Shown: positions 1 to 64,000, numbered from the stretch's first letter. The stretch is DNA of 64,000 bases from Draconibacterium sp. (GCA_011620585.1 WOYV01000070.1:62001-126000), one strand, 5' to 3'. Made by a program: numbers and translations. The notes: generated by a model not told the origin, from the letters alone.

Positions 1-1197
1 GTCGCCTTTTGTAAAGGCTTTTGTTTTCTTCAGGAATCCATCAGTTTTATCCGAATTCGAAAGGTCGGCTGATGCCACCACCATGTTTTCGATCTCGCTG
101 GCAAAAGCTGCCAGAACAGTTGATGAAGCAGCGCGGGTTGCCGAGTTGGCTTTCTGTTCTATCTTGGCAAAATCAAAGGCTGGCGCTTCTTTTGAGAAGA
201 ATTTAGCGAGTTTGACAGCCAACTCAGGATTGGCTGCTTCCCATTTCGCTTGTTCTGCTTTTTTTGCAGCGGCAACTGCAATCAGTTCTTCAGCACGTTT
301 ATTATAGAATTCCTTAACTTCTTCGAAGATTACGAATGGATTTTCTGGATCGCCCCCCAGGTTCTTGATCGTATTTTCGAAAGAAGCGCCTGCCTCACCC
401 AATGGCATGCCATGGGTAGCACACTTGCGTTCGTAATTACTTCCGTCTGCTGTTAATGCGCCTTTACCCATAATAGTTTTCCCAATTATGAGCGTCGGTT
501 TTTCCTTTTCCGAAATTGCTTCTTTCAGCGCCAGGCGAATTTGTTCGGTGTTGTTTCCTTCAATCGTAATTACTTTCCAGTTCCATGCTTCATATTTTTT
601 TCCGGTATCTTCCAACGTCACTTCATTTGTTTCGGTAGAAAGCTGAATGTCATTCGAATCATAAAACATTACCAGGTTACTTAATCCTAAGAACCCTGCG
701 ATACGGCCTGCTCCCTGGGAAATCTCTTCCTGAACCCCACCATCCGAAATAAAAGCAAATGTTTTATGCGCCATCCACTCGCCAAAACGGGCAACCAGAA
801 AACGTTCGGCAATTGCCGCGCCTACTGCCATCACATGTCCCTGTCCGAGAGGTCCTGATGTGTTTTCAATACCACGTTCAGCGTCTAATTCAGGGTGACC
901 CGGAGTAATACTTTCCCATTGACGGAAATTTGCCAGGTCTTCCATGCTGTATTTCCCTGCCAATGCCAAAACGCTGTACAACATAGGCGACATGTGCCCG
1001 GGATCAAGGAAAAACCGGTCACGGTTGATCCATGTCATGTCAGATGGATCGTAGTTTAAAAATTCAGAATAAAGAATGTTGATAAAATCAGCTCCGCCCA
1101 TGGCACCGCCCGGGTGACCCGATTTTGCTTTTTCAACCATTGTAGCTGCCAGAATACGGATGTTATCGGCGGCTTTTACTTGAATACTTTTACTCAT
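1..1197 (-). CDS. tkt: transketolase, partial (3' end runs off the window)
   Basis: Minus-strand translation from ATG at 1197: MSKSIQVKAADNIRILAATMVEKAKSGHPGGAMGGADFINILYSEFLNYDPSDMTWINRDRFFLDPGHMSPMLYSVLAL...; TPP-binding GHPGGAMG and GHPE motifs. The ORF track misses it because it has no stop inside the window. Confidence 0.95.
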   Translation of the reverse strand, partial: MSKSIQVKAADNIRILAATMVEKAKSGHPGGAMGGADFINILYSEFLNYDPSDMTWINRDRFFLDPGHMSPMLYSVLALAGKYSMEDLANFRQWESITPGHPELDAERGIENTSGPLGQGHVMAVGAAIAERFLVARFGEWMAHKTFAFISDGGVQEEISQGAGRIAGFLGLSNLVMFYDSNDIQLSTETNEVTLEDTGKKYEAWNWKVITIEGNNTEQIRLALKEAISEKEKPTLIIGKTIMGKGALTADGSNYERKCATHGMPLGEAGASFENTIKNLGGDPENPFVIFEEVKEFYNKRAEELIAVAAAKKAEQAKWEAANPELAVKLAKFFSKEAPAFDFAKIEQKANSATRAASSTVLAAFASEIENMVVASADLSNSDKTDGFLKKTKAFTKGD

Positions 1198-1355
1198 GTT
1201 TGTTTTTTTATTTATTCGAATTAGGTAGGACAGGAATGCCAAAAATATAAAAAAAGAAGGACTTTAAAGTCCCCTATATTCAAGATAAATTCAAAATAAG
1301 CCAGAAGCCAGTGCTCTAACTCTAATTCTTTTTGGGATCAGTTTTTCAGAAAAGA

Positions 1356-1389
1356 AACAGGAGGGACTTCATTTGAAGTGTCTCCTGTT
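1356..1389 (-). terminator. hairpin downstream of serA
   Basis: AACAGGAGggACTTCatttGAAGTgtCTCCTGTT inverted repeat just 3' of the minus-strand gene. Confidence 0.65.
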
Positions 1390-1409
1390 GTATCATCGTA
1401 AACGAGTTT

Positions 1410-2582
1410 TTACGCGGTGATGATGCGAACCATAAAAATTCCCTCGATGGCCATCAGTTCATCCTGAACAGAAGAGTCTACCTTGTCAGTGGCTACATCG
1501 ATTATATTGTAGGCAATTTCATTGTGTTTGCGGTTCAACATGTGGTCGATATTCAACCCTTTTGCAGCCAGCACGCTCGATATCTGGCTAACCATGTTCG
1601 GAACATTCTTATTTGCGATCAGTATCCGGCAACCACCGTTTCTATCCATTTCGGCAGCCGGGAAATTCACCGAGTTGATGATATTCCCATTTTCAAGGTA
1701 TTCACGAACTTGTTCAACCGCCATAATCGCACAGTTGGTTTCCGATTCTTTGGTTGACGCTCCAAGGTGCGGAATTGGGATAACGTTTTCGAGTTTAAGG
1801 ATTTCTTCATCCGGGAAATCGGTGACATACGACGAAACTTTTCCCGATGCCAACGCTGATTTCAAATCTTGGGTATCTACCAGTCCGCCACGTGCAAAGT
1901 TCATGATCTTCACCCCGTCTTTCATCATGGCAAACTTATCTTTGTTGATGTACCCTTTTGTTTCGGGAGTCAATGGTACATTGATCGTTACATAGTCGGC
2001 TTGTTGAAGCAGTATCTGAATGCCTTCCACCCAGGTCACTTCACGACTAAGTTTCAAGGCATGCTTTACCGACATGTACGGATCGTACCCAACAACTTTC
2101 ATACGGAGTGCCGAAGCGGCATTGGCAACTAAAACCCCAATTGCTCCCAGGCCTATTACAGCCAGTGTTTTTCCTTTTAATTCCTGACCTCCAAAATTGC
2201 TTTTCCCTTTCTCTACCAAAGCAGGTACATTATCTCCTTCTCCAATTAGAGTTTTTGCCCAGTTTACGGCTCCGATGTAATCTCTCGAAGCTATTAACAT
2301 CCCTGCAATTACGGCTTCTTTTACTGCGTTCGCATTTGCACCGGGAGTGTTGAATACCACGATCCCTTTTTCGGTGCATTTTTCGATAGGGATATTGTTT
2401 ACCCCGGCTCCGGCACGAGCTACCGCTTTTAAAGTCGAAGGGAGTTCCATATCGTGCATTTTATAGCTGCGCAATACAATGGCATCGGGTCCCGGAATTT
2501 CGCTGGCAATCTCGTACTTGTCTAATGGAAAGAGTTTTAACCCGTCAGGGTCTATCTGGTTCAAGGTTTGAATTTTGAACAT
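1410..2582 (-). CDS. serA: D-3-phosphoglycerate dehydrogenase with C-terminal ACT domain
   Basis: 390 aa; NAD-binding GLGAIG, ARGGLVDT, HLGAST motifs; ACT-like C-terminus. Confidence 0.92.
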   Translation of the reverse strand: MFKIQTLNQIDPDGLKLFPLDKYEIASEIPGPDAIVLRSYKMHDMELPSTLKAVARAGAGVNNIPIEKCTEKGIVVFNTPGANANAVKEAVIAGMLIASRDYIGAVNWAKTLIGEGDNVPALVEKGKSNFGGQELKGKTLAVIGLGAIGVLVANAASALRMKVVGYDPYMSVKHALKLSREVTWVEGIQILLQQADYVTINVPLTPETKGYINKDKFAMMKDGVKIMNFARGGLVDTQDLKSALASGKVSSYVTDFPDEEILKLENVIPIPHLGASTKESETNCAIMAVEQVREYLENGNIINSVNFPAAEMDRNGGCRILIANKNVPNMVSQISSVLAAKGLNIDHMLNRKHNEIAYNIIDVATDKVDSSVQDELMAIEGIFMVRIITA

Positions 2583-2707
2583 GTGACTGAATTTTAAGTT
2601 GATATTTAAAGTAGCTGAATGATGACAAATATCCGCATTATCTTGGAAAAGACGGGCAATCCGATGGATAAGTTTTCAATGTGAAGTTAACATTAAACAG
2701 GCGGGCA

Positions 2708-2730
2708 AAAAAAAGCCAGACTCTACAGCC
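2708..2730 (-). terminator. rho-independent terminator-like hairpin for the Crp-type gene
   Basis: AGCCAGactctacagCCTGGCT preceded by A8 on the + strand (U-tract on the minus strand). Coordinates approximate. Confidence 0.6.
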
Positions 2731-2863
2731 TGGCTAATCAACCTTCAACTACTAACCGATTTTATAACCCAAAAAATTTTGAAACAATAGTTACGAACAA
2801 TGTATTCTCGTATTGTTACCTTGCAAAGAAAAGGAGTATGTGATTGCTGGTCTGTAATAAAAG

Positions 2864-3493
2864 TCACACAAGACCCGAAAAATCGATAAAATTTCTGGAA
2901 ACCTCTATTTTACCGTCTTTCTCGAGCTTTTTTAGTAAACGGGAAATGACTTCGCGCGAGGAGTTGAGCTTGAGTGCCAGCATTTGGTGTGTACCTGAAT
3001 AAGTAGCGCTTCCTGATTTCCTGTAACGATCGACAAAATATTTAACCAGGCGTTCATCGAGTTTCATAAAAGCGATTGCATGCAAGGTGTCGACCAACTC
3101 GCGAAACCGGAATTGAAAAGTTTGCATGACATACTGTTTCCATAAAGGGTATTTGCTGATCCAGGTATCGAGCATTTCAACCGGAATAAGAATAACCTCG
3201 GTTTCCTCTTCGGCTACAGCATTTACATCGCTTATTTGCCGGGCCATGCAACAAGTGAGCGACATGGCACAAACTTCGTTTTCCTTTAGATAATAAAGCA
3301 ATAATTCGTTCCCGTTATCGCTGGTGCGCGAAACGCGTATCAATCCTTTTAAAACAAGCGGGAAACTTGAGATGAATTGTCCTTCGCGGATTAGCGATTC
3401 ATTGGGTTGAAACGTTTTATTGACCCCGATACCGACAATTTCTTTTTGGAGTTCAGGCTCCAGGAAACCATATAGATTGACAAAATCTTTCAC
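2864..3493 (-). CDS. Crp/Fnr family transcriptional regulator
   Basis: 209 aa with cNMP-binding fold N-terminus and C-terminal HTH (LALKLNSSREVISRLLKKLEKDGKI). Confidence 0.85.
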   Translation of the reverse strand: MKDFVNLYGFLEPELQKEIVGIGVNKTFQPNESLIREGQFISSFPLVLKGLIRVSRTSDNGNELLLYYLKENEVCAMSLTCCMARQISDVNAVAEEETEVILIPVEMLDTWISKYPLWKQYVMQTFQFRFRELVDTLHAIAFMKLDERLVKYFVDRYRKSGSATYSGTHQMLALKLNSSREVISRLLKKLEKDGKIEVSRNFIDFSGLV

Positions 3494-3677
3494 AGTAGTT
3501 GAAACAGTTGTAGCAAATTTAAACTTGTATTGGAGTTTTGCAAAATTATTGATCGAAAGGAAGGTAATTCAGAATGGATTTAAACTGATTTTTAAAAATC
3601 GTATCTTCATGTTTTCTGAAAACAAGAAGGTTTTATTGTCTCCATTTCTGATTTAATATTGTTTGTTAACCCATTGT

Positions 3678-3715
3678 GTAGGAATACGCATTCATTTTAC
3701 GTAGAAATACGTATT
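3678..3715 (+). promoter_or_regulatory. paired direct repeats GTAGRAATACGYATT upstream of a promoter-like TATCTTTA
   Basis: GTAGGAATACGCATT (3678-3692) and GTAGAAATACGTATT (3701-3715), 23 bp apart. Confidence 0.45.
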
Positions 3716-3967
3716 AACCGGCAAGCAACCTTTTCGTATCTTTACATCTAAATATAGAAAACCATAAAAATCAAACCTAAGGAATACCTCGTACCATCTT
3801 TTTTTAGTAAAACCGGGCTACACTGCCCAGCCTGCCTGATAAAAGCTGCCATTACCAATCTTACTTGTTCTCCCGCCCGGTAACTACTGTTACTCTAAAT
3901 ACGAAAGTATGTAAAAGTTGCAAGCCCAAAGCTCAAGGCTCAAAGTTCACCGCTAAAAATTTAAAAA

Positions 3968-4182
3968 ATGAAACCAAAACTTTTAAAACGATTAACAACT
4001 TCCCTGCTCCTGTTGCCGCTTTGCGTGGCTTTGCTGGGTGCGAAAAAGACGATAACTATAACAACATCGACCGCATTATAGGCAAATGGCAACTTCTTAA
4101 AGAGGGGACATGTGGATCCGCAACTGAAAAAGTTACAATTGAGTTTATCACGGATTCAGTATTCATATTATCTTTTTACTAA
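3968..4182 (+). pseudogene. frameshifted small lipoprotein (lipocalin-like remnant)
   Basis: MKPKLLKRLTTSLLLLPLCVALLG (frame of ATG 3968) continues in another frame as GCEKDDNYNNIDRIIGKWQLLKEGTCGSATEKVTIEFITDSVFILSFY; the lipobox cysteine lies across the frame change. Confidence 0.65.
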
Positions 4183-4335
4183 AATTAGCAGAAGGGATAT
4201 ACAGCACTATAGGTATCTTTTGGAAAGTGAAATGCTGCAAGTAAGCCCCTTCTGCGTTGTAACCATTTGAAGAACTGACAAGTATGTAGGATTATGTGTT
4301 TTATTATCTGACAGATGTTTTGTAAGGAAGTGTGC

Positions 4336-4899
4336 TCAGTTTTCCACTTTCCCGACTACTTCATACGCTTTCCCCTTTACTTTTACAGGTTTATAAAGAA
4401 TTCCATTGTATTCGTAGTAGAATTTTCCATCAATTTCCACCTCGGCTGCATCTTTAGGAATTTTGGGAACAACTGCTCCAACCGGAGGTTCGCTAACCAG
4501 ATATTCGCCTGATGAGATGTCCTGGGTATAAAAAATTCCGCTTGCGTAAAAGAAAACCGAAGGGCCGACAACTAAGCGAAAATATCCTGCGGGGAGTGCG
4601 GCAACTCTGATTCCAACAGGTGGAACTACGTGAACATAAACTCCGTTACGCGAGGCGTAAAATATTCCTCTATGATAATAATAAGGTAAATTACGGTGTC
4701 GGACCACAACGGCATTTGCCGGTACCCGGCGAACCATATGTGCCATTGGCGGAGCTTTCCTGTACACTGCTGTACCTCGCACACCATGTACAACGGTGCG
4801 TCGCGGAGTATTGATTACTGTTCGCTGCCCAAAAGAGTTATAATCGGCCAGTAACAGAAAAAGTGAAATGATGATAATAACAAATTGATTTGTTTTCAT
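4336..4899 (-). CDS. DUF6515-like secreted protein
   Basis: 187 aa with signal peptide; repeated PPVGxxV, YYxxGIFY, FYYEYNGILYKPV motifs. Confidence 0.7.
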   Translation of the reverse strand: MKTNQFVIIIISLFLLLADYNSFGQRTVINTPRRTVVHGVRGTAVYRKAPPMAHMVRRVPANAVVVRHRNLPYYYHRGIFYASRNGVYVHVVPPVGIRVAALPAGYFRLVVGPSVFFYASGIFYTQDISSGEYLVSEPPVGAVVPKIPKDAAEVEIDGKFYYEYNGILYKPVKVKGKAYEVVGKVEN

Positions 4900-4939
4900 G
4901 GCTTTACTTTTTATTTACTTAAATCTGTTTCTTTGTTTA

Positions 4940-5350
4940 AAATATTTCCCCCGGGAAACATATACGATCCAATCGCAAACACTTTTCCCAAAGTCTATGG
5001 TCCCGGGGTCCGTTATTTTCTGAAGTTGTTACCTGCATTATGCCTTTGCTTATAAAATCGCATGAATAACTTATTATAAGAGGTCCTGTTATGTTGTAAG
5101 AACAATAGCCTCTTTCTGAAGTGTGTACATCTGCCGGTCCCGAGATTGAAAATACATCATCCGTAATATCTTCTGTATCTGGACCTTCTATCCAAGCCCG
5201 GTCTGACGGTTTCGTTTTTTTGAATAACAACCCCATTTGTGCCGGTCATTGCAAACAAACCCGACCGCGTAAAACAACCATTTTCACCCGTACAACCGTC
5301 TCCAGAATCAACCGTTATGGTTTTCGGGTAACCGCAAATTGGTTGGGGCT
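4940..5350 (-). pseudogene. multiply frameshifted lipoprotein remnant (TITVDFGDGCTG-type family)
   Basis: Three minus-strand frames join in order: GYPKTITVDSGDGCTGENG..., then IEGPDTEDITDDVFSISGPADVHTSERGYCSYNITGPLIISYSCDFISKGIMQVTTSENN, then DPGTIDFGKSVCDWIVYVSRGKYF. Confidence 0.65.
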
Positions 5351-5397
5351 TAAAAACACGCCGGTAAAATTTTTCCCAGCGTGTTTTCCTGTTATTC

Positions 5398-6192
5398 CTA
5401 TAATTCTTCTACTTCCCCTGTTTCTAAATTTGTAATGTAACTAGATCTGGAGCCGGTAATTTCGATAATCGCTTCGCCATTCCCGTTATATGTGATTGTA
5501 CCTTCATATTTATACCCGGCGCTACTGCTTCCGGAAGCGCTTTCACCTTCTATTGAAAAAATAACCGTTCCGTTATCAATTTCTTTTGGCTCTTTCTCCA
5601 CGGCCACATCAACAAGTTCGAAACGGACCGAAGCCTGCCGTGTGCCCTGGTTACGGATTTTGGATTCGAAGCCGCTGCTTCGTTGCCAGGTGCCATTTAC
5701 CAGGTACATATCCGAAGTGTGTTCGATATTGGTAACCGTAAAATCGCCGCTCCCTGTATGTTGTGAAGCAATCCGCGGTGCATCGAACCCTCCTTCATAG
5801 GCAAAACTGAAATCCAGCATGAGCGGGTTATCCGATTCGTCGCACACAAGCTCATAATCGTACATCTTCGAAGACTCGAAGGTAATTAAACTGGTTGACT
5901 TAGAAGTAAATGTCGTATCGCGGGATTCGCCGCAGCTAAGGGTATTGCTGCCGGCAGACTTTAAGCCATTGTTATCAACAGATTGCCCGGAAAGTTCAGC
6001 AGTTGTTACAATATCCGCGGTTAGCCCGTCGCTACCGCTTGCTACCGAATAGGCTACAATTTCAACAGCTTCCGCTTCGGTAATTGCTTCATTGTCTTCA
6101 GTTACAGGATCATCGTCATCACTACATGATACAAAACCAATCATCCCTGCCACGGCTATTAAAGCCCAAATTAAATTTTTCATTGTTTTCAT
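5398..6192 (-). CDS. hypothetical secreted lipoprotein
   Basis: 264 aa; lipobox MKNLIWALIAVAGMIGFVSCSDDDD. Confidence 0.7.
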   Translation of the reverse strand: MKTMKNLIWALIAVAGMIGFVSCSDDDDPVTEDNEAITEAEAVEIVAYSVASGSDGLTADIVTTAELSGQSVDNNGLKSAGSNTLSCGESRDTTFTSKSTSLITFESSKMYDYELVCDESDNPLMLDFSFAYEGGFDAPRIASQHTGSGDFTVTNIEHTSDMYLVNGTWQRSSGFESKIRNQGTRQASVRFELVDVAVEKEPKEIDNGTVIFSIEGESASGSSSAGYKYEGTITYNGNGEAIIEITGSRSSYITNLETGEVEEL

Positions 6193-6250
6193 TTCTTCCT
6201 GCTTTAATTGTTTAACCTTAAATTATTTTTCACCGAATTGATTTTTATGC

Positions 6251-6619
6251 TTATTCCCCTTTTCGTATCTCATTCATCTTTTTCCGCAATTCCTTCCTTT
6301 TTTTCAGATAGGTCTCAAACTGGCCCTCATCCATAATTTGTTTGAGCTTCCCATCCTTTTCTTCCGATATCCCCCTGGCCTCTTTTAGCTGGCTTATCCT
6401 TCCCTGTACACTTTTTACTTTTTCCATCTTCAGCGCATATTCCAGGTTAAGCGAATCAACTTTCGAAACCTGCCCGTCATTTAACTCAAGGGTTTCTTTC
6501 ATCCATTCCGTTTGCATTTGGGCGCGTTCTTCGGGTGTAAGTTGTATCCCGGGATTCTGCGCAAAAGCGCCCTGTGCAAGAAAGATTAAGAAAATACCAC
6601 TAAAAATAATTCTTCTCAT
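6251..6619 (-). CDS. Spy/CpxP-like small periplasmic protein
   Basis: Likely ATG at 6619: MRRIIFSGIFLIFLAQGAFAQNPGIQLTPEERAQMQTEWMKETLELNDGQVSKVDSLNLEYALKMEK...; helical, charged. Confidence 0.6.
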   Translation of the reverse strand: MRRIIFSGIFLIFLAQGAFAQNPGIQLTPEERAQMQTEWMKETLELNDGQVSKVDSLNLEYALKMEKVKSVQGRISQLKEARGISEEKDGKLKQIMDEGQFETYLKKRKELRKKMNEIRKGE

Positions 6620-6872
6620 AATTATTGTTTTTTTACGGCTTAAAAATAATTCAAATCGGTTTATCGTAAGAATTTTCTTCATCAAACGACAGAATGAATT
6701 CAACAAACAACCGGACGGTTCAACCAATAACAATTGAATGAAACAGGTTGTTGGTTGAAATTTTAGTTGCTTTGGTTTAAAAAATTTAACCTCAATGTTT
6801 CTGTTTTCTTACTTTTGAAATGAATTTGTTGCCGGTTAGCAGCAAAAGGTAAAAGAACAGAGATCCCAAAAA

Positions 6873-7649
6873 ATGAAACCGTTATTCAAATTCTTTCTGA
6901 TACTGGGAGTTGGAACAATTCTTTTTTTCCGTTGCGGACGGGATCACCCTTCGTTACCCGACCCGGATGATCGGATACCGAAAAAAGTTGTGATAAAACC
7001 CAATGACTTTCTTTCAGGGGAAAATTACGACCAGTTAACGGTGGAAGTAGCCAGTGTACAGGGATACGAACCAACGGATGAGGCGCTCAACAATCTCAAG
7101 GCATTTCTGGAATCCCGGTTAAACAAGAACGGTGGGATCGGGTTGGTCCCCGCTTCAATTCCTTCGCCGGGCAAAGCCGCGTATTCGCTCGATGATATAA
7201 AAAAAATTGAACAGGAATACCGGACGCTCTTTTCTGATCCGGAAGAAAAAAAGCTGACGGCATGGTTTTTCTTTGCCGATGCGGATTACGCTGAAAACGA
7301 GGGCGACTCAAAAGCGCTTGGCATCGCGTATGGCCCTGCCTCCATGGTTATTTTCGAAAAAACGGTCAGGGAATTCAGCGGGGGACGCGGGCAACCGTCC
7401 ACACCGGTACTGGAAACAACTGTCGCGGAACACGAATTCGGCCATATCCTCGGGCTGGTCAATAACGGTACAAACATGGTCGTAAACCACCAGGATGTAA
7501 CTAACGGAAAACACTGCAATAATCAGGATTGCCTGATGTATTGGGCTGCCGAACACAGCGGCCCGGTTATTAACTTCTTAACCGGGGGAAAAATCCCGTC
7601 GCTGGATCAAAATTGCCTGAATGATTTAAAAAATAACGGGGGAAAATAA
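6873..7649 (+). CDS. putative zinc metalloprotease lipoprotein
   Basis: 258 aa; HEFGHILGLVN motif followed by NHQD, GKHCNNQDCLMYW (Met-turn-like). Confidence 0.7.
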   Translation: MKPLFKFFLILGVGTILFFRCGRDHPSLPDPDDRIPKKVVIKPNDFLSGENYDQLTVEVASVQGYEPTDEALNNLKAFLESRLNKNGGIGLVPASIPSPGKAAYSLDDIKKIEQEYRTLFSDPEEKKLTAWFFFADADYAENEGDSKALGIAYGPASMVIFEKTVREFSGGRGQPSTPVLETTVAEHEFGHILGLVNNGTNMVVNHQDVTNGKHCNNQDCLMYWAAEHSGPVINFLTGGKIPSLDQNCLNDLKNNGGK

Positions 7650-8116
7650 ACCTATCCCCATTTTCACCAAGGCAAAGTACCCCTTTTTCAGAACAGAAAT
7701 CCTGAATGATCCTGAAAAACATTCCAATTTTAAGTTTAATTTTCCTCCTTTCCGTCCTGTTGCATCCTTCCCGTGTTATCAACCGTGGACGGGCCGGTTT
7801 TAGCTGGGTGTTCGATAAATTTACAGGAAACTATCCGGCCTACCGGTTTCAGGCGGTTTCGTACGACATAAACAACGAATGCCAGTGGGTTTTGAAATTG
7901 TAAAAGCCACATTTAAATACTGATATAATATGAGGCTTTTGTTCCGGTTGGTCTGAATAAATATCTCCTGACACATCCCACCGGCAATCCTTTAAATGCA
8001 CGGGCTGTTCACCAGGTAAATGATCCTCTCCCCACTTGCAATTAGGGTCTGGCAGGCTTGAGTCTCATGTATTTTTTACGTACTCTTTCTAAATCCTCTT
8101 GTTTACCGAAAAATAA

Positions 8117-8299
8117 AAAGGACAAAATGTCCCCCCTGCTTTTCTGGCTTACTACCGGAAACAAAAAGAGAAAAATACTCCCTCCGAAGAATTAAAACAA
8201 GTTATTCTCGACGGACTCCGTATTATTCCGGAAAAATACGCAATGCCCTCCAGGAAACAATTGACTATCCTGGTGGAGATGATAGTCATATCTAAATAA
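8117..8299 (+). pseudogene. degraded ORF fragment without a start codon
   Basis: Open frame KGQNVPPAFLAYYRKQKEKNTPSEELKQVILDGLRIIPEKYAMPSRKQLTILVEMIVISK*, preceded by an in-frame TAA. Confidence 0.35.
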
Positions 8300-8359
8300 C
8301 ATACCGGAATAAATTCGTAATGCAAATCTATCTTTGTATTTTAACCCAAAAAGACCATT

Positions 8360-8407
8360 TTTAACCTTTCCTTTTGTCTGGAAATTACTACATTTAACCT
8401 TTCCTTT
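8360..8407. promoter_or_regulatory. perfect 15-bp direct repeat TTTAACCTTTCCTTT x2
   Basis: 8360-8374 and 8393-8407, 33 bp centre to centre, just upstream of the AAA/DUF4143 relic. Confidence 0.5.
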
Positions 8408-8421
8408 CATTCTGTTTTATT

Positions 8422-8926
8422 ATGAAAAGAATTATTTATCAAACACTTAAAGAGTGGAAAGAATCAAATACACGAAGGCCACTTTTGCTCCGGGGCGCCA
8501 GGCAAACCGGAAAAACTTATATTGTTCAGGAGTTCGGGAAACAGGAATTTGAAAATATTATCTACATAAATTTTGAGAGAAACCCTGAATATAAAACTAT
8601 ATTCAAAAATTTCAGCTCATTCTCATCTTCGAAAAGTATTTAATTCCGTTCCGGGGATGACTGGCCGGAAGTTTGTTTATGCACATGTTGACAGGGCCAA
8701 AAGCAGTACAGCGGAAATTGATTACCTGATTGAAAAAAATGGACAAATTATACCCGTTGAGGTGAAATCAGGGCCAACAGGCAGGATGAAGAGCCTTCAT
8801 CTTTTTATGGAAAAAAACAATACTCAAAGAGCGCTCAAAATATCGCAGGCAAAATTTCAGAAGGGAAACCCCATACTGTCCCTTCCTTTTTATGCTATCG
8901 AAAGTTTTTTGGGCTGGAAAGAGTAG
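8422..8926 (+). pseudogene. AAA ATPase/DUF4143 family gene with central deletion
   Basis: N-term MKRIIYQTLKEWKESNTRRPLLLRGARQTGKTYIVQEFGKQEFENIIYINFE (Walker A GARQTGKT) in one frame; C-term STAEIDYLIEKNGQIIPVEVKSGPTGRMKSLHLFMEK in another; most of the middle absent. Confidence 0.8.
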
Positions 8927-9299
8927 TATCTATTTACCTTTTAAATTTTGGGTTCCCCCGGAATTATAAAATTTGTGTTTATGTTTTTATTGCAAGAGAG
9001 TCAGTCAGAGCGTTTTCAAAATCAGGGATTTTTGGAAAGAACACAGATTCTCATCGGACATGAATTAACACCCTGCCGGGATGAATTAACGAACGTTTTT
9101 TATGAACTAATTCTCATCCTGGCCCCGTTATCGGGGCCAAATCAAGAACCCGGTTCTCATTTTGGGTGCGATAGTTCTTGTTTGTACCCTGATTTCACAC
9201 TCTTTTTAAAAGCTATTACTCATTTATACCCCGGCAACAGGGTGAAAATGAAAACCAGGTTCTTGCCGGGGGAGTGTTCATTCTCTTCCTGTATTTAAA

Positions 9300-9639
9300 C
9301 TTTCATACAGCCCGAAATCCTTTTGGGCATTGCCCAGTAACGTGGTAGGGTACAGGATAGTTTGCTTAACGGGGGAAGCCTCTACCTTTGTTCTTGTATT
9401 TTGATACAGGGGACTAAGCAGAAACAAGTTGAGAGACAAGGGTTTGTTAATAGGGTGGAGGAGAAAACACGGACAGAGAAAGGAAGTCCGCAGGACGGGA
9501 TAATCTCACCGTTGCTGACCAACATCTATCTGAATAAGGTTTAACAGGAGCCGTGTACGAGGCCCGTACGCACGGTTCTGCCTGTGAGGGGGATAAAGAT
9601 GGGATAAACGAATATTATCTTATCTTTACCCTACTCGAT
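9300..9639 (+). mobile_element. group II intron remnant (partial RT ORF plus domain V)
   Basis: TRTEKGSPQDGIISPLLTNIYLNKV* is RT-domain-like; 4 nt later a DV-like hairpin, then a possible domain VI and CCTACTCGAT 3' end. 5' limit unknown. Confidence 0.75.
9548..9578 (+). ncRNA. group II intron domain V hairpin
   Basis: GAGCCGU-GUACG-AGGCC-CGUAC-GC-ACGGUUC: 7-bp lower stem with AGC triad, 2-nt 3' bulge, 5-bp upper stem. Confidence 0.75.
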
Positions 9640-9673
9640 TTACTTTTAAACTTCAATTAAAAACGTAAACCAA

Positions 9674-10429
9674 ATGAATCTTTCAAGACGTAATTTTTTA
9701 TTTAAATCAACAGCCGGAGCAGCTGCTTTGGCCAGTATTCCTGCCATCGTTTCAAGTTGTATGGGTAAAACAAAAAACGAAACTTCTGACTTTTTTAGTT
9801 CCGGCGATGTTGTGCTGTTTCAAGGCGATTCGATAACCGATGCAGGCCGCGAAAAAGAACGACAATTACCCAATTCAGCCTGGTCGTTTGGAAATGGTTA
9901 TGCGATGATTGCCGCAGCCAATTTGCTTAACAGTATGCCAGAAAAGGAGTTGGTAATTTATAATCGTGGAATTAGCGGAAATAAAGTTTACCAGTTGGCA
10001 GAACGCTGGGATGCAGACTGCCTGAATCTGAAACCAAATGTTCTGAGCATTTTAATTGGAGTGAATGATTACTGGCACAAACGAAATGGCAATTACGATG
10101 GAACTGTTGAAATTTACGAGAACGATTACATGAAATTGCTGGAACGAACAAAGGCTGCTCTGCCCGATGTTAAACTGGTACTTTGTGAACCTTTTTATGT
10201 GCTTGATACTTCGGCGGTAGATGAAACCTGGGTAGCGCCAATGAAAGAATACCAGGTTGCAGCCAAACGCGTATCGGATGCCTTTAACACAATTTGGGTT
10301 CCGTTCCAAACCATTTTTGATGAAGCTGTAAAACACGCTCCGGGAACCTACTGGACCGGCGATGGTGTTCACCCATCGATGGCAGGCGCACAATTAATGG
10401 CCGAAGCCTGGCTGGCAGCAACTAAGTAA
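9674..10429 (+). CDS. SGNH/GDSL hydrolase family lipoprotein, Tat-type signal
   Basis: SRRNFLFKSTAGAAALASIPAIVSSC; GDSITDAG block I; DGVHPS block V. Confidence 0.85.
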   Translation: MNLSRRNFLFKSTAGAAALASIPAIVSSCMGKTKNETSDFFSSGDVVLFQGDSITDAGREKERQLPNSAWSFGNGYAMIAAANLLNSMPEKELVIYNRGISGNKVYQLAERWDADCLNLKPNVLSILIGVNDYWHKRNGNYDGTVEIYENDYMKLLERTKAALPDVKLVLCEPFYVLDTSAVDETWVAPMKEYQVAAKRVSDAFNTIWVPFQTIFDEAVKHAPGTYWTGDGVHPSMAGAQLMAEAWLAATK

Positions 10430-11731
10430 TTATCGAAGAGGTTTTAAAATAGCCGATTTGTATAGAAAAGTTTGGATGGTACCACGGGCAAGTACAAACA
10501 TCAGCATGCCCAGCCAAAGTGCATGATTTCCCCACAACGGGTTTAGGAAATAATATACCGGCGCAAATACAAGAAATGCAGAAGCGAGCAAAGTATTACG
10601 CATAGCTTTTGAAGCTGTTGCGCCAATATATACACCATCCCAGATAAAGGATGCAAAACTTGCAAGTGGTACCGCTATCACCCAGGGAATAAAGGAAGCT
10701 GCACCGTCGATTATATCTTGTTGTGTGGTTAAAAGTTGGAGCAATATGCGCACCCCGGGAATGTATAATAACGTGAACAGAACAGCGAGTCCGGTTCCCC
10801 AGTAAAATAGATGCCTAACTACCTGTTTTAATTTATCAAACGAACGGGAACCGATGTACTTTCCAACGAGTGCTTCTCCTGCATACGCAAAACCATCGAT
10901 AAAAAACGAGAAGAACAACAGGAATTGTAATAACAGTGAATTTATCGCCAGAATGGTATCGTTCATGCCGGCTGATTTTGAAGTAAAGAAAGTATGGACC
11001 GCAATGATGCAGAAAGTACGGATAAAAATATCAGAATTCACTTTAAAGAAATGTACCAAAGGCTGTAGTTTAAGTATGCTTTTTTTCGAAAGATATTGTA
11101 ACAGGTTTTTGTATCGTCTTGAAAAAAGGATCAAAGCTGTGATTAATCCGAGGTACTGTGAAAGAGCAGTCCCGAGCGCTACTCCGTCCGATTTCATATT
11201 TAGTATAAAAACAAAGAACAAACTCAAAATAATATTGACAACATTTACCAAAATAGCAATGATCATCGGGTAGCGGGCATTTTGCATCCCAAGAAACCAT
11301 CCGTTGAAAACAAAAAGGCTGAGTGCTGCTGGCGCCGCCCAAATTCGGATACGAAAATACTGATTGGCGAGTTGTTCCACTTCGTAGCTGCCTCCAATTA
11401 TCTTAAAACTGGCCCATGATATTGGAACTTGAAATAGTACCATTAAAATACCTGCAACCACTGCAACCAGCATGGCCCGAAACAGAATCGTTATTGTTTC
11501 GGTATTGTTTTTTTCTCCATAAGCCTGTGCGGTAAATCCCGAAGTGCTCATTCGCAAAAAGCTAAATCCCCAGTACAGTAAATTGAAGATAACTCCACCC
11601 AAAGCAATTGCTCCAATGTAAATTTCGGAGTTCATATGTCCCATTAATGCCAGATCGACCAAGCCCAGCAAAGGCACAGTTATGTTGCTAATTATATTGG
11701 GTATGGCAAGACGAAGTATCTTTTTGTTCAT
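10430..11731 (-). CDS. MATE family efflux transporter
   Basis: 433 aa polytopic membrane protein beginning MNKKILRLAIPNIISNITVPLLGLVDLALMGHM. Confidence 0.9.
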   Translation of the reverse strand: MNKKILRLAIPNIISNITVPLLGLVDLALMGHMNSEIYIGAIALGGVIFNLLYWGFSFLRMSTSGFTAQAYGEKNNTETITILFRAMLVAVVAGILMVLFQVPISWASFKIIGGSYEVEQLANQYFRIRIWAAPAALSLFVFNGWFLGMQNARYPMIIAILVNVVNIILSLFFVFILNMKSDGVALGTALSQYLGLITALILFSRRYKNLLQYLSKKSILKLQPLVHFFKVNSDIFIRTFCIIAVHTFFTSKSAGMNDTILAINSLLLQFLLFFSFFIDGFAYAGEALVGKYIGSRSFDKLKQVVRHLFYWGTGLAVLFTLLYIPGVRILLQLLTTQQDIIDGAASFIPWVIAVPLASFASFIWDGVYIGATASKAMRNTLLASAFLVFAPVYYFLNPLWGNHALWLGMLMFVLARGTIQTFLYKSAILKPLR

Positions 11732-11922
11732 GGTCTGAAAATGAGTTGCAAATATAATTTATTGAATATCAAAATGGCTATAAGCTGACCTACAGTTGTT
11801 TCTTTCGTACAATTTGCGTTGTAAAAAACTTAAATTCCGGTAATGGCTGGGGAGAATAAAGCCAGTCATTTATTTCTTCTATGAACAATAAAAGATTTTT
11901 ATGTGTTTTATAAAGCAGAATG

Positions 11923-11954
11923 TTTGGATTAATTCTAAATAGCCATTACATTTG
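11923..11954 (+). promoter_or_regulatory. Bacteroidota-type promoter upstream of sodB
   Basis: TTTG-N20-TACATTTG; sodB ATG at 11995. Confidence 0.6.
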
Positions 11955-11994
11955 TTTGCAGAATAAAATACATTTAAATCTTTAATAATATAAA

Positions 11995-12594
11995 ATGGCA
12001 TTTGAATTAGGAAAATTAGGATATAGTTTTAACGCGTTGGAACCTTATATCGACGCGAAAACAATGGAGATTCACCACGACAAACATCATGCAGGGTATA
12101 CCAACAATCTTAACGCAGCCGTCGAAGGAACAGATCTTGCCGGGAAAAGTATTGAAAAAATACTTTCGGGAGTATCTGGTTTTTCGGCCGCAGTAAGAAA
12201 TAACGGGGGAGGTTTTTACAACCATAATTTATATTGGGATGTTATTGCCCCAGGGGGTGCACCTGCTCCCGAAGGTGTTTTGCTCGATGCTGTCAAAGAA
12301 TCTTTTCAGTCATTAGAAAACTTCCGGGAAGCCTTCAGCAAGGCAGCTTTGACTCGCTTTGGGTCGGGTTGGGCATGGTTGGTTCTTCAAAATAATAAAC
12401 TGGTGATTTCGTCAACGCCCAACCAGGATAATCCGCTGATGGATGTAGCCGAAGTTCAGGGTACCCCGATTCTCGGGATTGATGTGTGGGAACATGCATA
12501 TTACCTGAATTATCAAAACAGACGTCCGGATTATGTGAATGCATTCTGGAATCTCATCAACTGGGATGAAGTCGCCAGGCGGTTTAAAGGTTAG
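11995..12594 (+). CDS. sodB: superoxide dismutase (Fe/Mn family)
   Basis: 199 aa; IHHDKHHAGYTNNLN, FYNHNLYW, DVWEHAYYLNYQNRRPDYVNAFW. Confidence 0.95.
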   Translation: MAFELGKLGYSFNALEPYIDAKTMEIHHDKHHAGYTNNLNAAVEGTDLAGKSIEKILSGVSGFSAAVRNNGGGFYNHNLYWDVIAPGGAPAPEGVLLDAVKESFQSLENFREAFSKAALTRFGSGWAWLVLQNNKLVISSTPNQDNPLMDVAEVQGTPILGIDVWEHAYYLNYQNRRPDYVNAFWNLINWDEVARRFKG

Positions 12595-12611
12595 TTGATT
12601 TTTGGTTTTTT

Positions 12612-12639
12612 CCCCGGAGCAGAGGCTCCGGGGTTTTTG
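12612..12639 (+). terminator. rho-independent terminator of sodB
   Basis: CCCCGGAGCagagGCTCCGGGG + TTTTT. Confidence 0.85.
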
Positions 12640-12665
12640 TTTCTATTAAGTTGTATTTTTTAAGG

Positions 12666-13388
12666 CTAAACATAAGAAGAATGTATTGCCTTATGAGTCC
12701 TGAAAATCTTTTGAAAATTCTGCTGAATACACTCTAACAATTGTACATCCAGTTTTTCTGCAAAAACACGTACAATTGTTGTTAATTTCCCATTTATAAA
12801 AACAATACCTTGTTCGGCATCGAATAATCGACAGGAACTATTGTTTTTGAGGCTCTCGAATATTTCATAAAACTGAGACGACGACAACTTTTGCGGAAAG
12901 GTGATATAACCTTTATTTTCTTCCAAAAGGTCTATGAAAATTCCTTCCTCTTCTTCTTCCATTTCAAACAATTTATGAATGTCTGTTCGATATTTTCCGT
13001 TAATCGATACGGGGGAAGCGAATTCAATACCTTGTTTCAAAATGCAATTCTGTAATTCCGCCAGTCGTCTGTAATCGGGAAAAAATTTCAATCTTATAGC
13101 CGGATGTTGCTTCTCATTTATATAAACAATAGCTGATGCAATGTTTAATTTATCAAGTGGGCAATTTTCGAGATGGTGGTTAAGGCTAAGAATTTCTTCC
13201 AAGAAATAGAATTTACGGGTAAACAGGAAAAGTGAATTGGGTTTAGCCTCATTGGGTCTTCCTCCATAATAATCAGCATAAGGCTGCGAAGCTTCAGCCA
13301 CACAGGTATCCTGAAGAATATTAGTTTTTATCACACTCAGAACCTCATATTTAGTGATTAAGCCACATACCTGAATTTGTGTTTTCAT
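12666..13388 (-). CDS. hypothetical protein with internal repeat
   Basis: 240 aa, intact; no family recognised. Confidence 0.6.
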   Translation of the reverse strand: MKTQIQVCGLITKYEVLSVIKTNILQDTCVAEASQPYADYYGGRPNEAKPNSLFLFTRKFYFLEEILSLNHHLENCPLDKLNIASAIVYINEKQHPAIRLKFFPDYRRLAELQNCILKQGIEFASPVSINGKYRTDIHKLFEMEEEEEGIFIDLLEENKGYITFPQKLSSSQFYEIFESLKNNSSCRLFDAEQGIVFINGKLTTIVRVFAEKLDVQLLECIQQNFQKIFRTHKAIHSSYV

Positions 13389-13552
13389 GACATTGGTTTT
13401 TGATGAGTTTTATTTTGTATGGAAACGATTTTCGTGTGTTGAAAGTTACGCCGGAGCCACTAATTATTATTGGCTGAATGTTCATTTAACAGTTTTGTTT
13501 CGACAAGGAGAATTTAGCTAAAAAACATGATTTTTATCCGCTTATAATTTTA

Positions 13553-13882
13553 ATGTTTATTATAGATTACATCGGTATTAAAAGGCGCTACATCAGAAGG
13601 TTTGGGTGGTTTCAGTTCATCAATAATAACTTCTATCTGGGTTTAAACGCCTTTGCCGACTTTGGGCGCGTGACGCAGAAAATCGACTTGTCAAACGCTC
13701 CGAATTCAATCGAAAGCAATGATTATTTCGATCCGGATACTGAAACGATGCACTATTCTTATGGCGCCGGGCTCAGGATTGCGATGAACGAAAACTTTAT
13801 TATTAAATGTGATTATGGTTGTGCTGCCGATGAACGCGACGGAACTTCGGGTATTTACATTGGGCTAAACTACTTGTTTTAA
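13553..13882 (+). pseudogene. truncated Omp85/BamA-type surface antigen C-terminus
   Basis: FINNNFYLGLNAFADFGRVTQKIDL...YGAGLRIAMNENFIIKCDYGCAADERDGTSGIYIGLNYLF; terminal aromatic beta-strand, no signal peptide or barrel N-terminus. Confidence 0.65.
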
Positions 13883-13907
13883 CGGATCCTAAAATTTAAG
13901 ACAAAAT

Positions 13908-13945
13908 AAAAAAGGGAGCATGATAAATTTCACACTCCTTTTTTA
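13908..13945. terminator. bidirectional terminator-like hairpin
   Basis: AAAAAAGGGAG...ACTCCTTTTTT between convergent ORFs. Confidence 0.5.
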
Positions 13946-13963
13946 TATCGTTTAAGTGCTTGT

Positions 13964-15694
13964 TCACAAGGTAATGCTTGTACTTACATTTTTAGCTTTT
14001 TGCGAAACATAAACGAAAGTTACTTTTCCTTTTCCTTCGATAATAAATTCATATTCGGCTGAACTGTGACCCGGCAACGCAAAGAATTGTATTTCAGGTT
14101 TTGTTTCTTTATAAGTTACCTTATCGAGTCGGTAATCGTCGATTTTGCCGCTGGCAATAACTTTCGCGCCACTTACTTTCAGGTGATCGATTGTGTACAG
14201 TTTGTCTTTTACCGCTTGTGCTGTCATGGTAGATAAGCCGTTTTTATTTTCCAAACGAATTCGAACGCGTTTTAAGTTGTTTCCTAAATCTTTGGTTTCG
14301 AATACCTTCATTTCCACTTCAGGCGTTTCGGTTGCTGCCAGTAAAACAACTGAAGCATTTCGATGTACAAGGTCGTTTAACATGAACGGGTGGGGAAGAC
14401 GTGAACTCATTTTTACCCAGCCACCGATTTCGATATCGCCGTACACCGGATGATGGAAAGGTTTCCAGTCGTGGTATAATTCGCCCTGAACAACATTGTC
14501 GTTGAATTTAAGTTCTTCCCGGTCGCGTTCGATGCCACCACCCCGTTCTTCATCATTGTATGAAGCCGCTTTGGGCTTTTCTGAATAAGTTTCCTGGGTA
14601 CGGATAAACAATTCGCCCACCAGCGAGTATGATCCGAAGACAAAGAAGAATTGTCCGTCGGAATCCCCGTATGTTGGGTACAAATCGTACGCCGGCATAT
14701 AAACATATCCGGGAGTTATTTTAATGGCTTCTTTACCGATAACATCATAGGCTGCTACATCCGATTGTGGAATCTGCGTCGATTTTTCTGCCGGAACACG
14801 TAACCACATTCCCCCGTTATTGTGGAAGGCAAAGTTCATGATAATATTGGGGTGTTTTGCCACATAATCGTTGATGGCTTTTAACCCGATTCCTGAGAGT
14901 GGAAAATTGCCGGCGCCACGTTGCACATAATCAGGCATCCAGTTAAAACCCCAGTTCCGGTTCGGATCCAAATACCCTTCGGCATCTTCGTTAAAACGTC
15001 CGTCGCCGTCGTTATCCATTCCTTCGGAGCCTAAAATGGTGTACTCCCCCTTTTCGCCGGGTTTTACGCGTACCATAATTCTGGGATCTTCAGAGTCGGC
15101 CTTGTAAGCACCGTTCGGATCTTTGATGCGCATCTGACAGATACTTCCGTCGCCGTCCAAATCGTCGGGAGCATCTTCATCAAACAAACCGTCGCCGTCG
15201 TCGTCTTTCGGAACACGAATACTACGACTTGAATTTGGTGTGTTTGCATCGTCGAAGAAATGGGCACGGCCATCTACGTTTACCACCGGAACAATGTAAT
15301 GCACGTTGCGATCGACTGCCTTGGTTATTTTTTCGTTTTCGCCATATTTGGTCAATAACATATTGGCATAATACAAACATACTTCTCCGGCCTGGATTTC
15401 GTTACCATGAATGTTTCCATCCACCCAAACTCCTGGTTTTTCGAGTTCGGAGCCTGTTTTTGAATTATTGATGGTAAGAACATAAATTTTACGGCCTTCT
15501 TCGCTAACTCCCATCGACTCAAGTTTCGTTAGGTCAGGATAAGCTGCGTGAAGAACTTCGAGAGCTTTTACCACGTCTTCGTAATTGTAATATCGGTCGA
15601 AACGAAGCGGGACTTCTATCTTTGAATCATCGGCAGCAAATACGGATAGCGCCAACGAAAAAATTGCAATAAATAAAAATATTTTGCGTGCCAT
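13964..15694 (-). CDS. secreted M14 family zinc carboxypeptidase
   Basis: 576 aa; signal peptide; DGNIHGNE zinc motif, DPNRNW, NFAFHNNGG zinc His, GELFIRTQE; Asp-rich DDDGDGLFDEDAPDDLDGDG insert. Confidence 0.9.
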   Translation of the reverse strand: MARKIFLFIAIFSLALSVFAADDSKIEVPLRFDRYYNYEDVVKALEVLHAAYPDLTKLESMGVSEEGRKIYVLTINNSKTGSELEKPGVWVDGNIHGNEIQAGEVCLYYANMLLTKYGENEKITKAVDRNVHYIVPVVNVDGRAHFFDDANTPNSSRSIRVPKDDDGDGLFDEDAPDDLDGDGSICQMRIKDPNGAYKADSEDPRIMVRVKPGEKGEYTILGSEGMDNDGDGRFNEDAEGYLDPNRNWGFNWMPDYVQRGAGNFPLSGIGLKAINDYVAKHPNIIMNFAFHNNGGMWLRVPAEKSTQIPQSDVAAYDVIGKEAIKITPGYVYMPAYDLYPTYGDSDGQFFFVFGSYSLVGELFIRTQETYSEKPKAASYNDEERGGGIERDREELKFNDNVVQGELYHDWKPFHHPVYGDIEIGGWVKMSSRLPHPFMLNDLVHRNASVVLLAATETPEVEMKVFETKDLGNNLKRVRIRLENKNGLSTMTAQAVKDKLYTIDHLKVSGAKVIASGKIDDYRLDKVTYKETKPEIQFFALPGHSSAEYEFIIEGKGKVTFVYVSQKAKNVSTSITL

Positions 15695-15696
15695 AA

Positions 15697-17697
15697 TTAA
15701 CCTCCAATCTTAATTTGTTTAACAGCATCGGTAAATACTGCCGATTCGATGGTGGCAGTAACATCACCTTTTTTAGATTTTAACAGCCATATATATTTTT
15801 TAACCTGGTTGGCACCCAGAGAACCTACCGGTGTGCGCATTTTGCCTTCGAGTAATTCGAAATCGCCAGCGAGTGTTAAAATTACCGGCGCTGGTTGGCT
15901 GTTGCGTTCTCCCATGGCTGTTGGGTATGGAAATGCGCCGTTGTTGGCTACATAAATCTCTAATTTGTATATGCCGGCTCCCATGTCGGTTACTTTTTCG
16001 CTTTCGATAGCAAATTTTGGAAGTTGTGCAGAGAGTTTTAATAACCACGGAAGTTGAGTTTTAGCTAACGAATCAATCAATTCGGCTTTTGGCGTGGTCT
16101 CCAGATACGGAGCATACCCGCCAACTTCTACTTCGCCCAAGGTCGGATGATTTATTTTTTGCCAGGCTACGAAGCCTTTTCCATCTGGTTCTTTTTCAGA
16201 GTAAGCCAGCAGTGCTTTGTCTTTTTCACTCAATTCCCCTTCTTTTTCCGGTTTTGGCATTTTTTTCATCATGCCTACCATCATTTTGGGTGTTACCTGG
16301 CCACTTTCCATCATTTGTTTCACGTGTTCGGCAGAAAATTGTTCGGGTGCGTTGTTGGCTTTTAGAAATGCACCGATTTTTTCATCACCCAAAGCCACAA
16401 AATCTTCGGTACTCATTTTTTCAACATCATCCATCGAAACAACCTCGCCGTCTGCTTTCTTTTCTTCTTTCACTTTGGCAACAGAGAAAAGACACATACT
16501 AAAAGAAGGAACTCCGAGATGATAATACGCCCACAATTCGAATGAACCATCTTTAGCAGGAGTTGGGTCGAGTAAATCGGTATTGAATTTTTGAGCTTCG
16601 AGGAACTTCTTATAATCTTCAGCATATTTTTTGTAGAAAACCATGTCTTCATCCAGTGGATTCACGGTGGCGCCAAGACCAAGGAACCCGGCCACCATCG
16701 AAGGTGTAACTTCCATACCCGCAGGAACACGGGCTTTAAACATCTCAATTACTTCATCCATGGAATACGATTTTGAAATATCGATTCCGAGCATTCTTCC
16801 GTAGCGCTCTGGTATTTTAATGCTTTCGAGGTTGGCACCACCTTTTCGTCCTCCCTTTGGCGGAACCAAACAGAAGTTGGATGTTCCAAGTGTATAAACC
16901 ATTGCAATGTTTGGTCGATCGTAAATAAAACGCATGATCCCGTATGTTTCAGGCGATTCTCCGGAGTAACGTCCGGCTTCCTGATTTGTGTAAGGAAATA
17001 AATGAGGGAAAGTAATTCCAATATTCACGCCGCCAACGCCGTCTTCGTTATACAGTTTATCCAGGTCGTTGTCGATCCCTTCCGAATAAACCTTGTATTC
17101 GCCGCGTTCGCCTTTGCTTTTATCCGCTTTGTCGAGAATACGCGCATCATTTTTAGAAACAATATATTCACCTTCCAGATCTTTTACGCGCATTTGTGTG
17201 ATCATTCCGTCGCTGTTCAGATCGTCGGGGCCATCTTCGTCGGTGGCTTCGTCGGCGTCGTTGTTAATTACAAGCATGTTGGTAGCTGCTCCGGTTTTAA
17301 CTGCTGCAAAATAATCTCTCGAAGCATCGGGGTTAGGGTGAGCCAGAATGTACCATTTCGTGTTTTGTGTGTAAATGGCCGAATCCAGTAACATTTGGGC
17401 AAAGTAGAGCGCACCTTCGGTTGCCAGCGGCACGTTTCCTTCGAAATTGGCCCCAACAAAAACAGCAGGAGCATCGTTCAGATTGGTGCCGATTTCAAGC
17501 ACCGTTACCGGCGCTCCACCAGGGCTTACGGCTACCTGGTGTAATTTTGTGTTGCTCTTGTTGCCAAGCTGTTTCAACACTTGTTGCACTTCTTGCGGAC
17601 TGTGATATTTGCCCGAAGATGCTGACTGGGCTGCCAATCGGTTGACCGGTATGATCAGACAGCCCGACAATAATAGAAAGAACAGTTTTTTTAGCAT
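15697..17697 (-). CDS. M14-like protein lacking catalytic motifs (predicted pseudoenzyme)
   Basis: Likely ATG at 17697 (MLKKLFFLLLSGCLIIPVNRLAAQ). Collinear with the neighbouring M14 protein, but HGNE becomes EGNV, DPNRNW becomes VNIGIT, and FAFHNN becomes VYTLGT. Confidence 0.75.
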   Translation of the reverse strand: MLKKLFFLLLSGCLIIPVNRLAAQSASSGKYHSPQEVQQVLKQLGNKSNTKLHQVAVSPGGAPVTVLEIGTNLNDAPAVFVGANFEGNVPLATEGALYFAQMLLDSAIYTQNTKWYILAHPNPDASRDYFAAVKTGAATNMLVINNDADEATDEDGPDDLNSDGMITQMRVKDLEGEYIVSKNDARILDKADKSKGERGEYKVYSEGIDNDLDKLYNEDGVGGVNIGITFPHLFPYTNQEAGRYSGESPETYGIMRFIYDRPNIAMVYTLGTSNFCLVPPKGGRKGGANLESIKIPERYGRMLGIDISKSYSMDEVIEMFKARVPAGMEVTPSMVAGFLGLGATVNPLDEDMVFYKKYAEDYKKFLEAQKFNTDLLDPTPAKDGSFELWAYYHLGVPSFSMCLFSVAKVKEEKKADGEVVSMDDVEKMSTEDFVALGDEKIGAFLKANNAPEQFSAEHVKQMMESGQVTPKMMVGMMKKMPKPEKEGELSEKDKALLAYSEKEPDGKGFVAWQKINHPTLGEVEVGGYAPYLETTPKAELIDSLAKTQLPWLLKLSAQLPKFAIESEKVTDMGAGIYKLEIYVANNGAFPYPTAMGERNSQPAPVILTLAGDFELLEGKMRTPVGSLGANQVKKYIWLLKSKKGDVTATIESAVFTDAVKQIKIGG

Positions 17698-18001
17698 AGT
17701 GATTGTTTTTTCATGTAATAAATCCAGAAACTCTATATCATAATTATATTTTATCAGGGCTTTTGGGTTCAATTGGTTTGAAAATCGAGTTCGGAAATTA
17801 CATTTTTTATGAATTAATGGGAAATTTCTTTCAATCTTTTTTATTAATCTTCGGCCGATTTTAATATTTGTCAATATTCTAACAGAATAGAGTCAACAAA
17901 ATATTCCTTTATCATTAGGAATGATATTGAAATATCTTGGCGATATGCTGAAATAAGAATATATTTATCATTCAATTTTAAAGCTAAACCAATTTACCAT
18001 T

Positions 18002-20731
18002 ATGAACAACTATCTAAAGGTTTTCCGAAGCATACTTTTTTTGAGTATTCTGGGTTTATTTTCTCTGTCAACATACGCAAAAACACAGGTGGTTAAAACA
18101 CTTTGCGAATACCATCAAAATCCAATTGGGATTGATATCCCAAAACCCCGAATGAGCTGGCAACTTTCTGCTGATCTCAACAATGTTAAACAAACGGCTT
18201 ACGAAATTCGAACAGCCTACTCTGTAAGCGATCTCAGCAAAAAGAGTCGCCAGGTTTGGAATTCAGGGAAGGTAATGTCCGATCAGTCGGTGAACGTGGT
18301 GTACGGAGGTCCCGCGATTTCCTCGATGCAAAGGGTGTGGTGGCAGGTTCGTACCTGGGACCAGGACGGCAAAGCGAGCGGCTGGAGCGAACCGGCTTAC
18401 TGGGAAACCGGTATTTTGAACACAAACGAATGGAAGGCAAACTGGATCAGTTTACCAGACGAACCCGAGAGTAAAGCATCCTTGCCGGTTCACTATTATC
18501 GTTTCAGTTTTGGTTCGACAAAAAAAGTCAAATCGGCCCGTTTGTATATTTCATCGCGTGGTTTATACGAAGCATACATTAATGGAGTAAAAGTGGGTGA
18601 TCAGTTATTTACTCCGGGATGGACAAGCTATAAAAACCGGATTCAGTACCAAAGTTACGATGTAACTAAAATGCTGTCGGTTGATAATACCATTGCTGCA
18701 AAAGTGGGCGAGGGTTGGTACCGTGGTTACATAGGATTTAACGGACAACGAAATTATTACGGCGATAAGTTGGCCCTGCTGGCGCAGTTAAAAATTGATT
18801 ATACCGATGGAACTTCGGAAATTATCAGTACCGGCGACGACTGGAAAGTCAGTACCGGGCCTATTCTGAAATCTGACATTTATAATGGTGAAGAATACGA
18901 TGCCAGGCTTGAAATGAATGGATGGAAAGAAAACAGATTTGATGAAACAAATTGGAAACGGGTAGTTGAACTTGATCTGGCGAAAGATGTGCTGGTGGCG
19001 CCACAAGGTGAGCCAGTTCGTGCGGTGGAGGAGTTGAAAGCCATCAAACACATTACCACTCCAAAAGGAGAAATGGTTTTCGACATGGGGCAGAATATGG
19101 TCGGTTGGATTAAAGTTAAAATGCAGGGAAAAAAAGGTGACCGGGTACAGATCAAATTTGCAGAAGTTCTGGATAAGGAAGGGAATTTTTATACCGACAA
19201 CCTGCGGGGGGCAGAATGTACCGATACCTATATTTTTGCACACGACGGGGTAACGGTTTATGAACCTTCTTTTACCTTTCACGGATTTAGGTTTGTACAA
19301 TTTATTGGGCTCGAAAAAGCTCCGGCACTTGAAGACATTACTGGTGTAGTCATTCATTCAGACATGCCGTCGACCGGTAGCTTTGAGTGTGGTAACGAGT
19401 TGGTTAACCAACTTCAGCACAACATTCGTTGGGGGCAAAAAGGTAATTTTTTGGATGTGCCAACCGATTGTCCGCAACGCGATGAGCGACTGGGTTGGAC
19501 CGGCGATGCACAGGCTTTCAGTATGACGGCAGGCTTTAATTTTGATGTAGCTCCGTTTTATACCAAGTGGATGAAAGACGTGGCTTTCGATCAGCTTGAA
19601 AATGGGAAAATACCACATGTAATCCCGGATGTTTTGAGCGGACAAGGAGGCGCTACCGGTTGGGCCGATGTCGTTGCCATTATTCCGTGGACTATGTATA
19701 AAATTTATGGCGATACCCGGATACTGGAAGAAAGCTATCCGGCCATCCAGAAATGGATCGGGTACATGAACGAACGTGCCGGTGATGATCATTTATGGAC
19801 TGGTGATTATCATTTTGGCGATTGGCTTGCTTTTGCCACCACAAGTTCCGATTATCCCGGCGCTACTACTGAAAAAGATTTGATTGCAACTGCCTATTTT
19901 TATTATACCACTTCGTTGGCCGCAAAAATGGCCGCAGTACTTCACCGTCCTGTTGATCAGAAAAAATATGAAACACTGGCTTTTCAGGTTAAAAAGGCAT
20001 TTGATGCCGAATTTGTGACCCCCAACGGAAGATTGGTGTCGCACACACAAACAGCATACGTTCTTGCCCTTTCGTTTGGTTTAATGCCAGATGGACTGGA
20101 ACAGGCTGCCGCCGGTTACCTGGCTGGTGATGTGAAGAAGTTTGGTCACCTCACCACCGGTTTCCTGGGAACTCCGCTTTTATGCCACACATTGTCGACT
20201 ATCGGAAGAGATGACCTTGCTTTTATGTTGCTGAACCGCAAAGAATATCCGTCGTGGTTATATCCGGTAACCCAGGGTGCAACCACTATTTGGGAACGCT
20301 GGGACGGACAAAAACCTGATGGTACTTTTCAGGATGTAGGAATGAACAGTTTCAACCATTATGCTTATGGCGCAATAGGTGAGTGGTTATATTCACACGT
20401 GGCCGGAATCAGGCTGGATGAGGACCATCCGGGGTACAAACACTTTTTCCTGGCTCCGCACCCCGGTGGAGAACTGTATTATACGAATGCAAGTTTCGAA
20501 TCGATGTACGGTTTGATAGTATCCAACTGGCGCGAAGAAAAAGGCTTGCTGGTATATAAAGTTGAAATCCCTGCCAATTCAACAGCGACTGTTGTTCTGC
20601 CTTCGGCAAAATTAGATGAAGTGGATATGCAAAGCAGTTTGAAAGCACTGGCCAAACAAGTTGGAGACGAGGTACAAATCGGGTTGGGATCGGGCAAATA
20701 CAGTTTCAGCTACCCCTATCTTCATAAATAG
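18002..20731 (+). CDS. alpha-L-rhamnosidase, GH78 family
   Basis: 909 aa; signal peptide; DVPTDCPQRDERLGWTGDAQAF, and C-terminal IWERWDG motifs. Confidence 0.93.
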   Translation: MNNYLKVFRSILFLSILGLFSLSTYAKTQVVKTLCEYHQNPIGIDIPKPRMSWQLSADLNNVKQTAYEIRTAYSVSDLSKKSRQVWNSGKVMSDQSVNVVYGGPAISSMQRVWWQVRTWDQDGKASGWSEPAYWETGILNTNEWKANWISLPDEPESKASLPVHYYRFSFGSTKKVKSARLYISSRGLYEAYINGVKVGDQLFTPGWTSYKNRIQYQSYDVTKMLSVDNTIAAKVGEGWYRGYIGFNGQRNYYGDKLALLAQLKIDYTDGTSEIISTGDDWKVSTGPILKSDIYNGEEYDARLEMNGWKENRFDETNWKRVVELDLAKDVLVAPQGEPVRAVEELKAIKHITTPKGEMVFDMGQNMVGWIKVKMQGKKGDRVQIKFAEVLDKEGNFYTDNLRGAECTDTYIFAHDGVTVYEPSFTFHGFRFVQFIGLEKAPALEDITGVVIHSDMPSTGSFECGNELVNQLQHNIRWGQKGNFLDVPTDCPQRDERLGWTGDAQAFSMTAGFNFDVAPFYTKWMKDVAFDQLENGKIPHVIPDVLSGQGGATGWADVVAIIPWTMYKIYGDTRILEESYPAIQKWIGYMNERAGDDHLWTGDYHFGDWLAFATTSSDYPGATTEKDLIATAYFYYTTSLAAKMAAVLHRPVDQKKYETLAFQVKKAFDAEFVTPNGRLVSHTQTAYVLALSFGLMPDGLEQAAAGYLAGDVKKFGHLTTGFLGTPLLCHTLSTIGRDDLAFMLLNRKEYPSWLYPVTQGATTIWERWDGQKPDGTFQDVGMNSFNHYAYGAIGEWLYSHVAGIRLDEDHPGYKHFFLAPHPGGELYYTNASFESMYGLIVSNWREEKGLLVYKVEIPANSTATVVLPSAKLDEVDMQSSLKALAKQVGDEVQIGLGSGKYSFSYPYLHK

Positions 20732-20769
20732 TTGAAGTAAACGAATTAAAATAAATCAATAAAACAAAT

Positions 20770-22113
20770 ATGAGCAACAGAAGAGATTTCATTAAAAAAG
20801 TATCGGCAGGCGCAGCAGGTGTGACCATTGGAGGAACCGCACTTGGCATGTCGGCAAAGAGTTATAACCGAATTATTGGCGCAAACGATAAACTGAACAT
20901 CGCCATCATGGGGCTTGGCCGCCGGGTAGGAGCTTACCTCGAACCACTCGCACGTAAGGAAAGCAACGCAGAGTTGCTGTATTTATGCGATGTAATGGAA
21001 CATCAACGGGTAAAAGCCGGTAAACATTTTTCTGAAGGATTGGGATATATGCCAAAACTCGAAAATGATTTCAGAAAAGTTCTTGAAGATCCGGATGTGG
21101 ATGCCATTATGAATGCTACTCCCGATCACTGGCATACCCCGGGATCGATACTGGCAATGCAAGCCGGAAAACATGTATATGTTGAAAAACCCTGTAGCCA
21201 CAACATGAAAGAAAATGAGATGATTGTTGAAGCTTCGCACCGGTATAAAAAAGTGGTGCAAATGGGTAACCAGCAACGCTCTTCCATTCATTCGCAAGAT
21301 ATTATCCGCGAAATCCATAACGGTGTGATAGGAGTTCCTTACCGGGCAGTGGCTTTTTATTTGAACTCGCGTGGGGAAGTTCCCGTGCAGAAAGCGACAG
21401 CCGTTCCAACGGGTCTCGATTGGGAACTGTGGCAGGGACCAGCCGTTCACCGCAATTATACTTCTGAAACATGGGATTACAACTGGCATTGGTACGGATG
21501 GAATTATGGTACCGGAGAAACCGGTAATAATGCCACTCACGAATTAGATGTGGCACGTTGGGCGCTTCAGGTCGATTTGCCAAACAGTGTGTATGTGGAA
21601 GCCGGTAAGCGACATTTCTTTGAAGATGGATGGGAAATGTACGACACCATGGAGGCCACCTTCAAATTCGATGACAACAAAGTTATCAATTGGGACGGAC
21701 GGAGCCGTAGCGGACAGAATACCTACGGACTTGGCGATAGGGGAACCATTGTTTTTGGAAGCGAAGGAACTGTATTTGTCGATCGTGGCAAGTATATTTT
21801 ATACGACCGTGCCGGGAAAATTATCCGCGACCACACTTCGGTGTCCAGCGAATCCGGAACAGCGTTGGGCGGTGGTGGCGATGCTTCTACGGCACACGTT
21901 GTTAACTGGTTCGAAGGAATCAGAGGGAATGAAAAACTCCGGTCGCAGATTGACGAAGGAGCAGTGAGCCAGGCCATGGTACATTATGCAAATACCGCGT
22001 ACCGCATCGGTCACGGATTCGATATCGACAGCAAAACAGGTATAATGTACGATCGCGAAGCCATGAAATTATGGGGCCGCGATTATGAGCCCGGATGGGA
22101 GCCAAAGTTGTAA
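20770..22113 (+). CDS. Gfo/Idh/MocA family oxidoreductase with Tat signal
   Basis: SNRRDFIKKVSAGAAGVTIGG; Rossmann IAIMGLGRR; TPDHWHTPGSILAMQAGKHVYVEKPCSHN. Confidence 0.9.
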   Translation: MSNRRDFIKKVSAGAAGVTIGGTALGMSAKSYNRIIGANDKLNIAIMGLGRRVGAYLEPLARKESNAELLYLCDVMEHQRVKAGKHFSEGLGYMPKLENDFRKVLEDPDVDAIMNATPDHWHTPGSILAMQAGKHVYVEKPCSHNMKENEMIVEASHRYKKVVQMGNQQRSSIHSQDIIREIHNGVIGVPYRAVAFYLNSRGEVPVQKATAVPTGLDWELWQGPAVHRNYTSETWDYNWHWYGWNYGTGETGNNATHELDVARWALQVDLPNSVYVEAGKRHFFEDGWEMYDTMEATFKFDDNKVINWDGRSRSGQNTYGLGDRGTIVFGSEGTVFVDRGKYILYDRAGKIIRDHTSVSSESGTALGGGGDASTAHVVNWFEGIRGNEKLRSQIDEGAVSQAMVHYANTAYRIGHGFDIDSKTGIMYDREAMKLWGRDYEPGWEPKL

Positions 22114-22130
22114 ATTCGAGCGATAAATTT

Positions 22131-22158
22131 GGAAAGGATTTCATTTTGAAATCCTTTT
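22131..22158 (+). terminator. hairpin after the first Gfo/Idh/MocA gene
   Basis: AAAGGATTTCATTTTGAAATCCTTTTT. Confidence 0.65.
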
Positions 22159-22247
22159 TCAATTTTGAAATGCCAGTTGAATGTAACTGGGTAATCTCAC
22201 GGAGTTTTATAAATTTACAGGCTGTAACAAACCAATAAAATTATCGG

Positions 22248-23183
22248 ATGCCGGAAACTGAAATTTACAGCGACAGCTTTCCTTCTTTTGGTGCCACCTG
22301 TAACCTGGTTTTTACCGGGTTGACTGCGGACAGTGCAAAATCGGTACTTCAAAAAATCAAGATAGAACTCGAACAACTCGAAAATATTCTGAGTCCGCTA
22401 AGTTTGATCTCCGATGTTAACAAGTTGAATCAGGCTTCTGCCGGAACCTGGGTCGAAATCGATTCCGTTTTAACCGATGTACTGTTGCTTTGTACCGATT
22501 TCTATGCGATGAGCAGCGGAGCTTTTGATGTTTGTACCGGGCCTCTTTACAATCTTTGGGAGAAAGGTATGGATGCAGATTCAAAGGAGCTAAAAACGGT
22601 AAAAGAAAAATGTGGTTTTGATCAGCTTGAACTTGATCCTGAAAATAACCGGGTTCGCTTTTTGAGCAATGGAATGAAACTCGATCTCCGTTTTATTGAT
22701 AAAGCTTATGCTGTTGATGTCCTGCGAAGTTTGTTGCAAGAGAATAAGGTAAGTAATTGCATTTTTAGTTTCGATGAAGAAGTGATACTGGCTTTGGGTA
22801 ATCATCCTTCAGGTGATGCCTGGCCAATCGGTGTTCGAAATCTGACTGCACGGGAAGAGTTTCTGCATGTTTTTCAAAGCAGTAATCTTACCACGGTCAA
22901 TACCGGAACGATTGTATTCGATCACGATTCAGGTCAATCAGTCAGAAAACTGGTAATCAGCCCCGAATCAGGGTTGCCGGTAGAAGAAAGGAAAACGGTT
23001 TCGGTGACTGCTTCGTCGGCCAGCTTTGCCGCGTTTCTGGCGCATATTTGGCTAATTCTGCCTGAACACGACCAGTCGATTGTTGCCGAACAACTTAGCG
23101 GTGTCGAAATTTTTGAGGCCGGGTACCTCGACGTTGATATTAAAACAAAACTGACCCTATTCAACAATGAAGAAAATAATTAA
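22248..23183 (+). CDS. divergent ApbE-family (FAD:protein FMN transferase-like) protein
   Basis: FPSFGATCNLVF; DVLLLCTDFYAMSSGAFDVCTGPLYNLW; KLDLRFIDKAYAVD; ISPESGLPVEE; no signal peptide. Confidence 0.7.
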   Translation: MPETEIYSDSFPSFGATCNLVFTGLTADSAKSVLQKIKIELEQLENILSPLSLISDVNKLNQASAGTWVEIDSVLTDVLLLCTDFYAMSSGAFDVCTGPLYNLWEKGMDADSKELKTVKEKCGFDQLELDPENNRVRFLSNGMKLDLRFIDKAYAVDVLRSLLQENKVSNCIFSFDEEVILALGNHPSGDAWPIGVRNLTAREEFLHVFQSSNLTTVNTGTIVFDHDSGQSVRKLVISPESGLPVEERKTVSVTASSASFAAFLAHIWLILPEHDQSIVAEQLSGVEIFEAGYLDVDIKTKLTLFNNEENN

Positions 23184-24102
23184 TACGAAACGTTTATATG
23201 TGGCTCTTTTGCTGTCAATCGTGTTTTTTTCGGCAAGCGCCCAACTGAGCATGAAAAAGACCGGCGAGGGCATTTTGATCACCGAAAACAATAAGGCTGT
23301 TTTCGTGTACCACACTCAGCCCGAAAATTTAAACGGCGAATACGGACGATGTAATTACATTCATCCACTATACAGTCTGAAAGGTAAAATACTTACCGAA
23401 GATTCTCCTTCCGACCATCCGCACCAGCGGGGCATATTCTGGGCCTGGCACCAGGTTTGGATCGGCGATCAGCGTATTGGCGACCCTTGGGAAATCAAGC
23501 ATTTCAAACAAAGTGTTGAGGAGGTGGAATTTATTAAACAAGGCAATGGTACCGCACTTTTAAATACCGAAGTCAACTGGCTTTCTGATCAATGGAAAAA
23601 GTACGGCAGCGAAGTTCCATACTTAAAGGAACGTACCAAAATAATTGTTTGGCCTGAAAGCGGTTTGGTTCGCCGTATCGATTTTGAGATTAGTTTGCTC
23701 GCGCTCGAAGAAGGACTTAAACTGGGTGGTTCGGAAGACGAAAAAGGATACGGGGGTTTCTCGGTCAGGATGGTGCTGCCCGATGATGTTGTTTTTACAG
23801 GGCCTGAAGGAGAAGTTCAACCGCAAGAAAATGCAGTGCAGTCTCCGGGGTTTATAAATATCTCGGGGAGCATCGAAGCAGGTGACAAACCCGGAGGTAT
23901 TGTAATTGTTGATCATCCCGATAATCCTGCTTACCCGCAGTTGTGGGTGCTGCGCGATAAAAACAGCATGCAAAATGCAGCCTGGCCCGGTCGCGGGCCT
24001 GTGGCGTTATCAACCAGTAAGGCTTTGGTGCTCAAATATTCGTTGCTTGTTTATTCGGGTAAACTAAATACCCGGAAAATTGAAAAACTGATGAATAAGT
24101 AA
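23167..24102 (+). CDS. DUF6807 family (PmoA-like) secreted protein
   Basis: 311 aa; signal peptide; YIHPLYSLKGKILTEDSPSDHPHQRGIFWAWHQVWIGDQRIGDPWEI. Overlaps the preceding CDS by 17 nt. Confidence 0.8.
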   Translation: MKKIINTKRLYVALLLSIVFFSASAQLSMKKTGEGILITENNKAVFVYHTQPENLNGEYGRCNYIHPLYSLKGKILTEDSPSDHPHQRGIFWAWHQVWIGDQRIGDPWEIKHFKQSVEEVEFIKQGNGTALLNTEVNWLSDQWKKYGSEVPYLKERTKIIVWPESGLVRRIDFEISLLALEEGLKLGGSEDEKGYGGFSVRMVLPDDVVFTGPEGEVQPQENAVQSPGFINISGSIEAGDKPGGIVIVDHPDNPAYPQLWVLRDKNSMQNAAWPGRGPVALSTSKALVLKYSLLVYSGKLNTRKIEKLMNK

Positions 24103-24188
24103 GTTGTTGAAACCAGGCTTCTTCGTGAACTTTTGATTATGATTTATTTTCTGGATTAACAAGAAAAACCATTCTAAAATTTTTAACT

Positions 24189-25502
24189 ATGAAATCGAAC
24201 CGGAGAGAATTTATAAAAAATTCAGCCATCGCAACCGCTGCCGTGAGTGTAGCGCCAACACTTTTGAATGCCTGTGCATCGCCTGCCGAAAAGATAGGAG
24301 TGGCGCTGATTGGCTGTCGGTCGATGGGTTTTAACGACCTTCAAAGTTTTTTACGCGAAGAAAACAATACCGAATGTGTGGCCATTTGCGATGTGGACAG
24401 CAAGGTGTTGGAGCAGCGTGCAGCCGAGCTGGAGCAAACCACCGGGAAACGACCGCTTACCTTTAGCGATTTCAGGCAAGTACTCGACAACAAAGACGTT
24501 CAGGCGGTAATTATCGGAACACCCGACCACTGGCACGCCAATATGATGATCCTCGCCTTGCAGGCCGGAAAACATGTGTATGTCGAGAAACCGATGGGAC
24601 ACAGTATTGAGGAATGCCATGCAATGGTAGCCGCTCAAAAAGCGTATCCCAATTTAAAAGTACAGGTTGGCATGTGGCAGCGCAGTTCGAAGCACTGGTT
24701 CGAAGCTTCCGAAATAGTTCAATCAGGCTTGCTTGGAAGTGTTCATCTCGTTAAAGCATGGATTTACAAAGGCTACGACACGCCTTATCCTTCGCTTCCC
24801 GATTCGGAAGCGCCGGAATATATAGATTATAATATGTGGCTAGGGCCGGCGCCCAAACGTCGGTTTAATATGAATCGTTTTCACTATAATTTCCGCTGGT
24901 GGTGGGATTACGCCGGCGGCGCCATGACCGACTGGGGCGTGCACCTGCTCGATTTTGCCTTGCACGGGATGAATGCCGGAATGCCAACTTCGGTTACCCC
25001 GGGTGGCGGCATTTATTATCATCAGCCGGGTGCCATCGAAACCCCCGATATTCAACAGGCCATTTATGCGTATCCCACCCACACCATGATTTGGGAAGCC
25101 GGACTGAACCCGGGAATAGGCCCCTACCGGAAAGGACACGGTGTGGCTTTTGTGGGAGAGAAAGGCACACTGGTGGTGACACGCAATGGCTACGAGGTTT
25201 TACCCGACAACAGCAGCGAATTAAAAGGGCCGTTTTTTGAAGCCCGCTCACAAAAGGATTACGGCGACGGATTAGATGAACATGTCGAAAATTTTCTGGC
25301 AGCCATCCGAAAAGGGGAAAACTTGAATGCCCCGGTGGAAGTGGGAGCAAAAACAGCCATTATTTCTGAAATGGGAAATATTGCGTACCGTGTAGGCCAG
25401 CGCATCCATTGGAACGAGGAAAAACAGGCATTTGAAGAAGAGGCAGCGAATGACTTAATCCAACTAAATTATAACCCGGAGTGGCGCTTGCCCAAAGTAT
25501 AG
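24189..25502 (+). CDS. Gfo/Idh/MocA family oxidoreductase, Tat lipoprotein
   Basis: SNRREFIKNSAIATAAVSVAPTLLNAC; IGTPDHWHANMMILALQAGKHVYVEKPMGHS. Confidence 0.9.
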   Translation: MKSNRREFIKNSAIATAAVSVAPTLLNACASPAEKIGVALIGCRSMGFNDLQSFLREENNTECVAICDVDSKVLEQRAAELEQTTGKRPLTFSDFRQVLDNKDVQAVIIGTPDHWHANMMILALQAGKHVYVEKPMGHSIEECHAMVAAQKAYPNLKVQVGMWQRSSKHWFEASEIVQSGLLGSVHLVKAWIYKGYDTPYPSLPDSEAPEYIDYNMWLGPAPKRRFNMNRFHYNFRWWWDYAGGAMTDWGVHLLDFALHGMNAGMPTSVTPGGGIYYHQPGAIETPDIQQAIYAYPTHTMIWEAGLNPGIGPYRKGHGVAFVGEKGTLVVTRNGYEVLPDNSSELKGPFFEARSQKDYGDGLDEHVENFLAAIRKGENLNAPVEVGAKTAIISEMGNIAYRVGQRIHWNEEKQAFEEEAANDLIQLNYNPEWRLPKV

Positions 25503-25817
25503 GCGGGTTGAATGGAGTGGGGGTTCAGGTTTGAGCCAGCCCCCATGGTAGTTCTGTTGATAAATTGTGATGTTAAACAGCCGGACTGATTGCTTTTCTT
25601 TTTATCTTCGGAAAACTTTAATAACCAGCAACTAGTGACAACACTCCCGTATTTTATCCATAGCAGCACGAAAATACGAGATGTACAAAAAGACATAGTA
25701 ATATACCTCTTGTTTTTGAAACAAATAATTCAATAACAACTGAACGATCTATGAAAATAATATTCAAAATTGAACTTGCACAAAGGTTACCACCAATGGT
25801 GAATAAAAAAACTTACG

Positions 25818-26741
25818 ATGTTTGAAAAAGGAGATAAATATATTGACGAAGTAATTAGACCTCTATTACCTCACTCAAAACAAGGCACGTTTTTATCAAC
25901 GACAAATGATTTTACACTTGAATTATTTGCACCGGAGATATTTCTAAAAAGTATTTTTGATTTTCCATTTGAAAATGATTTGAATTTTATTCATTTCACA
26001 TCAATTTCTAATCTTTTTAATATTTTTAGGTCTAAAGCTATCTGGATGAAAGACTTGAATAGTCTTAAAGATAAAAGTGAATTTATATTTGCCAATTCCT
26101 ATCTTGATTATAAAAAATCTGAAAAACTAAAATCGAGAATCCTATCTTTATCACTATGCGAATTTTCTGAACAAACACTAACAAATAAATATATGTGGCA
26201 GAATTATGCCGACAATAAAAAAGGAATTTGTATAAAACTAAAACTCCATAAAAAAAGGGAAATACCTCCTTTCTTTTATCTTGGCAAGATCAATTATAGA
26301 AATGAAAATTTACCTATATCTGAATTGGTAGAATTGAAAAAAAGACACGACCAATTTAATGAGGATAACGATTTTACAATTTCAAACATTGATGAAATTT
26401 TATACTCTGTTTCAGCAATGTTTAAAAAAGATTGTTATCAGAACGAATATGAAGTCAGATTGATGAGATACATTCTTGATTCAAGCGAGCCACATAGAGG
26501 TGATACAATATGTCCAGTGGAATATTTATATGACGCTGACAAAAAAAAATATACATATTTCATGGAACTTCCCCTAAACAATCCAAATGAAAATTTTATA
26601 GCACCTCATATATCAATAGAAGAAATTTACATCGGAAGCAGTGTGGATAATATGGAATTTTACTACTTGAGAAATCTTATTTATGAAAAATATTCAACTC
26701 ACTTTATTGGTTGTAAACCGATTAATATATATAAGATGTAA
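25818..26741 (+). CDS. DUF2971 domain-containing protein
   Basis: FIHFTSISNLFNIFRSKAIWMKDLNSLKDKSEF; SLCEFSEQTLTNKYMWQNYADNKKGICIKL; AT-rich relative to surroundings. Confidence 0.75.
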   Translation: MFEKGDKYIDEVIRPLLPHSKQGTFLSTTNDFTLELFAPEIFLKSIFDFPFENDLNFIHFTSISNLFNIFRSKAIWMKDLNSLKDKSEFIFANSYLDYKKSEKLKSRILSLSLCEFSEQTLTNKYMWQNYADNKKGICIKLKLHKKREIPPFFYLGKINYRNENLPISELVELKKRHDQFNEDNDFTISNIDEILYSVSAMFKKDCYQNEYEVRLMRYILDSSEPHRGDTICPVEYLYDADKKKYTYFMELPLNNPNENFIAPHISIEEIYIGSSVDNMEFYYLRNLIYEKYSTHFIGCKPINIYKM

Positions 26742-26891
26742 CCCGCAGGCGGTAACAAAGCGCTTATTTCAGAGAGTGGCTTGGTGGTGCGCCATCAGCG
26801 GATTCCCGCATCGTGTCATTCAGTTCTGTCTGGCACTCAATAATACAATTAGTTACTAATCAAAGCAACAATTTGAAATTTTATTTTTTAT

Positions 26892-27406
26892 ATGCTTGTT
26901 CGAAAAGTTTCAGAAAACGACAAGGAAGTACTCTTTCGCTATTTTCAGGGTCTGTCGCCGGAAACCCTGAAAAGATTTGGGACACATCCATTCGACGAAC
27001 ATATCGCTTATTTGATCTCAGGCGGAAATTATCAAAATTGCAGCGCCATTTGTCTTGATGATGACACTGTTGTTGCTTATTCGGTTGTTAAATCAGGTTA
27101 TGTTGGTGCAGACGTCGTAAGATACGCTAACTATCCAATTTCAATCGACTGTGAAAATGATTACACCTTAGCGCCTTCAGTAGCCGATGCGTATCAATCA
27201 AAGGGAGTGGAAGTTTAATGTTTGAACATATCGAACGGGATTTAAAAGCTTGCGGAGCGCGGAAAATTGTCCTTTGGGGAGGTGAGCAGTATACCAATGA
27301 AAAGGCTTTCAGGTTTTATTTAAAACACGGATTTCAAACACTTGGAGAATTTGAGCACAACGGCAGAAACCTGGATATGGTCAAGTATCTGAAAGAGGAA
27401 ATATAA
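26892..27406 (+). pseudogene. GNAT-family N-acetyltransferase split by a -1 nt frameshift
   Basis: ORFs 26892-27218 and 27218-27406 are the two halves of one GNAT domain (...VADAYQSKGV / MFEHIERDLKACGARKIVLWGGEQYTNEKAFRFYLKHGF). Confidence 0.8.
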
Positions 27407-27462
27407 ATTGGAAATTACAGAATAATTTGCTTTTTGAATTTTCCTAATTCAAGCGGAAGATA

Positions 27463-28509
27463 TTACAGTTTCAACTCTTCCAGCATTTCAATATACTGTG
27501 CGATACCGGACAGAATTTCACTTTTGAAAATAAATTCGTCGGCAGTGTGTGAACGCGCCGAATCGCCCGGGCCCATTTTAACCGAAGGGAAGGGAATAAT
27601 CGCCTGGTCGGAAGTGGTGGGCGAACCATAAATTCTCAGGCCCCGTTTTTTGGCAATTTGTGCAAAAGGATGTTCCCCGCTGATGCCTGAAGAGTTCAGA
27701 CGCACCGACCGGGGTTTTACTTCCGATTCGAGGAGTTCTTCGATGATTCGGGCGGCTTCCTTATTTGGATAAAATTCGTTGGTACGCACATCGGCTACAA
27801 AATGGCAGATATCAGGAACCACATTGTGCTGGGTACCCGCTTCGATTTGAGTAACCGAAACCTTTACTTTGCCAAGCACCGGCGAAACCCGTTCGAAATT
27901 ATAGGCCAGTAGTTTTTCAATATCCTGAATGGCTTTGTACAGCGCATTTTCGCCTTCCTCGCGGGCAGCGTGCCCCGAACGCCCGTGGGCGTAACAATCG
28001 AGCACCAAGAGGCCTTTTTCGGCAAGCGCAAGTTCCATCCGGGTGGGTTCGCCTACAATGGCAAATTGTACAGGTGCAATTTCAGGAAGTACGATTTCCA
28101 GCCCACGGCGGCCCGATATTTCTTCCTCAGCGGTGGCTGCAAATACGAGATTAAAGGGAAGATCATCGCGTTCGTAAAAATGTACAAAGGTTCCGAGCAA
28201 AGCAACAAGCGGGCCTCCTGCATCGTTGCTGCCCAGCCCAAATAATTTGTCGCCTTCTTCAATTGGCGAGAACGGATCTTTGGTATAAGCTTTTGCAGGT
28301 CGCACAGTATCGATATGAGAATTAAGCAATACGGTTGGCCGCTCAGCATTAAAAAACCTGTTGAATGCCCAGGTATTGTTTTCCCTGGTATGAAACGGAA
28401 TTTCCTCTTTTTGCAGAAAATTTCGCATAACTTCGGCAGCCCCGGCTTCTTCCTTGCTGAACGAAGGCGTTGCAATCAAGGTCTTTAACAGATCGATGTA
28501 CTTGCTCAT
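27463..28509 (-). CDS. M20 family metallo-hydrolase, ArgE-like deacetylase
   Basis: NSHIDTVRP, GSNDAGGPLVALLG, ATAEEEISG, EKGLLVLDCYAHGRSGHAA; likely ATG at 28509. Confidence 0.85.
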   Translation of the reverse strand: MSKYIDLLKTLIATPSFSKEEAGAAEVMRNFLQKEEIPFHTRENNTWAFNRFFNAERPTVLLNSHIDTVRPAKAYTKDPFSPIEEGDKLFGLGSNDAGGPLVALLGTFVHFYERDDLPFNLVFAATAEEEISGRRGLEIVLPEIAPVQFAIVGEPTRMELALAEKGLLVLDCYAHGRSGHAAREEGENALYKAIQDIEKLLAYNFERVSPVLGKVKVSVTQIEAGTQHNVVPDICHFVADVRTNEFYPNKEAARIIEELLESEVKPRSVRLNSSGISGEHPFAQIAKKRGLRIYGSPTTSDQAIIPFPSVKMGPGDSARSHTADEFIFKSEILSGIAQYIEMLEELKL

Positions 28510-28643
28510 AAACTTATTATTCAGGGTGCAAATGTGGGAAAAATTCACAATTTTCAAAACATACTTTTATGAACACTTTTTTGTCTTCTTCTCAACTTTT
28601 CGTTCCTGTCTGTTATATTTGCCACAGAAAATAAAGAAACACC

Positions 28644-29882
28644 ATGTACGAAATACTCTTTTATGTCATTATTGGCATTTTGATTGCAGACTTTTTGTTC
28701 GAAAAATACCTCGACTACCTGAATACCACAAAATGGAGCGACAGGATTCCAGGGGAAGTAAAAGGAATTTACGACGAAGAAAAGTACGCCAAACAACAAG
28801 CCTATTCAAAAGAAAATCATCGTTTTGGAATGTGGACAAGCGCTTTTAGCATGTTACTCACATTGGCGATGTTCGTGTTTTTTGGTTTTGCTATACTCGA
28901 TAGCTGGGTGTGGGGCATCACTTCGAATTCGATTCTGGCCGCCCTGCTTTTCTTTGGGATCCTGATGTTCGCCTCCGACCTGGTCCACCTGCCCTTTTCG
29001 GTGTACGACACCTTTGTAATCGAAGAAAAATACGGGTTCAACAAAACAACACCCAAAACTTTTGTGCTCGATAAAATTAAAGGCTGGCTTGTTGGCGGTT
29101 TGATCGGCGGCGGTATCCTGGCCCTTATCATTTTTATATACCAGCAAACCGGAAGCCGCTTTTGGGTGTACGCCTGGTTAGTGGTTTCGGCATTTTCAAT
29201 ATTTATGGCCATGTTTTATTCGAACCTGATTGTACCGCTGTTTAATAAACAAAGGCCGCTCGAAGAAGGTGAGTTGCGCGATGCAATCAGCGCTTTTTCA
29301 ACTAAGGTTGGCTTTAAACTCGATAATATTTTTGTGATCGACGGATCGAAACGTTCCACCAAGGCAAATGCTTATTTTACCGGGCTGGGCGCTAAAAAGC
29401 GGATTGTGTTGTACGATACGCTGATTAAGGAAATGACGACCGAAGAAATTGTGGCAGTGCTGGCGCACGAAATCGGCCACAACAAAAAGAAACATGTGGT
29501 GCAGGGACTGCTGATTGGTTTGGCGCAAACCGGCTTTGTGTTGTTTATCTTTGGTTTGTTTATCGGTAATCCGGCGCTTAGTAAGGCGCTTGGAGTTGAT
29601 GAGCCTAACTTTCATATCGGTCTTATTGCATTCGGTGTGTTGTATTCGCCCATATCGTTTTTTACCGGCATTTTTATGAACCTGCTTTCGCGGAAGAACG
29701 AATACCAGGCCGACCGTTTTGCCGCCGAAAACTACCACCCCGAAGCTTTGGCATCGGCGCTGAAAAAACTTTCGGTCAATAACCTGACTAATTTGACACC
29801 GCACAAATGGTACGTATTTTTTAATTATTCACATCCAACCTTGCTGCAGCGACTGGATTACCTGAAGACTTTTGAGAAATAA
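28644..29882 (+). CDS. M48 family metallopeptidase (Ste24/CAAX protease-like)
   Basis: 412 aa polytopic; VLAHEIGHNKKKH; NEYQADRFA. Confidence 0.92.
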   Translation: MYEILFYVIIGILIADFLFEKYLDYLNTTKWSDRIPGEVKGIYDEEKYAKQQAYSKENHRFGMWTSAFSMLLTLAMFVFFGFAILDSWVWGITSNSILAALLFFGILMFASDLVHLPFSVYDTFVIEEKYGFNKTTPKTFVLDKIKGWLVGGLIGGGILALIIFIYQQTGSRFWVYAWLVVSAFSIFMAMFYSNLIVPLFNKQRPLEEGELRDAISAFSTKVGFKLDNIFVIDGSKRSTKANAYFTGLGAKKRIVLYDTLIKEMTTEEIVAVLAHEIGHNKKKHVVQGLLIGLAQTGFVLFIFGLFIGNPALSKALGVDEPNFHIGLIAFGVLYSPISFFTGIFMNLLSRKNEYQADRFAAENYHPEALASALKKLSVNNLTNLTPHKWYVFFNYSHPTLLQRLDYLKTFEK

Positions 29883-30035
29883 ATCAATTTCATCTATTTG
29901 GCATGAACATTTCAATGTTTTATTTGCTTCATTAAGAGTTCAATACTAATTAAATGCGCTCTTGGTAAGTGGCAGTATTTAATTTACTGCTTGCTGAAAT
30001 ACTTAATTCTTTGTTTCAATTTAAATGATTAAAAT

Positions 30036-30524
30036 ATGAAAGCACTTCTTGTCGTTTTAATCGCCATTTCTCTATTCTCCTGTTCGCCAGGTTCCAGCAA
30101 CGAAGCACTTTTAAAAAACCAAATCGACAGTTTGCAAACAAAATTATCGGAGTCTTATAAACCCGAATTGGGAGAATTAATGACTAATATTCAAGCACAT
30201 CATGCTAAACTGTGGTATGCCGGTCAGTATCAAAACTGGAAACTGGCTGATTACGAAATCAAGGAACTTCAGGAAATAGTTGAAAACATAAAAAAATACA
30301 ATTCGGATAGGAATGAAGTAAAGCTAATTGGTATGGTTCAAGGCCCGCTCACACAGGTTTCAAACTCTATTCAAAATCGAAATTCAAAACAGTTTGAAGA
30401 TAATTTTACCACGCTTACAAAAACGTGTAATGCCTGTCACCTGGCAACCAAATACGAATTTAATGTGGTGAAAATCCCTGAAGGACAAATGTTTAGTAAC
30501 CAGGACTTTAAACCTTCAAACTAA
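30036..30524 (+). CDS. lipoprotein with a single CxxCH heme-binding motif
   Basis: MKALLVVLIAISLFSCSPG lipobox; helical body; CNACH near the C-terminus. Confidence 0.7.
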   Translation: MKALLVVLIAISLFSCSPGSSNEALLKNQIDSLQTKLSESYKPELGELMTNIQAHHAKLWYAGQYQNWKLADYEIKELQEIVENIKKYNSDRNEVKLIGMVQGPLTQVSNSIQNRNSKQFEDNFTTLTKTCNACHLATKYEFNVVKIPEGQMFSNQDFKPSN

Positions 30525-30965
30525 ATGTTTGACCGATTTCTAAATACCGATACAAGGAAGACAACTATTCTCATCCGTGTTATGGTAGGAGTTGTATTTC
30601 TCTCCGAGGGCTTGCAGAAATTTATTTTTCCTGTGCTGCGTGGTGCAGGCCGCTTCGAAGCAATCGGACTTCCGGCACCTCAATTTCTGGGCTATTTTGT
30701 CGGCACCTTTGAAGCGGTTTGTGGATTGCTGTTGTTAATTGGCTTTTTAACGCGGTTTGTTTCTGTTCCCTTAATTGTTATTATGGTAGTTGCAATTTCA
30801 ACTACCAAGTTGGAAATATTGGCTGATAAAGGATTTTGGGAAATGATGCATGCCGCCCGAACCGATTTTTCTATGTTGCTCGGAAGTATTTTTCTTCTCT
30901 TTCGGGGTGGTGGAAACTGGTCGCTTGACTTGCTGCTTTGGAAATTGCGAAATAGTAGAGAATAA
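30525..30965 (+). CDS. DoxX family membrane protein
   Basis: RVMVGVVFLSEGLQKFIFP...GAGRFEAIGLPAPQFLGYFVGTFEAVCGLLLLIG; start codon follows the stop of the preceding gene directly. Confidence 0.85.
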   Translation: MFDRFLNTDTRKTTILIRVMVGVVFLSEGLQKFIFPVLRGAGRFEAIGLPAPQFLGYFVGTFEAVCGLLLLIGFLTRFVSVPLIVIMVVAISTTKLEILADKGFWEMMHAARTDFSMLLGSIFLLFRGGGNWSLDLLLWKLRNSRE

Positions 30966-30994
30966 ATTCTCATTTCGTTTCTTAACTTTCAGGA

Positions 30995-32245
30995 GTGAAT
31001 ACTCTTGTAAAAGACAGGCAATACTACAAATTCAGTTTGTACGGCTTTTTGAAGAACCTGCGTTTCTTCGATGCCTTTTTTATTCTTTTCCTGGTAGAGA
31101 AGGGGTTACCGTATACTCAAATTGGGATTTTGTACGCGGTTCGCGAAATTGTGATCAATGTGCTGGAAGTGCCATCGGGATTTGTTGCCGATGCTTATGG
31201 CCGTAAAAATGCCTTGCTCGGGTCGTTTCTGGCCTACATTGTTTCCTTTGCCCTCTTTTATTTCTCGGGTAATTTTAACCTTTTTCTGATGGCGTTTGTA
31301 TTTTACGGAATCGGCGATGCTTTTCGCACCGGCACACACAAAGCCATGATTATGGATTACCTGAAAATCAAGCGCTGGGAAGACCAAAAGTTTGATTATT
31401 ACGGGCACACACGCTCGTGGTCGCAAATGGGTTCGGCAGTTTCTTCTTTACTTGCAGGAGTGTTGGTTTTTTATACCGGAAATTATACCAACGTCTTTTT
31501 GTATTCCATCGTTCCCTACCTTGTCAATTTCGGACTGATTCTATCCTATCCCCGGCAACTAAATTATTCGAGCGGCCACAAAAGCAAAATCAGTCATTTC
31601 AATTTTACGGATACCATAAAATCCTTTTTCAGGGTAATCCGGTATAAAAGCGTGATTCGGATTATCAATACAACTTCGGTGCATTCGGCTTATCTGAAAG
31701 CTGTAAAAGATTATATCCAGGTTTTGATGGTTCATGTTGTGGCCTTGGTTCCGCTTTTTGCCACCTCGGAACCCGGGAAGAAAAACGGACTTTTTATCGG
31801 AATTATATACTTTATGATTTACCTGCTTACGTCAAAGGCTTCGGCAGTTTCGTCGCGCTTTTCGCGAAGGGACAAAAGCAATATTGCGTTCGTAACTTTA
31901 CTAATCGGTTTTGGTTTGGGGACATTCAGCGGCGTGTTTTACCTGGCCGATATCAGGGTGCTGGCGCTTATTGCCTTTGTGGGGGTCTTCATCATCGAAA
32001 ATATCAGAAAACCAATTCTTACCGGTTACATTGCCGACGAAGTCCCGAATAACATTCTGGCATCGGTTATTTCGGCACAATCGCTTGTGCAAACGATTAT
32101 GACTGCTGTTTTTGCGGTTGTCTTTGGTTTCCTGGCCGATCAGTTCAGCATTGGCGTTGCGCTGGTGACTGTTTCCCTGGCTCTCGCAGCGGTTTCTGTT
32201 TTGTTAAAGTTGACAGCCTTGCCAAAAGTTAATTCCCTTTTCTGA
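30995..32245 (+). CDS. MFS transporter
   Basis: 416 aa; EVPSGFVADAYGRKNALLGS motif A; GTG start. Confidence 0.85.
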   Translation: MNTLVKDRQYYKFSLYGFLKNLRFFDAFFILFLVEKGLPYTQIGILYAVREIVINVLEVPSGFVADAYGRKNALLGSFLAYIVSFALFYFSGNFNLFLMAFVFYGIGDAFRTGTHKAMIMDYLKIKRWEDQKFDYYGHTRSWSQMGSAVSSLLAGVLVFYTGNYTNVFLYSIVPYLVNFGLILSYPRQLNYSSGHKSKISHFNFTDTIKSFFRVIRYKSVIRIINTTSVHSAYLKAVKDYIQVLMVHVVALVPLFATSEPGKKNGLFIGIIYFMIYLLTSKASAVSSRFSRRDKSNIAFVTLLIGFGLGTFSGVFYLADIRVLALIAFVGVFIIENIRKPILTGYIADEVPNNILASVISAQSLVQTIMTAVFAVVFGFLADQFSIGVALVTVSLALAAVSVLLKLTALPKVNSLF

Positions 32246-32416
32246 AACAGTCCTTATTTGTGATAGTTGTATTCAGTTTTTGGTTGCAATAGATAGTGTG
32301 CCGGGAGTGGATGAATTACTGCGATTTTGGACTCGGTTGCTTTTAAAGGGCGCCCATTTGGAAGCCTTTTTTTGATTTAAGCCTAATTCCGTATCTTGAA
32401 AGCAAATAATACGAAT

Positions 32417-32689
32417 ATGAAAACTGAAGCTTCATCGCCCGACGAATATGTTTCGCTTTTGCCCGAAGAGCGGAAAGCCCCGGTGCAGAAACTCCGTGAA
32501 ATAATGCAGCATAATTTGCCCGATGGATATGAAGAAACCAAACACTCGAAGACGAAACTGGACATGGGAAAGAGTTGTATCCGGTTTAAAAAAACCGGCC
32601 AGATTCCTTATGAACTGATTGGCGAACTGGTGCAAAAAATTTCGCCGCAGAAATGGATCAAAATGTACGGGGAGAATTTGAGACATTAA
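32417..32689 (+). pseudogene. DUF1801-like protein with in-frame central deletion
   Basis: N-term EASSPDEYVSLLPEERKAPVQKLREIMQHNLPDGYEET joined directly to C-term KHSKTKLDMGKSCIRFKKTGQIPYELIGELVQKISPQKW. Confidence 0.6.
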
Positions 32690-32811
32690 TTACTCATTTG
32701 TTTTTTCAGTCATCAAAGCTTTGAAAAACTCCCTATTTCCAATCCAGATTATTATTTTTGGGCTTCGAAAAAATACTTCCGACTTCAACTTCGGACTTTA
32801 TACTTTTTAAA

Positions 32812-34065
32812 ATGCAAGCAGAAATAATTACCATAGGCGACGAAATTCTTATCGGACAAATTGTGGATACCAATTCGGCCTGGATTGGCGAACAGTTTAA
32901 CCTGAACGGGATCGAGATTATGCAGATTACCTCGGTACGCGATAACAGCGATCAAATTAAAGACGCTTTGAAAAGCGCCGAAGGAAGAGCCGACCTGGTT
33001 GTGATTACCGGTGGATTGGGCCCTACAAAAGACGATATTACCAAAAAAGTACTCTGCGAATATTTTGAAACTGAACTTGAATTTCATCAGGCTACTTTAG
33101 ACCATATCATCGAACGGTTTAATCTTCGCGGCATCGATATGAACAAACTAAACCGCGACCAGGCAATGCTTCCCGCCAACTGTTCGGTTCTTCCGAATAA
33201 ACTGGGGACAGCCCCCGGAATGTGGTTCGAACGCAACAATACCATTTTTGTTTCGATGCCCGGTGTTCCTTTCGAGATGCAATACCTGGTTGAATTTGAA
33301 TTGCTTCCGCGATTGCGCAAAACCGGGAAAACCAAAGCGATTTATCACAAAACCGTGCTCACCCAAGGGGTTCCCGAGTCGATGCTGGCCGAACGGATAG
33401 CCGATTGGGAAGATGCGCTGCCTCAGCACATAAAACTGGCCTATCTTCCGAACCCAATGGCAGTGCGTTTGCGTTTGACAGCCCGTGGAGAAGATGTCGA
33501 AACATTAAAGCAAGATGTGGAGCACGAGATCGAAAAACTAAAGCCCATTATTTCGGAAAGTATTTATGGTTACAACAACGAAACACTGGCCGAAGTTATT
33601 GGCCGGATGTTGGTGGAAAGAGGAAAAACACTGGGCGTGGCCGAAAGTTGCACCGGTGGCTATATTTCGCACCTGGTTACCTCTGTTCCGGGATGCTCGG
33701 ATTATTACCTTGGCTCGGTGGTCTCGTATTCAAACAACATAAAAGAGAAAGTGCTGGGAGTTAAAGCTGAAACGCTGGAAAAAAACGGTGCAGTGAGCGA
33801 AGAAGTAGCTTTGCAAATGGTGGAAGGTGTGAAAAAAGTATTGGGAGTTGATTATGCAGTTTCAACCACCGGAATTGCCGGGCCAACAGGAGGGACACCC
33901 GATAAACCGGTGGGTACGGTGTGGATCGCGATTTCAGGGCCAAACAACACCTTTGCAAAGAAATACGTGTTTGTGGGCGATCACCGCGAACACAATATTA
34001 CACGCTCGGCACAAACAGCCTTGCAAATGCTGCGCCGAATGGTTCTGGAAGACCTGGGAAAATAA
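32812..34065 (+). CDS. cinA: competence/damage-inducible protein CinA
   Basis: MQAEIITIGDEILIGQIVDTNSAWIG; C-terminal VAESCTGGYISHLVTSVPG...YAVSTTGIAGPTGG. Confidence 0.92.
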   Translation: MQAEIITIGDEILIGQIVDTNSAWIGEQFNLNGIEIMQITSVRDNSDQIKDALKSAEGRADLVVITGGLGPTKDDITKKVLCEYFETELEFHQATLDHIIERFNLRGIDMNKLNRDQAMLPANCSVLPNKLGTAPGMWFERNNTIFVSMPGVPFEMQYLVEFELLPRLRKTGKTKAIYHKTVLTQGVPESMLAERIADWEDALPQHIKLAYLPNPMAVRLRLTARGEDVETLKQDVEHEIEKLKPIISESIYGYNNETLAEVIGRMLVERGKTLGVAESCTGGYISHLVTSVPGCSDYYLGSVVSYSNNIKEKVLGVKAETLEKNGAVSEEVALQMVEGVKKVLGVDYAVSTTGIAGPTGGTPDKPVGTVWIAISGPNNTFAKKYVFVGDHREHNITRSAQTALQMLRRMVLEDLGK

Positions 34066-34259
34066 CAATGAGCAGTATCCAGGGACTGAGGGACTGAAGG
34101 ATTGAAGGGCTGAAGTATTTCCAACTTCACTCTTCAAGCTTTTATCTTCCATCTTCCACTTTTCATTTTTCATTTACCATCTTCGAGCTGCATACTTTTT
34201 AACAACAATCCATATTTATTTGCGTTTCTATTAGGTACTTTTGGAGCAAATACCGGTTC

Positions 34260-36743
34260 ATGAAACGACTCGTCATTATTATTCTGCTTGTCCTCGCTTT
34301 TGTTGTGGCTGTAGTTTTGGCAACGCCCCTCATACTTAAGCCCAAACTTCGGAGTGTAGCGACTAATTCACTAAAGAAATATTTCAACGGGCAGGTTGAG
34401 GTTGCCGATGTCAAGGTGTCGGTGTGGAAAGATTTTCCGAACATGGATATAGAATGGACAGGTATTTTGGTGAAGGGAGCAGGACCGCATCAGAATGATA
34501 CCTTGTTGTGGATTGGCGCGGTGAGAACAAATACTTCGATTCGGGCGGTATTTCTTCCTTCGGACATTGAAATCGCAAAGTTGGAAGTGGATGGCGCCAG
34601 GCTGAACCTGAATGAAAAATCGTTTGCAAAACGACAGCGACAAAACACACGACAAATATCGGCTGCCAGTCTAATGGCAGGAGGAAATAAAGCTGCCCGT
34701 TTAAAATTAGAGCAAATGCTGCTTAGTAATGCGACTCTGAAGTACACGAACGAAAGCAGCGGGGTGATATTTGATTTGAATGGAATAAGCGCTGAACTGG
34801 CAGGCGAAATGTTCGGTAAACAATCGAATCTCGATCTCCGGTTTCAGGTGGAAAAACTCAATATCACCCAGCAGGAAAGACAATTTTTATCGACCGGTAA
34901 TTTGAGCTTTCAAACGCAACTTGAGACTGATTTCGGGGAAAAAACGTATCACCTGAAAAACGGGCAAATCGATTGGAATGAAATTCCCATCCAGGTAAAC
35001 GGTACGATTGCGGCACCTGCCGATTCGGTTTATTTTGATCTTGACCTGGACGGAAAAGAAACCGGTTTTGGCAACTTTTTAGCATTGTTTCCAAACATAA
35101 AAGAGAAATTGCTAAAAGACTTTACCACACAGGGAAAAACAGAAATGAAAGGAACTGTGAGCGGCTATTATTTTGAGAATGAGTACCCATCTGTAGAATT
35201 TACGACAACCATTTCGGATGCTTCGCTGCAATATCCCGGAATGCCGGGTTCGATTGACAAACTACACGCCGATCTCGTACTGAGCAAACCGCAAGGATCT
35301 TTTGACACAAGCATAATTCGAATAGCAGACGCACATGCTGAGTTGGGCAAAAATCCGATCGATTTTGGTTTGGAAATTACGCATCCGGTTAGCGATCCGG
35401 CTTTCGGTGGAATTTTTATCGGCAAAATCAACCTCACCGATCTGCAAAATATCTTTCCGCTTGAAAATGCGCTTCTTTATGGCGATGTGGATGCGAATTT
35501 GCGGGTAAAGGGAAAATATTCTGATCTCCTGGCAGAAGATTATTCAAAAATACAATCGGATGGGGAAGTGTGGCTGCATAACGTTCAATACAGCTCGCCA
35601 AAGCTTACACAGCGTATTTCGGTTTCCGAAGCCAAACTCGATTTTTCGCCTCAGCAAGTCGGTCTGCAACGCATGGTACTACAAATCGGGCAAAGCGATT
35701 TTCTGTTAAAAGGCAAGGTTAAAAATTACCTGGATTATTTGTTAAAAGAGGGAACGCTGGAAGCTGATTTGCAACTCGATTCGCGGTTTGTAAATCTGAA
35801 CCAATTATTTCAGTTAATGAACCACGAAGCCAATTTGAGCGCTTCAATTCAAAACGGACCATCAGGAACTGACGAAAATATAACGGCTTTTGATGTGCCG
35901 TCGCGGGTAAAGTTACGTTTTCGTTCGAACATCGAACATGCTTTATTGGTGCAAATCCCGATGGAGAAAATTCGTGGCAATATTCTCGTAGAAAATCAAA
36001 AACTAACTTTACAGGGGCTGGGTATGAACCTCCTGGAAGGTAGTGCCAAAATGAATGGATCGTATGCAAACACCGAACAAAACCAACCTCGTTTTGATTT
36101 TGAAATCGATCTGGAAGACTTTGATATCCCAACCATGGCGCGCACTTCAGGAGCTTTCCGTAAATTAGTCCCCGGCTCCGAAAACAGCACAGGCCGTTTA
36201 AGCGCCGAGCTTCAGATTAAAGGGAGTTTCGATGAAAAGTTAAACCTGGTTTCGGGATCTGCCAGTGGGGCCGGTACATTTGGAACAAAAAATCTGGTCG
36301 TCGTAAATTCTCCTTTATTCAGCCAGTTGGGAGGCATTATTCAGAAAGAAAAACTGCAAAGGGTAAATGTTGATGATTTTACCGCACAGCTTCAGATCGA
36401 AAAAGGAAATGTGCATTTGCTGCCATTCGAAACCAGGGTGATCGGACAGCCTACTAAAGTAGTAGGAAATCTGAGTAGCAAAAATATACTGGATATGCGC
36501 CTCGATTTTGTAGTCGACCGTGCAATTATTGGGAGTGATATTCAAAAAATTCTGGCGGTAATTCCGGGGAACGAAAAAATAAAACAATTGCCAGCTACGG
36601 TAACAGTTGACGGACCGACAGCGAGTCCAAAAGTACATCCTGATCTTTCGGTAACCGCCAGGGCGGTGGCCGATGCTACCAAGGACGATCTTAAAAATTC
36701 GCTCGATAAGCTCGGAAAGGGTATTTTCAAACTTTTAAAATAA
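34260..36743 (+). CDS. AsmA-like protein
   Basis: 827 aa; N-terminal TM; AsmA-type pattern throughout; C-term LPATVTVDGPTASPKVHPDLS. Confidence 0.75.
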   Translation: MKRLVIIILLVLAFVVAVVLATPLILKPKLRSVATNSLKKYFNGQVEVADVKVSVWKDFPNMDIEWTGILVKGAGPHQNDTLLWIGAVRTNTSIRAVFLPSDIEIAKLEVDGARLNLNEKSFAKRQRQNTRQISAASLMAGGNKAARLKLEQMLLSNATLKYTNESSGVIFDLNGISAELAGEMFGKQSNLDLRFQVEKLNITQQERQFLSTGNLSFQTQLETDFGEKTYHLKNGQIDWNEIPIQVNGTIAAPADSVYFDLDLDGKETGFGNFLALFPNIKEKLLKDFTTQGKTEMKGTVSGYYFENEYPSVEFTTTISDASLQYPGMPGSIDKLHADLVLSKPQGSFDTSIIRIADAHAELGKNPIDFGLEITHPVSDPAFGGIFIGKINLTDLQNIFPLENALLYGDVDANLRVKGKYSDLLAEDYSKIQSDGEVWLHNVQYSSPKLTQRISVSEAKLDFSPQQVGLQRMVLQIGQSDFLLKGKVKNYLDYLLKEGTLEADLQLDSRFVNLNQLFQLMNHEANLSASIQNGPSGTDENITAFDVPSRVKLRFRSNIEHALLVQIPMEKIRGNILVENQKLTLQGLGMNLLEGSAKMNGSYANTEQNQPRFDFEIDLEDFDIPTMARTSGAFRKLVPGSENSTGRLSAELQIKGSFDEKLNLVSGSASGAGTFGTKNLVVVNSPLFSQLGGIIQKEKLQRVNVDDFTAQLQIEKGNVHLLPFETRVIGQPTKVVGNLSSKNILDMRLDFVVDRAIIGSDIQKILAVIPGNEKIKQLPATVTVDGPTASPKVHPDLSVTARAVADATKDDLKNSLDKLGKGIFKLLK

Positions 36744-36856
36744 ACCGGGTGTCCTGGTAATCTTTTTAATATGTTTTGTAAAATGTGGCTGCAAGACGAA
36801 AAATGCGTATTTTCGGTTATTAATTAATATTAACGCCGTTGTTCAGAATATAATCC

Positions 36857-37660
36857 ATGCAAAATAAAGTAGTGGTAATCACCGGGGCTTCTTCCGGAAT
36901 TGGTAAAGCTTTAGCAGAAAAATTTGCAGCAGAGGGATCGAACCTCGCCCTGGCTGCCCGACGAATCGACCGCTTGTTCGAACTCAAACAAAAACTTTCG
37001 AATGTAGAAGTACTTCCCGTTGAGACTGACGTGACTTCGGAAGAAGATTGCAAAAAGCTGATCGATCAAACCATTGCAAAATTTGGTAGAATAGATATTC
37101 TGATCAACAATGCGGGCATCTCGATGCGGGCTGCTTTCGAAGATGTGGAACTGGGTGTACTGCGCGAACTGATGGATGTAAACTATTGGGGAACCGTGTA
37201 TTGTACTAAATATGCATTGCCACACATTCTGAAACAAAATGGTTCGATAGTGGGAGTTATTTCAACAGGCGGCTACATTGGCTTGCCGGGACGGACGGGA
37301 TACTCGGCTTCAAAATTTGCAGTTCGAGGTTTTTTGGATACGGTTCGGATCGAATACTTACGATCGGGATTGCATGTATTGGTGGCAGCTCCGGGATTTA
37401 CGGCTTCGGAGATTCGTAAAACCGCACTCACAAAAAATGGAAAACAACAAGGCGAAACCCCACGGAATGAAAATAAAATGATGTCGGCTGAAAAATGTGC
37501 CAGCATCATGTACCGGGCTATAAAACACCGGCGCAGAAGAATGATCATTTCGTTTTGGGATGGTAAAGTAGTTGTTTTGTTAGCCAAACTGTGGGCCTGG
37601 CTTATCGACCAGGTTCTTTACCAGGTATTTAAACGCGAACCCGATTCGCCGCTTCGTTAG
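36857..37660 (+). CDS. SDR family oxidoreductase
   Basis: VVITGASSGIGKALAEKFA; ILINNAGIS; YSASKFAVRGF. Confidence 0.9.
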   Translation: MQNKVVVITGASSGIGKALAEKFAAEGSNLALAARRIDRLFELKQKLSNVEVLPVETDVTSEEDCKKLIDQTIAKFGRIDILINNAGISMRAAFEDVELGVLRELMDVNYWGTVYCTKYALPHILKQNGSIVGVISTGGYIGLPGRTGYSASKFAVRGFLDTVRIEYLRSGLHVLVAAPGFTASEIRKTALTKNGKQQGETPRNENKMMSAEKCASIMYRAIKHRRRRMIISFWDGKVVVLLAKLWAWLIDQVLYQVFKREPDSPLR

Positions 37661-37669
37661 CTTTTACTG

Positions 37670-38311
37670 CTAAAAAGTTACAGTACTTGTCAAGAGTGTG
37701 TGGATCAGAAAAGCGATCACGAAGACAATGATCCCGGCGCCTGCTATCCGGTTAAACCATAAAATAATTTTTACATTAAACCACCTGCGTGAGTGATCGA
37801 TAAGCCAGGTGAGCACAAACCACCAAAGTATATCGCCTATCAAAAAACCAATCAGAATAAGAACCGCCTGTGAAAGTTCACGGACACTGAGAACGATACC
37901 AAATCCTGAAAACACTGCCAGATACCAGAAAATGATGTAGGGATTGGAAAAGGCAACCGCAAAAGTGCCTGCAATGTATTTAAGCGGCGATCTTGGTTTC
38001 TTTAGTTTTCGGGGTGAATATCGTTCGGGATGCGATAAAAAAATAAAAACCCCAACAATTAGCAAGATCACTGACCCGATCAATCGGAACCAAAGTCCGT
38101 GATCGCGGATGATTCCCATAATCAAAGCCATTCCAAAACCCGCTAAAGTTGCGTAAATGATATCGGAAAATGCTGCTCCGGTTCCCGAATAAAAACCGGT
38201 TAAGCGGTTGTGCCGAAGGGTACGCTGAACCACCAATATTCCTATTGGCCCCATGGGCGCCGTGGCTAAAAAACCAACCAGTATTCCTTTTAGCAAGTAT
38301 GTGATCAACAT
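37670..38311 (-). CDS. LysE family translocator
   Basis: GFLATAPMGPIGILVVQRTLRHNRLTGFYSGTGAAFSDIIYA. Confidence 0.87.
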   Translation of the reverse strand: MLITYLLKGILVGFLATAPMGPIGILVVQRTLRHNRLTGFYSGTGAAFSDIIYATLAGFGMALIMGIIRDHGLWFRLIGSVILLIVGVFIFLSHPERYSPRKLKKPRSPLKYIAGTFAVAFSNPYIIFWYLAVFSGFGIVLSVRELSQAVLILIGFLIGDILWWFVLTWLIDHSRRWFNVKIILWFNRIAGAGIIVFVIAFLIHTLLTSTVTF

Positions 38312-38479
38312 GTGGCAAAGATAGGTGTTAAGAATATTCTGCGAAACAACTTTTTGTTTATATATCGCCCAGGACCTCAGGCCTCAGGTATCCAGGTTCG
38401 ATGCAATAAATGGCAACATTGTCAGCTTTAATGTGGTAAAGTCTGCCAAAACCAGGGACTTCTTTTTTTGGATTGCTTT

Positions 38480-38510
38480 TTGAGTTTTTAAAGGTATTGC
38501 CCTAAATTTG
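38480..38510 (+). promoter_or_regulatory. promoter TTG-N20-TAAATTTG, 6 nt before the ATG
   Basis: TTG 38480-38482, TAAATTTG 38503-38510, ATG 38517. Confidence 0.6.
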
Positions 38511-38516
38511 AATAAT

Positions 38517-40739
38517 ATGACCGAAAAGGAACTCAACATACAATTTGCACTGGTTTGTGATCACATTTCGAAACGACGGTTAAAACCGGCTTTCGATCAA
38601 CTCGAAATAATGATCAGGGAAACCGCACAGCCTCAGTTACTCGACGAGAAGCGCAGCCTCGACCAAACTTACCATTACATGTTGCAGTATACAGTGGAAG
38701 GTATTAACGATCCGGAACGTCAGAAAATTTACCGAAAGCTGATTGTTTCGGCTTTTGAACTTCTGGATAAAATATACGATGCGGCAAGGTTACGGTTTTC
38801 GTCGTCGCTTCAGTACGAACGTAAACGGAGTTTTACAGGTTCTTTTGACTGGACAACTTTGCTGGGCGATTTGGAAGCCTACGAATTGCAGAGCGATCTC
38901 GAATCGTTGCTCGACGATGTCCAGGTTAACCGCGAAAAACAACACAACGATGCATCAGATCTTCAGGATCAGATGGTGAAATTGTTTTATCATGTTTGGT
39001 TTGTCAATAAATTGGAGAAGGAAGAGATCGATTTTCTAAGGTCATTCTATCAGAGCGAATTAATTGCCGTCCCTTACAAGGCTTTTATTACGGCTTCTTT
39101 AATGTTAAGCGTGCTGCGTTATTTCGATGAAAAGAAGTTTGCGTTGTTGTTCGAACTCTCTGAAAACGACAATGCAGAAATCAACCAGCGTGCATTAATT
39201 GCATTGGTAGTGGCGCTTTTCGAGTACGACGACCGCCTGGAATATTATCCTTCCATTCGCGGAAGGTTGCAGTTACTGAACGAAAATCCTGATTTTAAAC
39301 GTAATCTGGAAAACATATTTATTCAATTTATCCGAAGTAAAGAAACCGAGAAGATTCAGAAAAAGATCACCGACGAGATCATCCCTGAGATGATCAAAAT
39401 CAGCCCGAATCTCAAAGATAAAATCAACCTCGATAGTTTAATGAACGACAGTTTGGACGAGGATAAAAACCCGGAGTGGGAAAAGATTTTCGAAGATGCT
39501 CCCGGACTGATGAATAAAATGGAAGAATTTTCGGAGATGCAAATGGAAGGAGCCGACGTGTTTATGAGCTCTTTTTCGATGCTCAAAATGTTTCCGTTCT
39601 TTAGCGAAGTATCAAACTGGTTTATGCCTTTTTTTGCTTCCAACCCGGCTATTGAAGATACCATCGATTTGAAAGATGAAGTGAATACACGTTTTATCAA
39701 TGTGATAGATATGGCGCCGGTGTTGTGTAACTCCGATAAATATTCGTTTTGTTTTAGTTTGCGGAATTTGCCCGCCGAAAATCGCGAATTTATGGCCGAA
39801 GGAATGAAAGCTGAAATGGATCAGTTTACCGAATTGCAGAACGACGAAGAGTTGACCGATCCCGGTAAAAAAGCGGGATTTATTTCGAACCAGTTTATCC
39901 AGGACCTTTATCGTTTTTATAAACTCCATCCGCGGAAAAAAGATTTTGAAGATATCTTTTCGTGGCGTTTTGATTTTCACAACAAACGCATTTTAGGCGA
40001 AATTTTAAAAGAAGATGTTTCGATTTTGAGGAACATCGCAGAGTTTTATTTTACCAAAGGCTATTACAACGAAGCCGCAGAAGTATTTCGTTATCTCGTA
40101 AGTGTGGAGCAAAGTGGAGAAATATACCAGAAACTGGGGTATTGTTATCAGAAACTCAACGATTTTGAAAAAGCGCTTGAAACGTATAAAAAAGCCGAGC
40201 TTTTTGATTTGAACAGGAAGTGGAACCTGAATAAAATTGCCTTGTGTTACCGTAACCTGAAAAAGCCTGGAAAAGCTCTGGAGTACTATCGTGAGGTCGA
40301 GAAACTTGATGAAAAGAATTTGAATACGCAATTAAACATTGGCCACTGCTTGCTTGAACTGGGCGAATTTGACGAGGCTTTGAAATCGTATTTTAAGGTT
40401 GAATACCTGGAACCTGGAAATAATCGGGTGTGGCGTCCGATTGGCTGGTGCTCGTTTGTAGTGGGTAAAAAAGAGCAAGCCGGAAAGTATTTTGGGAAGC
40501 TGCTGGAAGAAGCGCCTGGCAAACACGATTTCATGAATATGGGGCATCTGCAATGGAGTTTGGGTAAGCGAAAAGAAGCCCTCGGATTTTACAAAAAATC
40601 GATTACCAGAACTGATTTTACAGAACGTGAATTTTTCGAGGTTTTCGAAGAAGATTTGCCGTATCTTATTAAACAAGGTGTCGATCCGGAAGATGTGCCA
40701 ATCATGCTCGATCAGTTGCGGTATTTTATAGAAGAATAA
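38517..40739 (+). CDS. tetratricopeptide repeat protein
   Basis: 740 aa; C-terminal TPRs (IYQKLGYCYQKLNDFEKALETYKKAELFDLNRKWNLNKIALCYRNLKKPGKALEYYREVEKLD). Confidence 0.8.
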   Translation: MTEKELNIQFALVCDHISKRRLKPAFDQLEIMIRETAQPQLLDEKRSLDQTYHYMLQYTVEGINDPERQKIYRKLIVSAFELLDKIYDAARLRFSSSLQYERKRSFTGSFDWTTLLGDLEAYELQSDLESLLDDVQVNREKQHNDASDLQDQMVKLFYHVWFVNKLEKEEIDFLRSFYQSELIAVPYKAFITASLMLSVLRYFDEKKFALLFELSENDNAEINQRALIALVVALFEYDDRLEYYPSIRGRLQLLNENPDFKRNLENIFIQFIRSKETEKIQKKITDEIIPEMIKISPNLKDKINLDSLMNDSLDEDKNPEWEKIFEDAPGLMNKMEEFSEMQMEGADVFMSSFSMLKMFPFFSEVSNWFMPFFASNPAIEDTIDLKDEVNTRFINVIDMAPVLCNSDKYSFCFSLRNLPAENREFMAEGMKAEMDQFTELQNDEELTDPGKKAGFISNQFIQDLYRFYKLHPRKKDFEDIFSWRFDFHNKRILGEILKEDVSILRNIAEFYFTKGYYNEAAEVFRYLVSVEQSGEIYQKLGYCYQKLNDFEKALETYKKAELFDLNRKWNLNKIALCYRNLKKPGKALEYYREVEKLDEKNLNTQLNIGHCLLELGEFDEALKSYFKVEYLEPGNNRVWRPIGWCSFVVGKKEQAGKYFGKLLEEAPGKHDFMNMGHLQWSLGKRKEALGFYKKSITRTDFTEREFFEVFEEDLPYLIKQGVDPEDVPIMLDQLRYFIEE

Positions 40740-40790
40740 ATTAAATACAGTTTATTATTTCTGCTGCGAACTGCGCAACTTGATAAATAA

Positions 40791-40817
40791 AAGCACCTTA
40801 CTTGCAAGTGGGGTGCT
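40791..40817. terminator. hairpin between convergent TPR and arcB genes
   Basis: AGCACCttACTTGCAAGTggGGTGCT. Confidence 0.5.
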
Positions 40818-40838
40818 GTTATCCTGAAGAGTGTGGAA

Positions 40839-41831
40839 TTACCCAAGTGTAGCTACCATCACAGCTTTTATGGTGTGCATCCTGTTTTCGGCCTGGTCGA
40901 ATACAACAGAAGCTTTACTTTCAAAAACTTCATCGGTAACTTCCATGGCATCTATTCCAAATTTCTGGTAAATTTCTTCACCAACCTTGGTGTCGCGGTT
41001 ATGGAAAGCCGGCAAACAGTGTAAAAATTTTACCTGTGGATTGCCAGTGAGTTCCATAACATGCTGATTTACCTGGTAAGGCATTAACTGACTGATGCGC
41101 TCGGCCCAAACTTCGTCGGGTTCTCCCATCGAAACCCACACGTCGGTGTATAAGAAATCACAGTCTTTTACGGCTTCCGCTACCTTATCGGTAATTGTAA
41201 TTTTTGCCCCGGTTTGTTTGGCAATTTCGCGGCATTCTTTCTGCAACTCATAAGATGGCTGGCACTCGGCAGGTGCGGCAGCTCTGAAATCCATCCCCAG
41301 TTTAGCAGCGCCCACCATTAGCGAATTTCCCATATTATTGCGTGCATCGCCCAGGTAGCAAAATTTTATTTCTGATAAAGGTTTATTACTGTGTTCCATC
41401 ATGGTCAGGAAATCAGCCAGAATTTGTGTAGGGTGAAATTCGTTGGTAAGTCCGTTCCAAACAGGAACGCCTGCAAATTCTCCCAGTTCTTCAACAATGC
41501 CCTGACCGTAGCCACGGTATTCGATACCGTCGTACATCCGCCCGAGTACGCGGGCCGTGTCCTTCATCGTTTCCTTTGTGCCTATTTGTGAACCAGAAGG
41601 CCCGAGATAAGTGGTGGTAGCTCCCTGGTCGTGGGCGGCCACTTCAAAAGCACAACGCGTACGTGTCGATGATTTTTCGAAGATCAACGCAATGTTTTTG
41701 CCTTTTAATTTCTGCTCTTCAATTAAATGCTTTTTGTCTCGTTTCAATATTACCGACAGGTTCAGCAGGTAGCGAATTTCATCGGGAGTAAAATCCAGTA
41801 ATTTTAAAAAGTTTCTATTTTTTAAGTTCAT
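40839..41831 (-). CDS. arcB: ornithine carbamoyltransferase, probably catabolic
   Basis: [21 protein letters not shown](I)[19 protein letters not shown]; adjacent to carbamate kinase. Confidence 0.9.
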
Positions 41832-41862
41832 CTCATTTTATTTAAGTGGTTGTATTTTCTGC

Positions 41863-42825
41863 CTAATAATTATCGTAATTCATCGTAATTTTTGATCCAT
41901 AGGAACGATCCTCAAGTTTGGTGGCTTCTGTTATAACGCTTTTCTTTCCGCCTTTTTCGATAAAATTCAAACAGGCTCGTATTTTGGGCTCCATGGTCCC
42001 TTCAGCAAAAGTACCATTTTCGAGGTGTTTCACGGTGTCAGCATAATTTAAAAATTCGAGTTTTTCCTGTGTCGGCAACCCGTAATCTTTAAAAATAAAC
42101 GGAACATCGGTTAAAATATACAATTCATCGGCTTCAATATTTACAGCAAGCAGACTCGAAGCCATGTCTTTGTCGATTACTGCATCAAGTGTTCGTAGGT
42201 TCCCGGTTTCGTCGTAATAAACCGGAATGCCTCCACCGCCAGCGGCAATGACAATATTACCGGCGCGCACCAGGGTTTCGATCATATCTTTGTTAATAAT
42301 CTTGAGCGGAGTAGGCGATGGTACTACCCGTCGGAAACCTCCGTTCACTTTCCCGGTAGGTTTAAATATCCAGCTTTTTTCGTGTGCCAGTTTGTCGGCT
42401 TCTTCTTTCATATAAATCTTCCCGATCCGCTTCGACGGGTTTTGAAATGCAGGATCGTTCTGATCAATTTCGACCAGCGTAACCAGGGTGATGACATTTT
42501 TCTGAATTCCGTGTTTATTCAGAATGTTCCGCATCATCCGTTCGAGCATGTAGCCAATCCCACCCTGCGAATCGGCCACACAAATATCAAGCGGCATCGG
42601 GGCAATTTTATACAGTTGTTGCCCGGCATCGTTGCGCATCAGTATATTTCCAACCTGCGGGCCATTACCGTGCGTAATCACCAGGTTGTAGCCGTCTTTT
42701 ATCAGGTATACCAGGTTTTCGAGTGTGTCTGTGGAGTTTTGTTCCTGTTGTTCAATGGTTCCTTCTTCAGAACCCCGCAGAATGGCATTGCCACCCAGTG
42801 CGACTACCGCCAGTTTTTCCATCAT
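41863..42825 (-). CDS. arcC: carbamate kinase
   Basis: VVALGGNAIL; VITHGNGPQVGNILMRN; VIAAGGGGIPV; DKDMASSLLA. Confidence 0.93.
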   Translation of the reverse strand: MMEKLAVVALGGNAILRGSEEGTIEQQEQNSTDTLENLVYLIKDGYNLVITHGNGPQVGNILMRNDAGQQLYKIAPMPLDICVADSQGGIGYMLERMMRNILNKHGIQKNVITLVTLVEIDQNDPAFQNPSKRIGKIYMKEEADKLAHEKSWIFKPTGKVNGGFRRVVPSPTPLKIINKDMIETLVRAGNIVIAAGGGGIPVYYDETGNLRTLDAVIDKDMASSLLAVNIEADELYILTDVPFIFKDYGLPTQEKLEFLNYADTVKHLENGTFAEGTMEPKIRACLNFIEKGGKKSVITEATKLEDRSYGSKITMNYDNY

Positions 42826-43105
42826 TTCAACATTAAATGTGTTTTAAAAATCCCTTTTTATGAAACTGAATTCAATGAGGTAAACTTAAAAATTCGAATG
42901 AGAAAAAGAAGTGTCGAAAGTCTTGTTTTTGGTATGCCTCAAATATTATACAACACCCCTTTGAGAAATGTATTTTTAATTTGAATTACAGGAATATAAA
43001 ACACTTTCAGTTTAAAATTGAAGCCATTGATTTTGTTAACACTTTGTTTGTGATACGATTTGTTTTTATGACTGAAAGCAACCGGATAAGCTGATAATTT
43101 TTAAC

Positions 43106-43113
43106 TAAATTTG
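43106..43113 (+). promoter_or_regulatory. -7 box TAAATTTG upstream of ftsK
   Basis: Matches TAnnTTTG; 20 nt upstream of the ATG; no clear -33 element. Confidence 0.4.
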
Positions 43114-43133
43114 CTGCGATTAAAAACGACCCA

Positions 43134-45539
43134 ATGGCATTTAGACGAAAAAAGCCGGTAAAAGCAAAGGCAAAAACACCAAAAAAGAGATTCTCAATTT
43201 TAAGAAACGAGAAATTCTGGTTTATCATCGGGATTTTACTAATGAGTGTGGCTGCTTTCTTGCTGATCTCCTTTGTTTCATTTCTGTTTTATGGTGCTGA
43301 AGATCAAAGTATCATGGATTCGGGGTGGAAGGATTTCCTGTTGAATTCCGGCATCGATGTGAAAAACAATGGTATGAAAGTGGGAGCGATGCTTTCGGAA
43401 ATTATCATTAATCGTGGTTTTGGATTGGCATCGTTTATTTTTATTTACATGCTGGCCATTATTTCGCTAAGAATTTTGGGCCGTAAAATTGCCCGGTTTA
43501 GTCAAACCATGGTATACAGCCTGGCGCTTATTGTTTGGTTATCGCTGGCATTGGGACTGATTTTTAATAAAACCACGGGAGAGTCATTTATTTATCTGGG
43601 CGGACATTACGGATTTATGCTAAGTAACTGGTTGCGTTCGCTGATTGGCGTATTCGGATTGACACTTATCCTGGTAATTACTGGCGTTATGATCGTGATT
43701 ATACGGTTCGACAAAGCTTTTGATTATTTGAAAACACTGGTTCGTCCGCGCGAGAAAGCAGAAAAATTACAGGGTGAAGATGACGATGATCTCGAACCGT
43801 TTAAAGAAGAACTTGAGGACTCGATACAGGGAGAAGACGATATAATAAAGGTAATAGACGAAGACGATGTGGTCCGTGCCATTTTCGAGCCTGAAGGCGA
43901 TGATGATTTCGAAATTCAGCCAGAAGAAGAGTCAAAGATTGTTGCAAAGAAGGATGAACCCGATGCAGAAGTAAAACTTGATATAGAACCCGGGGTAGAA
44001 GAGGAAAAAAACGATGAATTTCAAACGGAAGGATTAGAAGACTACGACCCAACGCTCGATCTTCCGGATTATAAATTTCCATCGCTCGATTTGCTTGAAG
44101 ACCATAAATTTGGGAATGCCGAAGTAAAACAGGAAGAGCTGGTGGCCAATAAAAATAAAATCGTTGAAACGCTGCGACACTATAAAATCGAGATTACAAA
44201 AATCAGGGCCACTATTGGTCCAACCATCACATTGTATGAGATTGTTCCCGCGCCAGGTGTTCGTATTTCAAAAATCAAAAACCTCGAAGACGATATTGCG
44301 TTAAGCTTATCTGCACTTGGAATCAGGATTATCGCACCCATTCCGGGACGTGGTACTATTGGAATTGAAGTTCCAAATCAAAATCCCGAAGTAGTTTCGA
44401 TGCATTCAATCGTACGTTCAAAGAAATTTCAGGAAAGTACGGCAGAACTTCCCGTAGCTCTTGGGAAAACCATTTCGAACGAAACCTACATGTTCGATCT
44501 TACCAAAATGCCACACATCCTGGTAGCAGGCGCAACAGGCCAGGGAAAATCAGTAGGCGTGAACGTGATCATCAGTTCACTCTTGTACAAAAAGCATCCT
44601 GCTCAGCTTAAGTTTGTTTTTATCGATCCGAAAAAAGTTGAATTGAATATCTATTCAGTTATCGAGAAACATTTTCTGGCCAAATTGCCCGATGCCGAAG
44701 AGCCGGTAATTACCGATATACAGAAAGTGAAGAATACGCTGAATTCGGTAAATATTGAAATGGATGATCGTTATAATCTTTTAAAAGCAGCGCACGCCAG
44801 AAATATAAAAGAATACAACAAGAAATTCATCAGCCGCAAGCTAAATCCGTTAAAGGGACACCGATACATGCCTTACATTGTGGTAATTATCGATGAGTTT
44901 GCCGATTTGATTATGACTGCTGGCAAGGAAATCGAATTGCCGATCGCACGAATTGCCCAGTTGGCCCGTGCCGTGGGAATTCACATGGTAATTGCTACGC
45001 AACGCCCTTCCACCAATATTATTACGGGCGTGATCAAGGCCAACTTCCCGGCAAGGATTGCGTTTAAAGTGGCTTCAATGATCGACTCGCGCACGATCCT
45101 GGATACACCTGGCGCCAACCAGTTGATTGGAAAAGGAGACATGCTCATCGCATCAGGTAGTGAAATTACACGGGTCCAGTGTGCTTTTATCGATACGCCT
45201 GAGGTTGAAAAGATATGTGCTTTTATTAGCGGTCAACGAGGTTATCCTACTGCTTTACTGTTGCCTGAAGTAATGGGAGACGATGAACCGGGACCCGGCG
45301 ATGTGGATTTGAACAACCGCGATGAACTGTTTGATGATGCTGCCCGGATTGTAGTGGCTAACCAAATGGGGTCGACTTCGATGATCCAGCGCCGTTTCTC
45401 AATCGGGTACAACCGTGCAGGGCGTTTAATGGATCAATTGGAAGCTGCCGGAATTGTTGGCCCCAGCGAAGGGAGCAAAGCCCGCCAGGTATTTATTTCG
45501 GATGAATATTCTTTGGAACAATTGTTGAATAATCTGTAG
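43134..45539 (+). CDS. ftsK: DNA translocase FtsK/SpoIIIE
   Basis: 801 aa; N-terminal TMs; HILVAGATGQGKSVGVN Walker A; IVVIIDEFADLIM; gamma-domain C-terminus. Confidence 0.95.
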   Translation: MAFRRKKPVKAKAKTPKKRFSILRNEKFWFIIGILLMSVAAFLLISFVSFLFYGAEDQSIMDSGWKDFLLNSGIDVKNNGMKVGAMLSEIIINRGFGLASFIFIYMLAIISLRILGRKIARFSQTMVYSLALIVWLSLALGLIFNKTTGESFIYLGGHYGFMLSNWLRSLIGVFGLTLILVITGVMIVIIRFDKAFDYLKTLVRPREKAEKLQGEDDDDLEPFKEELEDSIQGEDDIIKVIDEDDVVRAIFEPEGDDDFEIQPEEESKIVAKKDEPDAEVKLDIEPGVEEEKNDEFQTEGLEDYDPTLDLPDYKFPSLDLLEDHKFGNAEVKQEELVANKNKIVETLRHYKIEITKIRATIGPTITLYEIVPAPGVRISKIKNLEDDIALSLSALGIRIIAPIPGRGTIGIEVPNQNPEVVSMHSIVRSKKFQESTAELPVALGKTISNETYMFDLTKMPHILVAGATGQGKSVGVNVIISSLLYKKHPAQLKFVFIDPKKVELNIYSVIEKHFLAKLPDAEEPVITDIQKVKNTLNSVNIEMDDRYNLLKAAHARNIKEYNKKFISRKLNPLKGHRYMPYIVVIIDEFADLIMTAGKEIELPIARIAQLARAVGIHMVIATQRPSTNIITGVIKANFPARIAFKVASMIDSRTILDTPGANQLIGKGDMLIASGSEITRVQCAFIDTPEVEKICAFISGQRGYPTALLLPEVMGDDEPGPGDVDLNNRDELFDDAARIVVANQMGSTSMIQRRFSIGYNRAGRLMDQLEAAGIVGPSEGSKARQVFISDEYSLEQLLNNL

Positions 45540-45553
45540 ACAAAATATAAAAG

Positions 45554-46207
45554 ATGAAGAAAGCGTTGATGATTGTTGCTTTGTTACTGACCGTTGGAAT
45601 GGTGAATGCACAAAGCGATGCAAAAGCAAAGGAGATACTCGACGAAGTAAGTGCAAAAACCAAGACCTTTAAAAGTATGTCGGCCGATTTTATTTTTTCG
45701 ATGGTGAACAAGGAAATGGATATCAACGAACAAAATGAAGGAACCATCAAACTAAAAGGTCAGAAGTATAAAGTAGCCCTTCCTGGCACGGGCTATGAGA
45801 TTTATTCTGACGGAAATACAATATGGACTTACATGCGTGATGGAAACCAGGTAACAATTACCCATGTTGAAGAAGACGGAGGTGAATCAATTGACAATCC
45901 CGCTTCGATATTTAGTATTTATGAACGCGGTTTTCGTTCAAAATTTGTTGCAGAAACACAGGAAGGCGGAAAAACACTTTATCAGATTGAACTATTTCCC
46001 GATTCGGATGAATACCAGGTAACCAAAATCGAGGTGTCGATAAATAAATCTACTTTGATGCTTGATGAAGCCACTTTGCACTCAACCGATGGAAACTTGT
46101 ACGGAATTGTGGTAAAGAAAATGGAAACCAACATCGATTTACAGGATTCTGATTTTGTTTTCGATGCATCGAAACATCCGGATGTAGAAATGATTGATCT
46201 TCGTTAG
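45554..46207 (+). CDS. lolA: LolA-like outer membrane lipoprotein carrier protein
   Basis: Signal peptide; KTKTFKSMSADFIFSMVNKEMDINEQNEGTIKLKGQKYKVALPG...IYSDGNTIWTYMRDGNQVTI. Confidence 0.82.
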   Translation: MKKALMIVALLLTVGMVNAQSDAKAKEILDEVSAKTKTFKSMSADFIFSMVNKEMDINEQNEGTIKLKGQKYKVALPGTGYEIYSDGNTIWTYMRDGNQVTITHVEEDGGESIDNPASIFSIYERGFRSKFVAETQEGGKTLYQIELFPDSDEYQVTKIEVSINKSTLMLDEATLHSTDGNLYGIVVKKMETNIDLQDSDFVFDASKHPDVEMIDLR

Positions 46208-46220
46208 TAACTGGAATCGG

Positions 46221-46403
46221 TTAAATACAACCACACACAAAACCATCGGCTAAACTGTCGAGAACAGCTTTCTCTTCGGCCTTTTCGTTTTCGGTCCCTT
46301 TGCAATCGAAACAAACAGGCAGGTTAACCATACAATTTATTTCTGAAGTTTCATCTGTAACTGTTTTTTTGCAAACAAAGCAAGTAGTGTTTATCGATCC
46401 CAT
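46221..46403 (-). CDS. small cysteine-rich (zinc-ribbon-like) protein
   Basis: 60 aa: MGSINTTCFVCKKTVTDETSEINCMVNLPVCFDCKGTENEKAEEKAVLDSLADGFVCGCI. Confidence 0.5.
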   Translation of the reverse strand: MGSINTTCFVCKKTVTDETSEINCMVNLPVCFDCKGTENEKAEEKAVLDSLADGFVCGCI

Positions 46404-46580
46404 AATTACAAGTTGGTCAATGCAAAAGTATTAAATTCAGTTATTCTTTCGGAAGATTTAAAATGCTGACCCGTTAATGACAATAATTCGGTAATCTTGT
46501 CGCATACCATCAACATATTTCATTTGGCATGGTTATTATGATTTAACAAATCATTAGTTTTTTTAGCCTGTACAATTGAT

Positions 46581-46588
46581 TAACTTTG
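46581..46588 (+). promoter_or_regulatory. -7 box TAACTTTG upstream of secA
   Basis: TAnnTTTG match 37 nt before the ATG; upstream T-rich block instead of TTG. Confidence 0.4.
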
Positions 46589-46624
46589 CGGAGCTAAAAT
46601 TTTTACAGTTCAATTAAGAATAAA

Positions 46625-49600
46625 ATGGCATTTGTAAATAAAATTCTGGGTAGAATTCTCGGGAACAAATCAGAACGTGATATCAAGGATATTAGTCCAG
46701 TCATCGATAAAATTCATGAAGAATATAAACGGATCATTCAACTTTCAAACGACGGGTTACGGGCCGAATCGGATAAGTTAAGGCAAATTATCGCCGATCG
46801 GATCAAACCCGAGGAAGACGAGATAGCTGCATTGAAAGTGGAAGTGGAAGAAGTGGATATTCAGGAAACTGAAAATATCTACGAACGCATCGACAAGCTC
46901 GAAGAAAAGATCGATGAAAAGTTGGAAGCAGTTTTAAATGAAATACTTCCCATAGCATTTGCGGTGGTAAAAGACACGGCACGACGATTTACCGAAAATA
47001 AAAATGTTGTGGTTACCGCCAACGATTTCGACCGCAACCTGGCTGCCAAACGCGACAGTATTGTGATTAAAGGTGAGAAAGCTGAATGGAGCAATACCTG
47101 GCTGGCCGGAGGAAACCCAACCACCTGGAACATGATCCACTACGATGTTCAGTTAATTGGAGGCGTGGTTCTTCATCGCGGAAATATTGCAGAGATGGCA
47201 ACTGGTGAAGGAAAGACACTGGTAGCAACCCTTCCCGTGTTTTTGAATGCACTCACAGGGAAAGGGGTTCACCTGGTAACGGTAAACGATTACCTTGCAA
47301 AGCGTGATGCCGAATGGATGGGGCCTATTTTTGAATTCCACGGCCTTCGCGTTGACTGTATCGATAAACATCAACCCAATTCTGAAGCCCGCAGAAACGC
47401 ATACAACGCCGATATTACGTATGGTACCAACAACGAATTTGGGTTCGACTACCTGCGTGATAATATGGCGATCAATCCCGAAGACCTGGTTCAGCGAAAA
47501 CATCAGTATGCGATTGTCGACGAGGTTGACTCGGTTTTGATTGATGACGCACGAACTCCATTAATTATTTCGGGCCCGGTTCCAAAAGGCGAGAATCAAC
47601 AGTTCGAGGAATTAAAAGGGTATGTAGAAAAGTTATACAGCAAGCAACGCGATTTGGTAAATAAGATTTTTATTGAGGCCAAACGTCTGCTTTCCAAACC
47701 CGATGCCACATCGGAAGAAAAGAAAGAAGGTGGTTTGCTTTTACTGCGTGCACACAAAGGTTTGCCAAAAAATAAATCCATCATCAAGTTTCTGAGCGAA
47801 GAAGGCATGAAAGCGCTCCTGCAAAAAACCGAAAATTTCTATATGCAGGAGAACAACAAAAATATGCACATCGTTACCGATCCGCTGTATTTTGTAATCG
47901 AAGAAAAACAAAATTCGGTAGAACTTACCGACAAAGGTATCGACCTGCTTTCGGAAGGACTGGAAGATCCCAATTTCTTTGTACTGCCCGACATGGGAAG
48001 TAAAATAGCAGAATTGGATAATTCGGGAATGGACGCCGATAAATTGCAGGAAGCCAAAGATAAGTTATTGCAGGATTACGCAATTAAGTCGGAACGGGTT
48101 CATACCATCAACCAGTTGTTTAAAGCCTACACCATGTTCGAAAAAGACGTGGAATATGTAGTGATAGACAATAAAGTGAAGATCGTTGACGAACAAACCG
48201 GCCGTATTATGGAAGGCCGTCGTTATTCCGACGGTTTGCACCAGGCTATCGAAGCAAAAGAAAGTGTGAAAGTGGAAGCAGCCACTCAGACTTTTGCGAC
48301 CATTACCTTACAGAATTATTTCAGGATGTACCACAAACTTTCGGGTATGACTGGTACTGCCGAAACTGAAGCCGGGGAATTCTGGGATATTTACAAACTG
48401 GAAGTGGTTGTTATTCCCACCAACCGCCCGATTGTTCGCGATGACCGTCAGGATCTGGTTTATAAAACAAAACGTGAAAAATACAATGCGGTAATCGACG
48501 AGATTGTAAAGCTTCATCATGCCGGTCGCCCGGTTTTGGTGGGTACTACTTCGGTTGAAATCTCGGAGTTACTAAGCCGCATGTTAAAAATAAAAGGAAT
48601 CAAACACAATGTGCTGAACGCCAAATTACACGCGCGTGAAGCCGACATTGTGGCCGAAGCAGGTCAGTCGGGGACAGTTACCATTGCCACCAACATGGCA
48701 GGTCGTGGTACCGACATCAAACTAACCGAACAGGTGAAGGCTGCCGGCGGTTTGGCAATTATTGGTACCGAACGACACGACTCCCGACGCGTTGACCGAC
48801 AGTTACGGGGACGTGCCGGTCGTCAGGGAGACCCGGGGTCATCACAGTTTTATGTTTCGCTTGAAGACGATTTGATGCGTTTGTTTGGCTCCGATCGTAT
48901 TTCAGGAATCATGGACCGTTTGGGACTCGAAGAGGGTGAAGTTATCCAGCATTCGATGATTTCGAAATCGATAGAACGGGCTCAGAAGAAGGTAGAAGAG
49001 AACAACTTTGGAATTCGTAAACGACTACTCGAATACGACGATGTGATGAACTCGCAACGCGAAGTGGTTTACAAACGCCGCCGTCATGCCTTATTTGGCG
49101 AACGCCTCGAAGTGGATGTTTTAAATATGATGTACGATGCAGTTGAAGATTTGGTAGACGAATATTATGGATCTGATCAGTTCGAGGATTTCAACATGGA
49201 ATTGATGCGCTTACTTTCTCTTGAATCTCCTGTAAGTCAGGAAGAATTTAAAGCATTGAATGCCGGTGATATCACCCAAAAAATATATGATAAAATGATT
49301 AGTGGGTACAACCGCAAAGTCGAGAACATCTCGAAACAGGCTTACCCGGTGATCAAAAATGTGTATGAGACTAAAAAAGAGGTGTACACCAATATTGTAG
49401 TTCCTATTTCTGATGGAAAACGCACGTACCAGATTATTTGTAACCTCGAAAAGGCGTACCTCAATAAAGGGAAAGAGCTGGTAAAATCGTACCAGAAACA
49501 GATTGTGCTGAATACCATTGACGAAGGCTGGAAAGAACAACTCCGCGAAATGGACGATTTGAAACAATCGGTACAGAATGCAACTTACGAACAGAAAGAT

Positions 49601-49945
49601 CCTTTGCTGATCTATAAATTCGAATCATTCAACCTGTTTAAAGAATTAATAAACAAGGTGAATAAGCAAGTGGTATCGACACTGATGAAGGGACAGATCC
49701 CAATTCAGGATCCTGACCAGGTTCGTCAAGCCGAGGCACGCAAACGAATGGATATGAGCCGTTACCGGACACAAAAATCTGAATCTCCCGAAGCCGGAAA
49801 TGCAATGTCGGGGGCAAATACGCAGACCCAGGAACGTTCGAAACCACAACCTGTAACGGTTGAAAAAAGGGTTGGCCGAAACGATCCCTGTCCTTGCGGT
49901 AGCGGGAAAAAATATAAGCAATGCCACGGCAGAGGCGAACTTTAA
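46625..49945 (+). CDS. secA: preprotein translocase subunit SecA
   Basis: 1106 aa; [41 protein letters not shown]-terminal zinc tail [17 protein letters not shown]. Confidence 0.97.
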
Positions 49946-49965
49946 TTATTGGAAAATAGAATATT

Positions 49966-50784
49966 ATGATGCCAATTTTAGGTTTTATTCACTGGAACGT
50001 TGATCCTGAAATATTTCACATCGGTAACTTATCCATTCGGTGGTATGGGCTTTTGTTTGCCGGGGGTTTTTTACTGGGTTACAGTATCGGTGAAAGGATG
50101 TTGAAATCGGAAAAGGTGAGTCAGAAATGGATCGACAGCCTTTTCTTTTACATGATTATTGCCACAGTAGTTGGTGCGCGTCTTGGGCACGTCCTGTTTT
50201 ATGGATGGGATTATTATTCGCAACATCCGGGCGAGATCATTAAAGTTTGGCACGGAGGCCTGGCAAGCCACGGCGGAGCGCTTGGCATTTTGGTGGCTTT
50301 GTATATTTATTCAAAACGGGTTAGTAAACGCACCATGCTTTGGGCGCTCGACAGGGTAGTGGTTCCAACCGCGTTGGTTGCTGCGTTTATACGCACCGGA
50401 AACCTGATGAATTCGGAAATATACGGAATTCAAACTTCGTTGCCATGGGGGTTTATTTTCGAGCGGAACGGGGAATTGGTACCCAAACATCCCACACAGA
50501 TATACGAAGCATTGGCTTATTTAATCACGTTTGGAGTATTAACTTATATGTATCGTAAAACTTCGGCCAAAGACCGTCCCGGACTTTTAATGGGCGCTTT
50601 CTTTATTTTTGTCTTTGCAGCCCGGTTCTTTATCGAGTTTATAAAAGAAGACCAGGAAGCGTTTGAAGCCGGAATGGTACTAAATATGGGACAATGGCTA
50701 AGTATTCCATTTGTTTTAACTGGAATATTCCTTGTGGTAAGAGCGATTAAAAAACCTGAAGTGATTTTTAACAATTCGCACTAA
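49966..50784 (+). CDS. lgt: prolipoprotein diacylglyceryl transferase
   Basis: SIRWYGLLFAGGFLLGY; WHGGLASHGGALG; RTGNLMNSEIYG. Confidence 0.93.
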   Translation: MMPILGFIHWNVDPEIFHIGNLSIRWYGLLFAGGFLLGYSIGERMLKSEKVSQKWIDSLFFYMIIATVVGARLGHVLFYGWDYYSQHPGEIIKVWHGGLASHGGALGILVALYIYSKRVSKRTMLWALDRVVVPTALVAAFIRTGNLMNSEIYGIQTSLPWGFIFERNGELVPKHPTQIYEALAYLITFGVLTYMYRKTSAKDRPGLLMGAFFIFVFAARFFIEFIKEDQEAFEAGMVLNMGQWLSIPFVLTGIFLVVRAIKKPEVIFNNSH

Positions 50785-50877
50785 ATATTTGTTAATTGTC
50801 AATAAAATACTTATTTGTATTTTGTCGAAAGCGAGAAAAAAGATTTAATTTGTACGCAACTCAGAAAATTAAGGATT

Positions 50878-51465
50878 ATGGTAGAGATAGGAAAATATAA
50901 AATGGTGACGTTGACATACGATTTACGTATTGACGACGAAAATGGAGAAATGATCGAGCAGGCAACAGTCGAAAGTCCGCTACAGTTTTTATACGGCGCT
51001 GGTTTAATGCTGCCTGAGTTTGAAACACATTTGGCAGGATTGAAGCAGGATGATCCGTTTGACATCAAATTGAATTCAACAGATGCCTATGGCGATGTGA
51101 ATGAAGATGCGATTGTTGAATTACCGACCTCAGTATTTCTGGTAAACGGTGAATTCGACAGCGAATTGATCAAAATTGGGAATACCGTTCCGATGATGAG
51201 CAGCAATGGTCAGCGTTTGAACGGAATTGTTTTGGAAGTAACTGACGACACTGTAAAAATGGATTTCAACCATCCCTTAGCCGGAGAAGACTTATTCTTT
51301 TCTGGGAAAGTGATTGAAGTGCGTGAAGCTTCAGATGCCGAAGTAGCTGAGATCCTTTCAGGTGGCAGTGGCGGATGTGGTTGCGGAAGCCACGATCACG
51401 ATCATGGGTGCAGCAGTGGTTCGTGCGGGACCGACGGCGGCGGCGGATGTGGATGCGGCTGCTAA
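50878..51465 (+). CDS. FKBP-type peptidyl-prolyl isomerase (SlyD-like) with Cys/His-rich tail
   Basis: SPLQFLYGAGLMLPEFETHLAGL; FNHPLAGEDLFFSGKVIEVREA; tail GGCGCGSHDHDHGCSSGSCGTDGGGGCGCGC. Confidence 0.88.
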   Translation: MVEIGKYKMVTLTYDLRIDDENGEMIEQATVESPLQFLYGAGLMLPEFETHLAGLKQDDPFDIKLNSTDAYGDVNEDAIVELPTSVFLVNGEFDSELIKIGNTVPMMSSNGQRLNGIVLEVTDDTVKMDFNHPLAGEDLFFSGKVIEVREASDAEVAEILSGGSGGCGCGSHDHDHGCSSGSCGTDGGGGCGCGC

Positions 51466-51499
51466 TTTGTTTTAATAATACGATCAAATTAATATCTTT

Positions 51500-51541
51500 A
51501 AGCCCTGTTTTCTTAAAATAGAGAAAACAGGGTTTTATTTT
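51500..51541 (+). terminator. rho-independent terminator of the FKBP gene
   Basis: CCCTGTTTTCTtaaaatAGAGAAAACAGGG + T-rich tract. Confidence 0.8.
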
Positions 51542-51544
51542 TTT

Positions 51545-52618
51545 ATGAATACATTCGGTCACATATTTCGTCTCACCTCGTTTGGAGAATCGCATGGCAG
51601 AGGCATCGGTGGAATAATCGATGGTTGCCCGGCAGGGTTGCAGGTTGACGTGGATTTGATTCAACAAGATCTTGCACGAAGAAAACCGGGACAATCGAAA
51701 ATTACCACCCAGCGGAAAGAACCAGACCAGGTAGAATTTCTATCCGGTATTTTTGAAGGAAAAACCCAGGGAACTCCAATCGCTTTTGTGGTTTGGAACC
51801 AAGACCAGCATTCGAACGATTATAATGATCTGAAAGATATTTACCGTCCGTCTCATGCCGATTATACTTACATTCAGAAATACGGAACCCGCGATCATCG
51901 TGGAGGAGGACGTTCTTCTGCCCGTGAAACCATTGCCCGCGTGGTAGCCGGCGCCATCGCCAAGCAGGTACTCGCCCAGGTTGGGGTAAAAATCCAGGCT
52001 TTTGTTTCGCAGGTTGGTGAAATCAAACTTGAAAAGTCGTACAAGGAACTCGACCTTTCAAAAACTGAAGACACTATTGTGCGCTGCCCTGATTCGGAAA
52101 CAGCCGAAGCGATGATCGACCGAATTGTAAAAGCAGGAAAAGATCACGATACAGTAGGTGGCGTAATTACGGGGGTGGCCACTGGTATTCCGGCTGGCTG
52201 GGGCGAACCTGTTTTTAATAAGTTGCATGCCGATCTTGGATTTGCCATGTTAGGAATCAACGCTGTAAAAGGATTTGAATACGGTTCAGGATTTCGCGGT
52301 ACTGCATTAAGTGGATCACAACACAACGACATTTTCATAAATACCGAAAGTGGCATCCGGACAAAGACCAATCATTCAGGAGGAATTCAAGGTGGGATTT
52401 CCAATGGCGAAGATGTATATTTCAATGTAGCATTTAAACCCATTGCAACGCTTTTAAAACAACAGCAAACACTCGATAAAGATAAAAACGAAACAACGAT
52501 TAACCCTAAAGGCAGGCACGATCCATGTGTATTACCACGTGCGGTACCCATTGTTGAAGCAATGGCTGCATTGGTTTTAGTTGATCATTATTTGCTAAAT
52601 AAAATTAACTCGCTATAA
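51545..52618 (+). CDS. aroC: chorismate synthase
   Basis: [76 protein letters not shown]. Confidence 0.97.
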
Positions 52619-52620
52619 TT

Positions 52621-53034
52621 ATGCCAAGAAGAAAAAGAAACAGAAGGATACAGGTTCCGCCCGTAATTAAGGGAATGTCGGTGTACGGTATCAGGGGAAG
52701 AAAATCGAATGAAGTGATTTTGCGACTGGAAGAGTACGAGGCGATCCGGTTGTTGGATTACCAGAATCTCACACAGGAAGAAGCAGCTGTTTATATGGAT
52801 GTTTCGCGCCCTACACTTACACGAATTTATGAAGAGGCCAGGAATAAGGTAGCTACTGCATTTGTAGAAGGACGCGATTTGATTTTTAGAGGAGGAGATG
52901 TATATTTTGACAAAAACTGGTACCACTGTAACTCGTGCAAGGCCAGCTTTAGCGATTATTCAGAGATTGTAAACCAGTGCCCGGTTTGTAGCTCCGGGGA
53001 AATTACTTCTTTAAACGAATACTTTGCCGACTAA
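52621..53034 (+). CDS. DUF134 domain-containing DNA-binding protein
   Basis: MPRRKRNRRIQVPP; LEEYEAIRLLDYQNLTQEEAAVYMDVSRPTLTRIYEEAR HTH; CxxC pairs. Confidence 0.88.
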   Translation: MPRRKRNRRIQVPPVIKGMSVYGIRGRKSNEVILRLEEYEAIRLLDYQNLTQEEAAVYMDVSRPTLTRIYEEARNKVATAFVEGRDLIFRGGDVYFDKNWYHCNSCKASFSDYSEIVNQCPVCSSGEITSLNEYFAD

Positions 53035-53044
53035 AAAGAAAAAA

Positions 53045-53068
53045 CCTCCGGTTCAGTAACCGGAGGTA
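53045..53068 (+). terminator. terminator-like hairpin after the DUF134 gene
   Basis: ACCTCCGGTTcagtAACCGGAGGT. Confidence 0.65.
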
Positions 53069-53302
53069 CCCAATTAAGTTGTGATAAAACCAGAGCCCTA
53101 GTACACTAGGATGATGCAATTTACAATTATTGAAGTATTGTTGTCAAGTATTCTTTCAATACAAATATCCAAATCAGTAATACTGTTATTTTATCAATCT
53201 CCGAAAACCGCGCTATATCTGCACTCTGAAGATTACATAACAGACAAAAATGTCTGATTTATTTTTTGTCACTTATCGCTTTTTAAATATCAACTTATCA
53301 TA

Positions 53303-53323
53303 TAAATTTGTGCGTTAAATTTG
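53303..53323 (+). promoter_or_regulatory. tandem TAAATTTG boxes
   Basis: TAAATTTG at 53303-53310 and 53316-53323, upstream of ATG 53328. Confidence 0.45.
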
Positions 53324-53327
53324 AACA

Positions 53328-53879
53328 ATGAAAATCCGCAAGCTTTTACGAATATTTCACCGCGATCTTGGCTATTTTATCGTAGGTATGACAATTGTTT
53401 ATGTTGTCTCGGGTATTTTTCTGAATCACCGTCACGATTTTAATCCCGATTATAGTATCTATTCCGAGGAGTTTTCTTTTGATCCAAATGCAAAGGATGC
53501 CACAAACAAGGCTACTTTAATTGCGATAATTAACGATTTGCCGCACGATTTGAAATACAAAAAGCATTATATCGATAGCGAAGGCATGGTAAAAGTATTT
53601 ATCGAAAGTGGGGAAGTAGTTATAAATCCTGACAGTGGAAAAGGTGTTTTTCGTTACCTCGAGCGCCGTCCCGTAATTTTTGGCATGAATAAATTACACC
53701 GGGCTGCTATTGGTACAGTATGGAAGTGGGTGAGCGATATTATGGCATTTATCCTGCTTTTTGTAGCTGTTACGGGCCTATTTCTTCTGAAAGGAAAACG
53801 TGGATTTATTCGTTGGGGCCTGTGGTGGATGATTGCAGGATTTGTAGTACCTTTGGTTTTTATATTGATATTTGTTTAA
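53328..53879 (+). CDS. PepSY-associated TM helix domain protein
   Basis: FHRDLGYFIVGMTIVYVVSGIFLNHRHDFNPDY...LHRAAIGTVWKWVSDIMAFILLFVAVTGLFLLKGKRG. Confidence 0.82.
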   Translation: MKIRKLLRIFHRDLGYFIVGMTIVYVVSGIFLNHRHDFNPDYSIYSEEFSFDPNAKDATNKATLIAIINDLPHDLKYKKHYIDSEGMVKVFIESGEVVINPDSGKGVFRYLERRPVIFGMNKLHRAAIGTVWKWVSDIMAFILLFVAVTGLFLLKGKRGFIRWGLWWMIAGFVVPLVFILIFV

Positions 53880-53904
53880 CCTTAAATAATTAAAAGTCAC
53901 AAAA

Positions 53905-54393
53905 ATGAAAAATCTCGTATTACTGAGCATTGTTGCCGCCTTCTTGTTTTCGTGCGGACAAGCTCCTAAAAATCAGGAGGCAAAGAACGAAGAGCCTCTA
54001 AAGGAAGCTGTTGTTTTAAGCATCGATGATCTTTTGGCCCAGGCATCTGATCTGGCCGACAAAGAAGTTGTTGTTAAAGGAACTGTTATGCATGTTTGTA
54101 AAGAAGGTGGAGCGCGTTGTTTCTTAATGGGAAGCGGCGAAGAAATAACCATTCGTGTTGAAGCCGGAGAAAAGATTGGCGCATTTACCCAGGAGCAAAT
54201 GGGTAGCGAGGTGCAGATCGTTGGAATTCTGAAAGAAGTAAAATCCGAAGCTGAAGCTCATAATCCAGGGGCAGAACACGGAGAAGCAACCGAAGATGCT
54301 GAAACTCAAGATGCTCATAAAATACTTGCCGAAAATCAGGCTGCTGCCGAACGCGAGTTTTTTATCGAAGGAATTGCGGTAAAGGAATTATAG
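53905..54393 (+). CDS. OB-fold-like lipoprotein
   Basis: MKNLVLLSIVAAFLFSCGQ lipobox; DKEVVVKGTVMHVCKEGGARCFLMGSGEEITIRVEAG. Confidence 0.65.
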   Translation: MKNLVLLSIVAAFLFSCGQAPKNQEAKNEEPLKEAVVLSIDDLLAQASDLADKEVVVKGTVMHVCKEGGARCFLMGSGEEITIRVEAGEKIGAFTQEQMGSEVQIVGILKEVKSEAEAHNPGAEHGEATEDAETQDAHKILAENQAAAEREFFIEGIAVKEL

Positions 54394-54407
54394 TTATTTA
54401 ACGATGA

Positions 54408-54440
54408 TATAAAAAAGGAGAACTTTACTGTTCTTCTTTT
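54408..54440. terminator. bidirectional terminator-like hairpin
   Basis: AAAAAAGGAGAACtttactGTTCTTCTTTTTTT between convergent genes. Confidence 0.55.
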
Positions 54441-54901
54441 TTTATGTCTTCTGCCGGAATAAATTCGAGCGATACAGAATTTACACAATGACGGGTGTCT
54501 TTATTGGTAAAACCTTCGCCGTAAAATACATGACCTAAGTGGGCTCCGCAATTGGTACAGGTAATTTCAGTTCGGCGGCCGTCTGCATCGGGCAATTTAT
54601 GAACTGCTCCTTCAATTTCATCATCAAAACTTGGCCACCCGCAATGCGAATCAAATTTGTCGGATGAACGGTATAAAGGAGCTCTGCAACGTTTACACAC
54701 ATACAAACCGGTTCCTTTAAAATCATAATATTCTCCTGTATACGGGCGTTCTGTCCCTTTATCTTCAATTACATACCGTTCGAATTCGGTGAGTTGTTTG
54801 TACTTCATTTCTTTCTTTTTTTGTTCGTTTTCTTTGGTGTTATTTTGTGAATTTGCCGAATATGCAGCAAAAAACAACACCAGTATTACTATTGTTTTCA
54901 T
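54425..54901 (-). CDS. msrB: peptide-methionine (R)-S-oxide reductase, exported
   Basis: [53 protein letters not shown]; signal peptide. Confidence 0.95.
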
Positions 54902-55000
54902 AGTTTAGAAACATTTGAGAATCGCTACTTGTTTAACGGAAACATTAAATTGTCGGGGATTGTGTGATGGCTTTCGTACATTTGCCTTTAAATCATCGAA

Positions 55001-55690
55001 ATGGAAATACCCGTAATTTACCAGGATGAACATCTGATTGTGGTGAACAAACCGGTTGATCTGCCGGTTCACAAAAACGATTTTATGCCACACGACGCCG
55101 GCTATCTTACCAAGTTAATTGGGGACATTGCCGGGAAGTGGATTTACAACGTGCATCGCCTCGATTCGAAAACTTCCGGTTTAATCGTTTTGGCTTTTTC
55201 TTCAGAAGTAGCGCACGAAATGGCGCTTTTGTTTGAACGCAGGGAAGTTCAAAAAAAATATATGGCAATCGTTCAGGGTAATCCGGGAGAAGGAAGTTTT
55301 AATTCAAAGGTTGTAGTTAAGAAGAAGTCAAATTTTAAAAAATCGGCGCTCACAAATTTTCGCACTTTACAAACGGTCGAAACCGGAATTTCATTTAATG
55401 AAAAACAGAATATTCAGCTTAGTTTGGTCGGGATTTCGACTGAAACCGGGCGCTGGCACCAAATCAGGCAACATTTTGCACAGCATCGTTTCGATATTCT
55501 TGGAGACTCACACCATGGCGATTTCACTTTGAACAAAATCATCACCGAAAAAACAGGAATAAAACGTTTGTTTTTACACGCCAGTGAATTGGGTTTTAGA
55601 CATCCCGTTTCAAACGAACAATTACACTTTAGCGCAGAACTTCCTGATGAGTATCTTGATATTATGAAGTATTATAAAACGGATCAGTGA
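55001..55690 (+). CDS. RluA-family pseudouridine synthase, TruC-like
   Basis: HRLDSKTSGLIVLA; TGRWHQIRQHFAQHRFDILGDSHHGD. Confidence 0.85.
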   Translation: MEIPVIYQDEHLIVVNKPVDLPVHKNDFMPHDAGYLTKLIGDIAGKWIYNVHRLDSKTSGLIVLAFSSEVAHEMALLFERREVQKKYMAIVQGNPGEGSFNSKVVVKKKSNFKKSALTNFRTLQTVETGISFNEKQNIQLSLVGISTETGRWHQIRQHFAQHRFDILGDSHHGDFTLNKIITEKTGIKRLFLHASELGFRHPVSNEQLHFSAELPDEYLDIMKYYKTDQ

Positions 55691-55907
55691 AAAAGGGAAA
55701 TACGAAGAATTGATGGTCGTACGCAACGAGAATGAAAGTGTGACTGTATTTGGGGTTATGGAAGATAACATAATTACCGAAATGTTGATTTTAGTTGGAG
55801 GCGACGACAATGCCATGGTTTATGTGAAAGGAGAGATTAGCCCTGATTTGCTAAATGATAAAGTTAATCTGGCCAATCCCGATAAATTGTTCAGTTTAAA
55901 TTTTTAA
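55665..55907 (+). pseudogene. DUF4252-like C-terminal stub
   Basis: Frame opens as SIIKRISEKGKYEELMVVRNENESVTVFGVMEDNIITEMLILVGGDDNAMVYVKGEIS; no N-terminus or signal peptide; overlaps the 3' end of the previous gene. Confidence 0.6.
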
Positions 55908-55932
55908 ACCATTTTTACTACATATTACAAGC

Positions 55933-55968
55933 CCGGTTCTCAAACTTTATTGGAAGCCGGGCTTTTTA
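55933..55968. terminator. bidirectional terminator
   Basis: AGCCCGGttctcaaactttattggaagCCGGGCT + TTTTATT. Confidence 0.65.
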
Positions 55969-57372
55969 TTACTCCTGCATTGTTTCTGAGAAAAATCTTT
56001 GGCGGTGGCCCTTTGCAAATTGCAGCAGTTTTTTAGCAACTTCAGGGTTCTGGCCGATCACGTTAACGGTTTCAGAAGGGTCATTCACCATATCAAACAA
56101 CGACAAATCGATGTGGTCCTGTTTATATTTTCCGGGCATACCATCTTTCCCAACAGTATCGGTCATCGTACGATAATCATGTGGCAGATGCAATTTCCAT
56201 TTTCCATCTCCACTCATAACCGCTTCAAAATTACTGTTGTTGGTAAAAGCATAATATTCATGTGGATTTTGAACCCCTTCCTTTCCGCTGATTAAATCCC
56301 AAACGTTGGCTCCATCTATTTCATTTTCCGGTAAAGGGACATTGGCTAATTGACAGAGTGTAGGCAGAATATCGATGGTCATCATTGCCTTCTCTGATTG
56401 TTGATTTCCGCTGAGTTGGGCTGGATATTTAATAATGGTTGCCGAGCGTGTCCCTCCATCAAAAGTAGTTCCCTTGGCTTCTCTAAAAGGCGTTGTTCCG
56501 GCATGGTTGCCATACGAAATCCACGGTCCGTTATCAGAAGTGAAAATAAAAATGGTATTGTCATCAACTCCGTTTTCTTTTAATGCCTGGTTGATTTGTC
56601 CCACCGACCAATCGAGTTCCAGAATAACATCGCCGTATAGTCCAACCCCCGATTTTCCTTCAAAATCGGAACTGCAAAACAACGGCACATGTGGCATGTT
56701 ATGAGGAATATACAAGAGAAATGGCTCGTTTTTGTGGCGTTTAATAAAATCAACTGCGTGTTGGGTGTACCATTTCGTCAGCATTTTCTGATCGGCTGAG
56801 TCCAGGTCTTCAATTTTAACTTGTCCATTTTCCCAAAACTGAAGAGGATATTTTCCCCAATACTCAGGATTCTCCGGGTGGTGTTTCCACATATCGTTTG
56901 AATACATCAGTCCGCAGCTTTCGTCGAAGCCCCGGTTTTGAGGTTGGGTTTCGGGCTGATCGCCACAGTGCCATTTCCCGAAGATGGCGGTTTTATATCC
57001 GGCCAACTGAAATACTTCGCCAAGCGTAGCAAAAGTTGTTTCCAGTCCTCGCGCTTTTGGGGCATGGGCGCCAAAAACTTTGGTCCTTCCTGGATAACAT
57101 CCGGTAAGCAAAGCCGCCCTCGACGCTGAACAAACAGCCTGAGGCACATAGAAATTCCGAAACATGATTCCTTCTTCTGCCAGTGTTTTAACATTGGGCG
57201 TCTGAATTTTTAGTTGGCCGAAAGGTGTGAAATCAGCATAACCCGAATCGTCGAGAAATACAATAACAATGTTGGGATGTTTATGAATTTCTTCTTCAGG
57301 TTTTGAATTACAGGAAGTAAGAACGAATGCAAATGAAATAACTATGAAGATGCAGCGAAACAATATTTTCAT
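55969..57372 (-). CDS. sulfatase (arylsulfatase-like lipoprotein)
   Basis: IVIVFLDDSGYADF; formylglycine motif CSASRAALLTG; FTSDNGPW; lipobox VLTSC. Confidence 0.92.
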   Translation of the reverse strand: MKILFRCIFIVISFAFVLTSCNSKPEEEIHKHPNIVIVFLDDSGYADFTPFGQLKIQTPNVKTLAEEGIMFRNFYVPQAVCSASRAALLTGCYPGRTKVFGAHAPKARGLETTFATLGEVFQLAGYKTAIFGKWHCGDQPETQPQNRGFDESCGLMYSNDMWKHHPENPEYWGKYPLQFWENGQVKIEDLDSADQKMLTKWYTQHAVDFIKRHKNEPFLLYIPHNMPHVPLFCSSDFEGKSGVGLYGDVILELDWSVGQINQALKENGVDDNTIFIFTSDNGPWISYGNHAGTTPFREAKGTTFDGGTRSATIIKYPAQLSGNQQSEKAMMTIDILPTLCQLANVPLPENEIDGANVWDLISGKEGVQNPHEYYAFTNNSNFEAVMSGDGKWKLHLPHDYRTMTDTVGKDGMPGKYKQDHIDLSLFDMVNDPSETVNVIGQNPEVAKKLLQFAKGHRQRFFSETMQE

Positions 57373-57528
57373 TTTCGTATGGTTTAAGTAATCTCAAAAA
57401 TAACCTTTTGGTCTGAATTGAAAGAATGTATTTAAACAATTATCAGCCGAGAGAATCGCTTTCTCAATTTTGTACTTGTCGGATACTTATTTTACTTTTA
57501 AGCAATAACAAATCATTCAATATCAACG

Positions 57529-59124
57529 ATGAACTGGTGGGCACTCATAATTTTGCTGTTGGGCGGACTTGCAATCTTTCTTTATGGAATGAACATAATG
57601 ACAGATGGGCTAAAAGCTGCTGCCGGCAACCGCATGAAAGTTTTTCTTCAGGCCATGACACGCAACCGCTGGACATCGCTGGCTGCCGGAACGGCTATCA
57701 CTGCTGTTATCCAGTCTTCGTCGGTTACAACAGTTTTGGCGGTTGGTTTTGTTTCAGCCGGATTATTGTCTTTTCAAAGTACCCTGGGAGTAATTTTGGG
57801 AGCAAATCTTGGAACCACGATTACTGCTCAGATCATCGCGTTTAAAATTACTGGAGCCGCCTGGCTGATGGTTGCCTTTGGTTATCTTTTTGGAGTGGTG
57901 TTCGCTAAAAAATCGTTTAAAGATATTGGGAGCATCATTTTGGGTTTGGGACTGGTCTTTCTGGGAATGAATGTAATGAGTGAAGCAACCACTCCTCTAA
58001 AAGGCTATGAACCCTTTATTGAACTGATGAAAGGATTGGATAACCATTTTACAGGGGTTTTAATCGGAATCCTTTTTACTGCCGCAGTGCAAAGCTCGTC
58101 GGCAACAACCGGTGTGGTGATTATTCTTGCCTCACAAGGACTGATAACTGTAGAGGGTGGGATTGCCATTATACTGGGGGCCAATATCGGGACCTGCGTA
58201 ACAGCTGTGCTTTCTGCTTTGGGAAAGCCCAGGGCTGCAATGCGGGTAGCTGTATCGCATATTCTTTTTAATGTTGCCGGTGTTCTAATTTGGTTTGCTT
58301 TAATTCCACAACTCGAAGCTGCTTCATCCTGGATCTCCCCCGGCAGTCACGCCCGGCAGATTGCCAATGCACACACTTTGTTTAATGCTGCCAATACCTT
58401 TATTTTTATTTGGCTGGTTCATCCGGTTTCAAAAATGGTTCTATGGCTGGTTCCGGAAAGGCGAGGGGAAGAAAAGGTCATGTTTCCGGAATTGCATTCT
58501 TATTATCTCGAAAACACATCGATGGCGCTTGAACTTTCGAAACATGCTATTGCTAAACTGGGATTGAAAAGTTTACGAATCATCGATAAAGGTTTAAATA
58601 CTACCCTAAAAGGTACTGCCGGAGAATTATCCGGATTACGTAAAAAAGATAAAGATATTGACCGTGGACATGCCGAGATTTTGGGTTTTCTGCAACAGGT
58701 TCAAAAAAATGAACTTGCTCAAAAAGAAGTAATTGAACTCGAGAAACAAATTGAAGCTGTGAATGTATTGGAAACTGCAGCCGATTTAATTACTACCCAT
58801 TTGGTGGAAGCTGCCGAACATCGTATTGAAAAGGATTTGCAAGCCAGTCCTGTAACTAACGAAAAACTCACTCAACTTTACCGTCTTGCCGAAAAGGCAT
58901 TTGTCGATGCACTCGAGGATTTTCGGAATAATGTGCCTGCCAAAGATCAGAATGTAGCCAAGGAACAGTTTAAAAAGCAATTACAGGAAGTGCGGACTTA
59001 TTTGGCACAGCGACTGGCGATAAACGATGAAAACCGAATTGCGATCTATCGTTTTGAGTCAGAAGTCCTGGAAGCTATTCGCCGTTTGCACTCACTGGCC
59101 AGGAGGCTGGATAGAAAGGCCTGA
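57529..59124 (+). CDS. Na/Pi cotransporter family protein with PhoU-like C-terminal domain
   Basis: Repeats QSSSVTTVLAVGFV...GANLGTTITA and QSSSATTGVVI...GANIGTCVTA; helical C-terminus. Confidence 0.92.
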   Translation: MNWWALIILLLGGLAIFLYGMNIMTDGLKAAAGNRMKVFLQAMTRNRWTSLAAGTAITAVIQSSSVTTVLAVGFVSAGLLSFQSTLGVILGANLGTTITAQIIAFKITGAAWLMVAFGYLFGVVFAKKSFKDIGSIILGLGLVFLGMNVMSEATTPLKGYEPFIELMKGLDNHFTGVLIGILFTAAVQSSSATTGVVIILASQGLITVEGGIAIILGANIGTCVTAVLSALGKPRAAMRVAVSHILFNVAGVLIWFALIPQLEAASSWISPGSHARQIANAHTLFNAANTFIFIWLVHPVSKMVLWLVPERRGEEKVMFPELHSYYLENTSMALELSKHAIAKLGLKSLRIIDKGLNTTLKGTAGELSGLRKKDKDIDRGHAEILGFLQQVQKNELAQKEVIELEKQIEAVNVLETAADLITTHLVEAAEHRIEKDLQASPVTNEKLTQLYRLAEKAFVDALEDFRNNVPAKDQNVAKEQFKKQLQEVRTYLAQRLAINDENRIAIYRFESEVLEAIRRLHSLARRLDRKA

Positions 59125-59125
59125 T

Positions 59126-60523
59126 CTACTTTCCGATACAGAAATTCTTAAAGATGTGGCCCAGTACCTCCTCGGTACCGACTTCCCCGGTAATTTCGGC
59201 CATGTAATAAAGGCATTCGCGGATGTCCTGTGCCAGAAAGTCGCCGGTAATTCCGTCTTCAAGCCCTGTCAGAACACGCAGAATCGCAGTATGTGCGTTT
59301 TTTAGTATTTCGTAATGGCGGGCATTGGTCACAATAACATCTTGTTGAGTGGCTGCCTCAATATTGATTGCGTGAATCATATAATCGATCAGTTCATCGA
59401 GGTTTTTTTTCTGTTTGGCTGCAATAAACACAAGCTTTTCGTGATCGGTTAAATCCAGAACTTCAAGCTGTTGGATAGTCGTTGGCAAACCTGTATCAAT
59501 TTTATTGGCTACAATAATGAGTTGCTGCTTTGTGTCCATACGTCCTCTTATTTTATCGATCCGGCTTTTTACCAAATCAAAAGAATTGTGTGTGTCTACT
59601 ACCAGGAGAACAATAGCGGCTTGTTCCAGCTTGCTGTAACTTCGTTCGATACCCAGGTTCTCGATGTGGTCTTTAGTTTCACGGATTCCTGCCGTATCAA
59701 AAAAGCGAAAAGCAGTTCCATGTATATTTACCACATCTTCAATAACATCGCGTGTGGTACCATGAATATCGGAAACTATCGCTTTGTCTTCGTTTAAAAG
59801 GGCATTTAAAAGGGTTGATTTTCCAACATTTGTTTCACCAATGATAGCGACAGGGATTCCATTTTTTATGGCATTTCCCAATTGAAATGAATCTTTCAGA
59901 TTACGAAGCAAGACTTCGATTTTTTCTGTAAGTTTTTGCAATTCGGTACGATTGGCAAACTCCACCTCTTCTTCGCTGAAATCGAGTTCGAGTTCCACCA
60001 TAGCCGTAAAATGCAACAGTTGTTCGCGCAGTGCACCTATCTCTTTCGAAAATCCACCTCTCATTTGGTTGATGGCCAGTTTGTGAGCTGCGGCGTTAGA
60101 CGAGGCAATTACATCGGCTACCGCTTCGGCCTGCGATAGATCCATTTTTCCATTCAGAAAGGCACGCTGAGTGAATTCACCCGGCAAAGCCATCTGGGCG
60201 CCTTCGGAGATAAGAACTTCCAAAATTTTTTGCTGAATGTAAACTGATCCGTGACACGAAATTTCTACAATATCTTCACCTGTATACGAATGTGGCGCTT
60301 TAAACAAACCCACTACAACTTCATCTATTACTTCATCATGGTAAAACAATTGTCCGAAATGTAACGAATTAGCAGCCTGGCCGATTAAAAATTTACCCGT
60401 TTTCGGGCTCCGAAAAACCTTGTCAGTAATTTCTATGGATTCATTTCCTGATAAACGGATAACTGCAATGGCACCAACTCCGGGTGATGTTGATATCGCA
60501 CAAATGGTAGACTGATCGAGCAT
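59126..60523 (-). CDS. mnmE: tRNA uridine-5-carboxymethylaminomethyl(34) synthesis GTPase MnmE
   Basis: ICAISTSPGVGAIAVIRLSG; GETNVGKSTLLNAL; DIHGTTRD; DTAGIRETKD; C-terminal CIGK. Confidence 0.97.
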   Translation of the reverse strand: MLDQSTICAISTSPGVGAIAVIRLSGNESIEITDKVFRSPKTGKFLIGQAANSLHFGQLFYHDEVIDEVVVGLFKAPHSYTGEDIVEISCHGSVYIQQKILEVLISEGAQMALPGEFTQRAFLNGKMDLSQAEAVADVIASSNAAAHKLAINQMRGGFSKEIGALREQLLHFTAMVELELDFSEEEVEFANRTELQKLTEKIEVLLRNLKDSFQLGNAIKNGIPVAIIGETNVGKSTLLNALLNEDKAIVSDIHGTTRDVIEDVVNIHGTAFRFFDTAGIRETKDHIENLGIERSYSKLEQAAIVLLVVDTHNSFDLVKSRIDKIRGRMDTKQQLIIVANKIDTGLPTTIQQLEVLDLTDHEKLVFIAAKQKKNLDELIDYMIHAINIEAATQQDVIVTNARHYEILKNAHTAILRVLTGLEDGITGDFLAQDIRECLYYMAEITGEVGTEEVLGHIFKNFCIGK

Positions 60524-60745
60524 TCTAATACTTATTTTCGCAAAGATAACTCATTAATTTAAATCCTTCGAAATAGCTGTTCCGGTATATTTTCGGATAA
60601 ATAAATACATTGTGTTCCGGAAAATAAGCGGATTAATGATTTGAATATTTCACCCAAACGTTTGAACATTATTGCCCGCAGTTTCAATTTTACCGAAAAA
60701 TGAGCGGATATAATTTGAGCTTTTTTATTAAATCTACAGAAACTC

Positions 60746-60753
60746 TATATTTG
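60746..60753 (+). promoter_or_regulatory. -7 box TATATTTG upstream of fabG
   Basis: TAnnTTTG match; no convincing -33 partner. Confidence 0.35.
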
Positions 60754-60834
60754 CGCAGTGATTGAAATAAATTTCAAAACATATAATCTTCGGTCTTCGG
60801 TCTCATGACTTCCGACCAAATTAAAATTAGGAAT

Positions 60835-61581
60835 ATGAAATTATTAGAAGGAAAAACTGCGATCGTTACAGGTGCATCGCGAGGTATTGGTAAAGCCATA
60901 GCATTAAAATTTGCTGAAGAAGGCTGTAATATTGCGTTTACCGATCTTTTTGCTGATGAAAATATGAAGGCCACCGAGTCTGAGATTGCTGCATTGGGCG
61001 TTACAGTTAAAGGTTATGCTTCAAATGCTGCTGATTTTGCTGATACAGACAGGGTAGTAGAAGAAATCGTGAAAGATTTTGGCAGAATTGATGTCTTGGT
61101 AAATAATGCAGGTATTACCAAAGATACTTTGCTAATGCGCATGACCGAAGAACAATGGGATGCTGTAATTAATGTAAACCTGAAATCTGTTTTTAATTTT
61201 ACCAAGGCTGCACAACGTACTATGTTGAAACAACGCAGTGGTTCGATCATCAACTTAAGTTCGGTGGTAGGAGTCAGCGGTAATGCTGGCCAGGCAAATT
61301 ATTCAGCTTCAAAAGCCGGTATTATTGGTTTTACCAAATCGATTGCCCGCGAACTCGGATCACGTGGAATTCGCTCTAACGCGATTGCGCCAGGTTTTAT
61401 TATTACCGAAATGACTGCCAAAATCCCGGAAGAAGCCCGTAAAGCCTGGGAAGAATCGATCCCGATGAAACGCGGCGGTACTCCTGAAGAAGTTGCGGGC
61501 GTGGCTACTTTCCTGGCATCCGAACTTTCGTCGTATGTAAGTGGACAGGTAATCACTGTTTGTGGCGCCATGAATACCTAA
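60835..61581 (+). CDS. fabG: 3-oxoacyl-[acyl-carrier-protein] reductase
   Basis: MKLLEGKTAIVTGASRGIGKAIALKFAEEG; NNAGITKDTLLMRM; YSASKAGIIGFTKS. Confidence 0.93.
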   Translation: MKLLEGKTAIVTGASRGIGKAIALKFAEEGCNIAFTDLFADENMKATESEIAALGVTVKGYASNAADFADTDRVVEEIVKDFGRIDVLVNNAGITKDTLLMRMTEEQWDAVINVNLKSVFNFTKAAQRTMLKQRSGSIINLSSVVGVSGNAGQANYSASKAGIIGFTKSIARELGSRGIRSNAIAPGFIITEMTAKIPEEARKAWEESIPMKRGGTPEEVAGVATFLASELSSYVSGQVITVCGAMNT

Positions 61582-61600
61582 GAAAGTCAGAAAAATAGTT

Positions 61601-61629
61601 AAGCTGTCTCAAAAGGACAGCTTTTTTTA
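61601..61629 (+). terminator. rho-independent terminator of fabG
   Basis: AAGCTGTCtcaaaaGGACAGCTT + TTTTTT. Confidence 0.8.
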
Positions 61630-61770
61630 TTTGTACAAACTACGGGAGGAGAACCCCTAAATACTTCGCCTGAACTTTATTGAACATTCAATGCTTAAAA
61701 TGAAAAGAGTGGGTCATAATTATTTCAATAAATTGCTTAAATTGTAATTGGAAGATGTAATCGGGTAAAA

Positions 61771-63687
61771 ATGTTAAACAAATCGATAGCCTACCGCTTG
61801 AGTATTTATATTTCGTTGGCTGTAATTGCAGTATTTATTGCATTTATAGCGATCTATTTTTTGTTTAATGTCAGTATAATTAAGGAAAATATTGAAAACA
61901 AGGCTGTTAATATTAGTGGCGAGATCAAAGGAAAGGTTAACCAATACGTCAACGTTACTGTCGAAGTAACTGAAAATATTGCCGACCAGATTATTTTTTA
62001 CGATCAGCATCATTCGGTTCAACCATTTATTGAACAGTTGGTTCGTAAGTATCCCTTTATTAATGCTATTCACATAAATCTCGATTCTACGATACCTCTG
62101 GATTATCATAATTTCTTTTGTTTTAACGCGGTTGACAGTATTTTGTTCTTTAATGAAAATAAACCACTTAAGACCTGCGTAACAGAGCAACCGCATTTTA
62201 AAAAATTGTTGGAAAGTGATACCCCGGCATGGTCCGAGCCATTATTCTGCGAGCGTAATAATCATATTGTTGTTTCGTATTATGCTCCGGTTCAGGTGAA
62301 TGATATAAACGGAACTCCGCAAAATGTAGGGGAGATTATCTGCGAGCTTTCTCTGTTTCAATTGAGTAAAACCATTAATCAAATTCAGATAGGAGAGAAA
62401 GGCTTTGCATTTTTATTATCGAAAGAAGGTACTTTTATCACCCACCCGCTGGACGATTGGATTCTTACAAAAAGCATTTTCGATATTCCCAGGAAAGTTT
62501 TAGATGAAGATGAACTGGCGCTAAAAGCGTTCCTGGAACAACCTTCATCGGGTAGCATAATAGCACGCCCTGAAATTTTGAACTACGAAAAAAGCTGGGT
62601 GTATTATTCGCAGTTGGAGAATGACTGGATACTGATAATTGCCATTCCTTACGAAGAGATGTTTGAACCACTTTATCTTCCAATATTGAAAATGTTGTTT
62701 TTCTCGGTACTTGGAATACTGGTAATATACATTTTGATTACCTACATTACCAACCGGCAAATTCAACCTTTAAGCAATTTAACGAACCAATTAAAACGCT
62801 TTAGCAGTTTATCGGGCGAATCATTTGCCGGCGACGACTCTATGAACGAAATCAAACATGTTTCGGAGAGTCTTAACCTTTTACGGACCTGGTATGAGAA
62901 GAATAAGATCAGGGTGTCGCGCGAAGAGAAACTCAATAAACTAAAGGATGATGATATTTACCAGGCTGCTGAAATTCAGCAAAGTTTGATTAAGATTGAT
63001 TACCCAGCTTTTCCGGGTAATCCGGAGATAGATTTGTGTACTTCATACAAACCAGCCCGCATCGTCAGCGGCGATCTTTTCGATTATTTTTTCCGCGACG
63101 AAGATGAACTGGTTTTGTCGGTTGGAGATGTATCGGGGAAAGGAGTTCCGGCAGCGTTTTTCATGAGCGTGGCGCAAACTGTTATCAAAAGTGTTGCCGT
63201 TGATACCCTGGAACATAAAAGCTCTTCCATCGTTCATCGTATAAACAACGAATTATATTCGAACAATGTTCACCAGTTTTTTCTGACCTTGTTTCTCGGT
63301 ATTCTTAACATAAAAACCGGTAAACTTTCGTATTGTAATGCTGCCCACACAACCAGTTATGTTCTGAAAGCTGATGGCAGGCTCGAAACGCTTTCCGACT
63401 CACATGGACTGCCACTGGGTTTATATCGCGATAAAGGATATCGCGAAAGCCGGTATAAGATGGAAAAGGGAGATTCTCTGATTTTATATACCGACGGTGT
63501 TACTGAATTGCTTGACGAAAATAACATTCAATATGGCCACGACCGGTTAAAAGAAAACCTTCAAAGCTTAAAGGGGCTGGATTCGAAATCGATGGTTTTG
63601 AAAATCGAAAAAAGTCTTCAGCAGTTTATGGGCGAAGGGAGCCAGAACGATGACATTTGCATCTTAATCCTGAAATACAATGCATAA
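61771..63687 (+). CDS. SpoIIE-family serine phosphatase with extracellular sensor and HAMP-like linker
   Basis: 638 aa; two TMs flanking a Cache-like region; YKPARIVSGDLFDYF; LSVGDVSGKGVPAAFFMS; LPLGLY; YTDGVTE; NDDICILILK. Confidence 0.87.
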   Translation: MLNKSIAYRLSIYISLAVIAVFIAFIAIYFLFNVSIIKENIENKAVNISGEIKGKVNQYVNVTVEVTENIADQIIFYDQHHSVQPFIEQLVRKYPFINAIHINLDSTIPLDYHNFFCFNAVDSILFFNENKPLKTCVTEQPHFKKLLESDTPAWSEPLFCERNNHIVVSYYAPVQVNDINGTPQNVGEIICELSLFQLSKTINQIQIGEKGFAFLLSKEGTFITHPLDDWILTKSIFDIPRKVLDEDELALKAFLEQPSSGSIIARPEILNYEKSWVYYSQLENDWILIIAIPYEEMFEPLYLPILKMLFFSVLGILVIYILITYITNRQIQPLSNLTNQLKRFSSLSGESFAGDDSMNEIKHVSESLNLLRTWYEKNKIRVSREEKLNKLKDDDIYQAAEIQQSLIKIDYPAFPGNPEIDLCTSYKPARIVSGDLFDYFFRDEDELVLSVGDVSGKGVPAAFFMSVAQTVIKSVAVDTLEHKSSSIVHRINNELYSNNVHQFFLTLFLGILNIKTGKLSYCNAAHTTSYVLKADGRLETLSDSHGLPLGLYRDKGYRESRYKMEKGDSLILYTDGVTELLDENNIQYGHDRLKENLQSLKGLDSKSMVLKIEKSLQQFMGEGSQNDDICILILKYNA

Positions 63688-63718
63688 AAAAGCCGGGACA
63701 AATCATCCTGGCTTCTTG
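63688..63718. terminator. terminator-like hairpin between convergent genes
   Basis: AAAAAAGCCGGGacaaatcatCCTGGCTTcttgttt. Confidence 0.5.
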
Positions 63719-63719
63719 T

Positions 63720-64000
63720 TTATTCTTTTAACACTTTATTTTTTGATAATATTCGCATTTGTAATTTCTCATTTTTCTTGTCAAATCCAACCGAAATTGT
63801 ATCTCCTTCCGATACCGAAGCTTTTATAATTATTTCCGCCATCTCGTCTTCGAGGTATTTTTGAATAGCCCGTTTAAGTGGCCGTGCCCCAAATTGAGGA
63901 TCGTAACCTTTTTCAGCGATGAAATCTTTGGCTGCAGGCGAAATTTTTAATTTGTAATTCAAGCCTTCCACTCGTTTATACAAACCTTCGATTTCGATAT
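63720..64000 (-). CDS. clpC: ATP-dependent Clp protease ATP-binding subunit, C-terminal part (continues beyond window)
   Basis: LKISPAAKDFIAEKGYDPQFGARPLKRAIQKYLEDEMAEIIIKA: AAA+ C-terminal small domain signature. Confidence 0.85.
   Translation of the reverse strand, partial: IEIEGLYKRVEGLNYKLKISPAAKDFIAEKGYDPQFGARPLKRAIQKYLEDEMAEIIIKASVSEGDTISVGFDKKNEKLQMRILSKNKVLKE

Follow-up and report, generated by a model that had tools for sequence, protein, structure and literature searches.

Two genes of M14 carboxypeptidase homologues lie one behind the other on the minus strand of the window, i.e., the whole stretch of 64,000 nucleotides of Draconibacterium sp. DNA that was analyzed (Table 1). The upstream gene encodes a homologue devoid of the catalytic residues (the pseudoenzyme, or dead protein), and the downstream gene encodes a protein in which these residues are present (the live enzyme). 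Direct reading of the minus strand gives TAA-TT-ATG at the passage from the dead to the live gene. The original prediction described two collinear secreted M14 homologues separated by 2 nt, and the open reading frames, their coordinates, and the junction are as it had them. Both proteins are predicted to be secreted, judging from signal-peptide-like N-terminal stretches read by eye; a hydrophobic N-terminus is also found in most dead and live homologues with complete N-termini. The flanking genes are unrelated to the pair: an alpha-L-rhamnosidase-like gene lies upstream on the opposite strand, and the downstream neighbor encodes a protein without a Pfam match. A terminator-like hairpin followed by a T run is located 26 nt past the live gene; however, shuffled sequences contain at least as many sites of this kind as the region does, and the hairpin is therefore weak evidence. 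NCBIfam holds no model for either the dead or the live protein.

Table 1. Features of the dead/live M14 gene pair, with positions counted from the first nucleotide of the window.
Feature	Position	Strand	Basis or remark
Pseudoenzyme CDS (upstream gene, dead M14 homologue)	15697..17697	minus	666 aa
Signal peptide of pseudoenzyme, residues 1-24, ...LAAQ (predicted)	17626..17697	minus	direct reading of hydrophobic N-terminus
EGNV replacing HGNE (E86, V89), pseudoenzyme	17431..17442	minus	homologue alignment
Asp-rich insert part 1, pseudoenzyme, residues 145-171, DxDxDG-type	17185..17265	minus	D147, D149, D159 invariant 92/92
Asp-rich insert part 2, pseudoenzyme, residues 206-219	17041..17082	minus	E206, D209, D211, D213, E218 invariant 92/92
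NIGI replacing DPNR, pseudoenzyme	17014..17025	minus	homologue alignment
G271 replacing zinc-ligand His, pseudoenzyme	16885..16887	minus	homologue alignment
C402 replacing catalytic Glu, pseudoenzyme	16492..16494	minus	homologue alignment
Helical module, pseudoenzyme only, residues ~412-480 (~65 aa)	16258..16464	minus	model and sequence comparison
Spacer TT, 2 nt, dead-gene stop to live-gene start	15695..15696	minus	direct reading
Live M14 metallocarboxypeptidase CDS (downstream gene; activity predicted)	13964..15694	minus	576 aa
Signal peptide of live enzyme, residues 1-20 (predicted)	15635..15694	minus	direct reading of hydrophobic N-terminus
HGNE zinc motif, H96 and E99, live enzyme	15398..15409	minus	invariant in 93/93 close relatives
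Asp-rich insert part 1, live enzyme, residues 164-190	15125..15205	minus	alignment
Asp-rich insert part 2, live enzyme, residues 224-237	14984..15025	minus	alignment
N245-R246 substrate carboxylate-binding pair (DPNRNW), live enzyme	14957..14962	minus	alignments, including to 1OBR
H291, third zinc ligand, live enzyme	14822..14824	minus	homologue alignment
Y339, live enzyme, aligned with catalytic Tyr248 of carboxypeptidase A	14678..14680	minus	92/94; 1OBR profile alignment
E361, catalytic Glu of live enzyme (Glu270 of carboxypeptidase A)	14612..14614	minus	94/94
Terminator-like hairpin, then T run	13915..13938	minus	weak evidence

The resemblance of the two proteins reflects homology and not chance, since both exceed the curated Pfam cut-off for Peptidase_M14 of 21.6 bits (35.2 bits for the dead and 123.7 bits for the live protein) and are 31% identical to each other across 297 aa (E 2e-27). 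Membership in M16 (HxxEH) or M23 (HxxxD/HxH) was also considered, and Pfam matched M14 alone. AlphaFold2 models, computed for each protein from an alignment of 29 sequences, reached a mean pLDDT of 83.9 for the pseudoenzyme and 80.0 for the live enzyme. Foldseek places both among carboxypeptidases A/B/T, the pseudoenzyme model with E 1e-9 and TM (target) values up to ~0.6, the live model with E ~1e-14 and target-normalized TM values of ~0.63-0.71. A profile search for the pseudoenzyme likewise matched carboxypeptidases at E 3e-14. The active-site loops 246-265 and 336-342 of the live model (ma4359de43018) fall below a pLDDT of 50, and the dead model is more confident there; the low values could mean that the loops become ordered only with a partner, or could merely come from the shallow alignment.

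The downstream copy, as originally proposed, keeps the catalytic set (H96, E99, N245, R246, H291, and E361). When its family profile was aligned to carboxypeptidase T (1OBR), the HGNE, NR, FHN, Y, and E positions coincided. For the residue counts, 92 dead and 94 live-type sequences were aligned; all four of H96, E99, H291, and E361 are kept by the whole set of 93 live relatives. The one live-type exception (L111), which is without the distal His, belongs to a separate subfamily. On the strength of its residues and fold, the downstream protein is predicted to be an active-type M14 metallocarboxypeptidase. The exceptional protein represents a third M14 subfamily of 640-690 aa (L111 4293-6266; G580, G655, G406, and others), which has the same Asp-rich insert as the pair, an HSGE motif, and Asp and Ser in place of the distal zinc His and the catalytic Tyr, respectively, and which was not seen beside a dead partner.

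In the pseudoenzyme, the live residues H96, E99, N245 with R246, H291, and E361 are replaced by E86, V89, G227 with I228, G271, and C402, respectively. The claim that the upstream copy is without catalytic motifs was borne out, as none of the 92 dead homologues retains any of H96, E99, H291, or E361; the one correction concerns the register of the VYTLGT segment, where the distal His aligns with Gly271, one residue later than had been read. Y339 (live numbering) is also lost in the dead family. The losses are non-random: of 91 dead homologues, 83 have Glu or Asp for the first zinc His, and 71 have Gly for the third zinc His. The NR pair is partly kept in the dead clade (N in 41 members, R in 29), mostly in deep-branching Aminicenantes and Planctomycetes, a distribution that is consistent with a stepwise loss of the catalytic set. 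Partial retention of NR, together with the occurrence of ExxH in place of HxxE in 28 of 91 dead homologues, could be taken to mean that the protein is not dead and carries another metal site or performs other chemistry. This is improbable, as all 92 sequences lack both the third ligand and the residue corresponding to Glu270, and the columns specific to the dead family contain no set of three or more His, Asp, Glu, or Cys residues that might replace the metal ligands. Moreover, most acidic invariants of the dead family are common to the live family and lie within the Asp-rich insert.

The fold landmarks and the Asp-rich insert noted at the outset are indeed shared, Pfam assigning both proteins to M14 and the DxDxDG-type segments being invariant in the dead and live families alike. 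The obvious guess is that the insert binds calcium in both proteins. Because it is the most strongly kept common feature, it may form the shared frame of the module and, possibly, an interface. Another element, absent from the original prediction, is confined to the dead side. The helical module directly follows the segment that formerly bore the catalytic Glu, an order that would place it next to the former cleft. Roughly half of the dead family, across phyla, carries the module, and no live M14 protein does; Pfam has no model for it. A similar segment (42% identity over 59 aa) is found inside Vps10/BNR beta-propeller proteins of other Bacteroidia; the module occupies residues 297-355 of L112, and the Sortilin-Vps10/BNR hosts, of ~950 aa, occur in many Bacteroidia.

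It may be supposed from these features that the dead protein acts as a free substrate receptor or scaffold, whose old cleft binds the same peptides or cell-wall pieces as the live enzyme and hands them over or competes for them with no stable complex being formed. The former cleft segments of the dead family show a mean relative entropy of 2.1-2.9 compared with 1.65 for the remaining protein (~50 to 70 effective sequences in each of the two families), and they are conserved with new residues, such as an acidic one at the first zinc site and a Gly in place of the third ligand. The retention of the Asp-rich insert in both proteins fits such a role, and the helical module carried by about half of the dead copies, known as it is from secreted beta-propeller proteins, would be a plausible binding adaptor. 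However, the strict gene order and tight spacing described below point to stoichiometric co-synthesis, and a free receptor is regarded as rather unlikely.

The distribution of the pair was followed with a dead-family profile, which was run against GTDB genomes. Matches came from at least eight phyla (Bacteroidota, Aminicenantota/Acidobacteriota, Chlorobiota, Zixibacteria, Krumholzibacteriota, KSB1, Planctomycetota, and Verrucomicrobiota), although the matches listed are mostly MAGs, so that single phylum labels may be wrong. Synteny of an active/inactive pair beyond this strain, a point on which the original prediction could be checked, is thus found, with the dead gene first. Among the matches listed, both genes are readable at 95 loci (a few genomes are counted twice), and at every one of them the dead gene lies upstream on the same strand; a spacing of -4 nt (27 loci) or +2 nt (23 loci) is commonest. 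The two genes also come and go together. Within the window's family, 55 of 140 genomes have both and 84 have neither, the dead gene being cut by a contig end in the remaining one (Fisher p ~1e-38, kinship ignored). At the phylum level, 36 of 396 genomes have the live gene, called at a score >600 bits (a threshold set by the author's reading), and 35 of these 36 have the dead gene as well; in the 36th, the live gene lies at a contig edge. In three genomes (G318, L105/L106; G423, L108/L109; G683, C46/C57), both genes are kept and are no longer adjacent, an arrangement that speaks for a joint function and not merely for inertia of an operon. Within the dead clade, the copies from G318 and G423 have diverged furthest. 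No third gene is conserved with the pair, the commonest neighbors occurring in at most seven loci that are, as a rule, close relatives. At three loci (L123 2114-5720; G621, C74; G809, C50), a single dead gene precedes a tandem of two live M14 genes.

Since synthesis of the dead protein comes first and is in step with that of the enzyme, and the live M14 sequence is without a pro-domain, the possibility has to be considered that it is an inhibitor or a secretion chaperone, which would keep the enzyme silent, or fold it, until export is complete. A precedent is offered by Csd2, the C-terminal tail of which occupies the groove of Csd1 (PMC5053510). However, conservation of the C-terminal tail of the dead protein does not extend over the clade, and inhibition by a conserved tail in the manner of Csd2 was rejected, as the GG tail is limited to the window's family. 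Variation or loss in some lineages would also be expected of an inhibitor, whereas the dead gene is kept almost everywhere; a role as inhibitor or chaperone is given a low probability, below that of a receptor.

The common origin of the two genes was addressed with a tree built from 45 proteins of each kind, a quick one with no mixture model and some long branches. Dead and live proteins form two reciprocally monophyletic clades (SH-aLRT 100 each), and the comparison of these sequences indicates that the genes arose by one ancient duplication. The order of lineages is largely alike in the two clades, and the patristic distances correlate with r = 0.91, a value that no Mantel permutation matched, although linkage by itself would also produce such mirrored trees. 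Patristic distances on the dead side exceed those on the live side by a mean factor of 1.49. In two close comparisons with dS <0.6, the dead gene has dN/dS values of 0.12 (dS 0.16) and 0.08 (dS 0.5), and the live gene values of 0.03 and 0.05; the others suffer from saturation or are less reliable. Purifying selection acts on the dead gene. Relaxed selection on the upstream gene, raised beforehand as a counter-argument to a retained partner, is contradicted by dN/dS of ~0.08-0.12.

These data bear on the view that the upstream gene is a decaying, functionless duplicate. It evolves faster than its partner, and two loci have broken dead genes (L173 4636-6504 and L192 5974-7722), where the dead gene is split into two open reading frames and the live gene is intact; each split is due to a frameshift, a gap, or decay. 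A decaying pseudogene is nevertheless rejected, the chance of it being slight in the extreme, by dN/dS of ~0.1, the syntenic retention in at least eight phyla, and the conserved cleft.

The explanation that we favor, held with some reserve, is that the pair probably encodes a secreted two-subunit M14 metallocarboxypeptidase, in which the pseudoenzyme is a constitutive partner subunit. A stoichiometric partner would leave just such a pattern of gene order, spacing, joint gain and loss, and persistence of both genes after separation. The loss of the catalytic set on one side and its retention on the other, the mirrored trees, the purifying selection, and the still conserved former cleft are also counted in favor of a constitutive subunit. 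We take this as the likeliest reading, followed by a receptor or scaffold and then by an inhibitor or chaperone. The downstream protein would be the zinc enzyme, and the dedicated dead paralogue, the first of the two to be made and produced in step with it, would stabilize it, activate it, or shape its substrate cleft. We infer that the two proteins touch and that their complex is the working form. Some observations are counted against a constitutive subunit. No dead-live gene fusion was seen among the loci, the dead clade evolves ~1.5 times faster, in a few genomes (L180 and L188) a dead gene stands with no live gene detected beside it, and the likeness of the two trees would follow from linkage as well. 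An apparent fusion, the 1151-aa open reading frame of L135, was rejected as an effect of overlapping frames in high-G+C DNA. The earlier proposal of a co-expressed pseudoenzyme retained as a partner is thus supported by the 95 loci and by purifying selection; the partner may be a structural subunit or activator, a chaperone, a substrate receptor, or an inhibitor.

Heterodimers of a live and a dead peptidase are known from other families. Solved structures exist for M16B live/dead pairs (PMC12731061), and in the mitochondrial processing peptidase, SPH2681/SPH2682, TTHA1264/TTHA1265, and AlbE/AlbF, adjacent genes encode active and inactive homologues, as they do here (PMC11266112, PMC12731061). 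In those systems, the enzyme needs the inactive homologue as one of its halves (PMC11266112, PMC12731061), whereas in the present case it is the genes that point to a complex; moreover, M16B proteins have a clamshell fold and belong to another clan, unlike the M14 carboxypeptidase fold with an Asp-rich insert of the window pair. The structure of the M23B heterodimer Csd1/Csd2 of Helicobacter pylori, likewise composed of a live and a degenerate partner, has also been solved, and in Csd2 Glu stands where a zinc His would be (PMC5053510), similar to the dead protein. However, Csd1/Csd2 are built of M23 LytM domains and are known only for cell-wall peptidases. The likeness of the M14 pair to the M16 and M23 systems is one of working principle only. 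In prozyme/AdoMetDC, a dead paralogue activates its partner (PMC5201418).

Within M14 itself, a review of metallopeptidase pseudoenzymes from 2024 lists four vertebrate pseudopeptidases and yeast Ecm14, names no bacterial M14 member, and mentions bacterial two-gene operons for M16 only (PMC11266112). The eukaryotic proteins (AEBP1/ACLP, CPXM1, CPXM2, the third CPD domain, and Ecm14) resemble the dead protein in having the M14 fold, lost catalytic residues, and a secreted or extracellular location (PMC11266112). In contrast, the bacterial dead family has lost all of H69, E72, H196, and E270, and its gene adjoins that of a live paralogue. The closest solved structures to the live enzyme are carboxypeptidase T and carboxypeptidases A/B (M14A), with which the zinc ligands, NR, Tyr, and Glu align; however, identity to them is low (15-20%), and the live enzyme differs by a long insert rich in Asp and by an additional beta domain at the C-terminus. 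No bacterial M14 pseudopeptidase is described in the open-licence literature searched, although an earlier account in a subscription journal or in MEROPS is possible, and no paper on an M14 pseudoenzyme in Bacteroidetes or a zinc carboxypeptidase in Draconibacterium was found in that literature.

The regulation of live enzymes by their dead sisters is an open question of general scope, and for the known M14 cases no obvious live partner is at hand. Nearly a hundred matched dead/live pairs derived from one ancient duplication make the role of a dead peptidase directly testable with two genes that are expressed jointly. A more far-reaching suggestion, which we put forward tentatively and with less confidence than the subunit role itself, is that the pairs constitute an undescribed class of heterodimeric secreted metallocarboxypeptidases, present in at least eight phyla, in which an obligate dead M14 protein would complete the cleft of the live subunit or switch it on and both halves would carry a calcium-binding insert. 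If the two-subunit explanation is correct, a subunit would be added to an enzyme that annotations list as two M14 peptidases, one of them unable to cut.
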